Source: Jannaschia sp. CCS1
GTDB taxonomy: Bacteria; Pseudomonadota; Alphaproteobacteria; Rhodobacterales; Rhodobacteraceae
Length of the DNA stretch: 64,000 nt
Direction: 5' to 3'
NCBI RefSeq assembly: GCF_000013565.1
Contig: NC_007802.1
Span: 2,294,001-2,358,000 of the forward strand
This document shows, piece by piece, positions 1 to 64,000 of this stretch. A model generated the notes under the pieces. That model did no database searches. It saw nothing but the letters and a program-made list of their open reading frames with translations, and had not been told where the DNA came from. The position numbers and the translations under genes are program-made. Each line of letters begins with the position of its first letter. Position 1 is the first letter of the stretch.

Positions 1-100
1 GCACAAATGAAGGAAGGTGAATATTGGCAGGGTCTATCAGTTGCGGCGCGGGGCAGAATCGCCCCACACCCACCGGGGAATTCGGAAAGGGGCAGGGGGC

Positions 101-1141
101 ATGACCTACAGCGCAATTCACTCCCTCATCGATGCCGTGCCCGATCCGATGGTGCTGATCGCGCCGGATGGCACAATCGGGCACGCCAATGCGGGCGCGA
201 CGGCGCTTTTTGGGGGATGGATCATCGGGCGCAGCCACGGGCTCGCGTTGCGCCACCCTGCACTTCTGGAGCAGATTGATGCCGTTCGGTCGGGGGAGGC
301 CTCGGCCAAGCTGCGCATCGAGCGGTCTGAGCAGGCGGGCGTCACGCAATACAAGGTCCGCATCTCGGCACTAACCGGGGGCGCTGCGGGCGCATTGGTG
401 CTGCATTTCACCGACATCACCCATCTGCGCGAGACCGAAGAGATGCGCCGCGATTTCGTGGCCAATGTGTCCCACGAGCTGCGGACGCCGCTGACATCCG
501 TGATGGGGTTCATCGAGACGCTGCGCGGCCCCGCCCGCAATGACCCGGCGGCGCAGGACCGATTCCTGGGCATCATGGAGGCCGAGGCGGGGCGGATGAA
601 CCGCCTGATCTCGGACCTTCTGTCCCTGAGCAAGGTGGAGGCGGCGGAGCGCAAGCGCCCCACGGAGCAGGTCGACCTCGCCGTCCTTCTGGAGGAGGTG
701 ATCGCAGCTCTGCGGCCCCGGGCGGACGATGCGGGCAATCGGCTAGAGCTGATCCACGACGACGCGCCTGCGTTGGTGCGAGGGGATCACGATCAACTGA
801 TGCAGGTGTTCCTGAATCTGGCCGAGAATGCGCTGAAGTATGGCGGGCCGGGACAGCCCGTGACGCTGCGCCTGTCACGGGGCCAGGGCGGTGGGATCAA
901 CGGCAGGGCGATGATCCGCGTCGATGTCACCGATCAGGGGCCGGGCATCGACTCGCAACATCTGCCGCGCCTGACGGAGCGATTCTACCGCGTCGATGCC
1001 CACAGATCGCGGGAAATGGGGGGGACGGGGCTGGGGCTGGCGATTGTGAAGCACATCGTCAATCGCCACCGGGGGCGGCTGAAAATCACGTCACAACAGG
1101 GACATGGCAGCACATTTTCCGTGCAGCTTCCTGTGGAGTAA
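101..1141 (+). CDS. phoR: Phosphate regulon sensor histidine kinase PhoR
   Basis: This is the sensor kinase that phosphorylates PhoB when phosphate is scarce. The 346-residue protein has an N-terminal PAS-like segment (about residues 8-110), a HisKA dimerisation helix with the H-box FVANVSHELRTPL (phospho-acceptor near His125), and a C-terminal HATPase domain with NLAENALKY (N box), DQGPGI (G1) and GTGLGLAIVKHI (G2). I chose ATG 101 because a purine-rich GGAAAGGGGCAGGGGG stretch precedes it; in-frame codons further upstream have no such site. No hydrophobic membrane segment is visible, so the protein looks cytosolic, unlike E. coli PhoR. It lies upstream of the Pho box that precedes pstS, so it is probably expressed separately from the pst genes. 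The family call is firm. Confidence 0.93.
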   Translation: MTYSAIHSLIDAVPDPMVLIAPDGTIGHANAGATALFGGWIIGRSHGLALRHPALLEQIDAVRSGEASAKLRIERSEQAGVTQYKVRISALTGGAAGALVLHFTDITHLRETEEMRRDFVANVSHELRTPLTSVMGFIETLRGPARNDPAAQDRFLGIMEAEAGRMNRLISDLLSLSKVEAAERKRPTEQVDLAVLLEEVIAALRPRADDAGNRLELIHDDAPALVRGDHDQLMQVFLNLAENALKYGGPGQPVTLRLSRGQGGGINGRAMIRVDVTDQGPGIDSQHLPRLTERFYRVDAHRSREMGGTGLGLAIVKHIVNRHRGRLKITSQQGHGSTFSVQLPVE

Positions 1142-1157
1142 ATGCCTGGGGCATGTC

Positions 1158-1190
1158 GTGTCATAAAACCGTTACACAAGCGTCACAAAA
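1158..1190 (+). promoter_or_regulatory. Pho box: three tandem 11-bp PhoB-binding units
   Basis: Three contiguous 11-bp units read GTGTCATAAAA, CCGTTACACAA and GCGTCACAAAA. Each has the (T/C)GT(C/T)A(C/T) core followed by an A-rich tail, which is the known direct-repeat design of PhoB operators. The site lies 87 bp before the pstS start codon, between phoR and pstS. PhoB control of pstSCAB-phoU-phoB is inferred from this and is consistent with phoB being the last gene of the run. Confidence 0.85.
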
Positions 1191-1277
1191 GCTTGGCCAA
1201 CGGTGCGTAGTCCAAGCCTCAAGCGCGAGGCAGACGCCCTGCGTGATGTCTGAAAACAACCTTGGAGCACCTCCAAC

Positions 1278-2312
1278 ATGTCGTTCGCAAAATTGAGCGT
1301 TTCCGTCCTTGCCGTCACGGCCATCACGACGGCGGCCTCGGCCCAGAGCCGGGACAACGTGCAGATCGCCGGGTCCTCGACCGTGCTGCCCTATGCGACC
1401 ATCGTCGCCGAGGCGTTTGGCGAGAACTTTGACTTCCCCACACCGGTCGTTGAATCGGGCGGCTCCTCCACCGGTCTGCGCCGCTTCTGCGAGGGCGTGG
1501 GCGAGAACACCACCGACATCGCCAATTCCTCCCGCTCGATCCGCGAGAGCGAAATCGCCACCTGCGCTGAAAACGGCGTGACCGACATCATCGAAGTGCG
1601 CTTCGGGTATGACGGCATCGTCTTCGCCTCGGACATCAACGGTCCGTCGTTTGAATTCACCCAGTCCGACTGGCACCTGGCGCTCGCCGCCGAATTGCCG
1701 GTGGATGGCGAGATGGTCGCCAACCCCAACACCAACTGGAGCCAGGTGCGCGATGGCCTGCCGGATCAGCCGATCTCTGCCTTCGTTCCCGGCACCCGCC
1801 ACGGCACCCGCGAAGTCTTCGACGAGCGTGTGATCCTTCAGGGTTGCGAAGACAACGGCTCCATGGCCGCGATAATGGACATGGGCATGGATGAGGATGC
1901 GGCTGAGGAAGCCTGCATGGAATTGCGCGCCGATGGCGTGTCTGTCGACATCGACGGCGACTATACCGAGACGCTGGCCCGCATCAACGCCGACGCCAAC
2001 GGTATCGGCGTCTTTGGCCTCGCGTTCTACGAGAACAACACCAGCGTTCTGCAAGTCGCCACGATGGCCGGCGTCGTCCCCACCGTGGACGCGATTGCGA
2101 CGGGCGAATACCCGGTGTCCCGCCCGCTGTATTTCTACATCAAGGCGGCGCATCTGGGCGTGATCCCCGGCCTGCAGGAATACGCGGACTTCTTCGTCAG
2201 CGATGACATCGCCGGGGATTGGGGCCCGCTGGCCGCCTACGGCCTGGTCTCCGACCCGGAACTGGCCGAGACCCAGGCCATTGTCGCCAACGGCACCTTG
2301 ATGGGCAACTAG
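1278..2312 (+). CDS. pstS: Periplasmic phosphate-binding protein PstS
   Basis: This is the substrate-binding protein of the high-affinity phosphate ABC transporter. The 344-residue product starts with a Sec signal peptide (SFAKLSVSVLAVTAITTAASA, cleavage after ASA), followed directly by the phosphate-loop motif IAGSSTVLPY; ESGGSSTGLRRFCEG and GTRHGTREVF complete the ligand-binding signatures. Length is normal for alphaproteobacterial PstS. The start is preceded by TTGGAGCACCTCC. It is the first gene after the Pho box and is separated from pstC by 70 bp that hold a strong hairpin, so its message may be more abundant than those of the permease genes. Confidence 0.96.
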   Translation: MSFAKLSVSVLAVTAITTAASAQSRDNVQIAGSSTVLPYATIVAEAFGENFDFPTPVVESGGSSTGLRRFCEGVGENTTDIANSSRSIRESEIATCAENGVTDIIEVRFGYDGIVFASDINGPSFEFTQSDWHLALAAELPVDGEMVANPNTNWSQVRDGLPDQPISAFVPGTRHGTREVFDERVILQGCEDNGSMAAIMDMGMDEDAAEEACMELRADGVSVDIDGDYTETLARINADANGIGVFGLAFYENNTSVLQVATMAGVVPTVDAIATGEYPVSRPLYFYIKAAHLGVIPGLQEYADFFVSDDIAGDWGPLAAYGLVSDPELAETQAIVANGTLMGN

Positions 2313-2325
2313 GCCCTTACCTTTC

Positions 2326-2352
2326 GGGTGGGGCCGCGATACGGCCCTGCCC
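2326..2352 (+). other. Intercistronic hairpin between pstS and pstC
   Basis: An 11-bp stem (2326-2336 with 2342-2352) closes a 5-nt loop CGATA. Nine pairs are Watson-Crick and two are U-G or G-U wobbles, so the fold favours plus-strand RNA. No U-run follows, so it is more likely a 3'-end stabiliser or partial attenuator that raises pstS levels over pstCAB than a full terminator. The role is inference; the structure is read directly. Confidence 0.55.
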
Positions 2353-2382
2353 AAACCTCTCTGACGCGAAAGCTATCCCTTC

Positions 2383-3834
2383 ATGCTCTGGATTCTCCTT
2401 GTCCTCGCGGTTCTCGGCCTTCTGGGATACGTCTTGGGCCGCAGCCGTGCGATCTCCAGCGCTGGGGGGGATGCACGCATTCTGCATTCGCTGCCGACAT
2501 ACTATGGCACCAACGTCACGCTGCTGACCGTCATGCCCGCCCTTCTGGTTCTGGGGGTCTGGCTGATCATCCAGCCGATTGTGATCGACCAATATGTTCA
2601 GACGCAGATCCCGGAGCCCTTTGTCTATAGCGTGGGGTCTTTCGACCTGCTGATGACCGAGGTCAGCCGCCTTGCCGACGGCATCGACACCGCAGTGGAG
2701 CGTGGCGCGCTGACCGAGGCTGAGGCCGCCGCCCTCGACCCCGCCACGGATGTTCGCGCACAACTGGCAGAGGCGGGCGTGGCCCTGGGGGCCGATGTCC
2801 AACCCGAGGTCCTGGTTGCCGCGCAACAGCTGCGCGCGGTCTCCTCTGCCGCATGGGTCTGGATGCTGATGGTTGTGGGCACATTGGCGGTTGCGGGGCT
2901 CGCCTACGCAGCGATGCGCACCCACAAGGACCAGCGTGCGCGCAATTCGGTGGAACGGGCCGTTCTCGGCCTGCTGATGGCCGCCTCGACCATCGCGATC
3001 CTGACGACCGTGGGCATCGTCCTGTCAATGCTGTGGGACACGCGCAATTTCTTTCAACTCTACCCCTGGCAGGACTTCTTCTTCGGCCTTGAATGGCGGC
3101 CTTCGTTTGAAGGCGGGTCCGAACTTGGCCTGATCCCGCTTCTGTGGGGTACGATGTATATCTCGTTCATCGCGCTTCTGGTGGCGGTGCCCATCGGCCT
3201 ATTCGCGGCGATCTACATGGCGGAATATGCAACGATCCGCGTCCGCTCGATCGCCAAGCCGCTGATCGAGGTGCTGGCGGGCATTCCCACCATCGTCTAC
3301 GGTCTCTTCGCCCTGATCACGGTCGGCCCGATGCTGCGGGACTACTTCGCGCAGCCCCTGGGTCTGGGCGACTCCTCCTCCAGCGTGATGACCGCAGGCA
3401 TCGTCATGGGCATCATGTTGATCCCCTTCGTGTCCTCGCTGTCGGACGACATCATCAACGCGGTGCCGCAATCGCTGCGCGACGGCTCTTACGGGTTAGG
3501 GGCCACGCAGTCGGAAACGGTGAAGCAGGTGATTCTGCCTGCCGCGTTGCCGGGCATTGTGGGCGCCGTGCTTCTGGCCGCCTCCCGCGCGATTGGCGAG
3601 ACGATGATCGTGGTTCTGGGGGCAGGGGCCGCGGCCCGGCTGGACCTGAACCCGTTTGAGGCGATGACGACGGTTACTGTGAAGATCGTCGGCCAACTGA
3701 CTGGGGACACTGACTTTTCTTCACCCGAGGCGCTGGTCGCCTTCGCCCTTGGCCTGACCCTCTTCGTGATCACCCTGGGCCTCAACATCGTGGCGCTCGC
3801 CGTCGTGCGCAAATATCGGGAGCAGTACGATTGA
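2383..3834 (+). CDS. pstC: Phosphate ABC transporter permease PstC
   Basis: This is one of the two inner-membrane channel subunits of the phosphate transporter. The 483-residue protein has an extended N-terminal half (hydrophobic segments near residues 2-18 and 50-66, a soluble stretch, another near 158-178) before the usual binding-protein-dependent permease core. The core carries the EAA-type cytoplasmic loop around SLRDGSYGLGATQSETVKQV. This long form is typical of alphaproteobacterial PstC and roughly 150 residues longer than E. coli PstC. Its TGA stop lies inside the TTG start of pstA (TTGA overlap), so the two subunits are translationally coupled. Confidence 0.95.
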   Translation: MLWILLVLAVLGLLGYVLGRSRAISSAGGDARILHSLPTYYGTNVTLLTVMPALLVLGVWLIIQPIVIDQYVQTQIPEPFVYSVGSFDLLMTEVSRLADGIDTAVERGALTEAEAAALDPATDVRAQLAEAGVALGADVQPEVLVAAQQLRAVSSAAWVWMLMVVGTLAVAGLAYAAMRTHKDQRARNSVERAVLGLLMAASTIAILTTVGIVLSMLWDTRNFFQLYPWQDFFFGLEWRPSFEGGSELGLIPLLWGTMYISFIALLVAVPIGLFAAIYMAEYATIRVRSIAKPLIEVLAGIPTIVYGLFALITVGPMLRDYFAQPLGLGDSSSSVMTAGIVMGIMLIPFVSSLSDDIINAVPQSLRDGSYGLGATQSETVKQVILPAALPGIVGAVLLAASRAIGETMIVVLGAGAAARLDLNPFEAMTTVTVKIVGQLTGDTDFSSPEALVAFALGLTLFVITLGLNIVALAVVRKYREQYD

Positions 3835-5204
3835 CCGATACATCACCTGATCATTCGCCACCTCGCGACGGGCGGCTCAACCGCTCGCTCTTTGCCAGCG
3901 ATGCCCGCACCGCAAAACGCAATCGGGCGGAGCGGCGGTTTCGTGTCTACGGCATGGCCGCTGTGGGTGTCGGTATCCTCGCGCTGATCGTGCTGCTGGC
4001 CTCCATCCTTGGCAATGGCCTAAGCGCGTTCAAGCAAACCTATATCAGCTATCCCCTGGTGCTGTCGGAGGATCGACTGGATCCCGATGGCAACCGCGAT
4101 CCGGCCGAGATGGCGCGGGTCACGACCTTCGGCTATCTGCCGGTTTTGGCCCTGTCGCTGGAGGCCTTCCTGGAGGCCGAGGGCATCGAACATGAGATGG
4201 GCGGTCGGGAATTGGCCGCCATGCTGTCGGAGGAGGCCCCCGCACAGGTCCGCGCGATGGTGCTGGCAAACCCTGATCTCTTAGGGCAGACCATTGACGC
4301 AGAGATCCTGTTGGGCGGCCGCATTGACGGCTTCTTCAAGGGCCGTGTCACGATGGAATCGGCAGAGCGCGACCGCAACGTCAGCGTCAATCAACTGCTC
4401 CTCGCCCAAGCCTTGGCGGAGCGGGGGGAGGTTGTGATCCGCTTCAACTGGGACTTCATCACCTGGCCCGATGCCTCCGGCTCTCGGCCCGAAGCGGCGG
4501 GTCTGGGTGTGGCGATCATCGGCTCGCTCTACATGATGATCGTGGTGCTTGTGCTGGCGCTGCCCATCGGTGTCGCCGCCTCGATCTATCTGGAAGAATT
4601 CGCGCCAAAAAACCGCCTGACAGATGTGATTGAGGTCAACATCTCCAACCTCGCGGCTGTGCCGTCCATCGTCTACGGCATCCTGGGCTTGGCCGTCTTC
4701 ATCAATTTCATGGAGTTCAACCAATCCTCGCCTCTTGTGGGCGGCCTGGTCCTGACCCTCATGACGCTGCCCACGATCATCATCGCCACCCGTGCGTCCC
4801 TGCGCGCCGTCCCCCCCAGCATCCGGCAAGCGGCGCTTGGCCTTGGCGCGTCCAAGATGCAATCGGTGTTCCACCACGTCCTGCCCCTCGCCATGCCCGG
4901 CATTCTGACCGGCACGATCATCGGCCTCGCGCAAGCCTTGGGCGAAACCGCGCCGCTTCTGCTGATCGGCATGGTGGCCTTCGTGCGCGAATACCCGGAC
5001 CTCGTCTCAACCCATTCCAACGCCTTTCCCTTGATGGGCGATGGCGCGACCGCGCTTCCGGTGCAGGTCTACAGCTGGACCCAGCGCAGTGACCCGGCCT
5101 TTGTGGAGCGGGCCTCCGGCGCGATCATCGTGCTTCTGCTGTTCCTTCTGGCCATGAACGCCATCGCCATCCTTCTGCGCCGCCGATTTGAACGGAGGTG
5201 GTAG
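3831..5204 (+). CDS. pstA: Phosphate ABC transporter permease PstA
   Basis: This is the second channel subunit, partner of PstC. The 457-residue protein has a hydrophilic N-terminus, one membrane segment near residues 43-62, a soluble region, then the five-helix permease core with the EAA loop around [21 protein letters not shown]. Translation most plausibly begins at TTG 3831, which overlaps the pstC stop by four bases; there is no better ATG nearby that keeps the whole cytoplasmic N-terminus. Like PstC it is the long alphaproteobacterial form. It ends three bases before the pstB start codon. Confidence 0.94.
5194..5200 (+). promoter_or_regulatory. Ribosome binding site that fixes the pstB start
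   Basis: GGAGGTG lies 6 bases upstream of ATG 5207 and overlaps the end of pstA. It rules out the in-frame GTG at 5198, which sits inside the site, and favours ATG 5207 over the later in-frame ATGs at 5216 and 5222. Confidence 0.7.
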
Positions 5205-5206
5205 AC

Positions 5207-6058
5207 ATGAAAGATATGAGTATGAGCAACCCAACCGAAAGTGCCGCCGTGACGGATATGAAAATGCAAGCGCGCGGCGTGGATGTGTTCTACGGGGCAG
5301 GGGCCTCGGCCCGGTCCGCGGATGATATGGCCGCTGACAAATCCGTCACCCATGCGATCAAGGAGGTCGACGTCGACATTGCCGACAAGACCGTGACGGC
5401 CTTTATCGGCCCGTCGGGCTGCGGCAAATCCACCTTCCTGCGCGTGCTGAACCGGATGAATGACACCATCGACGGTTGCCGCATGACCGGCAAGGTCACG
5501 CTGGAGGGCGAAGACATCTACGACCCGAAGGTGGACCCAGTCCAACTGCGCGCCAAGGTGGGCATGGTGTTCCAGAAACCCAACCCGTTTCCCAAGTCGA
5601 TTTTCGACAACGTCGCCTATGGTCCCCGCATCCATGGGCTTGCGCGCAACAAGGCGGATCTGTCTGACATCGTCGAGAAATCCCTGCGCCGTGCCGCGAT
5701 CTGGGAGGAGGTCAAGGACCGCCTCGATGCGCCGGGGACGGGCCTTTCGGGCGGTCAGCAGCAGCGGCTCTGCATTGCCCGCGCCGTCGCCACCTCGCCC
5801 GAAGTCCTTCTGATGGATGAGCCGTGTTCCGCCCTCGACCCCATCGCCACTGCCCAGGTTGAGGAACTCATTGACGAGTTGCGCACGCGCTTTTCCGTCG
5901 TGATCGTCACCCATTCCATGCAGCAGGCGGCGCGGGTCAGCCAGAAGACCGCGTTCTTCCACCTCGGCAACCTCGTGGAATTTGACGAGACCGACAAGAT
6001 TTTCACCAACCCCAGCGATCCCCGCACGGAAAGCTACATTACGGGCCGGATTGGATAA
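5207..6058 (+). CDS. pstB: Phosphate ABC transporter ATPase PstB
   Basis: This is the ATP-hydrolysing subunit that drives phosphate import on the cytoplasmic face. The 283-residue protein shows Walker [10 protein letters not shown], a Q-loop ([12 protein letters not shown]), the ABC signature [14 protein letters not shown], Walker [14 protein letters not shown] and the switch His in [10 protein letters not shown]. The alanine-for-threonine signature details match the PstB subfamily, as does the [11 protein letters not shown] segment. An N-terminal tail of about 35 residues rich in Met and Asp precedes the ATPase fold, slightly longer than in E. coli. phoU follows after three bases. Confidence 0.97.
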
Positions 6059-6061
6059 CAG

Positions 6062-6772
6062 ATGCCACAGTCAGATCACATCGTCAGCGCCTTTGACCGC
6101 GACCTCGAAGGCATTCAGGACAGGATCATGCGCATGGGCGGGTTGGTGGAGGAGGCGATTTCGCTGTCTGCCACGGCGCTTCAGACCGGCGATATCGAGT
6201 TGGCGGCCCGCGTCCGCAAGGCCGACAAGGTCATCGACGCGCTGGAGTTGGAGGTGAATGAGGAGGCCGCCCGCATCATCGCGCTGCGCCAGCCCATCGC
6301 GTCCGACCTGCGTACCGTTCTGTCGATCTTCCGCGTCTCTGCCAATCTGGAGCGGATCGGGGATTATGCCAAGAACATCGCCAAACGGTCCCAGGCGGTG
6401 ATTGAGTTGCCGTCCGTTCCCGGCGATACAACGTCGCTCAAGCGCCTTGCGCGGCAGGTGGAACTGATGCTGAAAGACGCTCTGGATGCCTATATTCAGA
6501 AGGATGCGGTTCTGGCCGAGGATGTGCGCCAACGCGACCTAGAAGTCGACCGCCTCTATTCCGCGCTGTTTCGGGAATATCTGACCCACATGATGGAAGA
6601 TCCGCGCCACATCACCGCCTGCATGCACATGCATTTCATGGCCAAGAATATCGAGCGGATGGGCGACCACGTGACCTCCGTGGCCGAACAGGTCATATAT
6701 CTGGTGACCGGCGAGATGCCGGACGAGGACCGCCCGAAAGAAGACAAGACCCCCTACGTGCAAGGGGCCTGA
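6062..6772 (+). CDS. phoU: Phosphate signalling protein PhoU
   Basis: PhoU links the Pst transporter to PhoR and keeps the Pho regulon off when phosphate is plentiful. The 236-residue protein has the two tandem three-helix PhoU repeats, with the metal-binding motifs seen as ANLERIGDYAKNIAKR in the first half and AKNIERMGDHVTSVAEQ in the second. The start ATG follows the pstB stop by three bases, and phoB begins three bases after the phoU stop, so it is in the middle of a tight operon. Confidence 0.96.
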   Translation: MPQSDHIVSAFDRDLEGIQDRIMRMGGLVEEAISLSATALQTGDIELAARVRKADKVIDALELEVNEEAARIIALRQPIASDLRTVLSIFRVSANLERIGDYAKNIAKRSQAVIELPSVPGDTTSLKRLARQVELMLKDALDAYIQKDAVLAEDVRQRDLEVDRLYSALFREYLTHMMEDPRHITACMHMHFMAKNIERMGDHVTSVAEQVIYLVTGEMPDEDRPKEDKTPYVQGA

Positions 6773-6775
6773 CCC

Positions 6776-7462
6776 ATGGCCGGTGAACCCCTTGTTCTGG
6801 TGGTGGAGGATGAGCCCGCGCAGCGCGAGGTTTTGGCCTATAACATCCGGGCCGAGGGCTTTGACGTCGTGACCGCCGCGGCGGGCGATGAGGCGCTGGT
6901 AGCGGTGCGCGAAACACCCCCCGATGTGATCGTGCTGGACTGGATGCTGCCCCATGTCTCAGGGATTGAGGTTTGCCGCCAACTGAAGATGGGGTCCGAG
7001 ACCAAGAAGATCCCGGTCATCATGCTGTCGGCGCGGTCCGAGGACACGGACAAGGTGAGGGGTCTTGAGACCGGCGCGGATGACTACATCACCAAGCCGT
7101 ATTCCGTGGCCGAATTGCTCGCCCGCCTGCGCACGCAGTTGCGCCGTGTGCGCCCCTCCACTGTCGCGGAGCGTTTGGAATATGAAGACATCGCCATCGA
7201 CCTGACCGAACACCGCGTCTATCGCGGCGGCGATACGCTGTCCCTTGGCCCTACAGAGTTTCGCCTGCTTAGCGCGTTCATGGAACGTCCGGGCCGCGTG
7301 TGGTCGCGGGAGCAATTGCTGGATCGGGTCTGGGGCCGGGACATCTACGTCGATAGCCGCACGGTCGATGTCCATGTGGGTCGCCTGCGCAAGGCCCTGA
7401 AGGTTGGGGAGGCCGGTGATCCCATCCGCACCGTGCGCGGGGCTGGCTACGCTTTAGGTTAA
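6776..7462 (+). CDS. phoB: Phosphate regulon response regulator PhoB
   Basis: PhoB is the DNA-binding response regulator of the Pho regulon and the expected reader of the box at 1158-1190. The 228-residue protein has a receiver domain (acceptor Asp in VIVLDWMLPHVSG, Thr/Ser in MLSARSED, Lys in ITKPYSVAEL) and an OmpR/PhoB winged-helix effector domain with RVWSREQLLDRVWG and SRTVDVHVGRLRKAL. Being last in the pst operon, it would be autoregulated. Its last 9 bases overlap the 3' end of the convergent amidohydrolase gene, leaving no room for a separate terminator. Confidence 0.96.
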   Translation: MAGEPLVLVVEDEPAQREVLAYNIRAEGFDVVTAAAGDEALVAVRETPPDVIVLDWMLPHVSGIEVCRQLKMGSETKKIPVIMLSARSEDTDKVRGLETGADDYITKPYSVAELLARLRTQLRRVRPSTVAERLEYEDIAIDLTEHRVYRGGDTLSLGPTEFRLLSAFMERPGRVWSREQLLDRVWGRDIYVDSRTVDVHVGRLRKALKVGEAGDPIRTVRGAGYALG

Positions 7463-8377
7463 CGTCAGTCCGTAAGTCTTTGCTGCAGAATTGAAAAACA
7501 CATCCTGATGCGCGTCCTCAGGCACCATGTCCAGATGGACATCGCGGCAGGTCTCATACCGCGTCGCGAGCTTTTCCACCGGGAAGTTGCTGCCCCACAT
7601 GACGCGATCCGCGCCGAACCTTTCCAGAATATGGGACACCAGCGGCTGCACGGACACCCCTCCGTTCAGGTCCCATTCCGCGTCATACATGCCCCAACCG
7701 CTGAGCTTGATAAATGTGTTGTCGCGCGCCGCCATAAGCGCCACGGCGGCCTGCCATTGCGTGATCTTTGCGGGATCATAGGGACACAGCGCATGGTCGA
7801 TGATGACGGTCAGGGCAGGGGTCGCGGACAGGGCCTCCAGCGCGGCCTCCGCCTGTTCGGGGTAAATCTGCAAGTCAAAAGTCAGCCCCCGATCTTCGAG
7901 GATTTTCAGTCCGTTAACCCATTGTTCATCGGCCAGATAGTCCTGCGGCGCAAAGGTCAGATCCGGCCTGTGATCCAGCCGCGCCGCGATCTGCCGCACG
8001 CCGCAGAAATCACGGCTCTCGGCGTGGCGGTCCAGGGTTCCGGTCAGATCCTCTGCGCCGAGATCCGCCAGACCGACGATCTTCACCGGATGATCGGTGG
8101 CATCTGCCTGCGCCTGCACGAACCGCGTCTCCGCCACAGGGTCCGGCAGCGTCCCGTCGGTCTGCACATGCACACTCGCGCGCGGCGCGTCCGGGGCCTC
8201 TGACAGAAACTCCGCCATCAGGTAGTCGCGCTGGATCGGGGTCGGATCCCCAAACGGTTTCATCGCGCCGATATCGCGCAACCAGCCATAACCAATCGCA
8301 TCACCATGGCTGTCCGGGGCCCAAACGTGATGGTGCGCGTCGATGTACCCATAGGGCAGGAGATCGTCAGAGGTCAT
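7454..8377 (-). CDS. Amidohydrolase of the fuconolactonase-like (COG3618) family
   Basis: This is a predicted cytosolic metal-dependent hydrolase of the amidohydrolase-2 type, a family that includes lactonases acting on sugar lactones. The 307-residue protein begins with the metal-binding motif YIDAHHHVW; later landmarks are IIDHALCPY (conserved His), KLSGWGMY and RVMWGSNFPVE, all typical of the COG3618 group. I chose ATG 8377; a TTG at 8386 is possible. It lies downstream of the prpE-rid-secreted protein unit with a 66-bp gap, so it may be read with them. The real substrate cannot be told from sequence. Confidence 0.8.
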   Translation of the reverse strand: MTSDDLLPYGYIDAHHHVWAPDSHGDAIGYGWLRDIGAMKPFGDPTPIQRDYLMAEFLSEAPDAPRASVHVQTDGTLPDPVAETRFVQAQADATDHPVKIVGLADLGAEDLTGTLDRHAESRDFCGVRQIAARLDHRPDLTFAPQDYLADEQWVNGLKILEDRGLTFDLQIYPEQAEAALEALSATPALTVIIDHALCPYDPAKITQWQAAVALMAARDNTFIKLSGWGMYDAEWDLNGGVSVQPLVSHILERFGADRVMWGSNFPVEKLATRYETCRDVHLDMVPEDAHQDVFFNSAAKTYGLTLT

Positions 8378-8443
8378 ATCGCGCAATCCATTTGGCCAGT
8401 AATCATGATTATGTTAAGTAAGGGTATGGCTGGGAATGAAGGC

Positions 8444-8851
8444 TCAGCCCGGTACCACAAAGGATATCCGTGTGATCTGGGTTCCGGTCCCGTGAACGTA
8501 GACCACCAAATATGTGCTTGCGATGTCGCCTCCCAGAATGCTCTGCACATATCCTGCATAGCCTGGACTGACCTCCACCACTGCATCGGTGATCTGCGCC
8601 CGCATCGCGCGATCCCCAAAGATCGGATCAGCGCCGTCATTGGAATGCCTGATCCCGAACCGATGGTAATTGGCGCGGTCCTGTGCCAGCAGCGCGGCGA
8701 AACTCGTGAGCCGGACGCCAGTTGAGTTATGTCGATCCTCCGCGCGGATGTCGGCGACGTATTGCGCCAACAGCTGTTCTTGTGCATGGGCCAGCATCGG
8801 CACGACAAGTGAAAGCGCGCTCGGTGCAGCTGTGATCCAAGTGCGCGTCAT
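8444..8851 (-). CDS. Small secreted protein of unknown function
   Basis: The 135-residue product begins with a plausible Sec signal peptide (hydrophobic core [15 protein letters not shown], cleavage before QEQ). I do not recognise the mature domain; it has no cysteines and a Tyr- and Val-rich C-terminal third that looks like a small beta fold. The start codon overlaps the stop of the Rid-family gene by four bases (ATGA), which supports it as a real coupled gene rather than a chance frame. It is compositionally normal for the region. Confidence 0.6.
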
Positions 8852-9189
8852 GCCACGGCCGCCGTGACGATCATTTCCACTTTCAGAACATCTCGGGCCA
8901 GTTTGGCTTCACCGCAGGCGCGCGCCGGTGCATGGCCCTGGGGCACCCAGGCGTTCCAAACCTCATTCATCGCGGCGAAGTCGGCCATGTCAGCCAGCCA
9001 GATCGTGACCTGCAACATATGTTCCCGTGAGGACCCAGCCTGCTCCAGCAGCGCATCGACACGGGCCAGGCATTCGACGGTCTGCTCGGTGATATCAGCG
9101 CCCTCGCCGACCTGGCCGGTCAGATAGACCACGCCATTGTGTTTCACGATCTTCGACGAGCGTATGCCCGGGTCTATCCGTTCAATCAT
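8848..9189 (-). CDS. RidA/YjgF-family protein (enamine/imine deaminase-like)
   Basis: RidA proteins hydrolyse reactive 2-aminoacrylate and related enamines made by PLP enzymes. The 113-residue length is close to the family's trimer-forming subunit, and landmarks include [12 protein letters not shown], the central [11 protein letters not shown] strand, and [11 protein letters not shown] holding the conserved Arg that binds the substrate carboxylate, then VEMIVTA. It overlaps prpE by four bases at its 5' end and the next gene by four at its 3' end. Because the subfamily cannot be fixed, the gene might serve a step linked to propionyl-CoA metabolism rather than general RidA duty. Confidence 0.85.
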
Positions 9190-11087
9190 CCGATCAGTCC
9201 TTTGTTGGTAAGCGCTTCAGCAATCTCATCCAGAATGGCCGGATCATCAATCGCCGCTGGCATCTTGTAGGCCTGCGCATCTGCAATCTTCTGCATCGTG
9301 CCACGCAAGACCTTGCCGGAGCGTGTCTTGGGCAAGCGTTTCACACCCACGGCCAGCTTGAACGCGGCCACAGCACCAATGTCGTCGCGGACCTTTTTCA
9401 CCAGCTCGCGTGCGATGTCGTCGGGGTCCTGGGCGATGCCGGATTTCAGGACGAAGAACCCCAACGGAACCTGGCCTTTCAGCGCATCAGCCTTGCCCAC
9501 GACGGCACATTCGGCGACTGCGTCATGGTGCGCCAGCACCTCCTCCATCGCGCCGGTCGACAGCCTGTGACCCGCAACATTGATGATATCGTCGGTCCGC
9601 GCCATGATGTGCAGGTAGCCGTCCTCGTCCAGAATACCGGCGTCCGACGTCGCATAATATCCAGGAAATTCATTGAGGTAGGAGCTGAGGAACCGCTCTT
9701 CCGCATTCCAGAGCGTTGGCAGGCACGACGGCGGCAGCGGCAGTTTCACGACAATATTGCCGAGTGTGCCATTGGGCACGGGGTGGCCCGCATCATCGAG
9801 GACCTGCACGTCATATCCGGGCATGGGAACGCCGGGCGATCCGTGCTTCACCGGCAATGCCTCAATCCCCATCGGGATCGCGGAAATCGCCCATCCGGTC
9901 TCGGTCTGCCACCAATGGTCGATGACCGGCACGCCCAGTTGCGCCTCCGCCCATTGCAAGGTTGCGGGGTCCGAGCGTTCGCCCGCCAGGAACAGCGTCC
10001 GAAGGCTGGAGATGTTGTAATGATTGAGGAAGTCGCCCTCAGGGTCCTGTCCACGGATCGCGCGAAAGGCTGTGGGTGCGGTGAACAACACGCTGACATC
10101 ATGCTCCGCGATCACCCGCCAGAACGTGCCGGCATCGGGCGTGCCAATCGGTTTGCCTTCAAACACCATTGTGGTGCAGCCCGCCAAAAGCGGCGCGTAG
10201 CAGATGTAGGAATGCCCCACGACCCAGCCGACGTCGGAGGCGGCCCAGAAGACTTCGCCGGGTTTGACGCCGTAGATGTTTTCCATCGTCCAGTGCAGCG
10301 CCACCATATGGCCGCCAGTGTCACGCACGACGCCCTTGGGCTGGCCCGTCGTGCCGGAGGTGTAGAGGATATAGGCGGGGTCCGTGGCGGCGACCTCAGC
10401 GCAGGGCGCGCGGCGGCCCTCGACACGGGCGCGCGTCATCTCATCGGCCCAATCCAGGTCGCGGTCTGGGGTCAAGTCACAGGGCTGAATATCGCGCTGG
10501 AGAACCAAACATCCGGATGGCTTATTCGATGCAATATCAATCGCTTCTGACACAAGGCTCATGTAGTCAATCACCCGCCCCGGCTCAATCCCGCAGGACG
10601 CGGCGATCACCGCAACCGCGCCCGCGTCGTCAATCCGTGTGGCCAGCTCGGCCGCGGCGAACCCGCCGAACACAACCGAATGCACCGCACCGATCCGCGC
10701 ACAGGCAAGCATGGCGACAACGGCCTCGGCCACCATCGGCATATAGATGATGACGCGATCCCCCTGCCCCACGCCCATGCCCTGCAAAACCGCGCCCAGA
10801 GTTGAGACCTCATCGAGCAGATCCGCATAGGTCAGCGTCCGCCGGGTGTCCGTGACCGGGCTGTCGTAGATGATCGCGGGCTGCGCACCACGCCCGGCCG
10901 CGACATGGCGATCAACGGCGTTGTAACAGGTATTGCCGGTGGCCCCCTCAAACCAGCGCCCATAGACGCCGGATTCGGGCGTGAATGCCATCGTCGGCGG
11001 GGTCGTCCAGTCAATGCCCCGTGCGGCCTCCAGCCAGAACGCCTCGGGGTCTGTCGCGGCGGTGGCGTAAATCGTCTTGTAGTCCAT
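9186..11087 (-). CDS. prpE: Propionyl-CoA synthetase (AMP-forming)
   Basis: This ANL-superfamily enzyme makes propionyl-CoA from propionate, ATP and CoA. The 633-residue protein has an acetyl-CoA synthetase N-terminal domain starting [17 protein letters not shown], the P-loop [13 protein letters not shown], the aromatic motif [10 protein letters not shown], and the C-terminal catalytic lysine in [12 protein letters not shown], a known acetylation site. The sequence [11 protein letters not shown] and the [10 protein letters not shown] segment fit PrpE better than Acs. ATG 11087 is preceded by AAGGGATGGG. It is the first gene of a minus-strand unit and is coupled to the Rid-family gene by a four-base overlap. 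Confidence 0.9.
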
Positions 11088-11202
11088 GCATCCCATCCCT
11101 TGTCGCCGTCTCCCCGGACGATCTTTGCCCTGAGGTTGCGGCCCGCTCCCGGCGCGGTCAATGTGCGTTAACGCTATCTGCGACACAATAGGAGCTGACC
11201 GG

Positions 11203-11598
11203 ATGAGCCTGAAAATCACTGCCGCCCAAATGGTTGCCGAGGCCCGCGCCCGGATTGAAGAGGTCGAGACGCCGGATCTGATCGCGCAACTGACTGACCC
11301 GGATGTCATCGTCGTTGATATCCGCGACATCCGGGAGCGGCAGAAGGGCCTCATCCCGGGATCGGTCCACGCCCCGCGCGGGATGATCGAATTCTGGGTC
11401 GACACCGACAGCCCCTACCACAAGCCGGTCTTCGCGCAGGAGGGCAAGCGCTACGTCTTCCACTGCGCGTCCGGCTGGCGGTCGGCCCTGACGGTCGCGA
11501 CGTTGCAGGATATGGGATTTGCGGCGGCCCATCTGCGCGAAGGGTTCTCCACCTGGGAGGCGCAAGGCGGGCCAGTGGGCATGCCAGAGCCGCGGTAG
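11203..11598 (+). CDS. Single-domain rhodanese-like sulfurtransferase
   Basis: This cytosolic protein of 131 residues is one rhodanese domain with an N-terminal helix. The active-site loop is FHCASGWRSA, so the catalytic Cys is present, and the CH2A-like VVDIRDIRERQKGLIPGSVHAPRGMI segment is well kept. Such proteins move sulfane sulfur between donors and acceptors. ATG 11203 has an AGGAG site 7 bases upstream, which rules out the earlier in-frame ATG at 11161. The gene is divergent from prpE and 79 bp upstream of aroQ. Confidence 0.86.
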   Translation: MSLKITAAQMVAEARARIEEVETPDLIAQLTDPDVIVVDIRDIRERQKGLIPGSVHAPRGMIEFWVDTDSPYHKPVFAQEGKRYVFHCASGWRSALTVATLQDMGFAAAHLREGFSTWEAQGGPVGMPEPR

Positions 11599-11677
11599 AC
11601 ACGGGCGGGCGGCTCCAACGACGACTCGACGCACGGACAGGTTTGAATATATGGTGCGCCCAAAGGGATTTAGACGC

Positions 11678-12124
11678 ATGAAGATATCTGTTTTCAACGG
11701 GCCGAACCTGAACGCTCTCGGGACCCGGGAGCCGGGCATTTACGGTGCCGATACCCTGGCCGATATCGAGGCGGCCTGCCGCACCACCGCCGCTGATCTG
11801 GGCGTCGATCTTGATTTCCTGCAAACCAACCAAGAAGGCGCGCTGGTCGATGCCTTCCACGCCGCGCGCGACACGTCAGATGGCGTGGTGATCAATGCGG
11901 GCGCCTATACCCACACCTCCATCGCGTTGCGCGATGCGATCAGCGCTACCGAACTTCCCACGGTGGAGCTGCACCTATCCAACACCCACGCAAGGGAGGC
12001 CTTTCGACATCATTCGATGATCGCGCCGGTCTGCGTGGGCCTCATCCTGGGCTTCGGCGCGTATGGCTACCCCCTCGCCGTCACCGCGCTGGTCCAGCAC
12101 CTCAAGCAAGGAAATGCGCCTTGA
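11678..12124 (+). CDS. aroQ: Type II 3-dehydroquinate dehydratase
   Basis: This shikimate-pathway enzyme converts 3-dehydroquinate to 3-dehydroshikimate. The 148-residue length is typical of the dodecameric type II family. Motifs in order are NGPNLNALGTREPGIYG (active-site loop with the catalytic Tyr and lid Arg), QTNQEGALVDAFH, INAGAYTHTSIALRDA and VELHLSNTHAREAFRHHS. ATG 11678 gives the family-standard N-terminus KISVFNGPN. Its stop is fused to the TTG start of the LuxR-type gene (TTGA overlap), so the two are translated together. Confidence 0.94.
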   Translation: MKISVFNGPNLNALGTREPGIYGADTLADIEAACRTTAADLGVDLDFLQTNQEGALVDAFHAARDTSDGVVINAGAYTHTSIALRDAISATELPTVELHLSNTHAREAFRHHSMIAPVCVGLILGFGAYGYPLAVTALVQHLKQGNAP

Positions 12125-12924
12125 AACATCTCCGCCCCTATCTGGAAATGACCACGGTCGAAGACCTGTGGTCCCACCACACGAAAACCCTCGCAAGTTA
12201 CGGATTTGACCGCGTTTTCTATGGCTTCAACGCCTTTCGCGGCGCGGGTCTGTATGACAACCCCGAAGACGCGTTGCTGCTGACCAACATGCCCACCGAT
12301 TATGTCGAGGCCTATGTGGATGGTGGCATGTTCCGGGACGGCGTGATGATGCGGTGGGCCACGGAAAACGTTGGCGCGGCGTCCTGGCGGGATGTCTACA
12401 TGGCGATGGCCAATGACGCCCCGTCCAAGGGCGAACTTGCCATGCGGGCGATGAACGAAAAGCATGATATTACAGCGGGTTACACGATCAGTTTCCCGAT
12501 GGCGATCAAGAACGCGAATGCAGGCATCGGCATGGCCGTCAAGAAGGGTATGGGCCAGGATGAGGCCGACGCGATCTGGCGCGAGCATGGCGAAGATATC
12601 GAGACGATCTGCCATGTGGCGCATCTGTGCATTCTGCAATTGCCCGCGACCGGCCAGCGCAAGCTGCTGACCCCGCGTCAGTCAGAGGTGTTGGAACTGG
12701 TGGCCGACGGCAAGACCATGGCCGATATCGCCCTGCTGCTGGAGCGCAATGTGGCCACGATCGAAAAGCACCTGCGCGGCGCACGCGATGCGTTGGGCGT
12801 GGAGACGACAGCACAGGCGGTGCGCAAAGCCTCCATCCTCAACCAGATCTTCCGCCTCGATGATCGTGACGATGTTACCCCGCGCCTGCCCCATATGGCA
12901 GGCTCTGTGGCAGACCGCGTCTGA
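12121..12924 (+). CDS. LuxR-family regulator with autoinducer-binding-like domain
   Basis: The 267-residue protein has an N-terminal autoinducer-binding-like domain (about 15-165) and a C-terminal GerE/LuxR helix-turn-helix (LTPRQSEVLELVADGKTM then NVATIEKHLRGARDALGV). In the sensor part, the stretch YVEAYVDGGMFRDGVMM aligns with the family's Y-x3-Y...DPV signature, but Gly replaces the usual Pro after the ligand-binding Asp. There is no luxI synthase in the window, so it would be a LuxR solo. The start is TTG 12121 inside the aroQ stop. The signal it senses, if any, is unknown. Confidence 0.85.
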   Translation: MKHLRPYLEMTTVEDLWSHHTKTLASYGFDRVFYGFNAFRGAGLYDNPEDALLLTNMPTDYVEAYVDGGMFRDGVMMRWATENVGAASWRDVYMAMANDAPSKGELAMRAMNEKHDITAGYTISFPMAIKNANAGIGMAVKKGMGQDEADAIWREHGEDIETICHVAHLCILQLPATGQRKLLTPRQSEVLELVADGKTMADIALLLERNVATIEKHLRGARDALGVETTAQAVRKASILNQIFRLDDRDDVTPRLPHMAGSVADRV

Positions 12925-13043
12925 GCCTGTCCTTTCCGACATGTCTTAACGGACGGTAAGGATTCCCGCATCTATCGCCACACCGCCGAATATCGCAAAA
13001 CAAGCGTGTTCCGTGAGTGATGGCAATTACAGCCAGGAACGTC

Positions 13044-13305
13044 GGGTCCGAAGGTCGCATTTTACGGCTTTCGGGCCCACCCAACCGGCCCATCGACCGG
13101 TCGGGGCTCGGAGCGGTTGGTCCATATTTTTATGACCAGAAAGCCGCTTCGGGGAAACGGATGGCGCGAGGTCACTCCCCCCTCGCGCGACCTGATTGAG
13201 ACGACACCATGGCTGTCCCCATGGTGAGCGATCCGGCGCAGTCTTGTCCCCCGCGCGCCGGACAATCGAGACGGCGCTGCCCCTGTCCCGGGCAGCGCCG
13301 TTTTT
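13044..13305 (+). ncRNA. Candidate structured RNA: six hairpins in a gene-free stretch
   Basis: The 413 bases between the LuxR-type gene and the gene ending at 13338 hold no convincing protein gene. They contain successive stems: 13044-13057 with 13065-13078 (14 bp, three G-U pairs favouring plus-strand RNA); 13081-13087 with 13114-13120, nesting 13088-13091 with 13104-13107; 13164-13171 with 13181-13188 (loop UCACUCCCC); 13205-13212 with 13219-13226; 13232-13239 with 13255-13262; and the terminator stem. The last three loops all expose UGUCC. A plus-strand sRNA, or a long structured 3' UTR of the aroQ-luxR message, would fit. I do not match it to a named RNA family. Confidence 0.5.
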
Positions 13306-13308
13306 CTT
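13271..13308 (+). terminator. Intrinsic terminator
   Basis: A perfect 12-bp GC-rich stem (13271-13282 with 13290-13301) closes the 7-nt loop CUGUCCC and is followed by TTTTT at 13301-13305, then CTT. It reads on the plus strand, so it ends either the aroQ-luxR transcript or a separate small RNA from this stretch. Confidence 0.85.
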
Positions 13309-13337
13309 GCGCAGACGTCCATGGCCTGGATCACGAT

Positions 13338-13754
13338 TTACAGCGCGCGCACCCGATTGTTTCGGGCGTTGTGCTCCAACTCAACCAATCCCAACAACTC
13401 CAGCGTCGGGGCGACATAGTTGGCAAAGCGCCCGCGATAGCCCTTGCGCAAGCCGTAATATCCACCGACCGGGTTGTCCCCGGACCGCGCCCAATGCTCC
13501 AACGTGCCCTCCTTGGTCGGCTTGCCTTCGTCGGCATTGCCAAGGGGCATCCAATCACCATGGGCTTTCAGCATCCCATGGGCATCCTCCAAGGCGCGCA
13601 GCTGATAGGACAGCCGCGTCTTTCCGACCTGCACAACCAGCGCCGCCGGGCTCTGGGCCTCGTCCTTCCAGACCAGAAATTCAGAGGACAGGGGCGGCGT
13701 TTTCAGGACCCAGGGGTCCTCCTGCGTGCCTGATCCATAGGTAACGTCCGTCAT
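13338..13754 (-). CDS. Conserved hypothetical protein, cytosolic, 138 residues
   Basis: I do not recognise a named enzyme family with confidence. The protein has no signal peptide or membrane segment; it begins TDVTYGSGTQEDPWVLKTPP and holds a hydrophobic LVVQVGKTRLSYQL strand pair, a central basic HAHGDWMPLG region and a hydrophobic C-terminus. It is coupled by an ATGA overlap to the SRPBCC-domain gene upstream, and the pair is divergent from the YafY-like regulator, which suggests a small regulated two-gene unit. Confidence 0.7.
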   Translation of the reverse strand: MTDVTYGSGTQEDPWVLKTPPLSSEFLVWKDEAQSPAALVVQVGKTRLSYQLRALEDAHGMLKAHGDWMPLGNADEGKPTKEGTLEHWARSGDNPVGGYYGLRKGYRGRFANYVAPTLELLGLVELEHNARNNRVRAL

Positions 13755-14170
13755 GATGCCTCCGCCGTTGTTTTGAGGGTTTGTGCAAATTTGGTGAAGC
13801 TGGGGGTCAGATCCGGCATGGATTTCGTGATCATCGGCGCGAGGAGGCCGGTGAAAACCTCCCGCATATGGAACGTGCAGCCTTGATCAGACGGGGTCAG
13901 CGTGAATGTGCGACGGCCCGTGAACAGCCCCAGTGGCATGCCCCCGGTCCAGACCATGGTTTGAGGCGGCGTGAGGGTGTCCACCCTCAGGGCAAAGGCG
14001 CGGTTTGGCGACACATCTGACCAGAGTTTGATCGTTGCGCCGGGCGCAATGTGTCCTTCAAACCGCAGGATGCCATAAGGTTTGGGTGATTTTGGCATGT
14101 CGTCCGTCAGGATCTTCCACACCCGCGCCGGATCTGCGGAGATGTCGATCTGGGTCTCATAGGCTGTCAT
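13751..14170 (-). CDS. SRPBCC (START/Bet v1-like) domain protein
   Basis: The 139-residue protein begins YETQIDISADPARVWKIL, the characteristic opening of polyketide-cyclase/START-like proteins, and runs through the beta strands around GATIKLWSDV and MVWTGGMPLGLFTGRRTFTL to the long C-terminal helix near the end. Such domains make a deep pocket for hydrophobic ligands. It is the first gene of the minus-strand pair, 74 bp from the start of the divergent HTH regulator, whose palindromic operator lies between them. A role in handling a small hydrophobic molecule is inference. Confidence 0.85.
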   Translation of the reverse strand: MTAYETQIDISADPARVWKILTDDMPKSPKPYGILRFEGHIAPGATIKLWSDVSPNRAFALRVDTLTPPQTMVWTGGMPLGLFTGRRTFTLTPSDQGCTFHMREVFTGLLAPMITKSMPDLTPSFTKFAQTLKTTAEAS

Positions 14171-14213
14171 TATTCATCCTTGTCTTGCGTCTACCTCCTC
14201 TACCAGCCCTTAT

Positions 14214-14230
14214 ATGACATCGTATGTCAT
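14214..14230. promoter_or_regulatory. Perfect palindromic operator in a divergent promoter region
   Basis: ATGACAT-CGT-ATGTCAT, a perfect 7-bp inverted repeat with a 3-bp spacer, lies 15 bp before the regulator's ATG 14245 and 44 bp from the divergent SRPBCC start. The position and symmetry fit an operator for the adjacent winged-helix regulator, controlling itself and the SRPBCC pair. The binding partner is inferred. Confidence 0.6.
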
Positions 14231-14244
14231 GTTTGAGGGTCACG

Positions 14245-14871
14245 ATGCGCGCCGCACGATTGTTGCAGATCCTGCTCATTCTCCAGAACCGGGGTCGTCA
14301 GACGTCAGTGCAATTGGGGGAGGAGTTGGAGGTTGCCCCGCGCACAATCCTGCGCGACGTCGACGCGATGTCTGAGGCGGGACTGCCGATCATTGTGCAC
14401 CAAGGAAATCGGGGCGGCATCGAGCTTGGGTTCAATTATCGCACGCGGTTGACCGGTCTGGCGAAGGAGGAAGCCCAGGCCCTGGGGCTTATTCTGGGGG
14501 CGGCAAACCCGATGATTGCAACCCTGGGGTTGTCGCAACCGGCCGCGCAGGCGCGCGCGAAACTGGTGGAAAGCCTGCCCGACAAGACCCGCGACCATGT
14601 CGCCGCCATGATGGCGCAGTTCAAATTGGTGGCGGACGATCCGGTGGATGATCCCAGGATCAGGGCGCTCGGGTTGGCCATTCAGGCCCAAACGGAGGTC
14701 CGGATTCGGTTCGCGTCAAGGTCTGAGCAGCTGATCCACCCCGTGGTCCTTGAGATGCGAGGCCCGCAATGGCGGGTGCGCGACGGGAGCACAGACTCGT
14801 GGATCGCGATGACGGATTGGGGGCGGATCAACATATCGGCGAAACGGTTTGCCTCTGCGAAAGTCGATTGA
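14245..14871 (+). CDS. YafY-type HTH transcriptional regulator
   Basis: The 208-residue protein begins with a DeoR/HTH_11-like winged helix (RAARLLQILLILQNRGRQTS, then APRTILRDVDAMSEAGLPI) followed by the region common in YafY proteins (GLAKEEAQALGLIL) and a C-terminal ligand-sensing part that looks like a shortened WYL-type domain (RIRFASRSEQLIHPVVLEM). I prefer ATG 14245, which has GAGGG 5 bases upstream; the in-frame ATG 14224 sits inside the palindrome and lacks a site. It likely represses the divergent SRPBCC pair and itself. Confidence 0.82.
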   Translation: MRAARLLQILLILQNRGRQTSVQLGEELEVAPRTILRDVDAMSEAGLPIIVHQGNRGGIELGFNYRTRLTGLAKEEAQALGLILGAANPMIATLGLSQPAAQARAKLVESLPDKTRDHVAAMMAQFKLVADDPVDDPRIRALGLAIQAQTEVRIRFASRSEQLIHPVVLEMRGPQWRVRDGSTDSWIAMTDWGRINISAKRFASAKVD

Positions 14872-14911
14872 TGCGGCGCCACCCAGCAGGCGTGGTCCTG
14901 CCATGGAATAA

Positions 14912-14935
14912 GGGCAGAGGATCGCTCCCCTGCCC
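14912..14935 (-). terminator. Possible terminator hairpin after tsf
   Basis: On the minus strand GGGCAG pairs with CTGCCC, with an inner GGA-GCGA-TCC stem-loop, 25 bases past the tsf stop. Only TTATTCC follows, so a strong U-run is missing and the call is tentative. Confidence 0.4.
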
Positions 14936-14960
14936 ATACTAAATTACCAAGCGGAAGGAC

Positions 14961-15836
14961 TTAGCCCTTGGCGGTCTTGGCCACCTCTTCTGCGAAATTC
15001 TCGACCTTCTTCTCGATGCCTTCGCCGACTTCGAGGCGCACGAAACCGGTGATCTCGGCACTGGCTTCTTTGGCGGCCTCGCCCACGGTCAGGTCCGGGT
15101 TCACGACGAAGGCCTGGTTCACGAGGGTGATCTCGGACAGGTACTTCTTCATGCGGCCCACGATCATTTTTTCGATGACCTGCTCGGGCTTGCCGCTCTC
15201 CCGCGCGATGTCGATCTGAACCTGACGCTCCTTCTCGACCATCTCAGGATCGACGGAGGCCTCATCCAGCGACGCGGGGTTCACGGCGGCCACATGCATG
15301 GCGACCTGCTTGGCAAAGCCCGCGTCCCCGCCTTTGGTGGCGATCAGAACGCCGATCTTGCCCATGCCGTCAGCGGCGGCGTTGTGGACGTAGGAGACGA
15401 CGATATCGCCTTCCAGCTTCGCCATGCGGCGCACGCCCATGTTCTCGCCGATGGTGGCGACTTTCGCAGTGACGGTATCGGCGACGGATTTGCCACCCAT
15501 GTCGGCGGCCAGAAGCGCCTCGGTATCGTCTGCACCAAGGGCAACCTGCGCGATACCGGCAACCATCTCCTGGAATTCGGCGTTCTTGCCGACGAAATCC
15601 GTCTCGGAATTCACTTCAACAGCCACGCCGGTGGAGCCGGAGACGGCAACGGCCACAAGACCTTCGGCGGCCGTGCGGCCGGATTTCTTGGCCGCCTTCG
15701 CCAGGCCCTTGGTCCGCAGCCAGTCGACGGCGGCGTCCATGTCACCGTCGGTTTCGGTCAATGCCTTCTTGGCGTCCATCATGCCTGCGCCGGTCGTGTC
15801 GCGCAGTTCTTTTACCATGCTTGCAGTGATTGCCAT
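14961..15836 (-). CDS. tsf: Translation elongation factor Ts
   Basis: EF-Ts recycles EF-Tu by exchanging GDP for GTP. The 291-residue protein begins [20 protein letters not shown] (the UBA-like N-terminal domain with [18 protein letters not shown]) and contains the EF-Tu-contacting core [12 protein letters not shown], then the long dimerisation subdomain and a C-terminal helix. It is downstream of rpsB with a 78-bp spacer, the standard order. Length and motifs are ordinary for the family. Confidence 0.98.
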
Positions 15837-15914
15837 GTCATGGGTCTCCTGAAATTGGGAATGGGTCGGACCCGGTTGCCCGGGCCCTGATGTCAGTTCC
15901 GTGATCCGAAGGAT

Positions 15915-16745
15915 TTACGCTTCGGCGGCTGGCGTTTCTTCGGCGGCTGGCTCGGCGGCGGGGGCCTCCTCAGCGGCGGCGGGCGCCTCCTCGGCGATGG
16001 CCTCTTCAACGCTGCCCTCTTCGAGCGCACCGAGATCGACACCGGCGGTTTCCAGCTGCGTGGACATACCGTCCAGCGCCGCGCGCGAAATCAGATCGCA
16101 ATAAAGCGCGATGGCGCGCGCCGCGTCGTCGTTGCCGGGGATGATGTAATCCACACCATCCGGCGAGCAGTTGGTATCAACCACGGCCACGACCGGGATC
16201 CCCAGCTTCTTGGCTTCGGCGATGGCGAGGTCTTCTTTGTTGACGTCGATCACGAAGATCAGGTCCGGAAGACCGCCCATTTCACGGATGCCGCCCAGGG
16301 AGGCTTGCAGTTTGATCTGGTCCCGCTCCATGCCCAGACGCTCTTTCTTGGTTAGGCCTTCGAGGGAGCCATCTGCCGTCTTTTCATCAATCTCCTTGAG
16401 GCGGGAGATGGAGTTGGACACGGTTTTCCAGTTCGTGAGCGTGCCGCCCAACCAGCGGTGGTTCATGTAATATTGCGCGCAACGCTCTGCCGCATCGGCG
16501 ACGGGCTTTTGTGCCTGACGCTTGGTGCCCACGAACAGGATCCGACCGCCCTTGGCGACGGTTTCGCGCACGACCTGAAGCGCTTGCTCCAACATCGGGT
16601 GCGTCTGGGTGAGGTCGAGGATGTGGATACCATTGCGGTCGCCGTAAATGAACTCGCCCATACGGGGGTTCCAGCGTTGCGTCTGGTGGCCAAAGTGAAC
16701 GCCAGCTTCAAGAAGCTGACGCATGGAGAATTCAGGAAGCGCCAT
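15915..16745 (-). CDS. rpsB: 30S ribosomal protein S2
   Basis: S2 binds late in small-subunit assembly near the head and platform. The 276-residue protein opens [20 protein letters not shown], with [19 protein letters not shown] and [18 protein letters not shown] as S2 signatures. After about residue 240 it carries an Ala/Glu-rich tail ([19 protein letters not shown]), a common alphaproteobacterial feature. ATG 16745 follows GGAAAGGA on the minus strand, so the much longer upstream open frame is not used. First gene of rpsB-tsf. Confidence 0.98.
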
Positions 16746-16791
16746 GCCATATTCCTTTCCGGTTTGCGCGTAGGGCGAAGGATTAGGGAAA

Positions 16792-16844
16792 GCGTCGTTT
16801 GACGCAGACCCAACCGGTGGACTGATCCGGGGAATTTGCCCCGG
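16792..16844 (-). promoter_or_regulatory. Structured 5' leader of rpsB
   Basis: Upstream of rpsB on the minus strand are two perfect hairpins: CCGGGG-CAAATT-CCCCGG (16827-16844) and GCGTC-AAAC-GACGC (16792-16805). Ribosomal protein S2 represses its own mRNA in other bacteria through the leader, so these may take part, but no known leader motif was confirmed. The 281 bases between rpsB and psuK otherwise hold divergent promoter space and the palindrome GGGTCGACCC at 16924-16933. Confidence 0.35.
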
Positions 16845-17026
16845 GAGCCCGCCTTCGCCTGAGAAGTGCGCGTGCATTAGGAGGTTTGGCGCGCGGGCGC
16901 AACCCATATTGAGGGATCTGACTGGGTCGACCCTTAGAGTGAGTTGTATTTGCCCAGATGAAAGAGGGAGCGGCGTGACACAGCGCACGGCTTGCGATGG
17001 CGGCGCGGGCGGGGCAAGAGAGAGGA

Positions 17027-17917
17027 ATGGAAAGCAAACCGGATATTTTGTGTATTGGCGCCGTGTTGTGGGACATCATCGGGCGCTGCGATGACACCAT
17101 GGTGTTGGGCAATGACAAGCCGGGACGGATCACGCGCATTCCCGGGGGCGTGGCGCTGAACATTGCGATGACGTTGACGGGGTTCGGGCTACGGCCCGGG
17201 TTGCTGTCGGTGGTTGGAGAGGATGCGGAGGGGCGCGAGTTGCGCGCGGCCTGTGCCGGGATGGGGCTGGATGTCGGCGCGATGCTGGTTGATGCGACAC
17301 TGCCCACCGATCGCTACATGGCGATCGAGGCGCAGGGTGCTTTGGTTGCGGCCATCGCCCATGCGCAGTCCTTGGAAGAGGCCGGGGACCGCATTCTGGA
17401 GCCTTTGGCCGACGGGCGTTTGGGGTCGGCTGAGGTTCCTTGGGCGGGACCCGTCGCGCTGGACGGAAACCTGACGGAGGCGTTGTTGGGCGAAATTGCC
17501 CATAGCGCGCTCTTTGCGCAGGCGGACCTGCGCATTGCTCCCGCCTCCCCCGGAAAGGCCGAGCGGTTGCGCCCGCTTTTGGCGCATCCCCGGGCCACGA
17601 TCTATGTGAACCGGGAGGAAGCCGGACTTCTGACCGGAACGCATCCGGCCAATGCTGCCGCTGCCGCTGCCGCGCTGATTAATGCGGGCGCGCGGAGGGT
17701 CCTGGTGACCGAAGGCGCGCAGATGGCGGTGGATGCCAGCGCCGATGGCACGCTCTCCGCTGTGCCGCCTGCGGTCGAGGCGCGCCGGATCACCGGGGCG
17801 GGGGATACCTTCATGGCCGCTCATATCGCCGCTGAAGTTGGAGGGTCCAGCCGGGACGCGGCCCTGAGGACGGCTGTCGACGCCGCCGCCACTTACGTTT
17901 CGGGAGACACGCCATGA
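17027..17917 (+). CDS. psuK: PfkB-family kinase, probable pseudouridine kinase
   Basis: The 296-residue protein is a ribokinase-like sugar kinase: the first PfkB signature region is [17 protein letters not shown] and the ATP/anion-hole motif is [12 protein letters not shown], with the catalytic Asp. Assignment to pseudouridine kinase rests on its four-base overlap with a clear pseudouridine-5'-phosphate glycosidase gene; together they would convert pseudouridine to its 5'-phosphate and then to uracil and ribose 5-phosphate. ATG 17027 follows AGAGAGAGG closely and gives the usual kinase N-terminus [15 protein letters not shown]. Another nucleoside could be the substrate, but context is strong. 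Confidence 0.87.
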
Positions 17918-18822
17918 CCCTGCCGCTGACCTTTTCGCCCGAGGTGGCGGAGGCCCGCGCGGCCGGCGCGCCTCTTGTCGCGCTGGAATCGACGATCATC
18001 ACCCATGGCATGCCCTACCCCCAAAACCTCGATACGGCCCGCGCGGTGGAGGCGGAGGTGCGCGCGGCAGGCGCAGTCCCCGCGACCATCGCGATCATGG
18101 ATGGACGGATGCACATTGGCCTGACCGGGACAGAATTGGAGGTCCTGGCACAGGCCGACGGCGTGGCGAAACTGAGCCGCGCTGATCTGGCGGCGTGCCT
18201 CGCGCGCGGCGGGGTTGGGGCGACGACTGTGGCGGCCACGATGATCTGTGCCGCGCTGGCAGGCATCCACGTGTTTGCCACCGGTGGCATCGGGGGCGTT
18301 CACAAGGGCGCGGAGGACACGTTTGATATCTCCGCTGATCTGCGGGAACTGGCCCATACGCCCGTGACCGTGATTGCAGCGGGCGCCAAGGCCATCCTTG
18401 ATCTGCCGAAGACGCTGGAGGTGCTGGAAACCCTCGGTGTGCCGGTCATCGCCCATGGCCAGGACGCCTTTCCCGCCTTCTGGAGTCGGGACAGCGGGCT
18501 GCCCGCGCCTCTGCGGGCCGACAGCGCCACAGAGATCGCCCGGGCCCATCTGATGCGTTCCAAACTTGGGCTGCCCGGCGGGCAATTGGTCGCCAACCCG
18601 ATCCCTGAAGACGCTGAGATCCCGGCCAGCACACTCGCACCGCTCATCGTCCAGGCGCAATCTGAGGCGGACGCGAAAGGGGTCGCGCGCAAGGCCGTCA
18701 CGCCGTTCCTTCTCAACCGGTTGTTTGAGCTGACGGACGGGGCGACGCTGGCATCCAATATCGCGCTGGTCCTGAACAATGCGCGCCTGGGCGCGGCTGT
18801 GGCACGCGCACTCACAACGTAA
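17914..18822 (+). CDS. psuG: Pseudouridine-5'-phosphate glycosidase
   Basis: PsuG cleaves the C-C glycosidic bond of pseudouridine 5'-phosphate to give uracil and ribose 5-phosphate. The 302-residue length is normal. Conserved stretches are ALESTIITHGMPYPQN, AVPATIAIMDGRMHIGL (catalytic Glu and Lys regions include the E of LESTII and the K of VAKLSRADL), FATGGIGGVHKGAEDTFDIS, VIAAGAKAILDLPKTLEVLE and ANPIPEDAEIP. It is coupled to the PfkB kinase by an ATGA overlap. Confidence 0.95.
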   Translation: MTLPLTFSPEVAEARAAGAPLVALESTIITHGMPYPQNLDTARAVEAEVRAAGAVPATIAIMDGRMHIGLTGTELEVLAQADGVAKLSRADLAACLARGGVGATTVAATMICAALAGIHVFATGGIGGVHKGAEDTFDISADLRELAHTPVTVIAAGAKAILDLPKTLEVLETLGVPVIAHGQDAFPAFWSRDSGLPAPLRADSATEIARAHLMRSKLGLPGGQLVANPIPEDAEIPASTLAPLIVQAQSEADAKGVARKAVTPFLLNRLFELTDGATLASNIALVLNNARLGAAVARALTT

Positions 18823-18919
18823 GCACACCAAATGCGGGCCTCACGGTGCCCGCGCTTGTGCGCAGCCTCTCTGCCGCCTAAATACCCCAAGACCCCTCCG
18901 CCTGAGAGCCGCCGCCAAG

Positions 18920-19642
18920 ATGCAATTGCCCCCTGCCCCTCCTCCTCCCCGCCGCGGGATCCTGTCGACCCTTCGGTCCAACTTTCTGACGGGGTTGATC
19001 GTTATCGCGCCGATCGGCATTACGATCTGGCTGATCTGGACGCTGACGGGCTGGATCGACAGCTGGGTGCTGCCATTTATTCCCGACGCCTATAACCCCT
19101 CGCTCCTGATCAATGACTGGACGGGCATCCAGATCAATATCCGGGGCATTGGCGTGGTGACCTTCCTGATTTTCACGATGTTTGTGGGGTGGGTGGCCAA
19201 GGGCCTGATCGGCCGGTCGATGATCCGGTGGGCGGAAAGTCTTGTGCTGTCGATCCCGCTGATCCGCACGCTTTATTCCGGCCTCAAGCAAATCGCCGAA
19301 ACGATCCTGCAACAGGGGCAGCAGAACTTCGACAAGGCTTGCCTGGTGGAGTATCCGCGCAAGGGGATCTGGGCGATTGCGTTCATTTCCACGACGGCTA
19401 AGGGGGAGATCGCCAAGCGTGCCCCCGAGGATATGGTGTCAGTTTTCCTGCCCACCACGCCGAACCCGACATCGGGCTTCCTGCTGTTTGTGCCGGTGAA
19501 GGACGCGATTGTGCTGGATATGTCGGTGGAGGATGCGGCGAAGCTGATTATCTCGGCCGGGCTCGTCTATCCCAACGGGCAAGACCCGACCCAACCCCCG
19601 ACCCAAGGCCGGGCACCGGCGCCGGATATCTCGACCGTCTAA
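18920..19642 (+). CDS. DUF502-family inner-membrane protein
   Basis: The 240-residue protein has a proline-rich start (LPPAPPPPRRG), a membrane segment around residues 22-45 (FLTGLIVIAPIGITIWLIW), a second near 75-95 (GVVTFLIFTMFVGWVA), then a soluble domain with YSGLKQIAETILQ and LVEYPRKGIWAIAFIS, all typical of DUF502 proteins, whose role is unknown. ATG 18920 starts 97 bp after psuG, so the gene may or may not share its transcript. Confidence 0.9.
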   Translation: MQLPPAPPPPRRGILSTLRSNFLTGLIVIAPIGITIWLIWTLTGWIDSWVLPFIPDAYNPSLLINDWTGIQINIRGIGVVTFLIFTMFVGWVAKGLIGRSMIRWAESLVLSIPLIRTLYSGLKQIAETILQQGQQNFDKACLVEYPRKGIWAIAFISTTAKGEIAKRAPEDMVSVFLPTTPNPTSGFLLFVPVKDAIVLDMSVEDAAKLIISAGLVYPNGQDPTQPPTQGRAPAPDISTV

Positions 19643-19750
19643 GCGTCCCCTGCATAGGACAAGGCGCGGACCGGTCTGGCCCACGCCTCCCTTTTCACCT
19701 GGGCCTTACAACTCCGGGGGGAGCGGCTTTTCCTTTGGGAAAAGACGTGA

Positions 19751-19765
19751 GGGGGCAGCGCCCCC
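19751..19765 (-). terminator. Possible terminator hairpin after the peptide-binding protein gene
   Basis: GGGGGC-AGC-GCCCCC forms a very stable stem 18 bases past the stop of the minus-strand gene; on that strand TCACGTCTTTT follows, so any U-run is displaced. A second stem, CTTTTCC with GGAAAAG, adjoins it. Tentative. Confidence 0.35.
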
Positions 19766-19782
19766 CCCATCTGCGACCAATA

Positions 19783-21594
19783 TTATTCCGCCGCTTCAAC
19801 CCACCAGACATCGGGCTGCCAGCCGACCCAATCGCCGTAGATCGGGATCGTATCCGGGAAGTTCAGCTCGGAATTATAGGCGATGCGGCTGATCGGGTTG
19901 TGGTGAAACGGCACGACGTAGCGGTCTGAAATCAGGATCCGGTCCAGGGCGCGGACGGCCGCACGGTAATTGTCCTGACTGGATGCACTCAGCATCTCGT
20001 CGATCATCGCGTCAATCGCCGGGTTGCAGCCGCCATGCAGATTGCGCCCGCCATCGACCAGGCCCGCCTCGCAGCCCCAATAGTTGCGCTGCTCATTGCC
20101 GGGGCTCAGGGACAGACCCCAGCGATAATAGATCATGTCGTAATCATAGACGTCGCGCCGCTCGCGGAACTGGGCGCTGTCCACGCGGGTGACTTGCACG
20201 TCGATCCCCAGCCGTTCCAGCGCTTCGGTGTAGATGTTGGTGATCGCGTCGTTCTCGGAGCTTCCGGTCTGCAGCAGGATCTCGAACGTCACCGGGCCAG
20301 CCTCCCCGGTCATCACGCCATCTTCAACGGTGTAGCCGGCCTCCTGCATCAGGGCGATGGCGGTGCGGATGCCGCTGCGGTTGCGCTCGGATCCATCGGA
20401 GACGGGCAGCGCATACCCCTCAATCGCGCCGGGGCGCAGCTCTTCCGCGAAGGGCTCCAACAGTTCCAGCACGCGGCCCTCGGCCGGGCCGGGGTTCATC
20501 GACAGGGGTGAGTTGGAGTAGGGCGAGGTGATGCGTGGATCGACGCCGCCGTTCACCGTCGCGTTGATGAACTCGAAATTGTAGGCCTGGATCATCGCCT
20601 CCCGGACCCGCCAGTCGGAAAACAGCGGTGTGCGGGTATTCATCACATAGCCGGTCATGCCCGATGGGCGCTGGTGCGGCACTTCCACCAGCTCCACCTC
20701 TCCCGCCTGCACGCGCGGGAAGTCATAATCATTGGCCCAGGCGGTGGCGGAGGTTTCGCGCTGTGTGGTCACGATGCCGCTGGTAAACGCCTCGCGCATG
20801 GCGGTGCCGTCGGCGAAGAACTCCATCCGGATCTCGTCGATAACGTTGGTGCCGCGCCGAAATGGCAGATCCGCCCCCCAGTAATCGGGGTTGCGGGTCA
20901 GTTGCACGAAGCGCCCGGCCTCAAAATCCGTGACCGTATAGGGGGCGGTGGCGATCGGAACGGTGTCGAGGCCGGAGTCGGTGAACTCTGCCCCGTCCCA
21001 CTGGGCCGCCTGAAGGATCGGGCGCAGACCCATGATCATCGCCAACTCCCGGTCGGCCTCCGCCAGCGTGATCCGGACAGACCGATCTCCGGTGGCCTCG
21101 ATCCCTTCTACCCGGCTCCATGCGCCGAGATAACGGGGATGGCCTTCGGTGCCGAGGGTCTCGAACGACCAGATGACATCCTCCACGGTGACGGGGCTGC
21201 CATCGGAAAACCGCGCCTCTTCGCGAAGCACGAATTCGACCGACAGATTGTCGTCGGCAATGTCGACCGATTCGGCCAACAGGCCGTAGAGCGTGAACGG
21301 CTCGTCCCAGGACCGCCCCAGGAGCGATTCGTAGGTCAGGAATCGCAACTGCCAGGGCGTGGATCCCTGCCGGATGTGCGGGTTCAGACTGTCGAATGTA
21401 CCCACTTCGCCGGTCACGATCCGCCCGCCTGTGGGGGCATCGGGGTTGGCATAGGGAAGGTGCGAGAAGTCCGGACCCAGCGCCGGCTCGCCATACATCG
21501 CCACACCATGTTGTGGGTCAGCCAGGGCGCTCATGCTAAGTCCAAGGCTCAGCACAACGGCTAGGGTCCCTTTTGAGAAACAATTTGTCGGCAT
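19783..21594 (-). CDS. Extracellular solute-binding protein, family 5 (YejA-like)
   Basis: This is a periplasmic binding protein of a peptide-type ABC transporter. The 603-residue product has a signal peptide (TLAVVLSLGLSMSALA, cut before DPQHG) and the SBP family 5 lobes: DAPTGGRIVTGEVGTFDSLNPHI, RFSDGSPVTVEDVIWSFE and the C-terminal WGLSLSPGNEQRNYWGCEA, which resembles YejA and microcin C uptake proteins. ATG 21594 gives the signal peptide a standard length. No permease or ATPase genes for it are next to it here, so it must work with a system encoded elsewhere. Confidence 0.88.
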   Translation of the reverse strand: MPTNCFSKGTLAVVLSLGLSMSALADPQHGVAMYGEPALGPDFSHLPYANPDAPTGGRIVTGEVGTFDSLNPHIRQGSTPWQLRFLTYESLLGRSWDEPFTLYGLLAESVDIADDNLSVEFVLREEARFSDGSPVTVEDVIWSFETLGTEGHPRYLGAWSRVEGIEATGDRSVRITLAEADRELAMIMGLRPILQAAQWDGAEFTDSGLDTVPIATAPYTVTDFEAGRFVQLTRNPDYWGADLPFRRGTNVIDEIRMEFFADGTAMREAFTSGIVTTQRETSATAWANDYDFPRVQAGEVELVEVPHQRPSGMTGYVMNTRTPLFSDWRVREAMIQAYNFEFINATVNGGVDPRITSPYSNSPLSMNPGPAEGRVLELLEPFAEELRPGAIEGYALPVSDGSERNRSGIRTAIALMQEAGYTVEDGVMTGEAGPVTFEILLQTGSSENDAITNIYTEALERLGIDVQVTRVDSAQFRERRDVYDYDMIYYRWGLSLSPGNEQRNYWGCEAGLVDGGRNLHGGCNPAIDAMIDEMLSASSQDNYRAAVRALDRILISDRYVVPFHHNPISRIAYNSELNFPDTIPIYGDWVGWQPDVWWVEAAE

Positions 21595-21672
21595 CTGCGA
21601 ACGATCCTCTCGCTGCTCGGTTTTGTTATGCTCAAGGCTATCGGGCGCTCGGCCCATGCGCAAACTTTTCGG

Positions 21673-21702
21673 TTGGACTCCGGCCAAGTCATTGCTTATA
21701 AA
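21673..21702 (+). promoter_or_regulatory. Sigma-70-like promoter for a small RNA
   Basis: TTGGAC (21673-21678) and TATAAA (21697-21702) are separated by 18 bp, close to the consensus -35 and -10 boxes. Transcription would begin near A21709, and an intrinsic terminator lies 50-76 bases further on, with no open frame between. Confidence 0.6.
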
Positions 21703-21708
21703 GAACTC

Positions 21709-21784
21709 ACTGCTCGATAGGTTTCTTGCCTGTATGAAACCTGCCTCAATGACTTAGCCCTGGCCTTGTGCCAGGGTTTTTTTT
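21709..21784 (+). ncRNA. Candidate small RNA of about 76 nt
   Basis: A compact transcription unit sits alone between two divergently oriented protein genes: promoter at 21673-21702, then a perfect 7-bp hairpin AGGTTTC/GAAACCT (21719-21725 with 21736-21742, extendable by one U-G pair, 10-nt loop), a single-stranded linker GCCTCAATGACTTAG, and a 7-bp terminator hairpin with eight T. This arrangement is that of a trans-acting, Hfq-type sRNA. No open reading frame of note lies inside. The family is not recognised, and the targets are unknown. Confidence 0.65.
21758..21784 (+). terminator. Intrinsic terminator of the small RNA
   Basis: CCCTGGC-CTTGT-GCCAGGG followed by eight T (21777-21784). It faces away from the peptide-binding protein gene, whose transcript starts on the other strand, so it is not explained by a neighbouring protein gene. 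Confidence 0.88.
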
Positions 21785-21835
21785 GTCCAGCAGGCGGAGG
21801 TCCGCTGACGCAGCGCACCCTGGCCGCCGGGCGCG

Positions 21836-21877
21836 AAATCTCTTGCAAGAGATTTGCAAGGCTTTTGCAAAAGCCTT
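21836..21877. promoter_or_regulatory. Two 20-bp perfect palindromes with three TTGCAA boxes at 11-bp spacing
   Basis: Positions 21836-21855 and 21858-21877 are each perfect palindromes, centred on CTCTTGCAAGAG and CTTTTGCAAAAG. TTGCAA occurs at 21843, 21854 and 21865, so the cores repeat every 11 bp on one DNA face. The array lies 84 bp upstream of bdhA. It looks like a multi-dimer operator; the TGC-rich type of site used by the polyhydroxybutyrate regulator PhaR is one possibility given bdhA, but this is inference. Confidence 0.6.
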
Positions 21878-21960
21878 CCGCCGTTGACCCAAGGCGCCCC
21901 CTGTTCATTTCGCACCCGCAGCATTAGCGTGGCGAAAACGACCTATTCAGGAGCATCCCC

Positions 21961-22746
21961 ATGGCCATCACCACTGACTTGTCCGGCAAGACCGCCGTGA
22001 TCACCGGATCGAACTCGGGAATCGGGTTGGGGGTTGCGCGGGAACTGGCCCGCGCCGGCGCGAATGTCGTTCTGAATTCCTATACTGACACCAAGAAAGA
22101 CCATGCGTTGGCCGAAGAGATCGCCGCCAACTTCAGCGTCGATGCCCGCTATATTCAGGCGGACCTGTCCAAGGGCGATCAGGCCCGGGGTCTGATCGAG
22201 GAGGCGGGCGTCTGCGATATCCTGATCAACAATGCAGGCATCCAGCACGTCGCCCCCATAGATGAGTTTCCGGTGGAGAAATGGGATGCGATCATTGCGA
22301 TCATGCTGTCCTCGGCCTTCCACACCACGGCCGTGGCTCTGCCGATGATGCGCGACGCCGGCTGGGGCCGGGTCATCAACATCTCCAGCGCCCATGGCTT
22401 GACCGCGTCGCCCTACAAATCGGCCTATGTGTCGGCCAAGCACGGCGTTGTCGGCATGACCAAGGTTGTCGCCCTTGAGACCGCGAAAGAGCCCATCACC
22501 GCCAATGCCATCTGCCCAGGCTACGTTCTGACCCCGCTGGTGGAGAGCCAGATCCCCGACACGGCGAAGAAATACGACATGTCGGAGGAGGAGGTGAAGC
22601 AGAAGGTCATCCTGGAGCGCCAACCCTCCAAGGAATTCGCCACGACCGAGCAGTTGGGCGGCACCGTCGCCTTCCTCTGCTCTGCCGCCGCCGATCAGAT
22701 CACTGGCACCACCATCAGCGTTGACGGAGGATGGACAGCGTTGTGA
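21961..22746 (+). CDS. bdhA: 3-Hydroxybutyrate dehydrogenase
   Basis: This short-chain dehydrogenase interconverts D-3-hydroxybutyrate and acetoacetate with NAD, a step in using polyhydroxybutyrate. The 261-residue protein has the cofactor motif TGSNSGIGLGVA, NNAG in LINNAGIQHVAPIDEFP, the catalytic Ser region ISSAHGLTASP and YVSAKHG (Tyr and Lys), and the family-specific ICPGYVLTPLVE and QLGGTVAFLCS. ATG 21961 has AGGAG 9 bases upstream. The stop codon lies within a 13-bp hairpin at 22739-22769. Confidence 0.92.
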   Translation: MAITTDLSGKTAVITGSNSGIGLGVARELARAGANVVLNSYTDTKKDHALAEEIAANFSVDARYIQADLSKGDQARGLIEEAGVCDILINNAGIQHVAPIDEFPVEKWDAIIAIMLSSAFHTTAVALPMMRDAGWGRVINISSAHGLTASPYKSAYVSAKHGVVGMTKVVALETAKEPITANAICPGYVLTPLVESQIPDTAKKYDMSEEEVKQKVILERQPSKEFATTEQLGGTVAFLCSAAADQITGTTISVDGGWTAL

Positions 22747-22769
22747 TCCGCAGAAGGCGGATCACAACG
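22739..22769 (+). terminator. Hairpin overlapping the bdhA stop codon
   Basis: A perfect 13-bp stem (22739-22751 with 22757-22769, loop AGAAG) includes the TGA at 22744-22746. No U-run follows. It may protect the message from 3' decay or act as a terminator without U-tract. A second stem, GGTTTTGC with GCAAAACC, follows near 22784-22803. Confidence 0.5.
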
Positions 22770-22812
22770 GGCCGGAAAAGGCGGTTTTGCCAAAGCAAAA
22801 CCTGCCGACCGG

Positions 22813-22874
22813 CACCCTAACCATTCCAGGCGCACTACACCCCACGTGACCCACACCCTACCCATTCCAGACGC
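22813..22874. repeat. 21-bp imperfect direct repeat upstream of the pentapeptide gene
   Basis: CACCCTA(A/C)CCATTCCAG(G/A)CGC occurs at 22813-22833 and again at 22854-22874, 19 of 21 bases identical and 41 bp apart, close to four helical turns. It lies 36 bp before the start of the pentapeptide gene. It could be a two-site activator-binding region. Confidence 0.5.
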
Positions 22875-22909
22875 GACACCAGCCCCCCGAACCCACAGGA
22901 GCCGACCCC

Positions 22910-23359
22910 ATGTCAGACACGCCCCAGGACACGCCAGACGCCGGACGCGACAAGCTTGAGATCTCCAACATGTACCTGTGCGGCTCCACCTTCACGGCCG
23001 TCAGCCTGAAGGATGCCACCTTCACGGACAGCCACTTGATGGATGCAACACTCAACGACGTGAACGCCACCGGGCTGACCTTCGAGAATGTTAACCTGAC
23101 GGAAACCAAGCTCCACGACGTGAACCTGGCCGAGGCCCATATCGAGTATGCCAATCTGACAGGCCTTACGATCACCGACGCCAACATGACCGACACGAAG
23201 ATCATCAACGTCAATTTGACCGGCTTTCATCTGTCGAACGTGAACCTCACGGGGGCCGAGATTTCCAACGCCAACCTGACGGATATGACGATTGAGGGGA
23301 TCAAAGTCACCGACCTTCTGACCCTTTGGAAAGACACCCATGGCGCGCAAAGCGAATAG
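22910..23359 (+). CDS. Pentapeptide-repeat protein
   Basis: The 149-residue protein has a short acidic N-terminus and then a nearly unbroken run of five-residue repeats of the A(D/N)LXX type from about residue 25 to 130, such as VNLTE, TKLHD, VNLAE, ANLTG, ANMTD and VNLTG, which fold as a right-handed beta helix. It has no signal peptide. Some relatives mimic DNA and shield gyrase, but nothing here shows that role. Its 3' end overlaps the patatin gene by 20 bases, so the two are probably made together. Confidence 0.88.
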   Translation: MSDTPQDTPDAGRDKLEISNMYLCGSTFTAVSLKDATFTDSHLMDATLNDVNATGLTFENVNLTETKLHDVNLAEAHIEYANLTGLTITDANMTDTKIINVNLTGFHLSNVNLTGAEISNANLTDMTIEGIKVTDLLTLWKDTHGAQSE

Positions 23360-24386
23360 ACCCAAACGCATCAACCTCGCGCTGCAAGGGGGCGGGGCGC
23401 ACGGGGCCTTCACCTGGGGCGTGCTGGAAACGCTGCTGGCAGAACCGGGGATCGAGATCGCAGCCATGTCCGGCACGTCCGCGGGGGCGCTGAACGGGGC
23501 GGCGGTGAAAAGCGGGCTCTCGCGCGGGTCCCGCGATCTGGCGGTGGAGACCCTGTCTTCGGTCTGGGAACAGGTCGGCGCGATCACCGACACCGCGTTC
23601 GCGCCCTGGCTCGACATGGTCTCTCCACAGGCGATCAGCGCCGTGTTGGAAACCTCCCTGCCCTTTCTCGCGGGCGATGCCTATTCGCGCGCCGTCAGCC
23701 CCTATGCCTCGGGCCCGTTCTACCGCAACCCGCTGGAGCCTATCGTCCGGCAATTCCAGTATGACCATATTTGCTGCGATGCCGGCCCGGCGTTCTACAT
23801 CTGCGCCACCAATGTCCGCTCCGGCAAAATCCGCGTCTTCTCCGGCGCCGAGATTTCGCCCGATGCGATCATGGCCTCGGCCTGCCTGCCCACCATGTTC
23901 CGCGCCGTTGAGATCGAAGATCCCAGAACCGGCACGCTGGAGGCGTACTGGGATGGCGGCTACACCGGCAATCCGGCGCTATTCCCGCTTTTCGCGCCTG
24001 ATCTGCCCCGCGACATCGTGATCGTGAACATCAACCCGCTCTACCGCGATGAAATCCCCACCACGGCCCGCGCGATCCAGAACCGGATGAATGAAATCAG
24101 CTTCAACACATCGCTTTTGCGAGAGCTGCGCGCCATCGAGTTTGTGCAGCGCCTGTTGCATACGGGCGCGCTGACCAGCGATGCCATGAAGGATGTGCTG
24201 ATCCACATGATCGCCGACGATGATCTGATGCGGCAATTGTCCGTCGCCACCAAGACCATCGCGACACCTCAGGTCATGCACCAGCTGCGCGACGCCGGAA
24301 GGGCGGCTGCACAGGGGTTTCTGCGCGACGGCATTGATATGATCGGGGAAGACAGCACCTTAAACCTTCGCGAGATGTTTGAATAA
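23340..24386 (+). CDS. Patatin-like phospholipase
   Basis: This is a serine lipid acyl hydrolase using a Ser-Asp dyad. The 348-residue protein has the oxyanion loop LQGGGAHGAFTWGVLE, the nucleophile elbow GTSAGALNG and the Asp motif DGGYTGNPALFP. It lacks a signal peptide or membrane segment. A segment TLEAYWDGGYTGNPALFPLF joins the core to a C-terminal helical region of about 140 residues. It begins inside the pentapeptide gene's last codons. The lipid acted on cannot be told from the sequence. Confidence 0.9.
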   Translation: MARKANRPKRINLALQGGGAHGAFTWGVLETLLAEPGIEIAAMSGTSAGALNGAAVKSGLSRGSRDLAVETLSSVWEQVGAITDTAFAPWLDMVSPQAISAVLETSLPFLAGDAYSRAVSPYASGPFYRNPLEPIVRQFQYDHICCDAGPAFYICATNVRSGKIRVFSGAEISPDAIMASACLPTMFRAVEIEDPRTGTLEAYWDGGYTGNPALFPLFAPDLPRDIVIVNINPLYRDEIPTTARAIQNRMNEISFNTSLLRELRAIEFVQRLLHTGALTSDAMKDVLIHMIADDDLMRQLSVATKTIATPQVMHQLRDAGRAAAQGFLRDGIDMIGEDSTLNLREMFE

Positions 24387-24439
24387 TCCACTACCTTGGT
24401 CCCCCGAGCATCGCCTGCCCCACGCGCCTTGTCGTCCGT

Positions 24440-24511
24440 GATGCGCCCTGGCCGAGCGCCCGCAGGGCACGAGGCGACGCGCGAAGCGCGGCGCAACGCC
24501 GAAGGCGCATC
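24440..24511. repeat. Nested inverted repeats in a convergent intergenic gap
   Basis: Outer arms GATGCGCC (24440-24447) and GGCGCATC (24504-24511) enclose GCCCTG/CAGGGC (24445-24450 with 24463-24468) and a GCGCG-GAAGC-type stem. The patatin and XRE-cupin genes converge here. It could serve as a two-way terminator or be a dispersed palindromic element. Confidence 0.4.
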
Positions 24512-24527
24512 TACAGGGTCCGAACCC

Positions 24528-25154
24528 CTACGTCAGGGATGTGACCCAAAGGATCGTCGCGTCGTCATCGGATGTCGACACCACATTGTGCCCCATCGCG
24601 GCGTCGTAATAGGCGCTGTCGCCCCGAACCATATCGACTGGCTGATAGAATTCCGTGAATAGCCGCACCGCGCCGGTCAGGACATAGAGGAATTCTTCCC
24701 CCTCATGGCGCACCCAGCCCTCGAACTCCTCAACCGCCCGGGCCCGGATGCGGGCGCGGTAGGGCAGCATTGATTTCTGAACCAGTTGATCGGCCAAAAG
24801 TTCGTGCTCGTAGGTGGTGGTGGCATAGGCCGCCCCCTCGCCGCGTTTGGTCGTCACCATCCGTCCACCGCCTTGCGGCGCCACCGATGGCGTGAACAGC
24901 TGCGGCACCGAAATCCCCAGGCCGTTCGCCAGTTTCTTCAACGCATCATAGGTGGGCGACATCTGCCCGTTCTCAATCTTCGACAAGGTGGATCGCGCCA
25001 ATCCCGCCTGGCCCGCCGCCTGTTCCAACGTCCAGGATCGGGCCTTGCGCAGCTCGCGCACCCGGGCCGCGAGGTCCACGGGCACAGGGACGGCCTCCTC
25101 GCCAGAGGCCCGCGCGAGGCGGATCAGGCTGGGTTGATCGGGGGCGTGGCTCAT
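24528..25154 (-). CDS. XRE-family regulator with C-terminal cupin domain
   Basis: The 208-residue protein has a lambda-repressor-like HTH (LAARVRELRKARSWTLEQAAGQAGLARSTLSKIENG) in residues 22-80 and a C-terminal cupin sensor domain (HEGEEFLYVLTGAVRLFTEFYQP...YDAAMGHNV) in the last 90 residues. Proteins of this build sense small molecules and often control the genes next to them. ATG 25154 leaves a 66-bp gap to the divergent AMP-dependent ligase, so it is the probable regulator of that operon. Confidence 0.9.
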   Translation of the reverse strand: MSHAPDQPSLIRLARASGEEAVPVPVDLAARVRELRKARSWTLEQAAGQAGLARSTLSKIENGQMSPTYDALKKLANGLGISVPQLFTPSVAPQGGGRMVTTKRGEGAAYATTTYEHELLADQLVQKSMLPYRARIRARAVEEFEGWVRHEGEEFLYVLTGAVRLFTEFYQPVDMVRGDSAYYDAAMGHNVVSTSDDDATILWVTSLT

Positions 25155-25220
25155 GCACCGTGCGATACCGCACACCCTGCCCGCCTTGCAACCTCCGCCG
25201 CGCTCTCTTAGGCCATTTCC

Positions 25221-26657
25221 ATGGACTGCCCCACCCGCTTCAACCTGTCGACCTATGTGCTGGCCAAGGCCGAGGCCACGCCTGACAAGATCGCGCTTGC
25301 GATCCTGGGTCCGTCGCGGGCCGAGCGGTGGTCCTATCGCAGGCTGGAAGATGCCGTCGCTCGCGCTGCGGGCGGGCTGGTGAAAAGTGGTTTAAGATCG
25401 CAGGATAAGCTATTGCTAAGGCTCGGCAATTCTGCGCGTTTTCCCATCGCATATCTGGGCGCGATCCGGGCGGGCATCGTGCCCATCCCGACCTCTGCCG
25501 CGCTGACCCCGCCGGAGGTCACGACGCTGGTCCAGGCCCTGCCTCCGACGGCCATATTGGCGGAGCCCGGCGTGGCCCTGCCAGATGCGGCCTGCCCCAT
25601 ATTGCCCCTTGAAACACTGGACGGTGACCCGCTGCCACCCGTCGACACCGACGCGGACGATCTGGCCTATATCGTGTTCACCTCCGGCTCCTCCGGCCTG
25701 CCCAAGGCGGTGGCCCATGCCCACCGGGCGGTCTGGGCGCGGCGCATGATGTGGGACGGGTGGTACGGCCTGCGCGCGGATGACAGGCTGATGCATACGG
25801 GCGCGTTCAACTGGACTTACACCCTTGGCACCGGGCTTTTGGACCCCTGGGCGATTGGGGCGACTGCGCTGGTGCCAGCCCCCGGAACGGACCCTTCGAG
25901 CCTTGCCCTGCTGGCCAAACGCCATGATGCGAGCATTCTGGCCGGCAGCCCCGGTATCTTCCGCAAGCTGCTCCGCGGCCCTCTGCCACCCCTGCCCAAA
26001 CTCCGCCACGCGCTCAGCGCCGGGGAAGCTCTGCCGCCCTCCCTTCGGACCCGGTGGCAGGAGGCAACGGGCACCGATATCCACGAGGCATTGGGCATGT
26101 CCGAGGTCTCGACCTTCCTGTCCGGCTCGCCCGCGCGGCCCGCGCCCGATGGCACGACCGGATATCCGCAGGATGGGCGAAAGATCACCGTCCGCAACGG
26201 GTGCCTTGCGGTCCACAAAAGGGACCCCGGACTGATGCTGGGGTATATCAATGGTAGATCAATTGATCTTCCGCTCTCCGATGGCTGGTTTGAAACCTCC
26301 GATCTGGTGACCCAAAGTGACGACGGGGCGTACACCTATCTGGGCCGCGCCGATGATGTTCTGACGGCGGGCGGGTTCCGTATCGCGCCGCTGGAGATTG
26401 AGCAGGTCTTCGACGGGCTCGATGGCGTCACCGAATGCGCCGCCCTCACTTTGCATCCGACCTCCGAGACGACCATTCTCGCCCTTGCCTATTGCGGCAC
26501 CGCGCGCGAGGATCAGCTCACGCAGCACGCCACCACCCACCTCGCCCGCCACAAACATCCCCGCGCCTATCTGCATCTGCCAGATGGCCTGCCCCGGGGC
26601 GCGAATGGAAAATTGAACCGCCGCGCGCTGGCGCAGGCGGTGAAGGACATGACATGA
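25221..26657 (+). CDS. AMP-dependent acyl-CoA ligase of unknown substrate
   Basis: This ANL-superfamily enzyme activates a carboxylic acid with ATP and links it to CoA. The 478-residue protein is on the short side; it has YIVFTSGSSGLPKAV (P-loop), HEALGMSEVSTF, DGWFETSDL, YLGRADDVLTAGGFRIAPLEIE (hinge Asp) and the catalytic Lys in NGKLNRRAL. The acid-binding residues match no class I can name. It opens a four-gene plus-strand run whose members overlap by 4 to 8 bases and is divergent from the XRE-cupin regulator. Confidence 0.85.
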   Translation: MDCPTRFNLSTYVLAKAEATPDKIALAILGPSRAERWSYRRLEDAVARAAGGLVKSGLRSQDKLLLRLGNSARFPIAYLGAIRAGIVPIPTSAALTPPEVTTLVQALPPTAILAEPGVALPDAACPILPLETLDGDPLPPVDTDADDLAYIVFTSGSSGLPKAVAHAHRAVWARRMMWDGWYGLRADDRLMHTGAFNWTYTLGTGLLDPWAIGATALVPAPGTDPSSLALLAKRHDASILAGSPGIFRKLLRGPLPPLPKLRHALSAGEALPPSLRTRWQEATGTDIHEALGMSEVSTFLSGSPARPAPDGTTGYPQDGRKITVRNGCLAVHKRDPGLMLGYINGRSIDLPLSDGWFETSDLVTQSDDGAYTYLGRADDVLTAGGFRIAPLEIEQVFDGLDGVTECAALTLHPTSETTILALAYCGTAREDQLTQHATTHLARHKHPRAYLHLPDGLPRGANGKLNRRALAQAVKDMT

Positions 26658-27319
26658 TCAAACTCGACATCCTCTCGGACCCTATTTGCCCCTGGTGCTA
26701 TATCGGCTGGTCGAATCTGGCCCGTGCGATGGAGGCGAGGCCGAACCACCCCTTCACCATCGAATGGCATCCCTTCCAGCTGAACCCCGACATGCCCGAG
26801 GATGGCATGGATCGCCGCGCGTATCTGGAGGGCAAATTCGGCGGCAAGGACGCGGCCGTGCGCGCCTATGCGCCCGTGGCCGAAAAGGCCGCAGAGGCGG
26901 GGCTGACGCTGAACCTTGAGGGCATCAAACGCACGCCCAACACCCGCGATGCCCATCGTCTGATCCACTGGGCGGGGATCGAGGGACGGCAGACGCCGCT
27001 GGTGCTGGCGCTGTTCCGGGCCTATTTCGTCGAGGGGCGCGATATCGGCGACCGCGACACGCTTCTGGAGATCGCCGAAAGCGTCGGACTGGACCGCGCC
27101 ATGATCGCCAAGCTCTACGACAGCGGCGCCGATGCCGAGGATATCAAAGCCCGCGACGCCCATGCCCGCGAACGCGGTGTGCAGGCCGTGCCCACGTTCA
27201 TCGTGGCCAACCAGCACGCCGTGCCGGGCGCGCAACCGCCTGAGCAATGGATGGCCATCATCGACGACCTGACGACACAGCTGGAAAAGCTGCAACAGGA
27301 CGAAGAGGCGCAGGGGTGA
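26654..27319 (+). CDS. DsbA-family oxidoreductase (FrnE/HCCA isomerase-like)
   Basis: The 221-residue thioredoxin-fold protein opens KLDILSDPICPWCYIGWSNL, in which the CPWC-type active site belongs to the FrnE/2-hydroxychromene-2-carboxylate isomerase branch, with GVQAVPTFIVANQ (cis-Pro) near the end. It is cytosolic, lacking a signal. The ATG overlaps the stop of the ligase gene (ATGA). FrnE proteins are thiol oxidoreductases; the ligase partner suggests a catabolic or detoxification role, but that is inference. Confidence 0.86.
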   Translation: MIKLDILSDPICPWCYIGWSNLARAMEARPNHPFTIEWHPFQLNPDMPEDGMDRRAYLEGKFGGKDAAVRAYAPVAEKAAEAGLTLNLEGIKRTPNTRDAHRLIHWAGIEGRQTPLVLALFRAYFVEGRDIGDRDTLLEIAESVGLDRAMIAKLYDSGADAEDIKARDAHARERGVQAVPTFIVANQHAVPGAQPPEQWMAIIDDLTTQLEKLQQDEEAQG

Positions 27320-27792
27320 TCACCGCTCACCTCCCGTCCGGCTACGTGCTGGGGGCCTCCCTCGGCCTGACCGGCACCGCATTTGCCGCCGCCCTGATTG
27401 GCGCGGTGTTCCCGGACCTGGACCTGCTGATGTTCTACGTCATCGACGACCGGGCCATTCATCACCACCGCTATTGGGTCCACGCGCCAGCCTTTGCGGC
27501 CTGTGTCGGCGGCGCGCTGATCGTGTGCGCGAGCCTCTGGGCGCCCGTATGGAGATGGCCCGCCATCGCCTTCACCGCCGCTTGGTTGCTGCACATCGTC
27601 CTCGACAGCATTGGCGGTGGGATCATGTGGCTCTGGCCGTATTCCGACACGTTGGCCTCAGTCATCATCGTGCCGGGGCGCGAGGGCGTGCCCTGGGTTC
27701 TGGCATTTCTGACCCATTGGTCGATCGTCTTTGAGTTGATGATCTGGGCCGTCGCGGCGGCCTTCTGGATAAGGCGACGTCAGCATGACTGA
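27316..27792 (+). CDS. Membrane-bound metal-dependent hydrolase-like protein (YdjM-type)
   Basis: The 158-residue protein has four hydrophobic segments and metal-ligand-like residues typical of the YdjM/LexA-regulated membrane hydrolase family: FPDLDLL, HHHRYWVHAP and LLHIVLDSIGGGI. I place the start at GTG 27316, which overlaps the DsbA-like stop and gives ITAHLPSGYVLGASLG; no ATG fits. It overlaps the following MFS gene by eight bases. The biochemical activity of the family is not established. Confidence 0.78.
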   Translation: MITAHLPSGYVLGASLGLTGTAFAAALIGAVFPDLDLLMFYVIDDRAIHHHRYWVHAPAFAACVGGALIVCASLWAPVWRWPAIAFTAAWLLHIVLDSIGGGIMWLWPYSDTLASVIIVPGREGVPWVLAFLTHWSIVFELMIWAVAAAFWIRRRQHD

Positions 27793-29002
27793 CACCACAC
27801 CCGCTGCCCGCACGCGCCTGTCGACCGGCGAATTCATTGCCCTGATCGGCATGATGTTCGGCACGATTGCATTCTCCATTGATGCGATGTTGCCCGCCCT
27901 GCCCCAGATCGCGGAAGAACTGACGCCCGATGATCTGACCCTCGCGCAGTTGGTGCTGACCAGTTTCATCCTGGGAATGGGCGTTGGAACGCTGTTTACC
28001 GGGCCCTTGTCCGATGCGTTCGGGCGCAAGCCGGTGATCTTTGCGGGCGCGATCCTTTATATCGCAGGCTCGATCCTCGCCTGGGCCGCGCCGACGCTGG
28101 AATTGCTGCTGGCCGCCCGTGTCTTGCAGGGGCTGGGGGCCGCCGGGCCGCGCGTCGTGGCGATGGCGTTGGTGCGCGACCTTTATACAGGCCGGGCCAT
28201 GGCGCGGATCATGTCCTATGCGATGCTGGTCTTCACCATCACGCCCGCCATTGCGCCGCTGATCGGCGAGGGGATCATCACCCTGTTCGACTGGCGCGCG
28301 ATCTTTCTGACCTATGTCCTGTTCTCCTGCCTCACCGTGGGTTGGCTGATGCTGCGCCAGCCCGAGACCCTGCCGCGCGGCCTGCGCAAACGGCTGAACC
28401 TGTCCTCTCTCTGGGCCGCAACGCGCGAGGCGATGGCCCTGCGTCAGATGCAGCTGTCGATCCTGGTGCAATCGCTGATTTACGGTGCGCTGTTCGGGAC
28501 GCTGTCGTCGGTCCAGCAGATCTTTGATCTGACCTATGACATGGGCGATGCCTTCCCCTGGCTGTTCGGGGCCGTGGCCCTTCTGGCCGCGCCCGGCGCG
28601 CCGATCAACGGACGCCTTGTGGTGCGGTTGGGGATGCGCCCCCTCGTGCGCCGAGCGCTGTTTTTGCAGGTGGCGGCGGCCGCGCTCTTCGTGTCTGCCC
28701 TGATGCTTGGCCTCCCCCCCGGCACCGAGGTCTGGATCTACTTCGCCTGGACCGTGACGGTCTTCATGATGATGGGCTTCACCATCGGCAACCTCAACGC
28801 CCTGGCGCTGGAGCCTCTGGGCCATATCGCGGGCATCTCGGCCTCGTTGATGGGGTCCATTTCAACCATTGGAGGGGCCGCGATTGGTGCGCTGATCGGG
28901 CAGCTTTATGACGGGACCGCCCTGCCCCTGGCCGTGGCAACCGCGCTTCTGGCCGGGATCGGCGGGCTGATCATGCGCCGGATGCCGCGGGAGGGGCGGT
29001 AG
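27785..29002 (+). CDS. MFS exporter, Bcr/CflA-type
   Basis: This inner-membrane transporter of 405 residues has the 12-helix MFS layout of drug-proton antiporters: SIDAMLPALPQIAEEL in helix 1 region, motif A GPLSDAFGRKPVIFAG, the helix-4 RVLQGLGAAGPRVVAMALVRD and the motif C-like TPAIAPLIG of the Bcr/CflA group. The last gene of the four-gene run, so it may export a product or intermediate of the ligase pathway; equally it may be a general drug pump. Confidence 0.88.
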   Translation: MTDTTPAARTRLSTGEFIALIGMMFGTIAFSIDAMLPALPQIAEELTPDDLTLAQLVLTSFILGMGVGTLFTGPLSDAFGRKPVIFAGAILYIAGSILAWAAPTLELLLAARVLQGLGAAGPRVVAMALVRDLYTGRAMARIMSYAMLVFTITPAIAPLIGEGIITLFDWRAIFLTYVLFSCLTVGWLMLRQPETLPRGLRKRLNLSSLWAATREAMALRQMQLSILVQSLIYGALFGTLSSVQQIFDLTYDMGDAFPWLFGAVALLAAPGAPINGRLVVRLGMRPLVRRALFLQVAAAALFVSALMLGLPPGTEVWIYFAWTVTVFMMMGFTIGNLNALALEPLGHIAGISASLMGSISTIGGAAIGALIGQLYDGTALPLAVATALLAGIGGLIMRRMPREGR

Positions 29003-29045
29003 GTGCACGTGTCACTGTTTGGAGAATGGGTCGGGAGCGGCGTCG

Positions 29046-29462
29046 ATGTCACAAAGTGGAAGCAAGATAATCCTGTTTCATCACACATCGCTGGTTACGA
29101 TCTTGCGAGACGATGTACCGCACATCAAGTTCCCAAACTTTTGGGATCTTCCCGGTGGTGGGATCGAAGGAGATGAGACCCCACCCGCAGCGCTCGTTCG
29201 CGAAGTTGAGGAGGAGTTGGGACTTGAGTTAAACTTGGATCATGTCGTTTGGGAAAAGACGTATGTGAAGGCAACAGGCCTTGCTTCGTATTTCTTTGCG
29301 GCCCCCATCAGCTATGAACAGATGGGTCAGATCAAGTTTGGCAATGAAGGCCAACGGTGGGATCTCATGCCGGCAGAGCGATTCTGTACCCGTGCAGACG
29401 CTGTTCCGCACTTTCGATCGCGTGTCGCGGAGTTCTTCGAGCAGCTCGCCCGAGAGCGTTGA
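29046..29462 (+). CDS. NUDIX hydrolase
   Basis: The 138-residue protein has a complete Nudix box, G-x5-E-x7-REVEEELG, within GGIEGDETPPAALVREVEEE, which binds the metal for pyrophosphate hydrolysis of a nucleotide-like substrate. I chose ATG 29046 (SQSGSKIILFHH); an earlier TTG lies upstream. Its base composition is near 50 percent GC with codons such as GAT, ACA and TTG in numbers unlike the flanking genes, which suggests recent transfer. It is followed by a convergent DUF2306 gene. Confidence 0.88.
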   Translation: MSQSGSKIILFHHTSLVTILRDDVPHIKFPNFWDLPGGGIEGDETPPAALVREVEEELGLELNLDHVVWEKTYVKATGLASYFFAAPISYEQMGQIKFGNEGQRWDLMPAERFCTRADAVPHFRSRVAEFFEQLARER

Positions 29463-29526
29463 TCACCCCCTGTTGCTGTCCCATACGCGATAGCATCAGG
29501 GGGTGGCCATGCCTGTTCCAGCGCCT

Positions 29527-30267
29527 TTATTCGGCGGGCTGTACTGCGGGCACCGGTTTGCGCGCCTGCCTGTGCCACCACCAGGCCACGACCAGAACGT
29601 TGGGCACCCAGCAGGTCCAGCCGAGGTACGGGAAGACCACATGCATATCCCAGAAGAGGCGCAGGATCGGCAGTTGCAGCCGGAACGACACCGCCCCGAA
29701 GCTGAGCGCCACCATCATCACCATCCAGCGCTGGTGGCGGACATATTGTTTGGTCTTGATCGCCCAGATGCCCATGACCAGCGCCCCGAACCACGCAATG
29801 GACCCCATGGCGAAGCCAAGCTCGGACCAGAGCGGGTAGTTCATGTTGAAGCTGATCGGCGGCGTGGTCAGCGCGCCGATGGTGACGATGGGCACCATCA
29901 CCCACCCCAGATAGACATGCTTGCGCCGGTCGCCGCGCCGCCACATGCGGCTGACCTGCAAGGGCGACAACAAGACGGCCAGCCCCCCCGCCACCATATG
30001 CACGGCAAGGATCGAGCCCACATTTTCAATGTGATAGGCAACGTGGTCCGCCCCCCGGGTGATGCCCTCGACGACGAAGGCCATCCAGGTGGCCGCGACC
30101 CCCTCGCCCCAATGGGCGAAGACGCCGTAGATCAGGCCGGGGAAGACGAATTTGAACGCCGACGCCGCAGACAGGGCCGAGAACAGCAGGAACGCGATCC
30201 ATCCCCATCTGGGGATCTGGCGACGAGGAAGGCGTGGGCGGTGCTTGGGGTCGGAAGACTCGGACAT
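29527..30267 (-). CDS. DUF2306-family membrane protein
   Basis: The 246-residue protein has a basic N-terminus and about seven hydrophobic segments. Landmarks VAYHIENVGSILAVHMVAGG, SRMWRRGDRRKHVYLGWVM and RHQRWMVMMVALSFGAVSFRL place it with DUF2306 proteins, whose conserved His residues resemble haem-binding cytochrome b-like bundles; the function is not known. It lies convergent with the NUDIX gene and 85 bp downstream of the endolysin gene on the same strand. Confidence 0.85.
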   Translation of the reverse strand: MSESSDPKHRPRLPRRQIPRWGWIAFLLFSALSAASAFKFVFPGLIYGVFAHWGEGVAATWMAFVVEGITRGADHVAYHIENVGSILAVHMVAGGLAVLLSPLQVSRMWRRGDRRKHVYLGWVMVPIVTIGALTTPPISFNMNYPLWSELGFAMGSIAWFGALVMGIWAIKTKQYVRHQRWMVMMVALSFGAVSFRLQLPILRLFWDMHVVFPYLGWTCWVPNVLVVAWWWHRQARKPVPAVQPAE

Positions 30268-30352
30268 CGTAGAGCGGCCTTTGATGCATCTGGGGCGCTT
30301 TTAACGCGGGCCTGCCTGCCCCGCAATGGGACGCCGCGACCCGGCTGCGCCT

Positions 30353-31378
30353 TTACCAATCCGCGTTCTGACCCCGCGTGTCGATATGCACGAAACTGCT
30401 GTAGATCCCGATGCCGCCCCTGAACTCTCCGGCCACGCGCATGTCCTTGAGAACCGCCGCCCAATGGGCCGGACGCGTGGCCCCGCCAACGTAGAAATCA
30501 ATCGCGTTGAACTGGACATGCAGGCTGTTGGGCACGCCCCCCACAAGCTGGTTGTAGGCCGGGCTGCGATAGCCCGAGAGGATGTGGATCGGCTGATCCA
30601 GCACCTCCCGCAGCCGATCAAGCATCTGGATGGTGCGCCGCATATTGTCCCACACGTCGCGCGGCGGCAGCGCGTTGGTGCCATAGGCGGGGCTTCCCGG
30701 GGTGGCGTTGGACGCGCCCATCTCCATCAATTCGGCGGCGTTGAAATGTGTCACGCCCCAGGCCACGAGCGTCGCGTTGAGGTCAGCGGCGTATTGATGG
30801 GGCGAGGTGGCATTTGGCGTCGGACGCGGCACCGGCGTGGGGGTCGGCTGCGGTGCGGGTTCTGGCGGCGTATCGGAGGGGGATGCGGGATCGGGCGCGA
30901 CCGTCTGCACCCCGTGGCCGTCAAAGAAATCGACCTCTCCGGTGTTGAACAGATGCCGCTCCGCCTTGCGGCGACGGCTCAGGCCCGGCAGCACGATCTT
31001 TCGGCCGTCCACCGTGCCCTTGTCCCAGCGCAGGAACTGATCCGCCGCCCCGTTGCGGTCGCGGTCATTCAGCAGCCTGCGCAGGGTCGAGTTGAAATAG
31101 GCGAGGTTTCCGACGTTGAAGGCAAAGGAGACGAGGGCGTCGAACTGATGCTGCTCCACCGCGATGTCGGTGTGTTTCCTGACGGACGCCACGTGGCCGG
31201 ACAGATCCTCTTCCAGGATCTCAAGGGCCTGCGCCTCGGTGATCGTATTGCCGGGGATCGCGTGGTCGCCCGTATGGCCATAGCCGATGGTCGCCACGCC
31301 GACCGGGTCAATATACGTGGTCAAATACTGACCTTCGAAATGCTTGATCAGGGACAATCCCAAATGACTGATATGCAT
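30353..31378 (-). CDS. Two-domain peptidoglycan hydrolase: GH24 lysozyme plus M15 peptidase
   Basis: The 341-residue protein fuses two cell-wall enzymes. Residues 1-150 are a T4-type lysozyme with the full catalytic set Glu15-x8-Asp24-x5-Thr30. A proline-rich linker (165-192) follows. Residues 195-341 are a peptidase M15-type domain with zinc ligands His287-x6-Asp294 (SLHVQFNAIDF) and His331 (FVHIDTRG). There is no signal peptide, as for holin-dependent endolysins. No holin or phage gene is next to it, so it is a solitary, phage-like gene between DUF2306 and mfd. The start is preceded by GAAAGGG and a run of seven T. Confidence 0.85.
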   Translation of the reverse strand: MHISHLGLSLIKHFEGQYLTTYIDPVGVATIGYGHTGDHAIPGNTITEAQALEILEEDLSGHVASVRKHTDIAVEQHQFDALVSFAFNVGNLAYFNSTLRRLLNDRDRNGAADQFLRWDKGTVDGRKIVLPGLSRRRKAERHLFNTGEVDFFDGHGVQTVAPDPASPSDTPPEPAPQPTPTPVPRPTPNATSPHQYAADLNATLVAWGVTHFNAAELMEMGASNATPGSPAYGTNALPPRDVWDNMRRTIQMLDRLREVLDQPIHILSGYRSPAYNQLVGGVPNSLHVQFNAIDFYVGGATRPAHWAAVLKDMRVAGEFRGGIGIYSSFVHIDTRGQNADW

Positions 31379-31458
31379 AAAAAAACCCTTTCTCTGAACC
31401 AGAATAAAAAGGATCTCTTACCACAATTCGGGGATTTTCGGTTGAAAAACCGCGCCGC

Positions 31459-34400
31459 TTAGCCCTTGGCGAAGACCGCCAGATCACGGGCGACGGCGAA
31501 AGCGCCCTTGATTTTATCGGCGTCCTTGGGCCAATCGGCCATGACGACGATCTTGTTGTCCTTGACGCGGGCTTTGCCGTTTTGCTCCTGCACAAACTGC
31601 ACCAGCCCGCCGGGATTGGGGAATTTGTCGTTGTGGAATTGGATCGTCACACCCTTTGGGCCCGCGTCCAGCTTTGCGATATGGGCGCGTTTGCACATCG
31701 CCTTGATGCGCACGACCAACAGGAGCGTGTTCACCTCCTTGGGCAGCTTGCCGAAGCGGTCGATCAACTCCGCGGCGAAGCCTTCCAGATCGACCTTGGT
31801 TTCCAGCTGTGACAGGCGGCGGTAGAGGCCAAGACGCACGTCGAGGTCGGGCACGTAAGCCTCCGGGATCAGGACCGGCACGCCGAGGTTGATGGTGGGC
31901 GACCACTGGCCATCGCCGTCGCCAAGCAGGCCTTCGCCCTCGCCCGAGCGGATCTTGGCAATCGCTTCTTCCAGCATGGATTGGTACAGCTCAAAGCCCA
32001 CCTCTTTGACGTGGCCCGATTGCTCCTCGCCCACGATGTTGCCCGCGCCCCGAATATCGAGGTCCTGGGAGGCAATCGTGAAGCCCGCGCCGAGGCTGTC
32101 GAGGCTGCCCAGAACCCGCAGCCGCTTCTCGGCTGACGGCGTCAGCTTTCCGCGCGGCTTTGTGGTGAGGTAGGCATAGGCCCGTGTTTTTGCACGCCCC
32201 ACCCGGCCCCGGATCTGGTAGAGCTGCGCCAGCCCGAACATATCCGCGCGGTGGATGACCATGGTGTTGGCGGTCGGGATATCGATGCCGGATTCGACAA
32301 TCGTCGTGGCCAGGAGCACGTCGTATTTGCCGTCGTAGAAGGCAACCATGCGGTCATCGAGTTCCCCTGCCGCCATCTGGCCATGGGCGGTGATATAGGT
32401 GACTTCGGGGACGTGATCTTTGAGGAATTCTTCAATCTCGGGTAGATCCTGGATGCGGGGGACGACATAGAAGGTCTGCCCGCCGCGATAATGTTCGCGC
32501 AAAAGCGCCTCGCGGATCGTGACGGTATCGAACTCGGAGACATAGGTGCGGATGGCGAGGCGGTCGACCGGGGGCGTGCCGATCATCGACAGGTCCCGCA
32601 CGCCCGACAGCGACATCTGCAACGTGCGCGGGATCGGTGTGGCCGAGAGGGTCAGGACGTGGACGTCGGAGCGCATCTCTTTCAGGCGTTCCTTGTGGGT
32701 GACGCCGAAACGTTGTTCCTCGTCAATGATCATCAGGCCGAGGTTCTGGATCCGCACGGATTTCGCCAGGATGGCATGGGTGCCGATAACGATATCGACC
32801 GACCCGTCCGACAGGCCTTTGCGGGTCTGCTCCGCCTCCTTCGTGCCCACGAAGCGGCTGAGTTGCCGCACGGTGATGGGGAAGCCCCGGAAGCGGTCCT
32901 GGAAGGTCTTCGCGTGTTGGCGGGCCAGCAGCGTCGTGGGGGCGACGACGGCCACCTGCATGCCGGAGGCGGCGGCGACAAAGGCCGCGCGCATGGCAAC
33001 CTCGGTCTTGCCGAAGCCCACGTCGCCGACGACGAGGCGGTCCATCGGGCGGCCAAGCGTCATGTCGTCCAGTACGTCGGCGATGGCGGTCAGCTGGTCA
33101 TCGGTTTCCTCATAGGGGAAGCGGGCGTTGAACGCCTCCCACATGTCGCCGGGGGGCTCGAATATGGGCGCTTTGCGGAGCTCGCGTTCGGCGGCGATGC
33201 GGATCAGCTTGTCCGCGATCAGGCGAATACGCTCCTTCAGGCGGGCCTTTTTGGCCTGCCACGCGCCGCCACCGAGCTTGTCCAGCAGGCCGTCGTCGTG
33301 GCCGTATCGGCTGAGCAGTTCGATGTTTTCAACCGGTAAGAACAGGCGGTCGCCGCCAGCGTATTCCAGCGCAATGCATTCGTGGGGGGCACCCGCCGCC
33401 GTGACCGTCTCCAGCCCTTTGTAGCGGCCCACGCCGTGGTCGACATGGACGATCAGATCGCCGGGGCTGAGGCTTTGCGCCTCGGTCAGGTAATTATCGG
33501 CGCGCTTGACCTTGCGTTTGGGGCGGATCAGGCGATCCCCGAGGACGTCTTGCTCGGAAATCACGCAAATCTTGCCCGAACTGACCTGCTCAAGCTTGAG
33601 CAGACCCGTAAACCCTTGTTCTAATGGCCAAATCGTCAGATTGATTGTGCCAGCCCCGCCGATGCCGTGCGCAATATCGATGCGCTTCACGTCGCTGAGC
33701 CCTTCGTCCTCCAACAACCCTTCCAGACGCTCCCGCGCGCCGTCGGACCAGGACGCGACAACGACGGCTGCATCTTCACGCATCACTTTAATATGATCCG
33801 ACAAAGCACTAAAAAGGCTGATACTTTCCTGCTGGCGCTCAGGCGCGAAGTTGCGCCCGATGCGGCCGCCTGCGTCGATGATGCCGGGACCGGGGGCTGC
33901 CGTATTCGAGGAAAACTGCACCACGCGGTGGCCGTCCACCGCCCGTCCCCAGGCCGCATCGTCCAGATAGAGCAACCCCGGCGGCGCGGGTTTGTAGACG
34001 GTATCGAGCCGCCCCTTCTGGGTCAGCGCGGTCTTGCGGGTGTCGTATTGGTCGGTGATGCTGTCCCACCGCGCGAGGCGCTGCGGTGTGGACTGGTCGT
34101 CCAGCGTGATCGTGGCCCCGGGGAGGTAGTCAAAGAGCGTCTCCAACCGCGCGTGGTAGAAGGGCAGCCAATGCTCCATCCCCTGCGCCTTGCGACCTGC
34201 AGTGACGGCTTCATAGAGCGGATCCTCGGACCCGCCCGCGCCAAACTCCACCCGGTAATTCTGCCGGAACCGCGCGATGGCGGCCTCGTCAAGGATCACC
34301 TCGGATACCGGTGCAAGCTCCACCCGCTGCAGCTTTTCGGTGGTGCGCTGGGTGACGACATCGAAGCGGCGCGCGCCGTCGAGGGTATCGCCGAACAGGT

Positions 34401-34920
34401 CCAGCCGCACCGGCTGTTCCTCCCCCGGCGGCCAGACGTCGATGATGCCACCGCGCACGGCATAATCGCCGGGCTCGGACACCGTGGGCGATTGCACGTA
34501 GCCCATCCGCACGAGGAAGGCGCGCAACGCGTCCTCATCCACGCGGCCCCCAACGCTGGCCACAAAGGCCGACGACGCCAGCAGATCGCGCGGCGGCACG
34601 TATTGGGTGGCGGCGTTCAACGTGGTCAGGACGATGAACGATCCCTGCAATCCAGCCGCCAAAGCCGCAAGCGTTGCCATGCGAGCGGCGGAGATTTCAG
34701 CCTGGGGGGACACGCGGTCATAGGGCAGGCAATCCCAGCCGGGGAATTCCAGAACCGGCACGGAAGGGTCAAAGAACGCCAGCGCCGTGGCCATGGCGCG
34801 CAGGCGCTTGTCATCGCGCGCGACATGCAGAACCGGGCCGGTCGCGGCCTCTTTCAGGACAAGGGTTGCGTCAAACCCCTCGGGCGCGCCGCCTGCCAAT
34901 ATGTGTGTTGGATCAGCCAT
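31459..34920 (-). CDS. mfd: Transcription-repair coupling factor Mfd
   Basis: Mfd removes RNA polymerase stalled at DNA damage and recruits UvrA. The 1153-residue protein has the UvrB-like N-terminal modules, the RNA-polymerase-interacting segment around ALEYAGGDRLFLPVENIELLSRYG, the helicase motifs VGDVGFGKTEVAMRAAF (Walker A), MIIDEEQRFGVTHKERLK (DEEQ) and TLSATPIPRTLQMSL, RGRVGRAKTRAYAYL of the second helicase half, and the C-terminal TRCF domain. ATG 34920 has GAGGCGG 6 bases upstream; a GTG 12 bases earlier is less likely. Confidence 0.97.
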   Translation of the reverse strand: MADPTHILAGGAPEGFDATLVLKEAATGPVLHVARDDKRLRAMATALAFFDPSVPVLEFPGWDCLPYDRVSPQAEISAARMATLAALAAGLQGSFIVLTTLNAATQYVPPRDLLASSAFVASVGGRVDEDALRAFLVRMGYVQSPTVSEPGDYAVRGGIIDVWPPGEEQPVRLDLFGDTLDGARRFDVVTQRTTEKLQRVELAPVSEVILDEAAIARFRQNYRVEFGAGGSEDPLYEAVTAGRKAQGMEHWLPFYHARLETLFDYLPGATITLDDQSTPQRLARWDSITDQYDTRKTALTQKGRLDTVYKPAPPGLLYLDDAAWGRAVDGHRVVQFSSNTAAPGPGIIDAGGRIGRNFAPERQQESISLFSALSDHIKVMREDAAVVVASWSDGARERLEGLLEDEGLSDVKRIDIAHGIGGAGTINLTIWPLEQGFTGLLKLEQVSSGKICVISEQDVLGDRLIRPKRKVKRADNYLTEAQSLSPGDLIVHVDHGVGRYKGLETVTAAGAPHECIALEYAGGDRLFLPVENIELLSRYGHDDGLLDKLGGGAWQAKKARLKERIRLIADKLIRIAAERELRKAPIFEPPGDMWEAFNARFPYEETDDQLTAIADVLDDMTLGRPMDRLVVGDVGFGKTEVAMRAAFVAAASGMQVAVVAPTTLLARQHAKTFQDRFRGFPITVRQLSRFVGTKEAEQTRKGLSDGSVDIVIGTHAILAKSVRIQNLGLMIIDEEQRFGVTHKERLKEMRSDVHVLTLSATPIPRTLQMSLSGVRDLSMIGTPPVDRLAIRTYVSEFDTVTIREALLREHYRGGQTFYVVPRIQDLPEIEEFLKDHVPEVTYITAHGQMAAGELDDRMVAFYDGKYDVLLATTIVESGIDIPTANTMVIHRADMFGLAQLYQIRGRVGRAKTRAYAYLTTKPRGKLTPSAEKRLRVLGSLDSLGAGFTIASQDLDIRGAGNIVGEEQSGHVKEVGFELYQSMLEEAIAKIRSGEGEGLLGDGDGQWSPTINLGVPVLIPEAYVPDLDVRLGLYRRLSQLETKVDLEGFAAELIDRFGKLPKEVNTLLLVVRIKAMCKRAHIAKLDAGPKGVTIQFHNDKFPNPGGLVQFVQEQNGKARVKDNKIVVMADWPKDADKIKGAFAVARDLAVFAKG

Positions 34921-34962
34921 GGACCGCCTCACCTACCCCGTCGCAGGGCCAAGTCAAGAGGC

Positions 34963-35493
34963 TTAGCCAAGCGGGCCGACGTTGACGTTCTGATACATGC
35001 CCCAGAAGGCGGTGATGAAGATGAAGACCACGCCCAACATCTGCACCAGCGTGCGGTGCTGGCGCAGGATCTGCGGGACGTTCTGGTAATCATCGGCCTT
35101 GAGCCGCTGGGAGGTCCAGACGCCCATGCCGATGACCAGCATCGACGGGCACAGAAGCAGGAAAATGGCCTGGCAGAACTCCACCCCATAGGCCCATCCG
35201 ATGACCGCAAGCCCGGTCAGCAGGAACGTTGAAAACCCGGTCGCCACGGTGCCGGAGGTCTGGGCGTAGGCGACATTGCGTTCGGCATTCATGCGGGTGA
35301 GCACCAGCATGTCCATTTCCGCCTGGGCATCGCCGCGCCGGGCGCGCGTGACCAGATGATAGGGCACGCCGATGGTCCAATGGCTCATTGACGACCACAG
35401 GATCGCCAGGACGATCCAGTACCAGAGGTTCGAAAATGACCTTAGGTCAATCACTTCAGTGATCAGATCGAAGAAGTCCAACGGAAGATCCAT
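34963..35493 (-). CDS. Conserved membrane protein of unknown function
   Basis: The 176-residue protein has an N-terminal stretch DLPLDFFDLITEVIDLRSFSNL, a membrane segment near 22-40 (WYWIVLAILWSSMSHWTIG), and three more near 85-105, 110-130 and 148-166. From memory, Rhodobacterales homologues are sometimes named after the SufBCD complex, but nothing in the sequence supports an Fe-S role. The start was set at ATG 35493; longer open sequence upstream runs antisense to hemB and is not coding. Confidence 0.72.
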   Translation of the reverse strand: MDLPLDFFDLITEVIDLRSFSNLWYWIVLAILWSSMSHWTIGVPYHLVTRARRGDAQAEMDMLVLTRMNAERNVAYAQTSGTVATGFSTFLLTGLAVIGWAYGVEFCQAIFLLLCPSMLVIGMGVWTSQRLKADDYQNVPQILRQHRTLVQMLGVVFIFITAFWGMYQNVNVGPLG

Positions 35494-35625
35494 GTCGGCT
35501 GGTGCAGCATTTCGCGCACCATATGCGCGGTATTTGCGGGACGCCAGCCCCTGTCTGGATGCTTGCAAGGCCTCCGTTGCCGTGGCACCCCTGTCGCGCA
35601 TGCCTGACACCTGAAAGAGGCCGAC

Positions 35626-36624
35626 ATGACCGTCACCCAAGCCCCCTACCCGCTGACCCGGTTCCGCCGCACCCGTGCCAGCGCGCCCCTGCGCAATCTG
35701 GTGCGCGAAAGCAGCCTGTCGGTCCATGATCTGATCTGGCCGGTCTTTGTCTGTGCCGGCACAGGCGAGCGGCAGGCCGTGGCCTCCATGCCCGGAGTGG
35801 AGCGGCTGTCCGTCGATCTGATGGTGGCGGCGGCGCGAGAGGCGGCCAGCATTGGCATCCCGGCGATCTGCATCTTTCCCTACACCGACCCGTCCCTGAA
35901 GACGGAGCTGTGTGAAGAAGCGTGGAACCCCGACAACCTGTCGAACCGCGCCATCAGGGCGATCCGGGACGCGGGCATCGAGATCGCGATCATGACCGAT
36001 ATCGCGCTGGACCCTTATAATATCAATGGCCATGACGGCATCGTGCGGGACGGCATCATCGTGAATGATGAATCGGTGGAGGCACTGGTGAAGATGGGTC
36101 TGGCCCAGGCCGAGGCGGGGGCGGATATTCTGGGCCCGTCGGACATGATGGACGGGCGTATCGGGGCGATCCGGGCCGCGTTGGAACACAACGGGCATAC
36201 CAACGTCACGATCATGTCCTATGCGGCCAAGTTCGCCAGCGCCTTCTATGGCCCGTTCCGCGATGCGGTGGGCGCATCGGGCGCGCTGAAAGGCGACAAG
36301 AAGACCTACCAGATCGACCCGCTGAACGCGCGCGAGGCGTTGCGCTGCGTCGAGAGGGATCTGCGCGAGGGCGCGGATATGGTGATGGTGAAGCCCGGCC
36401 TGCCCTATCTGGACATGTGCCGACAGGTCAAAGACCGCTTCGGCGCGCCGACCTACGCCTATCAGGTCAGCGGCGAATACGCGATGATCGAGGCCGCAAG
36501 CGCCAATGGCTGGATCGACGGCGACAAGGTCATGCTGGAGAGCCTGATGGCGTTCCGGCGGGCGGGATGTGACGGGGTGCTGAGCTATTTTGCGCCGCGC
36601 GTGGCGAAGATCCTGAACGGCTGA
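35626..36624 (+). CDS. hemB: Delta-aminolevulinic acid dehydratase (porphobilinogen synthase)
   Basis: HemB condenses two 5-aminolevulinate molecules to porphobilinogen in tetrapyrrole synthesis. The 332-residue protein has both Schiff-base lysines (SYAAKFASAFYGPFRDA and MVMVKPGLPYLD). In the metal site, the usual three Cys of zinc enzymes are replaced, as seen in DIALDPYNINGHDGIV, which is the Asp-containing type found in many alphaproteobacteria and not zinc dependent at that site. AGAGG lies 7 bases before the ATG. Confidence 0.97.
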   Translation: MTVTQAPYPLTRFRRTRASAPLRNLVRESSLSVHDLIWPVFVCAGTGERQAVASMPGVERLSVDLMVAAAREAASIGIPAICIFPYTDPSLKTELCEEAWNPDNLSNRAIRAIRDAGIEIAIMTDIALDPYNINGHDGIVRDGIIVNDESVEALVKMGLAQAEAGADILGPSDMMDGRIGAIRAALEHNGHTNVTIMSYAAKFASAFYGPFRDAVGASGALKGDKKTYQIDPLNAREALRCVERDLREGADMVMVKPGLPYLDMCRQVKDRFGAPTYAYQVSGEYAMIEAASANGWIDGDKVMLESLMAFRRAGCDGVLSYFAPRVAKILNG

Positions 36625-36781
36625 GGCCCACAGATCGGGTTATTTTCGGCGAAAAGTCGCAGGTCTTGTGGTTTGACAGATGACAGGCCCTGCATTTCGG
36701 CGTATTCTTGCCGCCAAGGATCGGGGCGCAAAGTCCCGGCAATGGCAGTCACACAAGACACAATATAGGCAAGGTATTCCC

Positions 36782-37357
36782 ATGGCAGATGGTCTTCCCA
36801 CCGCTTCGCTTTCCCGGCGGTCTCTTCTCCTCGGCGCGGGATCTCTCCCGCTTCTCGCAGCCTGCGGCAACCCGATTGGGAACTCCAACGCGCCGCGCAT
36901 TGACAGCCGCGTGGATGCGGCGATCGCGTTCATGCAGCAGGAGGTTCCGGGCACAGCCGATCTGGTGAGCCAGGCGTCGGGCATGTTGGTGATGCCCCTG
37001 ATCTCGGAGGCGGGGTTCGGCATTGGCGGCAGCTACGGGCGCGGTGCGCTGCGGGTGGGCGGCGCGACGGTGGATTACTATTCCGCCGTGTCGGGCAGCT
37101 TCGGCTTGCAGATCGGCGCGCAGCAATACGCCCACACCCTGTTTTTCATGACCCCGGGGGCGCTGGCCGAGTTCCGCAATTCGGTGGGCTGGTCGGTGGG
37201 CGGCGACATCCGCTACGCCGTCAACACCGATGCGGGCACGTTGGGCTTCGACACTGCCACCTTGGCCGATCCGGTGATTGCCGTGATCTACGGGCAAGCG
37301 GGCCTGATCATCGGCGCGACGCTGGACGGCACGCGCTATACGCGGATCATCCCCTGA
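36782..37357 (+). CDS. SYLF/YSC84-type lipid-binding lipoprotein
   Basis: The 191-residue product has an N-terminal SRRSLLLGAGSLPLLAACG: a twin-arginine-like pair followed by a lipobox LAAC, so it is probably exported and lipidated at Cys. The mature part is a SYLF domain (VLVMPLISEAGFGIGGSYGRGALRVG, YYSAVSGSFGLQIGAQ, TDAGTLGFDTATLADPVIAVIYGQAGLIIGATL), a fold that binds phospholipids or actin in other organisms. ATG 36782 was chosen as it gives the signal directly. Its role is unknown. It stands alone after hemB. Confidence 0.85.
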   Translation: MADGLPTASLSRRSLLLGAGSLPLLAACGNPIGNSNAPRIDSRVDAAIAFMQQEVPGTADLVSQASGMLVMPLISEAGFGIGGSYGRGALRVGGATVDYYSAVSGSFGLQIGAQQYAHTLFFMTPGALAEFRNSVGWSVGGDIRYAVNTDAGTLGFDTATLADPVIAVIYGQAGLIIGATLDGTRYTRIIP

Positions 37358-37451
37358 CGACGCCGATACCAACGCGGCGCTCTCGCAACCGTGACTGGCC
37401 GCACTTGTGCGGTCGGTCCATCCTGTGACCTCCAGTCCCCGGAGGTTTCCA

Positions 37452-37943
37452 ATGTTGCGTGCCCTGTTTGCCCTAGTCCTGTTGTCCTTGTCTGTTCTGC
37501 CCCAAAGCGCCGCGGCCCAGGACGTGGCGGACCTGACGCCTTTGCCGGGGTGGGAGGTTGTGCAGACCACCCATGATTTCGAGACCCTGGTGGAGCGGAC
37601 CCGCGCTGCCGTCTCGGGTAACGGGCTGGCGGTTGTGACCCGCGCGGGCCCGACGGGGGCGGCCGCCAACCGGGGCATCACGATCCCCGGCAATATGGTC
37701 GTCGGCGCCTTCAACAACGTGTTTGCCGTGCGCATCCTCAGCCTGTCGACCGAGGCGATGATCCACGCCCCGATCCGCCTGTATGTGACCGAGAACGCGG
37801 ACGGGTCAGCGACGCTCAGCTATATCCGGCCCTCCACCCTCTTCGCGCCCTACGTCGACGATGCAGGCCCCGCGCTGGCGGAGGCCGCGGCCGAGCTGGA
37901 CACGATCTTCGCCGCCATTGCCCAGGACGCCGCCGCGTTATAG
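37452..37943 (+). CDS. Secreted DUF302-family protein
   Basis: The 163-residue product has a signal peptide (RALFALVLLSLSVLPQSAAA before QDVAD) and a single DUF302 domain with HDFETLVERTRAAVSGNGLAVVTRAG and AVRILSLSTEAMIHAPIRLYVTE. GGAGG lies 6 bases before ATG 37452. DUF302 proteins are periplasmic or cytosolic and have no established reaction; some are tied to redox or metal stress. It lies between the SYLF gene and the penicillin-acylase gene. Confidence 0.84.
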   Translation: MLRALFALVLLSLSVLPQSAAAQDVADLTPLPGWEVVQTTHDFETLVERTRAAVSGNGLAVVTRAGPTGAAANRGITIPGNMVVGAFNNVFAVRILSLSTEAMIHAPIRLYVTENADGSATLSYIRPSTLFAPYVDDAGPALAEAAAELDTIFAAIAQDAAAL

Positions 37944-38002
37944 ACGCGGGCGAATGACGTGTCTGACCACGCGACTCCCTTGGGCGAAAGGCCGCATTAC
38001 CG

Positions 38003-40483
38003 ATGATAACCTTCCTGCGATGGCTGACGCGTCTGACGGGCGCCGGGATTGCGGTTGTGGTGATCGTGGGCGGGCTGTTCTACTGGATGGCGAGCCGGTC
38101 GATCCCCGATTATGACGCCGATTGGACCGTCCCCGGCCTGAACGCGCAGGTGGAGATTGTCCGCAACACCGCCGCCGTGCCCCACATCTTCGCGCTGACC
38201 GACCACGACGCCTATTACGGGCTTGGCTTCAGCCATGCCCAGGACCGCCTATGGCAGATGCTGTTGCTGCGCCGGCAGGGTCAGGGGCGGTTGTCGGAGA
38301 TCTTTGGCCGCCGCACGCTGGAGATTGACGACCTGATGCGCCGTCTGGATCTGGATGGTTACGCCACGCGGTCGCTGGATGCGTTTTCCGAGGAAAGCAT
38401 CGGCATCTTGCAGGCCTATGCCGACGGGGTGAATGCCTGGTTACGGCTGGTGGGCTCCGAGGCGCTGGGACGCGGCGCGCCGGAACTGTTCCTGTTTGAG
38501 CCCGAAATTGCCCCCTGGCGACCCAATGACAGCGTGCTGATCTCTTTCCTGATGGCGCTGGAGCTGGCCACGCACCACGAAAATGAAATCCTGCGCGCCC
38601 GCGCGTCCCTTGCCCTGCCGGAGCCCGGGCGGATCGCGGATCTGATGCCCGACGCCCCCGGCACCGGCGCGGCGGAACTAGACGATTTCGCCAGCCTGCT
38701 GGACCTGCCGCGCGGGATGTTTGCGGAGGCCTCAGGCGCCTCTGATCCCCGCGACGCGCTGCATCCCAACTGGCAAGGGGTCAACCGCGGCGGGGCGTCC
38801 AACATCTTTGCCGCCACCCCGGCCCGGTCTGCCGCCGGGGGCGCGCTGATGGCCGCGGACCCCCATGTGACGCTGACCGCGCCGTCGCTGTGGTATCTGG
38901 CCCGGCTGGAGCTGTCGACGGGGGCCGTTATTGGCGCGTCGATCCCCGGCACGCCCACCATCCTCAACGGCCGCTCGGACCGGATGAGCTGGGGCATGAC
39001 CTCGGCCTATCTGGACGATATCGACCTCTATATCGAAGAGGTGAACCCCGACAATCCGCAGCAATACCGAACCCCGACCGGATGGGCCGATTTTGAAACC
39101 CGCCGCGAGATCATTGAAATCGATGGCGAAGCGCCCGTCACCATCACCCTGAGAGAAACTGTCAACGGGCCGGTCATTCCCGGCATCCATTGGAACGCAG
39201 GCAGCGTAACGCCTGCGGGGCACGTCATGGCGATGCGGTGGACGGCCCTGACTGACGAGAACACCTCCATCCAGGCGGGGCTGCGCCTGATGCGGGCCCG
39301 CACGATCGAGGAGGCTTTGGAGACGGGGGCCGATCACGTCGCGCCCGCCGCCAACCTGATGCTGGCGTCAGCCGATGGGCGCATCGCGATGCAGGTGATC
39401 GGCCACATGCCCTGGCGTCTGATCGAGCATGAGACGCAGGCCCGGATGCCCGCGCGCGGCTGGGTGGAGGGCAATCGCTGGCAGGGCACGACCCAGTATT
39501 TCGCCAACCCCACCTTTCTGGACCCGGAATCGGGGATTTTGGGCAATACAAACAACAAGATGGTGGAGCGGGCGTTTCCCCTGCATGTCAGTTTCCTGTG
39601 GGGCGATACGCAGCGGATCACCCGCCTGAGCCGCCTGATGGAGGCGCGCGAGGTGCATACACGCGACAGCTTCATCGGCGCGCAGCTTGATACCGTCTCG
39701 CCCGCCGCGCGCAACCTGCTGCCGCTGGTGGCACGGGACCTGTGGTTCACCGGTCAGCCCGCCGCCATCGGCACGTCCGAGCGGATGCGCCAGCGGGCGC
39801 TTGAACTGCTGGCCGACTGGAACGGAGAGATGAACGAGCATCTGCCCGAGCCGCTCATCTTCGCGGCCTGGATGCGCGCGCTGCAACATCGCCTGATCCG
39901 GGACGATATCGGCCCGCTATCGGAAGAATTCTGGCAGGTGGAGCCGGTGTTCCTGGAACGGGTCTTCCGCGATGTTGGCGGCGCGTCGGTCTGGTGTGAC
40001 CTGCGCCCGTCCTCCGTGGTGGAGACGTGCAATGACATGGCGGCCCTGGCGCTGGACGAGGCGTTGCAGCAGCTGTCGGAGGAGTATGGCAGCGATATCG
40101 AGAGCTGGCGCTGGGGCGCGGCCCACGAGGCGGTGCATGAGCATCCGGTTCTGGGCGAGACGCGGCTGTTTTCGTGGATCGTGAACATCCGGCAGGCCAC
40201 ATCCGGGGGCGATTTCACCCTGAACCGCGCCGCCACCCCCGGGGACGGGCCGGAGCCCTATATCAACACCCATGGCGCGGGCTATCGCGGCGTCTATGAT
40301 TTCGCAGATCCCGACAGTTCGGTCTTCATCATTGCGACCGGGCAATCCGGCCACCCGCTGAGCCGCCACTATGACGATATGGGCGATCTGTGGCGGCGCG
40401 GGGAATATGTGCCGATGACCCTGGACCCGGATCTGGCCCGGGCCGCGAACCTGGGCATCACGGTGCTGACGCCGCGTCCCTGA
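38003..40483 (+). CDS. Penicillin acylase family Ntn-hydrolase
   Basis: This family cleaves amide bonds, including those of beta-lactams and acyl-homoserine lactones, after self-cutting that exposes an N-terminal Ser. The 826-residue precursor has one N-terminal membrane segment (AGIAVVVIVGGLFYWM, residues 14-29), so it is anchored and periplasmic, an alpha-chain region with GLGFSHAQDRLWQM, and the cleavage site GGASNIFAATP, giving Ser266 as nucleophile. The oxyanion Asn-containing TPAARNLL and GNTNNKMV regions follow. The substrate is unknown; no partner genes point to one. Confidence 0.88.
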   Translation: MITFLRWLTRLTGAGIAVVVIVGGLFYWMASRSIPDYDADWTVPGLNAQVEIVRNTAAVPHIFALTDHDAYYGLGFSHAQDRLWQMLLLRRQGQGRLSEIFGRRTLEIDDLMRRLDLDGYATRSLDAFSEESIGILQAYADGVNAWLRLVGSEALGRGAPELFLFEPEIAPWRPNDSVLISFLMALELATHHENEILRARASLALPEPGRIADLMPDAPGTGAAELDDFASLLDLPRGMFAEASGASDPRDALHPNWQGVNRGGASNIFAATPARSAAGGALMAADPHVTLTAPSLWYLARLELSTGAVIGASIPGTPTILNGRSDRMSWGMTSAYLDDIDLYIEEVNPDNPQQYRTPTGWADFETRREIIEIDGEAPVTITLRETVNGPVIPGIHWNAGSVTPAGHVMAMRWTALTDENTSIQAGLRLMRARTIEEALETGADHVAPAANLMLASADGRIAMQVIGHMPWRLIEHETQARMPARGWVEGNRWQGTTQYFANPTFLDPESGILGNTNNKMVERAFPLHVSFLWGDTQRITRLSRLMEAREVHTRDSFIGAQLDTVSPAARNLLPLVARDLWFTGQPAAIGTSERMRQRALELLADWNGEMNEHLPEPLIFAAWMRALQHRLIRDDIGPLSEEFWQVEPVFLERVFRDVGGASVWCDLRPSSVVETCNDMAALALDEALQQLSEEYGSDIESWRWGAAHEAVHEHPVLGETRLFSWIVNIRQATSGGDFTLNRAATPGDGPEPYINTHGAGYRGVYDFADPDSSVFIIATGQSGHPLSRHYDDMGDLWRRGEYVPMTLDPDLARAANLGITVLTPRP

Positions 40484-40486
40484 GAC

Positions 40487-41821
40487 TTAGGCGAGAACGC
40501 GGGTCAAGGCGCGGGACAGTTTCTGCGTCAGCTCGTCGATCTGATCGTCCGAGATGATGAAGGGCGGCGCAATGAGGATGTGGTCGCCGCGCATGCCGTC
40601 CGCCGTGCCGCTGCCGGGGTAGATCATCAGCCCCTCCTCCATCGCAGCCGCTTTGATTGCCGTGCCCAGTTTTCGGGCCGGATCGAAGGGGGTTTTCGTG
40701 GCGCGATCTTCGACCAGTTCAATGGCGCGGAAGAGGCCCCGCCCCCGGATATCGCCCACATGGGGGTGTTGGCCAAACTCGACCTGCAAGGCGGCGTCCA
40801 GTTTTGCGCCCTGTTCGCGCACGCGGGGGATCAGGTCTCGGTCCAGCATGGCCCGGACGACAGCCAGCGCGCCTGCGGCGGCGGTCGGGTGGGCCTGATA
40901 GGTGTGCCCATGTTCAAACGCGCCGGACCCTTTGGAGATGGTGTTGTAGATCGTGCCGGAACACAGCATCGCGCCGATGGGCACGTAGCCCGCGCCGAGG
41001 CCCTTGGCGATGACGACGATGTCGGGAGTGATGCCCTCTTGTTCGCAGGCGAACAGGGTGCCGGTCCGGCCCATGCCGCACATGACTTCGTCGAGGATCA
41101 ACAGGATACCGTATTGGTCGCAGATCTCGCGGATACGTTTGAAGTAGCCGTCCACCGGCGGCACGGCTCCGGCAGTGGCCCCCACGACGGGTTCGGCCAC
41201 GAAGGCCATGACCGTTTCGGGGCCAAGGCGCTGGATCTCGGCTTCAAGTTCATTGGCGACGCGCTGGCCGTAGTCAAACGCGCTCTCATCGTCGGCACGG
41301 CCCCGGTATTCAAAGCACGGGCTGATATGGGACGTCTCCACCAACAACGGCTGGTACTTCTCGCGCCGTGCCGCGTTGCCACCCACGGCCAAAGCGCCGA
41401 GCGTGTTGCCATGATAGCTTTGCCGCCGGGCGATGATCTTGTGACGGCCCGGTTGTCCCGTCTCCACCATATATTGGCGCGCGAGTTTCAGGGCGGTTTC
41501 CATCGCCTCCGACCCGCCGGAGAGGAAATAGACCTTCTCAATCCCGTCCGGCGCGTGGTCGATCAGCAGATCGGCCAGATCCTCCGCCGGGCCAGAGGTG
41601 AAATATCCGGTATGGGCATAGGCCAGCGCGTCGATCTGGGCGTGCATGGCGGCGCGCACGCTGGCGTCGGAATGGCCAAGGCAGGAGACCGCCGCCCCGC
41701 AACAGCCATCAAGAAAACGGGTGCCATCCGCGTCGATGATGTAGCAACCCTCCCCCGAAACGGCCCGCCGAAGGGTGGCGTTTGACCGCCCGAAGACGTG
41801 GGTCCCGGGCGTTTGCGTCAC
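40487..41821 (-). CDS. Class III aminotransferase, PLP-dependent
   Basis: This cytosolic enzyme moves an amino group from an omega-amino compound to a keto acid. The 444-residue protein begins HVFGRSNATLRRAVSGEGCYIIDADGTRFLDG, has FLSGGSEAMETALKLARQY and RQSYHGNTLGALAVGG, and the PLP-binding lysine in IVVIAKGLGAGYVPIGAML after LILDEVMCGMGRTG. It is coupled to the UspA gene by a 4-base overlap and lies downstream of a TAXI-TRAP transporter, so its substrate is probably what that transporter takes up. Confidence 0.9.
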   Translation of the reverse strand: MTQTPGTHVFGRSNATLRRAVSGEGCYIIDADGTRFLDGCCGAAVSCLGHSDASVRAAMHAQIDALAYAHTGYFTSGPAEDLADLLIDHAPDGIEKVYFLSGGSEAMETALKLARQYMVETGQPGRHKIIARRQSYHGNTLGALAVGGNAARREKYQPLLVETSHISPCFEYRGRADDESAFDYGQRVANELEAEIQRLGPETVMAFVAEPVVGATAGAVPPVDGYFKRIREICDQYGILLILDEVMCGMGRTGTLFACEQEGITPDIVVIAKGLGAGYVPIGAMLCSGTIYNTISKGSGAFEHGHTYQAHPTAAAGALAVVRAMLDRDLIPRVREQGAKLDAALQVEFGQHPHVGDIRGRGLFRAIELVEDRATKTPFDPARKLGTAIKAAAMEEGLMIYPGSGTADGMRGDHILIAPPFIISDDQIDELTQKLSRALTRVLA

Positions 41822-42249
41822 TTGCCCCGCACCACAAAGACCGATTGCTTGGCGTGGCGGACCACGCGGGCGGCGTTGGGACCCAGAAGATAGTCGCTGA
41901 TTTCAGGCGTATGGGCCCCCATAACGATTGCGTCGGCGCTGAGCTTGTCGGCGGCCCGCAGGATTTCGTCGTAGACCCGTCCATGGGTGACATGGGGCTG
42001 CACGTTAAGGTCTGCCGGAATGTTGTCATGGACCCAGACGGTCAAGGCCTCGCCCACGCGGTGCATGGCGTTTTCCTCAAACCCCTCATCAAAGAAACTC
42101 CCCACGACGGGCAGACCAAAATCGGGCACCACGCAGAGCACGTGCAGGACGCATTCGCCGCTTGCCATCAGATCTCTCGCCGCTGGCAGGGCCTTGCTCC
42201 AGCTCTCGGGCGAGGACAGATCGACGGGCAGAAGGATTGTTTTGAACAT
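41818..42249 (-). CDS. Universal stress protein UspA family
   Basis: The 143-residue single-domain protein opens TILLPVDLSSPESWSKAL, has VMGAHTPEISDYLLGPNAARVVRHAKQSVFVV, and therefore the alpha/beta Usp fold. The ATP-binding G-x2-G-x9-G(S/T) signature is not well kept. UspA proteins are known as partners of TRAP transporters (TeaD in Halomonas); the gene's position between the TRAP permease and the aminotransferase, with an ATGA overlap to the latter, fits such a role. Confidence 0.87.
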   Translation of the reverse strand: MFKTILLPVDLSSPESWSKALPAARDLMASGECVLHVLCVVPDFGLPVVGSFFDEGFEENAMHRVGEALTVWVHDNIPADLNVQPHVTHGRVYDEILRAADKLSADAIVMGAHTPEISDYLLGPNAARVVRHAKQSVFVVRGK

Positions 42250-42311
42250 ATGACGTCTCCGTGGAGGGCCCTTTGGGTGACCTCGGAAGGCCGGTTAGCG
42301 TGGCGGCCTGT

Positions 42312-44960
42312 CTAGAAGGCCGGTTTGGTTTGCCTGCGCCGTTGCAGCAGGATCACGATGCCCAGAAGCAGCAATGCGGGGATGTAGAAGATCTGCTCGG
42401 GCCAGCGATCCTGGGCGACCTGAATGGCCGAGAGCTGCACCGGATTGTCGTCGGCATAGAAGTCGAAGTCGATCAACGCGTCGGAGGCATCGGTGCCGAA
42501 CATCGGCTCGTCCAGCCGCATCGTCTCGCCCTCGGGCAGCAAGAGCAGGCCGGAATTGGCCACGCGTTCTGCCGCAGACGCCCCCTCCGCCGTGACCACC
42601 AGCGTGGTTTCCGCCGTCTCGCCGCTGGCAAAGTCCGGCCCGGCGATCAGAAGGCGCAATTGCTCCCCCTCCGGCACTTCGGCCAGCACCGTCTCAAACT
42701 CTGTCGGGGCGACGGAGCGGAACGGGTCCTGGACCATGTTGAGGAACACGTTCGGCACGAAGAGCGTGAAGGCCACCAGCAGCAGGGCGGCACTTTCATA
42801 GATGCGGGATTTCGCGAGGAAATAGCCCTGCGTTGCCGCCGCGAACAAAAGCATGGCAAAGGTGGCGACGATGAAGACGAAGACCGCCTGTCCGATGCCC
42901 GCCCAGGTCCCCAGATCGACGCCGTAAAGGATCAGCGTGGGGTTGAAGATGAACAGGAACGGCAGGGCCACGGTGCGGAAGGAGTAGAAGAACGCCGTGA
43001 AGCCGGTCTTGATCGGGTCGCCGCCGGACACCGCCGCCGCGGCGAAACTGGCAAGGCCCACGGGCGGCGTCACATCCGCCATGATCCCGAAATAGAACAC
43101 GAAGAGGTGGGCGGCGATCAGCGGCACGATCAGGCCTTCCTGTGCGCCGAGCGACACGACCACACCCGCCATCAGCGAGGACACCACGATGTAGTTGGCC
43201 GTGGTGGGCAGGCCCATCCCGAGGATGAGGGAGAACAAACCCACAAGGCACAGCATCAGGAACAGGTTGCCGCCGGAGAGCAGTTCAACCAGCCCCGCAA
43301 GTTCCGTGCCGATGGGCGTGCGCGTGACCGTGGCCACGATGATACCCGCCGCCGCCGTGGCCACACCGATGCCGATCATGTTGCGCGCGCCCGCGATGAG
43401 ACCTTCGCGCAGATCGACAAGACCTGCCTTGAATTCAGAGGCGATGCGCGCGGCCTCTCCCCGGAACAGCGCTTTCAGGGGGCGTTGCGTGACGATGATG
43501 CCGATCATCAGGGAGGTGGCGAAGAAGGCCGAGCGGGCGGGCGATTGCCGCTCCACCATCAGGAACCAGACCAGAACGACGATGGGCAGCACGTAATGCA
43601 GGCCCGTGGCGTAGATGTCCTTGACCTCTGGCAGCTTGATCTCTTCGGAATTCGGGTCGTCGACTTCCAGGTCGGGCTTGCGGGACGCGATGGCGACCAG
43701 CCAGACATAAACCGCCGCCAGAAGCGCCATCATGATCGGGCCGGTGCCGCCGGGCACGGTGTCGCGCAGGAAGCCCACCGCGTAGATCAGTGCGGTGAAG
43801 CCGATCCCGGCGACTACGAAGCCGAGGAAGAACTTGATCAACATGCCCGAGAAGCTTTTGGCCTGCCCCAACGCGGGCATGTCCTTTTTCAGCGCCTCCA
43901 GATGCACGATATAGACCAGCGCGATGTAGGAGATGACCGCCGGGATGAAGGCGTGTTTGATGACTTCGACGTAGGAAATGCCGATGAATTCCACCATCAG
44001 GAAGGCCGCCGCGCCCATGACGGGCGGCATGATCTGGCCATTGACGGAGGAGGCGACCTCCACCGAGCCCGCTTGTTCAGCGGTGAAGCCCACGCGCTTC
44101 ATCAGCGGGATGGTGAACGTGCCGGTGGTGACCACGTTGGCGATGGAGGAGCCGGAGATCAGGCCGGTCATGGCAGAGCCCACGACTGCCGCCTTGGCCG
44201 GGCCACCGCGCAGGTGCCCCAGACCCGCGAAGGCCAGCTTGATGAAGTAATTGCCCGCGCCCGCCTTATCCAGCAGCGAGCCGAAGAGGACGAAGAGGAA
44301 GACGAACGCCGTCGAGACCCCCAGCGGAATGCCAAAGACACCGCCGGTATCCAGCCATTGGGCGTTGATGAGGGACGTGAAGGATAGGCCTTCGTGGGAG
44401 ATCAGGTCCGGGATCAGCGCGCCCTGCCCGAAATAGGCATAGAGAAGGAACAGGGAGCCGACGATGGTCAGTGCCGGGCCAAGCGCGCGACGGCTGGCCT
44501 CCAGCAGCAACACGATGCCGACAGCACCCAGGATCACCTGAAACTGCGTCGGCAGGCCGGAGCGGGCGGTCATCGCCAACTCGTCAGACGCCCAGAAGAC
44601 GTAGAACGTGGTGAAGGCACCGACGGCCAGAAGCACCCAATCGTACCAGGGCACGTAATTGCGCGGGGAATTCTTGAAGGCCGGATAGGCCAGAAACGCC
44701 AGGACGATGGCGAAGAACAGGTGCAGGGGCCGCGTCTGGGTGGAGTTCATCGCAGAGATGTATTCGGCAAACCACAATTGCGGCTGCGCGATCCACAGTT
44801 GGAACAGCGACCAGACAAGGGCGATGCCCGCGATCAGAAGGGCGACATACCGGTTGCTGGGATTGCGCGCGCCGCTATCGGTGCTGGCCACCAGATCCTG
44901 GAGCTCTTCATCGGAGAATTGGCGCTTCCCGCCGGTTTGATCCTGACCTTGATCACTCAT
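42312..44960 (-). CDS. TRAP transporter fused permease (4TM/12TM) with C-terminal DUF3394-like region
   Basis: The 882-residue inner-membrane protein joins the small and large TRAP permease units in one chain and carries about 18-20 hydrophobic segments. Landmarks are SVNGQIMPPVMGAAAFLMVE and GMGLPTTANYIVVSSLMAGV, signatures of the DctM-like core, and RPLHLFFAIVLAFLAYP in the DctQ-like N-terminal part. After about residue 700 is a periplasmic segment (FRSVAPTEFETVLAEVPEGEQLRL) and a final helix, resembling DUF3394. It is followed by UspA and preceded by its TAXI binding protein, with a stable hairpin between. Confidence 0.93.
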   Translation of the reverse strand: MSDQGQDQTGGKRQFSDEELQDLVASTDSGARNPSNRYVALLIAGIALVWSLFQLWIAQPQLWFAEYISAMNSTQTRPLHLFFAIVLAFLAYPAFKNSPRNYVPWYDWVLLAVGAFTTFYVFWASDELAMTARSGLPTQFQVILGAVGIVLLLEASRRALGPALTIVGSLFLLYAYFGQGALIPDLISHEGLSFTSLINAQWLDTGGVFGIPLGVSTAFVFLFVLFGSLLDKAGAGNYFIKLAFAGLGHLRGGPAKAAVVGSAMTGLISGSSIANVVTTGTFTIPLMKRVGFTAEQAGSVEVASSVNGQIMPPVMGAAAFLMVEFIGISYVEVIKHAFIPAVISYIALVYIVHLEALKKDMPALGQAKSFSGMLIKFFLGFVVAGIGFTALIYAVGFLRDTVPGGTGPIMMALLAAVYVWLVAIASRKPDLEVDDPNSEEIKLPEVKDIYATGLHYVLPIVVLVWFLMVERQSPARSAFFATSLMIGIIVTQRPLKALFRGEAARIASEFKAGLVDLREGLIAGARNMIGIGVATAAAGIIVATVTRTPIGTELAGLVELLSGGNLFLMLCLVGLFSLILGMGLPTTANYIVVSSLMAGVVVSLGAQEGLIVPLIAAHLFVFYFGIMADVTPPVGLASFAAAAVSGGDPIKTGFTAFFYSFRTVALPFLFIFNPTLILYGVDLGTWAGIGQAVFVFIVATFAMLLFAAATQGYFLAKSRIYESAALLLVAFTLFVPNVFLNMVQDPFRSVAPTEFETVLAEVPEGEQLRLLIAGPDFASGETAETTLVVTAEGASAAERVANSGLLLLPEGETMRLDEPMFGTDASDALIDFDFYADDNPVQLSAIQVAQDRWPEQIFYIPALLLLGIVILLQRRRQTKPAF

Positions 44961-44998
44961 CGGGCCGTCCCCTTGCGCGTTTTTTGTCGTTTTTTTGG

Positions 44999-45028
44999 GG
45001 CTGCGGGCAGATGGGTCCGCCCGCAGCC
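44999..45028 (-). other. Intercistronic hairpin between the TAXI protein and TRAP permease genes
   Basis: On the minus strand GGCTGCGGGC pairs perfectly with GCCCGCAGCC (45019-45028 with 44999-45008, 10-nt loop). A-rich rather than U-rich sequence follows, so it likely stabilises the 3' end of the binding-protein message rather than ending transcription. Confidence 0.55.
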
Positions 45029-45046
45029 AGATCGTCTAGAGGCCGA

Positions 45047-46015
45047 TCACTCGATCAGGCCAGCCTCGCGGAAATACCGCTCTGCACCGGGGTGCAGGGG
45101 CGCGGACAGGCCGTCATTGGCCATCTGCGCCGGGTCGAGGTTGGCAAACGCGGGGTGCAGGCCACGGAAGGTGTCGATATTCTCGAACACAGCCGCCACC
45201 ACGGTGTAGACCACCTCTTCGGGCACATCCGCCGAGGTCACGAAGGTCGCGCCGACGCCGAAGGTCGTCACGTCGTCGTCAGACCCGCGATACATGCCGC
45301 CGGGGATCGTGGCGGTGCGGTAGAAGGAGTTTTCCTCCACCAGGCCATCCACGGCGTCGCCGGTCACGTTGACCAAGATGCTGTCACAGGCTGTGGTGGC
45401 CTCCTGGATGGAGCCCGAGGGGTGACCCACGGTGTAGATCATCGCGTCGATGTTGTTGTCGCACAGCGCCTGGGACTGCTCGGCCGCCTGCAACTCGGAC
45501 GCGACGGCGAAGTCGTCCATCGTCCAGCCAAGGGCACCCATCAGCACTTCCATCGTGCCGCGCTGGCCCGATCCGGGGTTGCCGACATTTACGCGCATGC
45601 CCTGCAGGTCCGCAAAGTTGGTGATGCCCGCATCGGCACGCGCCACAACCGTGAATGGCTCGGGGTGGACCGAGAAGACAGCGCGGAGTTCTTCCATCGC
45701 GCCCTGCTCCTCAAAGCGGGACGTGCCGTTGAACGCGTGGTACTGCCAGTCGGACTGGGCCACGCCGAACTCAAGCTCACCGCCGCGAATGGCGTTGATG
45801 TTGAAGACCGAGCCGCCGGTGGATTCCACGCCGCAACGAATGCCGTGGTCCGCGCGGTCGCGGTTCACAAGGCGGCAGATCGCGCCGCCAGTCGGGTAAT
45901 AAACGCCCGTCACGCCGCCCGTGCCGATGGCGATAAAGGTGTCCTGAGCGCTGGCCGTGCCCGCGCCAAAGAGTGTTGTGGCCGCGACAAGCGCGCCAAC
46001 CAATTGTTTGTTCAT
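45047..46015 (-). CDS. TAXI-family TRAP solute-binding protein
   Basis: This periplasmic protein captures the substrate for the fused permease. The 322-residue product has a signal peptide ([20 protein letters not shown] before [11 protein letters not shown]) and TAXI landmarks [48 protein letters not shown] and [18 protein letters not shown]. The TAXI type usually takes up glutamate-like or other carboxylates. A promoter with perfect TTGACA lies just upstream at 46063-46091. First gene of the TRAP operon. Confidence 0.93.
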
Positions 46016-46062
46016 GATATTCTCCCGTTGGTCTGGCAGATTTGGTTCTTCAGACTGATCGG

Positions 46063-46091
46063 AGCATGGAAAGATCAGTGATAAGTGTCAA
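46063..46091 (-). promoter_or_regulatory. Promoter of the TAXI-TRAP operon with overlapping inverted repeat
   Basis: On the minus strand, TTGACA (46086-46091) and CATGCT (46063-46068) are 17 bp apart. The -35 is perfect and the -10 weak, as for an activated or repressed promoter. CTGATC (46055-46060) and GATCAG (46073-46078) form an inverted repeat around the -10, a plausible operator. Confidence 0.5.
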
Positions 46092-46201
46092 GTTCGCGTG
46101 ACCGGCATATTTGCTTGCAATCGAATGCAAGGGATTTTGGGGGCGTCGTCGCTTCTCTTTTAGGCGTGCACATCGCCACGCTGCACCCTACCCTCGCCGC
46201 C

Positions 46202-47581
46202 ATGACCCAGAACGACCTTTATGCCGCCGGGTGCGCCGCCGCACGTGCGCCCCTGTTTCAACGCCGCATGGCTGAGCTGATCGCGCTGCACACCGACGCG
46301 ACCCTCCCCGAGGCGCGGCCCCACCTGGACGCCTACCTTGATCTTGTAAGTGGCTGGCTGGAGAAAGCGGGCTTCACGCCTGCGCGACATGAGTTGGACG
46401 GCCACCCGTTCCTGATCGCCCACCGCGCGGAGGGCGATGACCTGCCCACGATCCTCAGCTATTCCCACGGCGATGTGGTTCCGGGGATGGAGGGGCGCTG
46501 GCGCGACGGTCTGGATCCCTGGTCCCTGACGGAGGTGGGGGAGGATTGGTTCGGGCGCGGCATCGCCGACAACAAGGGGCAGTTTCTGGTCAACCTGACG
46601 GCGCTGGACGCGGTCCTGGAGGCCCAGGGCGCGTTGGGAGCCAATGTCACCTGGCTGATCGAGATGGGCGAAGAAATCGGCTCGCCGGGGTTGGCCGAGA
46701 TCTGCAAGGCCCAGTCGACGGCATTGAAGGCCGATATGCTTTTGGCGTCTGACGGGCCGCGTGTGGCCGTGGACCAGCCCACGGTGTTTCTGGGCGCACG
46801 CGGCGGAGCCACGTTCCGGCTTGATCTTATCCATCGGGAGGCCGGGCGGCATTCCGGCAATTTCGGCGGCGCGCTGCGCAATCCGGCGCTGGAACTGGCC
46901 CATGCGCTGACCTGCATCACCGACCGCAACGGTGCGATCCAGATCCCGGACTGGACGCCGGGCGTGGTCCCGGATGCCACCCGCGCCGCGCTTGCGGGGT
47001 TGACGCCCGCAGGCGGCGCGATTGATGCGGATTGGGGCGCCCCCGGGCTGACACCTGCGGAGCGTATCCATGCCTGGTCCTCGGCCGAAGTGCTGGCGAT
47101 ACACGCGGGCGATCCCCCCGCGCCGGTCAACGCGATCCCGCCCCGCGCCTCGGCCTGGGTGCAGCTGCGGTTTGCGCCCGGCACGGATGATACGCGGCTG
47201 GAGGCTGCGCTGCGCGACCATCTGGACGCCCACGGCTTTGCGGATGTCACCATCACCCAGGAAGGTCCGTTCTTTGCCGCCAGCCAGACGCCCGTGGATC
47301 ACCCCGCCGCCCGACTGATTGCAAATGCCATTGCGGACGGCACCGGCACGCCGCCCGTGATCCTGCCGGCGCTTGGCGGCTCCCTGCCCAATGATATCTT
47401 TTGCGAGGGGCTTGGCCTGCCGACCATCTGGGTGCCGCATTCCTTCCCCGGCTGCTCTCAACATGCCCCGGATGAGCATCTGCCAAAACGCCTGCTACGC
47501 GATGCGACGGGCGTGATGGCCGTGGCGTTGGGCGCGTTGCGGGGCAAGACGCCCGCTGATCTGAGCGGCGACGCGCCTTAA
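46202..47581 (+). CDS. M20-family metallopeptidase
   Basis: This binuclear zinc hydrolase removes residues from peptides or cleaves N-acyl amino acids. The 459-residue protein has the metal motifs LSYSHGDVVPG (first His-Asp), FGRGIADNKGQFLVN and EMGEEIGSPGL, then the lid domain and the final PALGGSLPNDIF and SQHAPDEHLP. ATG 46202 was chosen as the upstream in-frame sequence is promoter-like for the divergent TAXI operon. The shared divergent region suggests it acts on the imported compound. Its stop overlaps that of the holin gene by four bases. Confidence 0.9.
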   Translation: MTQNDLYAAGCAAARAPLFQRRMAELIALHTDATLPEARPHLDAYLDLVSGWLEKAGFTPARHELDGHPFLIAHRAEGDDLPTILSYSHGDVVPGMEGRWRDGLDPWSLTEVGEDWFGRGIADNKGQFLVNLTALDAVLEAQGALGANVTWLIEMGEEIGSPGLAEICKAQSTALKADMLLASDGPRVAVDQPTVFLGARGGATFRLDLIHREAGRHSGNFGGALRNPALELAHALTCITDRNGAIQIPDWTPGVVPDATRAALAGLTPAGGAIDADWGAPGLTPAERIHAWSSAEVLAIHAGDPPAPVNAIPPRASAWVQLRFAPGTDDTRLEAALRDHLDAHGFADVTITQEGPFFAASQTPVDHPAARLIANAIADGTGTPPVILPALGGSLPNDIFCEGLGLPTIWVPHSFPGCSQHAPDEHLPKRLLRDATGVMAVALGALRGKTPADLSGDAP

Positions 47582-48135
47582 TCCGCGCCGCGCCAGTCTG
47601 ACAGCGCCGGGTTGTCGGGGTTGGGAACCGGAGCCAGATCTTCGGTGGCGGGCATTTGAGGCTCCGCCCGTCTGCTGCGAAAGAGGCCGCCCAACCGGTC
47701 CCGTAATCCGCGCCGTGGCGACCTTGTCCTGCCCCGTCCGGGACCGCGCGAGTAGTGGAGTTCCCGCGCCCCGAAATAGAAGCTGACGATGGCACCCAGA
47801 AGCCACCAAAGCGGCTCTGGAACGTCCTGCAGGCCGACCATACGCGCTGAAAACCCGACCGGCTCCGCCATGGCATAGACGAAGAGCCCCAGGGTCCCAA
47901 GCGCCAGCATCGGGCGGGGCATTCGGTTGAGGCCGTTGATCACCCGGTCAAACCAGCTGTCGCCCGCATGTTCAAACTCGGCCGCCGCCGTCTCCAGCGT
48001 TGCCTCGTGGATTTCTGCGGCCAGCTCCATGGCGCGTGTGGCGTTGGGGATGAACACCTCCGACAGGCCCTCCGCCGCTTCGCCGATCCCTTGGGCCGCC
48101 GACCCACCCCCCAATGCGCGATCAATCAACCCCAT
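47578..48135 (-). CDS. Gene-transfer-agent-type holin (3TM family)
   Basis: The 185-residue protein has an amphipathic helical N-terminus, two clear hydrophobic segments (PMLALGTLGLFVYAM and PLWWLLGAIVSFYFGARELHY) and a third weaker one, then an Arg-rich soluble tail. This fits the GTA_holin_3TM family, whose members release gene transfer agent particles by opening the inner membrane to an endolysin. It overlaps the endolysin gene by 10 bases, so both come from one message. No structural GTA genes are in the window, matching the split layout known in Rhodobacter capsulatus. Confidence 0.82.
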   Translation of the reverse strand: MGLIDRALGGGSAAQGIGEAAEGLSEVFIPNATRAMELAAEIHEATLETAAAEFEHAGDSWFDRVINGLNRMPRPMLALGTLGLFVYAMAEPVGFSARMVGLQDVPEPLWWLLGAIVSFYFGARELHYSRGPGRGRTRSPRRGLRDRLGGLFRSRRAEPQMPATEDLAPVPNPDNPALSDWRGAD

Positions 48136-48737
48136 GACGCCGTCCTTTCACGGTGTTGCGCGAGGGTCAGGTGATAGCGCGGCGAAATGAACTCCTCCGC
48201 CCGCACGATCCAGCCGCCCTTCCCGCCATTCCGCCGCCGCGCATATTTGCGCGAGGCGGGCCTGCGGTCGCCGATCCGGTAGTAATAATTGCGCCGCGCA
48301 ATGCCGTAAGCGTCCACCAGATGATCGGGCGCATCGCCCAAGGCGGCATAGGCCGCGCGCGCCGTTTGCGGGCCAATCGCGCCATCCACGGCAATGTCGA
48401 GGCCCATGTCCCGCAACAGACGCTGCAGGATCCGCACCGCGTTGGAGCCCGCATTGACCTGCATGTCAAAGACCGACGCCTGCAAGGGCTCGGGCAGCAT
48501 GTGGATATTGGGCCGGTTGAAGTAATGCTCCAGAAACAGATCGGTCGCGATCTGCGGTGTGATGCGACGCACATCGGCCACGTCAACGTCCCCGTCGCCG
48601 TCCAGATCAAGGCCCAGGGACCGCATCGTGTGGATCGTCACACCATGTTTGGTCGCGCCGCCCGGATCATCGGGATCGTTCACGAATCCGCCCTCTCGGG
48701 CCACGATAGTTTCTGCGATAGACCGAACCGACTGCAT
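48126..48737 (-). CDS. Holin-associated N-acetylmuramidase (GH108 endolysin) with EF-hand-like insert
   Basis: The 203-residue protein has a GH108 catalytic domain (IVAREGGFVNDPDDPGGATKHG, catalytic Glu in REGG) followed by a peptidoglycan-binding-3 domain (LRDMGLDIAVDGAIGPQTARAAYAALG). Between them, DLDGDGDVDVAD fits a calcium-binding EF-hand or dockerin loop. There is no signal peptide, as expected for a holin-dependent enzyme. GGAGGG 7 bases upstream sets the start at ATG 48737; the ATG 48752 overlaps that site. A CtrA-like box lies 54 bp upstream. Counterpart of R. capsulatus GTA endolysin by inference. Confidence 0.86.
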   Translation of the reverse strand: MQSVRSIAETIVAREGGFVNDPDDPGGATKHGVTIHTMRSLGLDLDGDGDVDVADVRRITPQIATDLFLEHYFNRPNIHMLPEPLQASVFDMQVNAGSNAVRILQRLLRDMGLDIAVDGAIGPQTARAAYAALGDAPDHLVDAYGIARRNYYYRIGDRRPASRKYARRRNGGKGGWIVRAEEFISPRYHLTLAQHRERTASWG

Positions 48738-48790
48738 GGGTTCGCCCTCCATGCTCAGTGTTTCGGAAGATCTGAGAGAACACTGGCGGG

Positions 48791-48806
48791 GTTAACAAAT
48801 CCCTAA
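48791..48806 (-). promoter_or_regulatory. CtrA-like binding site upstream of the GTA-type lysis genes
   Basis: Read on the minus strand the site is TTAG-N7-TTAAC, one base off the CtrA consensus TTAA-N7-TTAAC. It is 54 bp upstream of the endolysin start, a position fit for control of the holin-endolysin message. CtrA is known to regulate GTA lysis and production in Rhodobacterales; binding here is inferred. Confidence 0.6.
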
Positions 48807-48873
48807 CATCTTTCGACAAAGTTGTCGGAGAGCCAAACGGCGAGGACGCGGCAGCGGAGGAGCGTTTGCGCCC

Positions 48874-49332
48874 TCAGCTATCGCCGTCGCGGGCGTAGCC
48901 GTCCGGCGAGTATCCCTGCGCCTCCAGCGCTTCAGTCACTTCGGCGGGCATATAGGTCTCATCATGGCGGGCAAGAATTTCCGTCGCCTCAAACGTGCCG
49001 TTCACCAGACGCCCGGTGCCGACCATGCCTTCACCTTCGCCGAAGAGATCGGGCAAGACGCCCGTGTAGGATACGGGGATCGAGGCGGCGAAATCGGTGA
49101 CGTTGAAGGTGATCGTCTCACCCTGCCCGCGCACCAGCGTTCCCTCCTCCACCATGCCGCCAATGCGGAAAACCTCCGAGGGCGGTGGCGGGTTTTCGGC
49201 CACCTCGGCGGGCGGACGGAAGAAGTTGATGCCATCGCGAAGCGCATACCCGATCAGCACGGACGACAGGGTCAGCGCCACCGCCGCGACGATCAGGATC
49301 TGGATCCTGCGTTGCTTCTTCAACCCGCGCAT
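48874..49332 (-). CDS. ccmE: Cytochrome c maturation protein CcmE (haem chaperone)
   Basis: CcmE carries haem covalently on a His in the periplasm and passes it to the CcmFH ligase for attachment to apocytochrome c. The 152-residue protein has a single N-terminal membrane anchor (ILIVAAVALTLSSVLIGYAL, residues 12-31), a periplasmic beta-barrel with FRIGGMVEEGTLVRG and FNVTDF, and the haem-binding His123 with Tyr127 in ARHDETYMP. ATG 49332 replaces an upstream in-frame start that runs into argC. It lies 13 bp downstream of argC, away from any other ccm gene in view. Confidence 0.95.
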   Translation of the reverse strand: MRGLKKQRRIQILIVAAVALTLSSVLIGYALRDGINFFRPPAEVAENPPPPSEVFRIGGMVEEGTLVRGQGETITFNVTDFAASIPVSYTGVLPDLFGEGEGMVGTGRLVNGTFEATEILARHDETYMPAEVTEALEAQGYSPDGYARDGDS

Positions 49333-49345
49333 CGCGTCGTCTCCC

Positions 49346-50374
49346 TCAGGGGAACACACCCAGACCCAACAGGCCCGCTGTCTCCTCCAGCCCCAGCATC
49401 AGGTTGGCGTTCTGCACCGCCTGCCCGCTGGATCCCTTGCACAAATTATCCAGCGCCGCGACGATCTGAGCCCGTCCGCTGCGCCGGTCGGCCACAACAC
49501 CAATATGACAATAATTGGTGCCCCGCACGTCATGTGTCGAGGGGGCCGCGCCAAAAGGCAGCACTTCGATGAACATCTCACCGCGGTAAGCGGCCGTGAG
49601 CGTGGCGTGGATCGCCTGCGCGTCGCCCTTCACATAGCAGGTGGCGAGGATGCCACGGTTGAACGGCGCCAGATGGGGAGTGAACTGAACCTCCACCTTG
49701 CGGCCCGCCACCTTGCTGAATTCCTGGTCAAACTCGCCCAGATGCCGGTGGGTGCCGCCTAGCGCATAGGCGTGGGTGCCTTCGCTCAGTTCCGCATGCA
49801 GCAGGTTTTCCTTCAACGCCCGCCCCGCGCCCGACACACCGCAAATGAGATCAATGATGATGTCGTCGAGATCCACGACACCGTTCTCGATCAGGGGCCG
49901 CAGGGCGAATTGCCCGGTGGCCGCATTGCACCCGGTCCCCGCCACCAGCCGCGCATCGCGGATCTGATCACGGTAGAACTCGGTCAGGCCATAGATGGCC
50001 TGCTTTTGAAGCGCCGGCGCGTCGTGATCCTTGCCATACCATTTGGCGTAGTCGGCAGGGTCGCGCAGGCGAAAGTCGGCAGAAAGATCCACAACTTTAA
50101 GGTCGGCAGGCAAGGCCTTGATAACGCTTTGGGATGTGGCATGCGGCAAGGCACAGAACGCCAGATCAACCCCAGAGAAATCCACATCCTCAATCCGCAC
50201 CAGATCGGGCAATCCGGCCCCGCGCAGGAACGGATAGACCGAGGCCATGGGCTGCCCCGCCTTCCGATCACCGGTCAGCGCCACAATCGTCATATCCGGG
50301 TGGCCTGCGATCAATCGGCACAGCTCCGCGCCCGTATAGCCGGAGGCCCCGAGGATCGCGATTTTCTTGGTCAT
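49346..50374 (-). CDS. argC: N-acetyl-gamma-glutamyl-phosphate reductase
   Basis: ArgC carries out the third step of arginine synthesis, the NADPH-dependent reduction of N-acetylglutamyl phosphate. The 342-residue protein has the Rossmann motif [16 protein letters not shown], the catalytic Cys in [17 protein letters not shown] and the active-site His in [15 protein letters not shown] 50374 gives the typical start [11 protein letters not shown]. It is the first gene of a minus-strand pair with ccmE. Confidence 0.96.
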
Positions 50375-50438
50375 GGCAGAGGTCCCTGAAGATGTGCCGC
50401 GACCCATAAGCCATAACGCGCGGGCGTTCAAATCAAGG

Positions 50439-51014
50439 TTACTGATCGGGGTATAACAAATCGAAAACAACTTCGACGGGGGCTTGCGCTGCGGGATCGG
50501 TGCGCAGGGTATCAGTGAACTCCAACGCCAGTTGGTAGGTTCCGGGCGGCAGTTCGGGTCCCAGCCCGCCGGTGACCCACGTGTCAAAATATTCGGGATC
50601 ATCCGGGCCCATCGTCATCGTGCCCGTATAGGTGTGCACATCAAGCCAGTCCGACAAAGGCGCGCCGTCCGCATCGCGCACTTGTGCACGCAAGGCGACG
50701 GCAAATGTCGCGCCCGGTTGCCCAACATCGGCCCGGGCCACGTTTGTTAGGGACACATAGAAAAATACTTCCTCCGCGTAGCCATAGAGGTTGTCGCGGC
50801 GTTGCAGGAATTCGCCGTCCTCGCCCCGCTCTTCCTTTTCGGCCAGAAAGCCCGCCCGGACCGCGATGGAGGGCATGGCGGTTTGCCAGGCGACCGGGTC
50901 CGATCTGTCCGCCTCCGCCGAGGCCGGCACCTGGGGCGGCACGCGGATCACCGGTGTATCCGCGATGGCGGGGGGCGCGGCACAAAGGATCAGGGCGGTC
51001 AGAATATGGCGCAT
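50439..51014 (-). CDS. Secreted protein of unknown function
   Basis: The 191-residue product has a signal peptide ([17 protein letters not shown] before DTPVIRVP) and a mature part rich in beta structure ([36 protein letters not shown]). It has no Cys in the mature part and no domain I can name, though the alternating strand pattern looks like an immunoglobulin-like fold. ATG 51014 was chosen, since it gives a signal of normal length. It is 68 bp downstream of murI on the same strand. Confidence 0.65.
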
Positions 51015-51082
51015 GGGGTGTCCTGTCAGGTCGGGTTGGCGCCACCCTAGCACCCACCCGCGGCCTCAACCCAAGCGCTGCG

Positions 51083-51895
51083 TCAGCCCACCGCCTCAAA
51101 GGTGATTTTCCGCCGAAGGAAGATCGTGGCCTTGGCTTCCACCGACTTCGGATCGCCAGTGGTCAGGAACGCCGGCTCACCGCTGCCCAACATCTCGGGC
51201 CGCCGTTTGAGGTAGTCGCCAAGGCTGTCAGCCACGAGGGACGGCTGCGAGAAGACGGCGACGCCGTCGCCGAGGGCCGCGCGGAACACATCCTCGACCA
51301 GAGGATAATGGGTGCAGCCCAGAATGGCCGCCTGCGGATTGGGCATCCGCCGTTTCAACGCGTCGACGTGGGACCGCACCAGCGCCTCGGCCAGGATCAT
51401 GTCGCCATCTTCGATCGCGTCCACAACGCCGCCGCAGGGCTGCGCCTCCACATCGACACCGATGGCGCGGAAGGCCAGTTCCCGCTGGAAGGCGCGGCTG
51501 CTGACGGTGGTGGGCGTGGCGAACAGAGCCACCTCCTTCACGTCGACCTCGCGGGGCGGAGAATTGTCGCCCCATTGCCGCTCCGTCAGGGCCTCAATCA
51601 ACGGCACGAAGACGCCCAACACGCGCTTGCCCTCAGGCACCCAGCCCTCCTGCATCCGGCGCAGGGCGGCGGCGGAGGCGGTGTTGCAGGCTAGAATCAC
51701 CAGATCACAGCCGCGATCAAATAGGTGCTGCACGCCCGCCGTCGTCAGGTCATAGATGTCATCGGCCTCGCGCACACCATACGGCGTGTGGGCATTGTCG
51801 CCCATGTAGATCAGCGGCACATCGGGCAGCGCCTTGGTGACCGCGTCCAGGACCGTCAGCCCGCCCAACCCGCTGTCGAAAATTCCCACTGCCAT
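51083..51895 (-). CDS. murI: Glutamate racemase
   Basis: MurI makes D-glutamate for peptidoglycan. The 270-residue protein has [14 protein letters not shown] with the first catalytic region, the first Cys in [12 protein letters not shown] and the second in [12 protein letters not shown], the two bases that move the alpha proton. The start codon overlaps the stop of the acyltransferase gene upstream (TGATG), so the two are coupled. Confidence 0.95.
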
Positions 51896-52836
51896 CAGTA
51901 CCGCTCCCTTGTTTTTCGTTTCGCGGGTGCCTCACCGGGTCCGCGATGCCTGTCGTCAAATTCAAACCCATGGGCCTGCACGTCAAGGGGCCTTGGCGAC
52001 AGCCCGTATGTGGTTTGGCGCAGAAACTCCATCAGCGCGGTCGCGTCACCGGCACGGGCGTCCAGATCCGCGCGGGGGATCGGGTCGCCGACGACGATAT
52101 CGACGTTGGAATTGGTGCGCGCCTTGAACTCCTTGATCAGCAGACCCATCCGCAGGGTCGAATGCAGATGGCTCATCAGTTGAAAGAGCCGGGAGGTATG
52201 GCCATCGAAGTAGACCGGCACCACCGTGGCCCCGGATTTGGCAATCATCCGCGCCGTGAAGCTGCGCCATTTGGGATCCATGGGCCGCCCGAATGGCCGG
52301 GCCGCCGTGCTGACCGTGCCGCCGGGAAAGACGCCAATCGCGCCGCCCTCGGCCAGATAGGACAGTGCGGTCTTGCGGGTGGCGATGTTCTGGGCCAGCG
52401 CCTCTTTCGTCTCAGCGAAGGACACGGGCAGAATGACCCTGTTCAGATCGTCGGCCTTGCGGAACACCTGATGGGCGAGGATGCGGAAATCGCCCCGGGT
52501 TTGGGACAGGATATGGCCCATCATCAACCCGTCGAGGATGCCGTAGGGGTGGTTGGCGATCAGCACGACGGGGCCGTCGCGCGGGATATTGTCTAGCGAT
52601 CCGCCGATGACGATCAGCTGCAAGCGGTAGCGGTCCACCATCACATCCCAGAAGTCGCGACCCTGCCGGACTTCCTCGTCATAGCCCTCGACCGCCTTGA
52701 TCAACCGCAGACGCCCCGTGGTGTTCTCTATCGCACGGATCACCGCGCGACCACTGCGCGTGGATGCGGAATGGGCATAGGAGATCTCACGCGCAACGGC
52801 TCGGCGTCTCAGATCTGGGCGGCGACGATGGGACAT
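51895..52836 (-). CDS. Lysophospholipid acyltransferase-family protein
   Basis: This likely transfers a fatty acyl group to a lysophosphatidate-like acceptor. The 313-residue protein carries the active-site region [16 protein letters not shown] and, further on, the acyl-acceptor-binding motif [11 protein letters not shown]. The spacing after His is HX5D rather than the commonest HX4D. It has no clear membrane helix beyond a possible one near residues 90-110. ATG 52836 begins [12 protein letters not shown]; a longer open sequence upstream lacks a site. The gene is coupled to murI. Confidence 0.82.
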
Positions 52837-52928
52837 GGGAGCCTTGTCAGCTGCGTGCAGTCCTACAGGTAAGGATTGCCAGGCGCTCGGTCCAGTGACG
52901 TTTAAGTAACGGTGCCGATCACGGAGGC

Positions 52929-53894
52929 CTAGGTCCGCCGCGTCCAGCCCCACAGGCACAGCAATTCCATCGCCACATGGGCGCCTGCGACGGCGGTGAT
53001 CTCGGAGACGTCAAACGGAGGCGACACTTCCACCACGTCACCGCCGACCAGATTGATGCCCGCCAGATCGCGCAAAAGGATCGCGGCCTGCGCAGATGTC
53101 AGCCCGCCCCAGACGGGTGTTCCGGTGCCGGGCGCAAAGGCCGGGTCCAGCCCGTCGATATCAAAGCTGAGATAGACGGGCGCATCGCCCACGCGCGCCT
53201 TGGCGGCAGCGGCGACGGCGGATGCCCCACGCTCCTGCACCTCCCGAGCGTCGTGGATGTGGATGCCGAGGTTATCCTCCACCACCGTTCGGATCCCGAT
53301 ATGCGACGACCGCGCGACGTCGATCAGCCCTTCCTTCACAGCCGTGTAGCAGAACGTCCCGTGGTCGATCCGCGCCGCATCATCATCGGGCCAGGTATCG
53401 GTGTGGGCATCGACCTGGATCAACGCGAGCGGCCCGTGGATTGCGGCGTGGGCGCGCAGGATCGGCAGTGTGATCGAGTGATCGCCCCCCAACGTGATGA
53501 CTGCGGCCCCTGCCCCCAGAATGCCCGCGATATGCGCCTCAATCCGCTCCGGGACATCTGCCGTATGGGCATAGTCGAACGCCATATCGCCGTAATCCGC
53601 GATGGCCAGCGCCTCCAGCGGTGAATAGCCGTCCCACCCATAGGGCGGATCGAAGGGTTGCAGGGCGGAGGCGGCCCGGATCGCGCGGGGCCCCAGCCGC
53701 GTGCCGGGCCTGTTTGTCACCGCCTGATCAAACGGGATGCCCGTCACAGCCACATCCACACCGGTCAGATCCTTGGTGTATTTGCGCCGCAGAAACGACG
53801 GCGCGCCCGAGAACGCGTTCTCATAGGACAGGCCCTTCAGGTCCGCCCGCGTGATCGCGACATCCACCTCAGTCTTTGCGTCTTCCAGTGCCAT
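52929..53894 (-). CDS. speB: Agmatinase
   Basis: SpeB hydrolyses agmatine to putrescine and urea. The 321-residue ureohydrolase has all metal-binding motifs: LGGDHSITLP, IQVDAHTDTWPDD, and SFDIDGLDPAFAPGTGTP. The N-terminal VAVTGIPFDQAVTNRPGTRLGPRAIRAAS is also typical. Related ureohydrolases (guanidinobutyrase, proclavaminate amidinohydrolase) share these motifs, so the amidine substrate remains open. Confidence 0.88.
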   Translation of the reverse strand: MALEDAKTEVDVAITRADLKGLSYENAFSGAPSFLRRKYTKDLTGVDVAVTGIPFDQAVTNRPGTRLGPRAIRAASALQPFDPPYGWDGYSPLEALAIADYGDMAFDYAHTADVPERIEAHIAGILGAGAAVITLGGDHSITLPILRAHAAIHGPLALIQVDAHTDTWPDDDAARIDHGTFCYTAVKEGLIDVARSSHIGIRTVVEDNLGIHIHDAREVQERGASAVAAAAKARVGDAPVYLSFDIDGLDPAFAPGTGTPVWGGLTSAQAAILLRDLAGINLVGGDVVEVSPPFDVSEITAVAGAHVAMELLCLWGWTRRT

Positions 53895-54033
53895 GATCTG
53901 CCCCTTCGCTGCCCTGCCCCCTTGCTATACCGAAGAAATCGCGAGACGTAGCCCCGAATTGATCCATCTTGTGCGGGGATCGGTGGTGGGCGATGGTCAT
54001 GCGCGTCTTTGGCGTGTCAGTTTGGGGAATGTG

Positions 54034-54531
54034 ATGGACGATCTGAAGGCGACGTTTCTGGAAGGCATGAGCCGGGCCGCGGCGTCGGTTTGCGTGGTGA
54101 CGACCGATGGCCCCGCTGGCCGGGCTGGCGTCACCGTCTCGGCCATGACGTCGATCTCTGCCGATGGGGAGGCGCCGACAATGCTGACCTGCCTGAACGC
54201 GTCGTCGTCCTGCCTGCCGATCCTGCTGGAGAATGCGTGCTTTTGCATCAATGTCCTCAGCACCGGGCAGACCGAGATTTCTGATGTCTTTTCCTCCCGC
54301 ATTCCGGCCCCGGGCGGGGACAAATTCAACGCCGTGGCCCACACCGTTCTGGCCAGCGGCGCGCCCTATCTCAGCGATGCATTGGTGGGCTTTGATTGCA
54401 CGCTGGTCTCGGCTGAAAAGCTGGGGACGCACCATATCTGCATCGGCGCGGTTCAGGCCGTGCGGGTTGCGCCCGAGGGGGAACCGCTGCTGTACGGCAT
54501 GCGCAAGTACCTGCGGGCGGAGACCCACTGA
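54034..54531 (+). CDS. Flavin reductase-like (HpaC-type) FMN-binding protein
   Basis: The 165-residue protein resembles the reductase component of two-component flavin monooxygenases. Landmarks are SVCVVTTDGPAGRAGVTVSAMTSIS, PTMLTCLNASSSCLPILLENACFCINVLS (flavin-contacting loop) and FDCTLVSAEKLGTHHICIGAVQAV. ATG 54034 has GGGGA 5 bases upstream. It would reduce FMN or FAD with NADH for an oxygenase; none is adjacent, as it is flanked by speB (divergent) and the convergent DUF2254 gene. Confidence 0.88.
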   Translation: MDDLKATFLEGMSRAAASVCVVTTDGPAGRAGVTVSAMTSISADGEAPTMLTCLNASSSCLPILLENACFCINVLSTGQTEISDVFSSRIPAPGGDKFNAVAHTVLASGAPYLSDALVGFDCTLVSAEKLGTHHICIGAVQAVRVAPEGEPLLYGMRKYLRAETH

Positions 54532-54553
54532 AGGTCCTGTTCAGCCGGGCCTG

Positions 54554-55789
54554 TCATTCGCGGCAGCGGTTGATCCGATCCAGATCCCAATCCGACAGCC
54601 CGTCACTGCGCGCCACGCGGTTATCGAGATCGTCCAGGAGGCCGCCAACGGGGGCGTCAAACACCTCAGGCGCGCGGGTGCGCAGGACCTGAAAGGCCAG
54701 GATCAGGCGCTCCAGCACTTCCGAGTGGTTCGCGGCATCGCGGATAATCGGGCGGAAGGCGGCATCGACCATGTCCAAAGGCTCCACCGACGCGACATAG
54801 ACCGCGTCGAACACAACATCCGGCTCCCTGCGCGCGCGCCAATCCAGCAGGACCGACAGCTGACGGTCGATCACCGCGATGGCCGTGCCTGCATCATTGA
54901 CCGAGGGCGACAGGGCACGCGAGGCAATTTCCGACAGGACAATCATGCCGTGGCGCGGGTCCTGATCATAGCTGCGTTGCCGGTCCACCGCGAACGCATC
55001 GCGCACCTCGTCCAGCCCGGTATCGGGCGGGGCGGGCCCGTTTACCCGCACCAGGGTGGCCCCAGGGGTCACGTAATCGCCGGGCATGGCGGCCAGCCAG
55101 ACCTGCGCGCCCGCGTCTTCCGCCCATGTGTTGATTGCGTCCACGTCGATGTGCTGGACGTATCCTGTGGCATCGGCGTGAATGTCATGGGCGTAGTCCG
55201 GCGCGGGGTCGCGGGCGGGATGGCCGCCGAGATAGGGCATGTCCAGCCGCGTGTTCAACGAGTCGCGCGCGGCCTCCTCCACCCGGTCGAGGATGTTCTC
55301 CATCCGCCCAAAATCCTGCAAGTAGCCGATCCAGCGCAGAAGCGCGAAGACCACGACCAGCACCACCAGGCTGGAGGCGAGAAACAGGATCACCCGTGCG
55401 CCGGTGTCGTAGTAATTCGCACTCAGCCCGATAACGGCCACGACAGCAAACACGAAGGCCCCTAGGAAGGTGGCCAGGGTCTTTTGGGTGGTGGGATCTT
55501 CCTGCAGCAACGCAATCGCTCGCGGCGTCGCGGTTTGCGCGGCAGCGCTGTAGGCGTTGACCGCGATGGAAAGCGAGAAGGTCGTCACCGGCAACATGGC
55601 GGTCGTCAGGATCGTGAGGACGCTGTCAACGGCATCGTCGCCCAGAACGTCGCCCCACCCGTCTGGCACCAGCGGAGACAGGGTCGGCGCGGCGCTTGCC
55701 GCCACCATTGCAAGGGCCGCGTAGGCCGCCACGCGTACCCAAAGCTGGCGCAGGATGCTGCGCAAGGTCCAAAGCCATTTGCTGATCAT
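54554..55789 (-). CDS. DUF2254-family membrane protein
   Basis: The 411-residue protein has four hydrophobic segments in its first half (near 17-38, 55-82, 108-128 and 132-152; for example LTILTTAMLPVTTFSLSIAV) and a long soluble C-terminal half. LSPSVNDAGTAIAVIDRQLSVLL and SYDQDPRHGMIVLSEIASRA match the DUF2254 family. Function is not known. It lies 46 bp upstream-side of the M20 amidohydrolase on the same strand, going in the same direction. Confidence 0.85.
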   Translation of the reverse strand: MISKWLWTLRSILRQLWVRVAAYAALAMVAASAAPTLSPLVPDGWGDVLGDDAVDSVLTILTTAMLPVTTFSLSIAVNAYSAAAQTATPRAIALLQEDPTTQKTLATFLGAFVFAVVAVIGLSANYYDTGARVILFLASSLVVLVVVFALLRWIGYLQDFGRMENILDRVEEAARDSLNTRLDMPYLGGHPARDPAPDYAHDIHADATGYVQHIDVDAINTWAEDAGAQVWLAAMPGDYVTPGATLVRVNGPAPPDTGLDEVRDAFAVDRQRSYDQDPRHGMIVLSEIASRALSPSVNDAGTAIAVIDRQLSVLLDWRARREPDVVFDAVYVASVEPLDMVDAAFRPIIRDAANHSEVLERLILAFQVLRTRAPEVFDAPVGGLLDDLDNRVARSDGLSDWDLDRINRCRE

Positions 55790-55834
55790 GGCAAAGACAT
55801 AAGCTGGCGGGATGCGGTGGCAATCATGGGGGGG

Positions 55835-56995
55835 CTATGCGGGATTGGCCGTCTCCACGATTTTTGCCAGCAGACTGGCCCCGATTGGTGCGATATCGTC
55901 GTTGAAGTCAAATCCAGGGTGATGCAGCCCCGCACCCTCGCCCGCGCCCAGAAACAAATACGCGCCGGGGCGGGCTTGCAGCATGTAGGAGAAATCCTCC
56001 GCCCCCATCTCGCGGTTGGAATTGTCGATGACCGCGCCCTCGCCCACCACCTCCTGCGCGACGCCGACGGCAAAGGCCGTCTGGTCTGGGTCATTGATGG
56101 TCGCGGGGTAGCCACGCTCATAGGTCAGCTTGGCGGTGACGCCGTAGGCCGCGGCCGTGCCATCGACGATCTCGCCCATACGGCGCGCCACCATGTCCTG
56201 CACTGCTGGATCAAACGTGCGGACGGTGCCATTGATCATGGCATGGGACGGGATCACGTTGCTGGCGTCGCCTGCGTGGATCTGCGTGACCGAGATCACC
56301 AGATCGTCGAGGGAGCGGGTGTTGCGCGACACGATGGTCCCAAAACCTTGCGCAATGGCCATGGCGGGCGGGATCGGGTCAATGGTGTCCTGCGGATAGG
56401 CCCCGTGCCCGCCCTGTCCGGTAATCTCAACCGTAATGGTGTCGACCGCGGCCATGATCGGGCCGGGTGTGGTGAAGAAGCTCCCTTCCGGCGCGCCGGG
56501 GATGTTGTGGATGGCGAAGACGCGGCTGATGTCGAACCGGTCCATCGCGCCCTCCTGCACCATGACCTCCCCGCCGCCGCCGTCTTCCTCGGCTGGCTGG
56601 AAGATCAACGCCACACGACCAGTGAAATTCCGCGTCTCCACCAGATATTTCGCCGCCCCCAGAAGCATCGCCGTATGACCATCATGGCCGCAGGCGTGCA
56701 TTTTGCCCGGCACCGTAGAGGCATGCTCCGCCCCCGTCGCCTCCAGGATCGGCAAGGCATCCATATCGGCCCGCAGGCCGATTGTGGGCCCCGCTCGCCC
56801 GCTGTCGATGATCGCCACAAGACCGCTGGTCGCGATCCCCTCATGGATGTCGGTGATGCCGAACGCTTTCAGCCGGTCCACCACGAAGGCCGCCGTCCCA
56901 TGGCAGTCGAAGCTCAATTCAGGATGCGCGTGCAGATGTCTGCGCCAGGTTTTCATCTCTGGGGCCATGGCGGCGATGGAATTGATGACGGGCAA
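55835..56995 (-). CDS. M20 amidohydrolase (hippurate-hydrolase-like)
   Basis: This zinc enzyme removes acyl groups from N-acyl amino acids. The 386-residue protein begins PVINSIAAMAPEMKTWRRHLHAHPELSF, has the metal motifs GLRADMDALPI, HACGHDGHTAMLLGA, IFQPAEEDGGGG and the His in MGAEDFSYMLQ. A TTG start at 56995 is supported by AGGAGG five bases before it, and there is no ATG at the right place. Divergent from mazG. Hippurate hydrolase and N-acyl amino acid deacylase are both possible. Confidence 0.9.
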   Translation of the reverse strand: MPVINSIAAMAPEMKTWRRHLHAHPELSFDCHGTAAFVVDRLKAFGITDIHEGIATSGLVAIIDSGRAGPTIGLRADMDALPILEATGAEHASTVPGKMHACGHDGHTAMLLGAAKYLVETRNFTGRVALIFQPAEEDGGGGEVMVQEGAMDRFDISRVFAIHNIPGAPEGSFFTTPGPIMAAVDTITVEITGQGGHGAYPQDTIDPIPPAMAIAQGFGTIVSRNTRSLDDLVISVTQIHAGDASNVIPSHAMINGTVRTFDPAVQDMVARRMGEIVDGTAAAYGVTAKLTYERGYPATINDPDQTAFAVGVAQEVVGEGAVIDNSNREMGAEDFSYMLQARPGAYLFLGAGEGAGLHHPGFDFNDDIAPIGASLLAKIVETANPA

Positions 56996-57000
56996 TGGGA

Positions 57001-57006
57001 CCTCCT
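57001..57006 (-). promoter_or_regulatory. Ribosome binding site supporting a TTG start
   Basis: AGGAGG on the minus strand, five bases before TTG 56995 of the M20 amidohydrolase, decides the start over an ATG 27 bases further in, which has no site. Confidence 0.65.
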
Positions 57007-57097
57007 GAGGGTGCGGCGCCCGACCACTTTGGGCCGCGAGGCCGGTCGGAGCAAGGACCACTTGCCCTTACCCGCGCCATGGCGCATCCCTTGGACC

Positions 57098-57895
57098 ATG
57101 GAAGACCTCCCGCAAGACCCCATGACCCGTCTGCGTGCCATCATGGCGCGGCTTCGCGACCCGGAGCGCGGCTGCCCGTGGGATGTGGAGCAGACCTTCG
57201 CCTCCATCGCGCCCTACACGATCGAGGAGGCCTATGAGGTCGCCGATGCGATTGAACGCGGCGACATGGCGGAGTTGCAGGGTGAATTGGGGGATCTGCT
57301 GTTCCAGTCCGTGTTCCACGCGCAGATGGCCGAGGATGGTGGGCATTTCGATTTCGACGATGTGGCCCGCGCCATCGGCGACAAGATGATTGCCCGCCAC
57401 CCCCATGTTTTCGGAGACGAGAGCAACGCCAAATCCGCCACACAGCAGGTGCAGGATTGGGAGACGGTGAAGGCCGCCGAGCGCGCCTCCCGGTCCAAAG
57501 GCGGGGTGCTGGACGATGTCGCGTTGGGGCTGCCCGCCCTGATGCGGGCCGAGAAGTTGCAAAAACGCGCCGCCCGCGTTGGCTTTGACTGGCCCCACAT
57601 CGCCATGGTGATCGCCAAGATCGCCGAGGAAGCGGAGGAATTGGCGGAGGCGCGCGAGACGCTGCCGCAGGAGAAGATCGCGGAAGAGATGGGGGATCTG
57701 CTGTTTGTCATGGCCAACCTCGCGCGGCACCTGAAGGTCGACCCGGAGGTGGCGCTGCGCGGCGCAAACGCTAAGTTTGTGAGGCGATTTTCATATATAG
57801 AGCAACAGCTTGCAGCGCGTTCTTCAAGTCCTGAAGGCAGTACATTGGAGGAAATGGACGCGCTGTGGGATGCCGCGAAGGCCAAGGGCCTGTGA
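57098..57895 (+). CDS. mazG: Nucleoside triphosphate pyrophosphohydrolase MazG
   Basis: MazG hydrolyses NTPs to NMPs and pyrophosphate, clearing damaged or excess nucleotides. The 265-residue protein holds two MazG domains: the first with CPWDVEQTFASIAPYTIEEAYEV and GELGDLLFQSVFHAQMAED, the second with IAEEAEELAEARE and AEEMGDLLFVMANLARHL, whose EExxE...ExxD pattern is complete. ATG 57098 is taken as the start; a second in-frame ATG lies at 57122. 52 bp separate it from the following DMT gene. Confidence 0.93.
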   Translation: MEDLPQDPMTRLRAIMARLRDPERGCPWDVEQTFASIAPYTIEEAYEVADAIERGDMAELQGELGDLLFQSVFHAQMAEDGGHFDFDDVARAIGDKMIARHPHVFGDESNAKSATQQVQDWETVKAAERASRSKGGVLDDVALGLPALMRAEKLQKRAARVGFDWPHIAMVIAKIAEEAEELAEARETLPQEKIAEEMGDLLFVMANLARHLKVDPEVALRGANAKFVRRFSYIEQQLAARSSSPEGSTLEEMDALWDAAKAKGL

Positions 57896-57947
57896 CATTC
57901 CCTGCCCGCCGGACCCCGCCTGTTCACCGGTTCAAGTGGCGGCCAAC

Positions 57948-58859
57948 ATGACCGACACTCCGACCACCGTGCCGGACCTGCCCGCGTCCAACGTCCCCAA
58001 GGCAGCGGCTTATATGATCGGCGCGATCTTTGCGTTCTCCGCCATGGCGGTGGCCGGGCGCGAAGCGACTGTGGACCTCGATACCTTTGAGTTGATGACC
58101 TACCGTTCCGTCGTAGGCCTTGTGCTGGTGCTTTTGGTGGGGGGGCTTACCGGCCACCTCCCGGAGATCCGCACCAACCGGATGCCCACCCACATCCTGC
58201 GCAACATCTTCCACTTCACCGGCCAGAACCTGTGGTTTTTCGCCGTGGGCGTGATCCCGCTGGCGCAACTTTTCGCGTTGGAGTTCACGTCTCCTCTGTG
58301 GGTGATGGGCCTGGCCGCGCTGTTTCTGGGGGAGCGTCTGACACGCGTGAAGGTGGCAGCCGCGATCATCGGGTTCGTCGGCGTGCTGATCGTGGTGCAG
58401 CCGGGCTCTGCCCCGTTTTCCACCGGGATGGGGGCGGCGTTGTTGGCGGCGATCTGCTTTGCGGCGACGGCGATTTTCACCAAACGCCTCACCAACGATC
58501 AATCCACGACGTGCATCCTCTTTTGGCTGACGGTCATCCAACTGATCCTGGGCCTGATCTTTTGCCTCTACGATGGAGAGATGGCTTGGCCCGACGCGGC
58601 CACACGGCCCTGGGTCATCCTGATCGGGTTCGCGGGCCTGATCGCGCATTTCTGCATGACGTCGGCCTTTGCCCATGCGCCCGCCTCGGTCGTGATGCCG
58701 ATTGATTTCGCACGCCTGCCCCTGATCGCGGTCGTGGGGATGCTGTTTTATGGGGAGCCGTTGCTGCTTGGCGTCTTGATCGGTGCGTTTCTGATTTTCG
58801 GGGCCAACTACATGAACATCCTGGCCGAGCATCGCCGCAGCCAGCGCGGCACCCCCTGA
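57948..58859 (+). CDS. EamA-family DMT transporter
   Basis: The 303-residue inner-membrane protein has ten predicted helices in two EamA repeats, the first around FAFSAMAVAGREATVDLDTFELMTYRS and GVIPLAQLFALEFTSPLWVMGLAALFLGERL, the second from WPDAATRPWVILIGFAGLIA to GVLIGAFLIFGANYMNILAE. The second-helix Glu-Arg (FELMTYR) and the LGERL motif are typical of metabolite exporters. The substrate is unknown. A second, different EamA gene lies at 60336. Confidence 0.9.
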   Translation: MTDTPTTVPDLPASNVPKAAAYMIGAIFAFSAMAVAGREATVDLDTFELMTYRSVVGLVLVLLVGGLTGHLPEIRTNRMPTHILRNIFHFTGQNLWFFAVGVIPLAQLFALEFTSPLWVMGLAALFLGERLTRVKVAAAIIGFVGVLIVVQPGSAPFSTGMGAALLAAICFAATAIFTKRLTNDQSTTCILFWLTVIQLILGLIFCLYDGEMAWPDAATRPWVILIGFAGLIAHFCMTSAFAHAPASVVMPIDFARLPLIAVVGMLFYGEPLLLGVLIGAFLIFGANYMNILAEHRRSQRGTP

Positions 58860-59026
58860 AAGTGTAACTAATGGGCCACAGGGCCTTCGGCTAAAGTGAC
58901 CTGCCCAACAGGTGACGCGGCGGAATATTTGACCAAAGCGCCGTTCTTTTGGCCTAAGATAAGCCAGAGCCTGTGTGGGAGAGCGCAGGCACAGACATTC
59001 TTGGGATCTATGTCGGGGAGACAGCC

Positions 59027-60211
59027 ATGACCCGCTTTACGACAACAACAACCGCGATCGTCGCGCTTCTTGCCACCACCACCCTCGCAACCGCCGGTGG
59101 CGTGGAACGCCAGGCCCAGAGCCCTGCGATCCTGTTTGAGGATGGCACCTACGTCGAGCTTGGGTTCACGACCGTTAACCCCGACGTTTCTGGCGTTCAA
59201 CAGCGGACCGCTGGGGCGACGTCTTTGGCCGGGTCCACCTCGGGCGACATCGCGCCGTCCTACAACTACGCAACCCTGTCCTATCGCCAGGATATCACCG
59301 AAGAGCTTTCATTTGCGTTGATCTACGACCAGCCGATTGGTGCGGATGTGAATTACATGCCCAACGGCGGTTCGGGCTACCTTTATGGTTCGGGCGCAGG
59401 GTCCCAGGCTGAAATCCGGTCTCAGGCTCTGACCCTTGCGGCGCGCTACGAGTTCACCGACCGCATCTCTGCCTATGCAGGCCTGCGGGTTGTGACCGCT
59501 GAGGGTACAGTATCGTTGTTCAACGGTTCTGGCGCGCCCGCAGGGTCGCCCAACCGGTACACCATGGAAGCGGAAAGCGACGCCGAACTTGGCTTCATGA
59601 TCGGTGCGGCCTACGAGATCCCGGACATCGCCCTGCGCGTGGCCTTGACCTATTACTCCGAAACCAACCACACGTTCACGGGCACCGAAGGCATCATCAC
59701 GCCGACCGGGGCCGTCGTGACCGGCCCGATGGAGTTTGAAACGACGATCCCGCAGCAGGTCCTGCTTGAGGCGCAAACCGGCGTCGCTGAGGGCACGCTT
59801 GTTTTCGGCTCGATCCGTTGGACCGAATGGACCGAGTTTGATATCGCCCCCCCGGCGTTCAACGCGGCCACCGGCGGTTCGCTCGTCGACTACGACGACG
59901 ATGTCTGGACCTACACCATCGGTGGCGCGCGGGTCCTGAACGAACAATGGACCGCTCTCGCATCGCTGACCTATGAGGCCTCTCAGGGTGGCTTTTCGGG
60001 CAACCTCGGGCCGACCGACGGACGGACTTCCGTTGGCCTTGGTGCGCGCTACACCCAGGGCAGCATGACCGTCACCGGCGGCATCAACTATACCATGGTG
60101 GGCGACGCGACGACTGAAGCCCCCGGTCCGTTCCCGGCCGGCCTCGACTTTGGTGAATTCGCGGACAACAGCTCCCTTGCCTTTGGCTTGCGGGTCGGTT
60201 TCTCCTTCTGA
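59027..60211 (+). CDS. FadL/OmpP1-type outer membrane porin
   Basis: The 394-residue product has a signal peptide (TTAIVALLATTTLATA before GGVERQ), short for a FadL-type but with its N-terminal hatch. A series of amphipathic strands follows and the C-terminus ends GLRVGFSF, with the final Phe that outer-membrane barrel proteins use for assembly. FadL proteins let hydrophobic compounds such as long-chain fatty acids cross the outer membrane. It is followed by a U-tailed terminator and is monocistronic. ATG 59027 gives the signal peptide. Confidence 0.87.
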   Translation: MTRFTTTTTAIVALLATTTLATAGGVERQAQSPAILFEDGTYVELGFTTVNPDVSGVQQRTAGATSLAGSTSGDIAPSYNYATLSYRQDITEELSFALIYDQPIGADVNYMPNGGSGYLYGSGAGSQAEIRSQALTLAARYEFTDRISAYAGLRVVTAEGTVSLFNGSGAPAGSPNRYTMEAESDAELGFMIGAAYEIPDIALRVALTYYSETNHTFTGTEGIITPTGAVVTGPMEFETTIPQQVLLEAQTGVAEGTLVFGSIRWTEWTEFDIAPPAFNAATGGSLVDYDDDVWTYTIGGARVLNEQWTALASLTYEASQGGFSGNLGPTDGRTSVGLGARYTQGSMTVTGGINYTMVGDATTEAPGPFPAGLDFGEFADNSSLAFGLRVGFSF

Positions 60212-60237
60212 CGCCAACAGTTTGACAATCTTGAACA

Positions 60238-60270
60238 CCCCGCGCCCACCTGGGCTGCGGGGTTTTTCTT
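60238..60270 (+). terminator. Intrinsic terminator of the FadL-like gene
   Basis: CCCCGC with GCGGGG and an inner GCCC/GGGC (one bulged T) close loop ACCT, followed by TTTTTCTT, 27 bases past the stop. Confidence 0.82.
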
Positions 60271-60335
60271 TGGGCAATCGCGAGAGGCGCACGTTCCGGG
60301 TCGCAGGCCCCGCGCGCGCCGTCTAGACCTGTCCC

Positions 60336-61247
60336 ATGACACAAACATCCGTCAGCACCCGCGCATGGGTCGAGATGGGCCTCCTGGCCCTGATCTGGGG
60401 CGCGTCTTTCCTGTCCATCAAGGTCGGGCTGGAAGAGATCCCGTTCCTGACCCTCGTGACCCACCGCGTGATCTGGGCCTGTGTGATTCTGTGGGCCTAC
60501 GTTTTGATCCGCCGCCTTCCCGTGCCCGGAGATCTGCGCATCTGGGGCGCGTTTCTTGTCATGGGGCTGCTCAACAACGTCATTCCCTTCGCCCTCATGG
60601 CCTGGGGACAGCAGTTTATCGAGACCGGGCTGACCTCCATCTTCAATGCTGGCACGGCCATTTTCGGCGTGCTGGTCGCAGCTCTCCTCTTCAAGGATGA
60701 GCGTCTGACCTTGCGCAAGGGCGTGGGCGTATCGGTGGCCTTCTTCGGCGTGGCCGTGGCCATCGGGCTCGACAGTTTGCAGCAATTCGACATCCGGTCC
60801 CTTGCGCAATTGGCCGTTGTTGGGGGCACAATCTCCTATGCGTTTGCCAGCGCCTGGGCGCGGTCGCGGTTGCACGATTTATCGCCACCGGTGGCCGCAG
60901 CCGGGATGCTGACGGGGGCCACGGTCATCTTGCTGCCCGCTGCACTTGCGGTTGACGGCGTTCCGCAATGGCCGGAGCTTCCGGCGACCTATGCAGCGGT
61001 CGCCTATTTCGCCATTCTCGGCACTGCGTTTGCCTACCTGCTCTACTACCGCGTGCTGGCCATGGCGGGCGCGGGCAATGCCATGCTGGTCACGCTGCTG
61101 ATCCCGCCCGTGGCCATCGTCCTGGGCGCGCTGGTGCTGGGGGAGCGTCTGGCGCCACAAGCCTTCGCTGGCTTCGCGCTACTGGCCCTGGGCCTTCTGA
61201 TCCTGGACGGGCGGATTCTCCGGCTCTCGCGGGCATCCCAAGGTTGA
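60336..61247 (+). CDS. EamA-family DMT transporter
   Basis: The 303-residue inner-membrane protein has the ten-helix EamA layout, with VEMGLLALIWGASFLSIKVGLEEI at the start, RVIWACVILWAYVLIRR and IETGLTSIFNAGTAIFGVLVAALLFKDERLT of the first repeat, and GTAFAYLLYYRVLAMAGAGNAMLVTLLIPPVAIVLGALVLGERL of the second. It differs clearly from the DMT gene at 57948, so it is not a recent copy. The substrate is unknown. Confidence 0.9.
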   Translation: MTQTSVSTRAWVEMGLLALIWGASFLSIKVGLEEIPFLTLVTHRVIWACVILWAYVLIRRLPVPGDLRIWGAFLVMGLLNNVIPFALMAWGQQFIETGLTSIFNAGTAIFGVLVAALLFKDERLTLRKGVGVSVAFFGVAVAIGLDSLQQFDIRSLAQLAVVGGTISYAFASAWARSRLHDLSPPVAAAGMLTGATVILLPAALAVDGVPQWPELPATYAAVAYFAILGTAFAYLLYYRVLAMAGAGNAMLVTLLIPPVAIVLGALVLGERLAPQAFAGFALLALGLLILDGRILRLSRASQG

Positions 61248-61317
61248 TCGGACGGCCAAACTGCGTCTAGGTTGCGGGAATTGTTCGTCAATTCGTTACG
61301 AGAGGCCCTTTTTCGCC

Positions 61318-61695
61318 ATGAAACATATTCTGTCCGCCGCCCTGACCGCCCTGATCCTGTCCACCGCTCCGACGCCTGGCACCGCGCAGGTTCTGACCTC
61401 CGAATGGATGACCGGTGGCCAGTTCCAGACCTACATCCAGACCCAGATCAACGGCCAACGCCTGATGATGACCCACCTGGAGGCCGGAGAGTTCCACGGC
61501 GCGGTCTATTATTTCGCCACGTTTGACCCCCAACCCTCGGGTCTGGGATGGGCAATGCATCACGGATTGTCAGACGCCACGTTCAACGCACGCAACCGCG
61601 AGTTTCAGGCTCAGGGGTATTACCTGCGCCACCAACAGCGCTTCATCAGCTCCACCGGGCGGGCCTATAATCAGGGCGTCTGGTATCGCAACTGA
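61318..61695 (+). CDS. Small secreted protein of unknown function
   Basis: The 125-residue product begins with a signal peptide (KHILSAALTALILSTAPTPGTA before QVLTSEW). The mature part is rich in aromatic and Gln residues, with GQFQTYIQTQINGQRLMMTHLEAGEF and YYLRHQQRFISSTGRAYNQGVWY near the end, and resembles short repeat units of bacterial surface or ligand-binding proteins, but I cannot assign a family. It has no Cys. It is followed by the P-loop ATPase gene after 63 bp. Confidence 0.68.
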   Translation: MKHILSAALTALILSTAPTPGTAQVLTSEWMTGGQFQTYIQTQINGQRLMMTHLEAGEFHGAVYYFATFDPQPSGLGWAMHHGLSDATFNARNREFQAQGYYLRHQQRFISSTGRAYNQGVWYRN

Positions 61696-61758
61696 TCGAC
61701 GCCGGCCGGTGTCCACGGACGCTTGCTTTCGCGGGTCAACGCGTGGCAAGCACCGGGC

Positions 61759-62628
61759 ATGAATCTGCTCTACGACAGCCCCGCCGCCTTTCGCGATGCC
61801 CCCGCCAAGCGGATCTCCGTCTTTGGCATGTCCGGGCTTGGAAAGACCGTGCTCTCCAACAAGCTGCGCGATGGCGGGGATTGGTTTCACTACTCCGTCG
61901 ATTACCGCATCGGCACGGCCTATATGGGCGAGCACATTACCGATAACCTGAAGGCCCAGGCCATGCAGGTGCCGTTTCTGGCGGATCTGTTTCGGTCCGA
62001 CAGTATCTACATCGGCTCCAACATCACCTTCGGCAATCTCGCGCCCTTGTCGACCTATCTGGGCAAGCCCGGTGATCCGTCGAAAGGTGGCCTGCCGTTT
62101 GCGGAATACACGCGGCGACAGGCGTTGCATCGGCGGGCGGAGGTCAATGCGCTGCTGGATACGGTGCCCTTCATCCACCGCGCGACCTCGCTTTACGGCT
62201 ACGGGAATTTCATCTGCGACACCGGCGGGTCGATCTGTGAGGTGGTGGATCCTGCCGATGCCGACGATGAGGTGTTGCGCACGCTGGCCCAGAATACGCT
62301 GATGATCTGGATCGAGAGCCCGGAGGGCCACGACGCCGAATTGATCCGCCGCTTCAAGCTGAACCCCAAGCCGATCTACTACCGGCCCGAGATGCTGGAG
62401 ACCCTCTGGCAGGGGTATCTGGACGACCATGGCGTGTCTGAGGAGGCCGTCGACCCTGACGCATTCGCCGTCCACGCGTTCGCAAATGTCATCCACAACC
62501 GCGCGCCGCTTTATGCGGCCATGGCACAGGGGTGGGGCGTGAGTGTGACGGCATCCGAGGTTGAAGCCGTGCGCGATGCGGCGGACGCGGTAGATCTGGT
62601 TGCGGACGCGCTGGCGCGGACGGCCTAG
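61759..62628 (+). CDS. P-loop ATPase of unknown function
   Basis: The 289-residue cytosolic protein has a Walker A motif in FGMSGLGKTVLSNKLR, preceded by RISV, typical of a small P-loop fold, and a hydrophobic strand TLMIWIESPEG in the place of Walker B without its usual carboxylate. It also holds DWFHYSVDYRIG and NFICDTGGSICEVVD. No known family is recognised. ATG 61759 gives LLYDSPAAFRDAPAKRISVFG. The stop overlaps the convergent secreted-protein stop by four bases. Confidence 0.75.
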   Translation: MNLLYDSPAAFRDAPAKRISVFGMSGLGKTVLSNKLRDGGDWFHYSVDYRIGTAYMGEHITDNLKAQAMQVPFLADLFRSDSIYIGSNITFGNLAPLSTYLGKPGDPSKGGLPFAEYTRRQALHRRAEVNALLDTVPFIHRATSLYGYGNFICDTGGSICEVVDPADADDEVLRTLAQNTLMIWIESPEGHDAELIRRFKLNPKPIYYRPEMLETLWQGYLDDHGVSEEAVDPDAFAVHAFANVIHNRAPLYAAMAQGWGVSVTASEVEAVRDAADAVDLVADALARTA

Positions 62629-63239
62629 CGGCAGGCCTCCGTCACTGTGGCGATCGCCCGGGACGATCCGGACAGGGAGAAATTGCCCAGAACGTTGCCA
62701 TCCGTGGACAGCAGCTGCGCGCCCTGCCCCTGCGACAACGCGGCCAGCAAAGGGGCCGTCGGGGCGATGTCGGCCTCCAGCCAATCGGGGTTTCGCGCGA
62801 AACTCACGTCGAACCGGGTGCCATCCACAATGATCGGCATAACACCGCCGGGCCCGTCAAGCTCTGTATCCAGGATAAGGTAGCTCCGCCCCGCCGCACA
62901 AACCAGCGACAGCGCGCGCGGGCTGTCCGCTGCATCCACGTTGGCAAAAACGCCTCCGCCGCCGGCGATGGAGCCGATCGTCCAGCCCGGTCCGTTGACC
63001 GGCGCCGGTGCCGCCGCTGCCCCGGCCCCTGTCCCGGTCTGCGGCTCTGCGCCCGGGCGGTCTGTCGACAGGCCGACACAATTTGAATTGACGCAGGCGT
63101 GGTAGGCATCCGAGGCCGCATTGCCATCGCCCACGCCGTAAAGACACGACCAAACACATTGCTGCGCCGGAGAGACATGGTCGAATGCCATGGCCGGAGC
63201 GGCGAGACAGGCGAAAAGCAGGGTCAACAGGCGTTGCAT
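62625..63239 (-). CDS. Secreted protein of unknown function
   Basis: The 204-residue product has a signal peptide ([17 protein letters not shown] before [10 protein letters not shown]). The mature N-terminus contains several Cys ([22 protein letters not shown]), suggesting disulfides, then an Ala/Pro linker ([17 protein letters not shown]) and a C-terminal domain of beta strands ([26 protein letters not shown]). No family is recognised, though the last part looks like an invasion-associated-like or quinol-binding beta fold. It is convergent with the ATPase gene and divergent from metA. Confidence 0.68.
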
Positions 63240-63388
63240 TCAGGGCTCCGATACCGGGTTTTCGCAAGCCTTTCACAGGTCCCGTCTCGCGATCAAGGGA
63301 CACGTTGGCGTGTCCGCACCTGCGCCCGGTTGTGTCCCCGCGCGTTCCCACATATTTCAAAGGTCCGAGTTCAAGGACCCCGCGCGCC

Positions 63389-64000
63389 ATGCCGATCAAA
63401 CTGCCCGATACCCTGCCCGCCTATGACATCCTTTCCCGCGAGGGGGTGATGGTGATGCCCGAGGATGGCGCTGCCAAGCAGGACATTCGCCCCCTGCGTA
63501 TCGGGCTGCTGAACCTGATGCCCAAGAAGATCCAGACCGAGACGCAATTCGCGCGTCTCATCGGCGCATCGCCTTTGCAGATCGAGCTGTCGCTGATCCG
63601 CATGTCAGACCACGAATCCAAGAACACCTCTGCCGCGCATATGGACGAATTCTACCGCACGTTCTCGGAGGTACAGGCGACGGGCGAGAAATTCGATGGC
63701 CTCCTGATCACCGGCGCGCCGATTGAGCATCTGCCGTTTGAGGACGTCACCTATTGGGACGAGTTGATCCAGGTAATGGACTGGACCCAGACCAACGTCC
63801 ATTCCACCTTCGGGATCTGCTGGGGCGGCATGGCCATGGCCTACCACTTCCACGGGATCAAGAAACACATGTTGGACGCCAAGGCGTTCGGGTGCTTCCG
63901 CCATGTGAACCAGGCCCCGGCCTCGCCATATCTGCGCGGCTTCTCCGACGACGTTCTGATGCCCGTGTCGCGCTGGACGGAAGTGCGCTCGGATGAAATC
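63389..64000 (+). CDS. metA: Homoserine O-acetyltransferase MetA-type (partial, 3' end beyond window)
   Basis: The first 204 residues of a MetA-family transferase, which acylates homoserine in methionine synthesis. The catalytic Cys is in [17 protein letters not shown]. In the segment [17 protein letters not shown] the residue after GAPI is Glu, which in this family indicates acetyl-CoA; succinyl-CoA users have Gly there. So acetylation is predicted despite the common HTS name. ATG 63389 fits the family's start [10 protein letters not shown]. The gene runs off the end of the window. Confidence 0.93.

What the first reader, a model, noticed from the sequence alone, without database searches (positions are those of the whole stretch)
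13044..13305. Gene-free stretch with six hairpins, three sharing a UGUCC loop, ending in a terminator
The stretch carries successive perfect or wobble-paired stems. The last three hairpins each expose UGUCC in the loop (13214-13218, 13245-13249, 13284-13288) though their stems are unrelated, and another has the C-rich loop UCACUCCCC. Repeated loops on different stems suggest a shared target, such as ribosome binding sites or a protein, as for known multi-hairpin regulatory RNAs in Rhodobacter with CUCCUCCC loops.
Basis: partly seen in the sequence, partly recalled or inferred. Interest (0 to 1): 0.7.

Follow-up and report, generated by a model that had tools for sequence, protein, structure and literature searches.

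The report
LuxR-linked multi-hairpin small RNA
The stretch is the 3' part of a so far unnamed regulatory RNA, widespread in the Rhodobacteraceae family of bacteria, that sits next to, and is probably switched on by, an uncharacterised quorum-sensing-type (LuxR) regulator, and that displays repeated C-rich hairpin loops likely to grip other molecules.

Summary
In detail: the three UGUCC loops lie at the stated coordinates on unrelated stems, beyond chance. The stretch is the 3' part of a longer RNA predicted at 13008-13305 with eight hairpins. A covariance model built without this genus finds the RNA in 248 of 394 sampled Rhodobacteraceae genomes, once in 243 of them, and in 0 of 285 other genomes of the class. 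Its stems covary strongly. No Rfam family reaches its gathering score.

It follows a same-strand luxR gene in 105 of 110 distinct loci. These are the 'group 1' LuxR solos of unknown function (aroQ-luxR-tsf, PMC4338825). A dyad, consensus GGTAAGGAATCCCNTACTT, stands at fixed distance before it in 105 of 110 and is rare elsewhere.

UGUCC loops are this genus's multiplied form of a C-rich-loop hairpin (CAUCCCC in 68 of 98 other RNAs), kept in 6 of 6 divergent versions examined.

Best reading: a LuxR-solo-controlled small RNA acting through C-rich loops, working like staphylococcal RNAIII. Transcription, LuxR binding and targets are inferred. A simple target test (GGGACA before start codons) was not notable.

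The parts
12121..12924 (+). luxR-type regulator gene (Autoind_bind + GerE), placed with the aroQ-luxR-tsf 'group 1' LuxR solos
   Evidence: Pfam PF03472 E 1.4e-30 and PF00196 E 7.8e-07; synteny; group description PMC4338825
12955..12973 (.). dyad box GGTAAGGATTCCCGCATCT, proposed binding site of the neighbouring LuxR protein; starts 53 nt before RNA +1
   Evidence: family consensus GGTAAGGAATCCCNTACTT at -52..-34; at <=4 mismatches in 105 of 110 loci versus 0 of 880 control offsets
12995..13001 (+). -10-like element (GCA at -13..-11; the T common at -7 is absent in the window)
   Evidence: -12C in 91, -11A in 105, -7T in 96 of 110
13008..13305 (+). predicted RNA, about 298 nt, eight hairpins
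   Evidence: model R1 hit starts at 13008, 44.1 bits, E 7.5e-11; DNA homologs in 13 of 13 genus genomes; fold
13008..13040 (+). hairpin H1, 5' block GUUCCGUGAGUG[G/A]UGGC...GGAAC
   Evidence: +1..+17 each held by at least 107 of 110 loci, except +13 (G 93, A 16)
13044..13078 (+). hairpin H2, loop CAUUUUA
13080..13105 (+). hairpin H3
13107..13153 (+). hairpin H4
   Evidence: probable counterpart of the covarying fourth hairpin of other genera (helix 5), matched by eye
13158..13194 (+). hairpin H5 with C-rich loop UCACUCCCC (13172-13180), probable counterpart of the CUCAUCCCCA loop of other genera
   Evidence: counterpart by position, matched by eye
13205..13226 (+). hairpin H6, UGUCC loop
13229..13268 (+). 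hairpin H7, loop CUUGUCCCCC
13269..13305 (+). terminator hairpin with UGUCC loop, and T run 13301-13305
14961..15836 (-). tsf (elongation factor Ts), convergent downstream neighbour in most loci
   Evidence: read from its translation; convergent within 1500 nt in 91 of 110 loci. In the window three other open reading frames lie between RNA and tsf

Best explanation
It is a trans-acting small RNA with its own promoter and terminator, predicted at 13008-13305. The neighbouring LuxR-type protein probably binds the dyad centred about 43 nt before the start, as LuxR-type activators do, and switches the RNA on in response to a signal that is probably not an ordinary acyl-homoserine lactone. The RNA then acts through exposed C-rich hairpin loops, apparently one in most genera and several (UGUCC, UCACUCCCC) in this genus, by pairing with G-rich stretches of target mRNAs. 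Shown here: conservation, covariation, mostly single copy, linkage to luxR, a promoter box nearly confined to this RNA, C-rich loops kept in divergent versions. Inferred: transcription, LuxR binding, the sign of control, the kind of signal, and mRNA pairing.
For: R1 found in 248 of 394 family genomes and 0 of 285 others of the class. Covariation: 336 cells with double changes against 80.6 +- 11.4 in shuffles, 0 of 500; at most 103 with slid partners. luxR upstream on the same strand within 500 nt in 105 of 110. Box at the expected offset in 60 of 63 loci fetched through the RNA model alone, 0 of 504 at control offsets. Of 27 box sites at <=1 mismatch in 120 genomes, 17 stand 52-53 nt before the core, 3 before divergent versions (L147, L151, L168), 1 at a contig end, 6 elsewhere; the control pattern gave 9. 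LuxR helix-turn-helix 0.85 conserved versus 0.61 in the sensor domain, 96 orthologs. CAUCCCC in 68 of 98 RNAs of other genera, 1.4 expected; AUCCCC unpaired in 66 of 70; UGUCC unpaired in 38 of 38; UCCCC unpaired in 6 of 6 divergent versions.
Against: No transcript data were available to me. The dyad lacks the CTG/CAG half-sites that I recall for known lux boxes. Complements of the loops are not notable before start codons in 864 kb of this genome. One genome examined keeps luxR without a visible RNA (L177), and 4 of 20 listed model-negative genomes have luxR. The window lacks the common -7 T. Repeated loops on unrelated stems also fit a protein sponge.
Confidence: 0.55

Rival explanations
1. 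The RNA is a sponge: its C-rich loops bind and titrate an RNA-binding protein that recognises UCCC, in the way CsrB-type RNAs titrate CsrA (recalled).
For: The same short loop on unrelated stems, multiplied to several copies in this genus, all predicted unpaired; a UCCC core shared between genera.
Against: RNAs of other genera show mainly one C-rich loop in the folds seen, few for a sponge; the flanking loop letters changed between genera; no candidate protein was looked for or found.
Confidence: 0.25
2. The RNA is real, but the neighbouring LuxR represses it, or another protein binds the dyad.
For: Binding was not tested. A -43.5 position adjoins the -35 region and could also block it (inference from the logo).
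Against: luxR and the RNA are linked in 105 of 110 loci; box sites away from the RNA are no more frequent than the control (6 against 9); the consensus scan found 0 sigma-70-type promoters in 12850-13400, as expected of an activator-dependent promoter.
Confidence: 0.2
3. A structured 3' end of the luxR mRNA, or a terminator cluster shielding convergent tsf, with no action in trans.
For: It lies between luxR and a convergent gene and ends in a terminator.
Against: Near-invariant 5' block and promoter-like signals at fixed spacing; conserved loops rather than stems only.
Confidence: 0.05

Closest known systems
RNAIII of the Staphylococcus aureus agr quorum-sensing system (PMC2837412, passages seen)
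   Same: Multi-hairpin RNA under a cell-signalling system, with several conserved C-rich hairpin loops; the paper describes a UCCC signature in unpaired regions.
   Different: Different host phylum and regulator (two-component agr, not LuxR; recalled). RNAIII targets are proven; none is known here. RNAIII also encodes a peptide (recalled); H1 here varies from 30 to 35 nt, which speaks against a conserved frame through it.
Lrs1 of Pseudomonas aeruginosa (PMC6739362, passages seen)
   Same: A small RNA reported there as directly regulated by a LuxR-type protein (LasR).
   Different: Encoded upstream of the pqsA-E operon, not beside its regulator; no sequence relation was tested.
CcsR1 (RF02791), ar7 (RF02342) and 6C (RF01066)
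   Same: Hairpins with C-rich loops followed by a terminator; weak local matches.
   Different: All below their gathering scores (15.4/65.3, 25/60, 30.9/47 bits), covering only the 3' end, from 13220 on.
LuxR solos, unknown group 1 (PMC4338825; passages, and section 15 part 1 read)
   Same: aroQ-luxR-tsf order and part of the sensor-pocket substitutions.
   Different: 'small RNA' does not occur in its main text; this work adds an adjacent RNA as probable target.

Membership tests
Any Rfam 15 family | score at or above the family's gathering score | tested here: not met
   0 matches in the whole window; in 16 relative loci at E<=1 three matches, all below gathering and none at the RNA
CcsR1 (RF02791) | gathering score 65.3 | tested here: not met
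   15.4 bits
ar7 (RF02342) | gathering score 60 | tested here: not met
   25 bits
6C RNA (RF01066) | gathering score 47 | tested here: not met
   30.9 bits
StsR of Rhodobacter sphaeroides | 72-nt RNA | tested here: not met
   length from a passage of PMC8307010; here about 298 nt predicted. No sequence comparison was made
LuxR solo group 1 | gene order aroQ-luxR-tsf | tested here: met
   in the window three open reading frames intervene before tsf
LuxR solo group 1 | W57Y, Y61F, D70I/G/A, P71V, E178Q substitutions | tested here: inconclusive
   columns assigned by recalled TraR spacing: Y in 92, F in 83, A in 82, but P kept in 92 of 96 orthologs; the window protein has Y, Y, G, V. E178 not examined
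LuxR solo group 1 | no cognate luxI beside it | tested here: met
   the only luxI-type match found in the genome is at C2:593508, about 1.7 Mb away
RNAIII-like C-rich-loop regulators | unpaired UCCC loops | tested here: met
   predicted
RNAIII-like C-rich-loop regulators | loops pair with ribosome binding sites of target mRNAs | tested here: inconclusive
   no notable enrichment of complements before 667 predicted starts; few specific targets would escape this test
Candidate motifs numbered 8-n of PMC8632094 | published consensus of the other candidates from that genome | not testable with these tools

The most novel reading that the evidence does not exclude
A two-part signalling module spread over most of a bacterial family: a non-canonical LuxR receptor whose dedicated target is an RNAIII-like effector RNA. 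The receptor reads a signal, the RNA carries out the post-transcriptional response, and lineages retune the response by multiplying and rewriting the C-rich loops instead of changing the receptor's regulon.
Probability: 0.4. Interest if true: 0.88.

Novelty: new variant of a known kind. Interest (0 to 1): 0.78.

Why it matters
The group 1 LuxR solos were listed as a group of unknown function with 25 genera named (PMC4338825, 2015); an adjacent, apparently dedicated target RNA makes their function directly testable. The model finds the RNA in 63% of the Rhodobacteraceae genomes sampled, a family that is abundant in the sea (general knowledge). If the loops prove to pair with mRNAs, this would be an independent invention of the RNAIII design in Proteobacteria, with an evolutionary series from one loop to several.

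Tried and rejected
Small protein: H1 is 30 to 35 nt long in 108 of 110 loci, in single-base steps, so no frame runs through it consistently. Riboswitch or leader: tsf downstream is convergent. CcsR1, ar7 or 6C membership: below gathering scores. A general anti-Shine-Dalgarno role: GGGACA occurs 8 times before 667 predicted starts, ratio 2.9 to coding sequence, rank 113 of 347; AGGGAC has ratio 7.1 on 7 cases but looks like ordinary Shine-Dalgarno sequence. That test used a crude gene caller and start choice. RNAalifold on a plain alignment of 45 sequences found four pairs and no compensatory change; I put this down to misplaced variable stems. The alignment was fitted to the model's structure and leans towards it, which the shuffled and slid controls offset only in part. 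A wider regulon for the box: not supported. The PDB search with LuxR matched only DNA-binding domains.

Limits of the counts. At least 12 of the 248 genomes supplied sequences to model R1 itself; only 8 candidates were scored per genome with strict filters, so negatives may include misses. In one search the four same-family genomes were listed and 266 genomes without a match were not itemised; I took these as outside the family. Rows dropped: L015-L021 (partial matches), L039 (pattern hit without luxR or tsf), L001 (same as the window), L053 and L064 (truncated repeats of other loci), and two loci whose first 100 nt repeat another's, leaving 110 distinct loci of 112. In one search my terminator finder cut L006 short, so its UGUCC count is too low. 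Of the 24 genomes, 20 were those itemised as model-negative (of 146) and 4 were added because they had a box site. My notebook entry counts 2 divergent and 7 other box sites; on checking, L147 and L175 are the same place, so the counts are 3 and 6.

Full report
Check of the observation. The three UGUCC loops are at 13214-13218, 13245-13249 and 13284-13288, and the loop UCACUCCCC is at 13172-13180. Shuffles of 13044-13305 give UGUCC three or more times in 0.075% of cases; 0 of 400 shuffles put any 5-mer in three hairpin loops. The fold of 12930-13320 has z -7.5.

Extent. Relatives show that the stretch is the 3' part of a longer element. All 13 genomes searched in the genus have it. Five contigs of that genus have the lengths of records named Roseicyclus, so I take the window for Roseicyclus.

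Distribution. A pattern of the block, up to two mismatches, hit 31 of 394 family genomes, one of them (L039) spurious, with none for the reversed control. Covariance model R1, built from 17 sequences of other genera, finds 248 of 394 family genomes at E <= 0.001, with two matches in five of them; at least 12 of these genomes had supplied sequences to the model. In a class-wide sample it finds 3 of the 4 family genomes and 0 of the other 285. The window scores 44.1 bits, E 7.5e-11, starting exactly at 13008.

Structure. On 86 distinct sequences, 23 of 26 pairs have double changes, 336 cells against 80.6 +- 11.4 in shuffles (0 of 500), and at most 103 with slid partners. Plain sequence alignment did not show this. 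Single-sequence folds of the first 170 nt have median z -2.4, below -2 in 66 of 110 loci, against a median of -0.1 and 8 of 108 for luxR coding controls.

Genomic partner. luxR lies upstream on the same strand within 500 nt in 105 of 110 distinct loci. The other five are L100 (668 nt), L124 (773 nt), L067 (only 388 nt upstream held), L139 (none found) and L125 (luxR convergent downstream; L124 and L125 are two copies of one genome, each with a luxR nearby). tsf is convergent within 1500 nt in 91 of 110. The order aroQ-luxR-tsf is 'unknown group 1' of LuxR solos in PMC4338825. The orthologs show the reported sensor-pocket changes in part.

Absence. Of the 20 model-negative genomes that were itemised, 4 have a luxR ortholog at E < 1e-50 (G028, G034, G070, G077), as do three of four further genomes chosen for a box site. 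Of these seven, six keep a C-rich run that is predicted unpaired in a hairpin; four have a box at up to three mismatches and three a run of four or more U within 75 nt. L177 keeps luxR with no RNA that I could see. In Cereibacter sphaeroides WS8N no LuxR has the W57Y change (table in PMC11655674, section read), which may explain why Rhodobacter sRNA papers do not mention this RNA (inference).

Promoter. Anchored on RNA +1, the family logo shows GGTAAGGAATCCCNTACTT at -52..-34, a dyad centred near -43.5, and a -10 element (-12C 91, -11A 105, -7T 96 of 110). Eight-pair dyad symmetry averages 5.2 matches, against 2.8 at control places. In loci fetched by the RNA model alone the box is present in 60 of 63, and at 0 of 504 control offsets. 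Genome-wide there are 27 sites at <= 1 mismatch in 120 genomes: 17 before the core, 3 before divergent versions, 1 at a contig end, 6 elsewhere, while the control pattern gave 9. The box therefore looks dedicated to this RNA, though only 26 of 120 genomes have a site at this stringency. A position near -42.5 is, from general knowledge, typical of LuxR-type activators.

Loops. In 12 distinct Roseicyclus RNAs all 38 UGUCC occurrences are predicted unpaired. In 98 RNAs of other genera CAUCCCC occurs in 68 (1.4 expected after shuffling) and UGUCC in 25 (14.7 expected); AUCCCC is unpaired in 66 of 70, against 42 of 111 for other CCCC runs. The C-rich-loop hairpin survives in versions that lack a recognisable H1, down to about 90 nt in L176. 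I read the UGUCC hairpins as a genus-specific multiplication of this hairpin; whether by duplication or convergence was not tested.

Targets. In 864 kb of the own genome (40 stretches plus the window) complements of the loops are not notable before 667 predicted starts. The mRNA-pairing step thus rests on analogy with C-rich-loop RNAs such as RNAIII (PMC2837412, passages), and the sponge reading stays open.

Novelty. No Rfam family reaches its gathering score in the window, and no match fell on the RNA in 16 relative loci at E <= 1. No held paper contains any of four spellings of the core, and the listings showed, by title and start of abstract, no paper on this RNA. Two sRNA surveys (PMC4809877, PMC5107571; passages) have no 'tsf' in their main text; their tables in supplements were not seen. 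PMC8632094 (outline, sections 5, 6 and 29, and passages seen) numbers further candidates from a genome that gave Rhodobacterales motifs, with details in supplements that I could not open, so an earlier sighting under a serial number is possible. PMC3824088 and PMC4046655 (passages) discuss solo or orphan LuxR genes of the roseobacters without naming this RNA in what I saw.

Noticed in passing
L124 and L125 (genome G276): One genome carries two copies of the RNA on different contigs, each with a luxR homolog nearby, as if the pair had been duplicated together. G229, G331, G361 and G382 also have two matches.
   Followed up: partly
L177: luxR ortholog beside tsf with no recognisable RNA or box between them: the RNA seems to have been lost while the regulator stayed.
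   Followed up: partly
window 13338-14871: A DUF6855 gene, a polyketide-cyclase-like gene and a third open reading frame (taken by eye for a DNA-binding regulator) lie between the RNA and tsf, unlike in most loci.
   Followed up: no
L058:3207-3273: Sub-threshold match to the sRNA SorX (25.3 bits, gathering 46.6) in a Pseudooceanicola locus.
   Followed up: no
L171 (G000:C2:593508-593957): The only luxI-type match found in the window's genome, far from this locus.
   Followed up: partly
L037 and similar loci, between the box and the -10 element: A second short dyad (TTTACGCAGCGTAAA in L037) in some genera.
   Followed up: no
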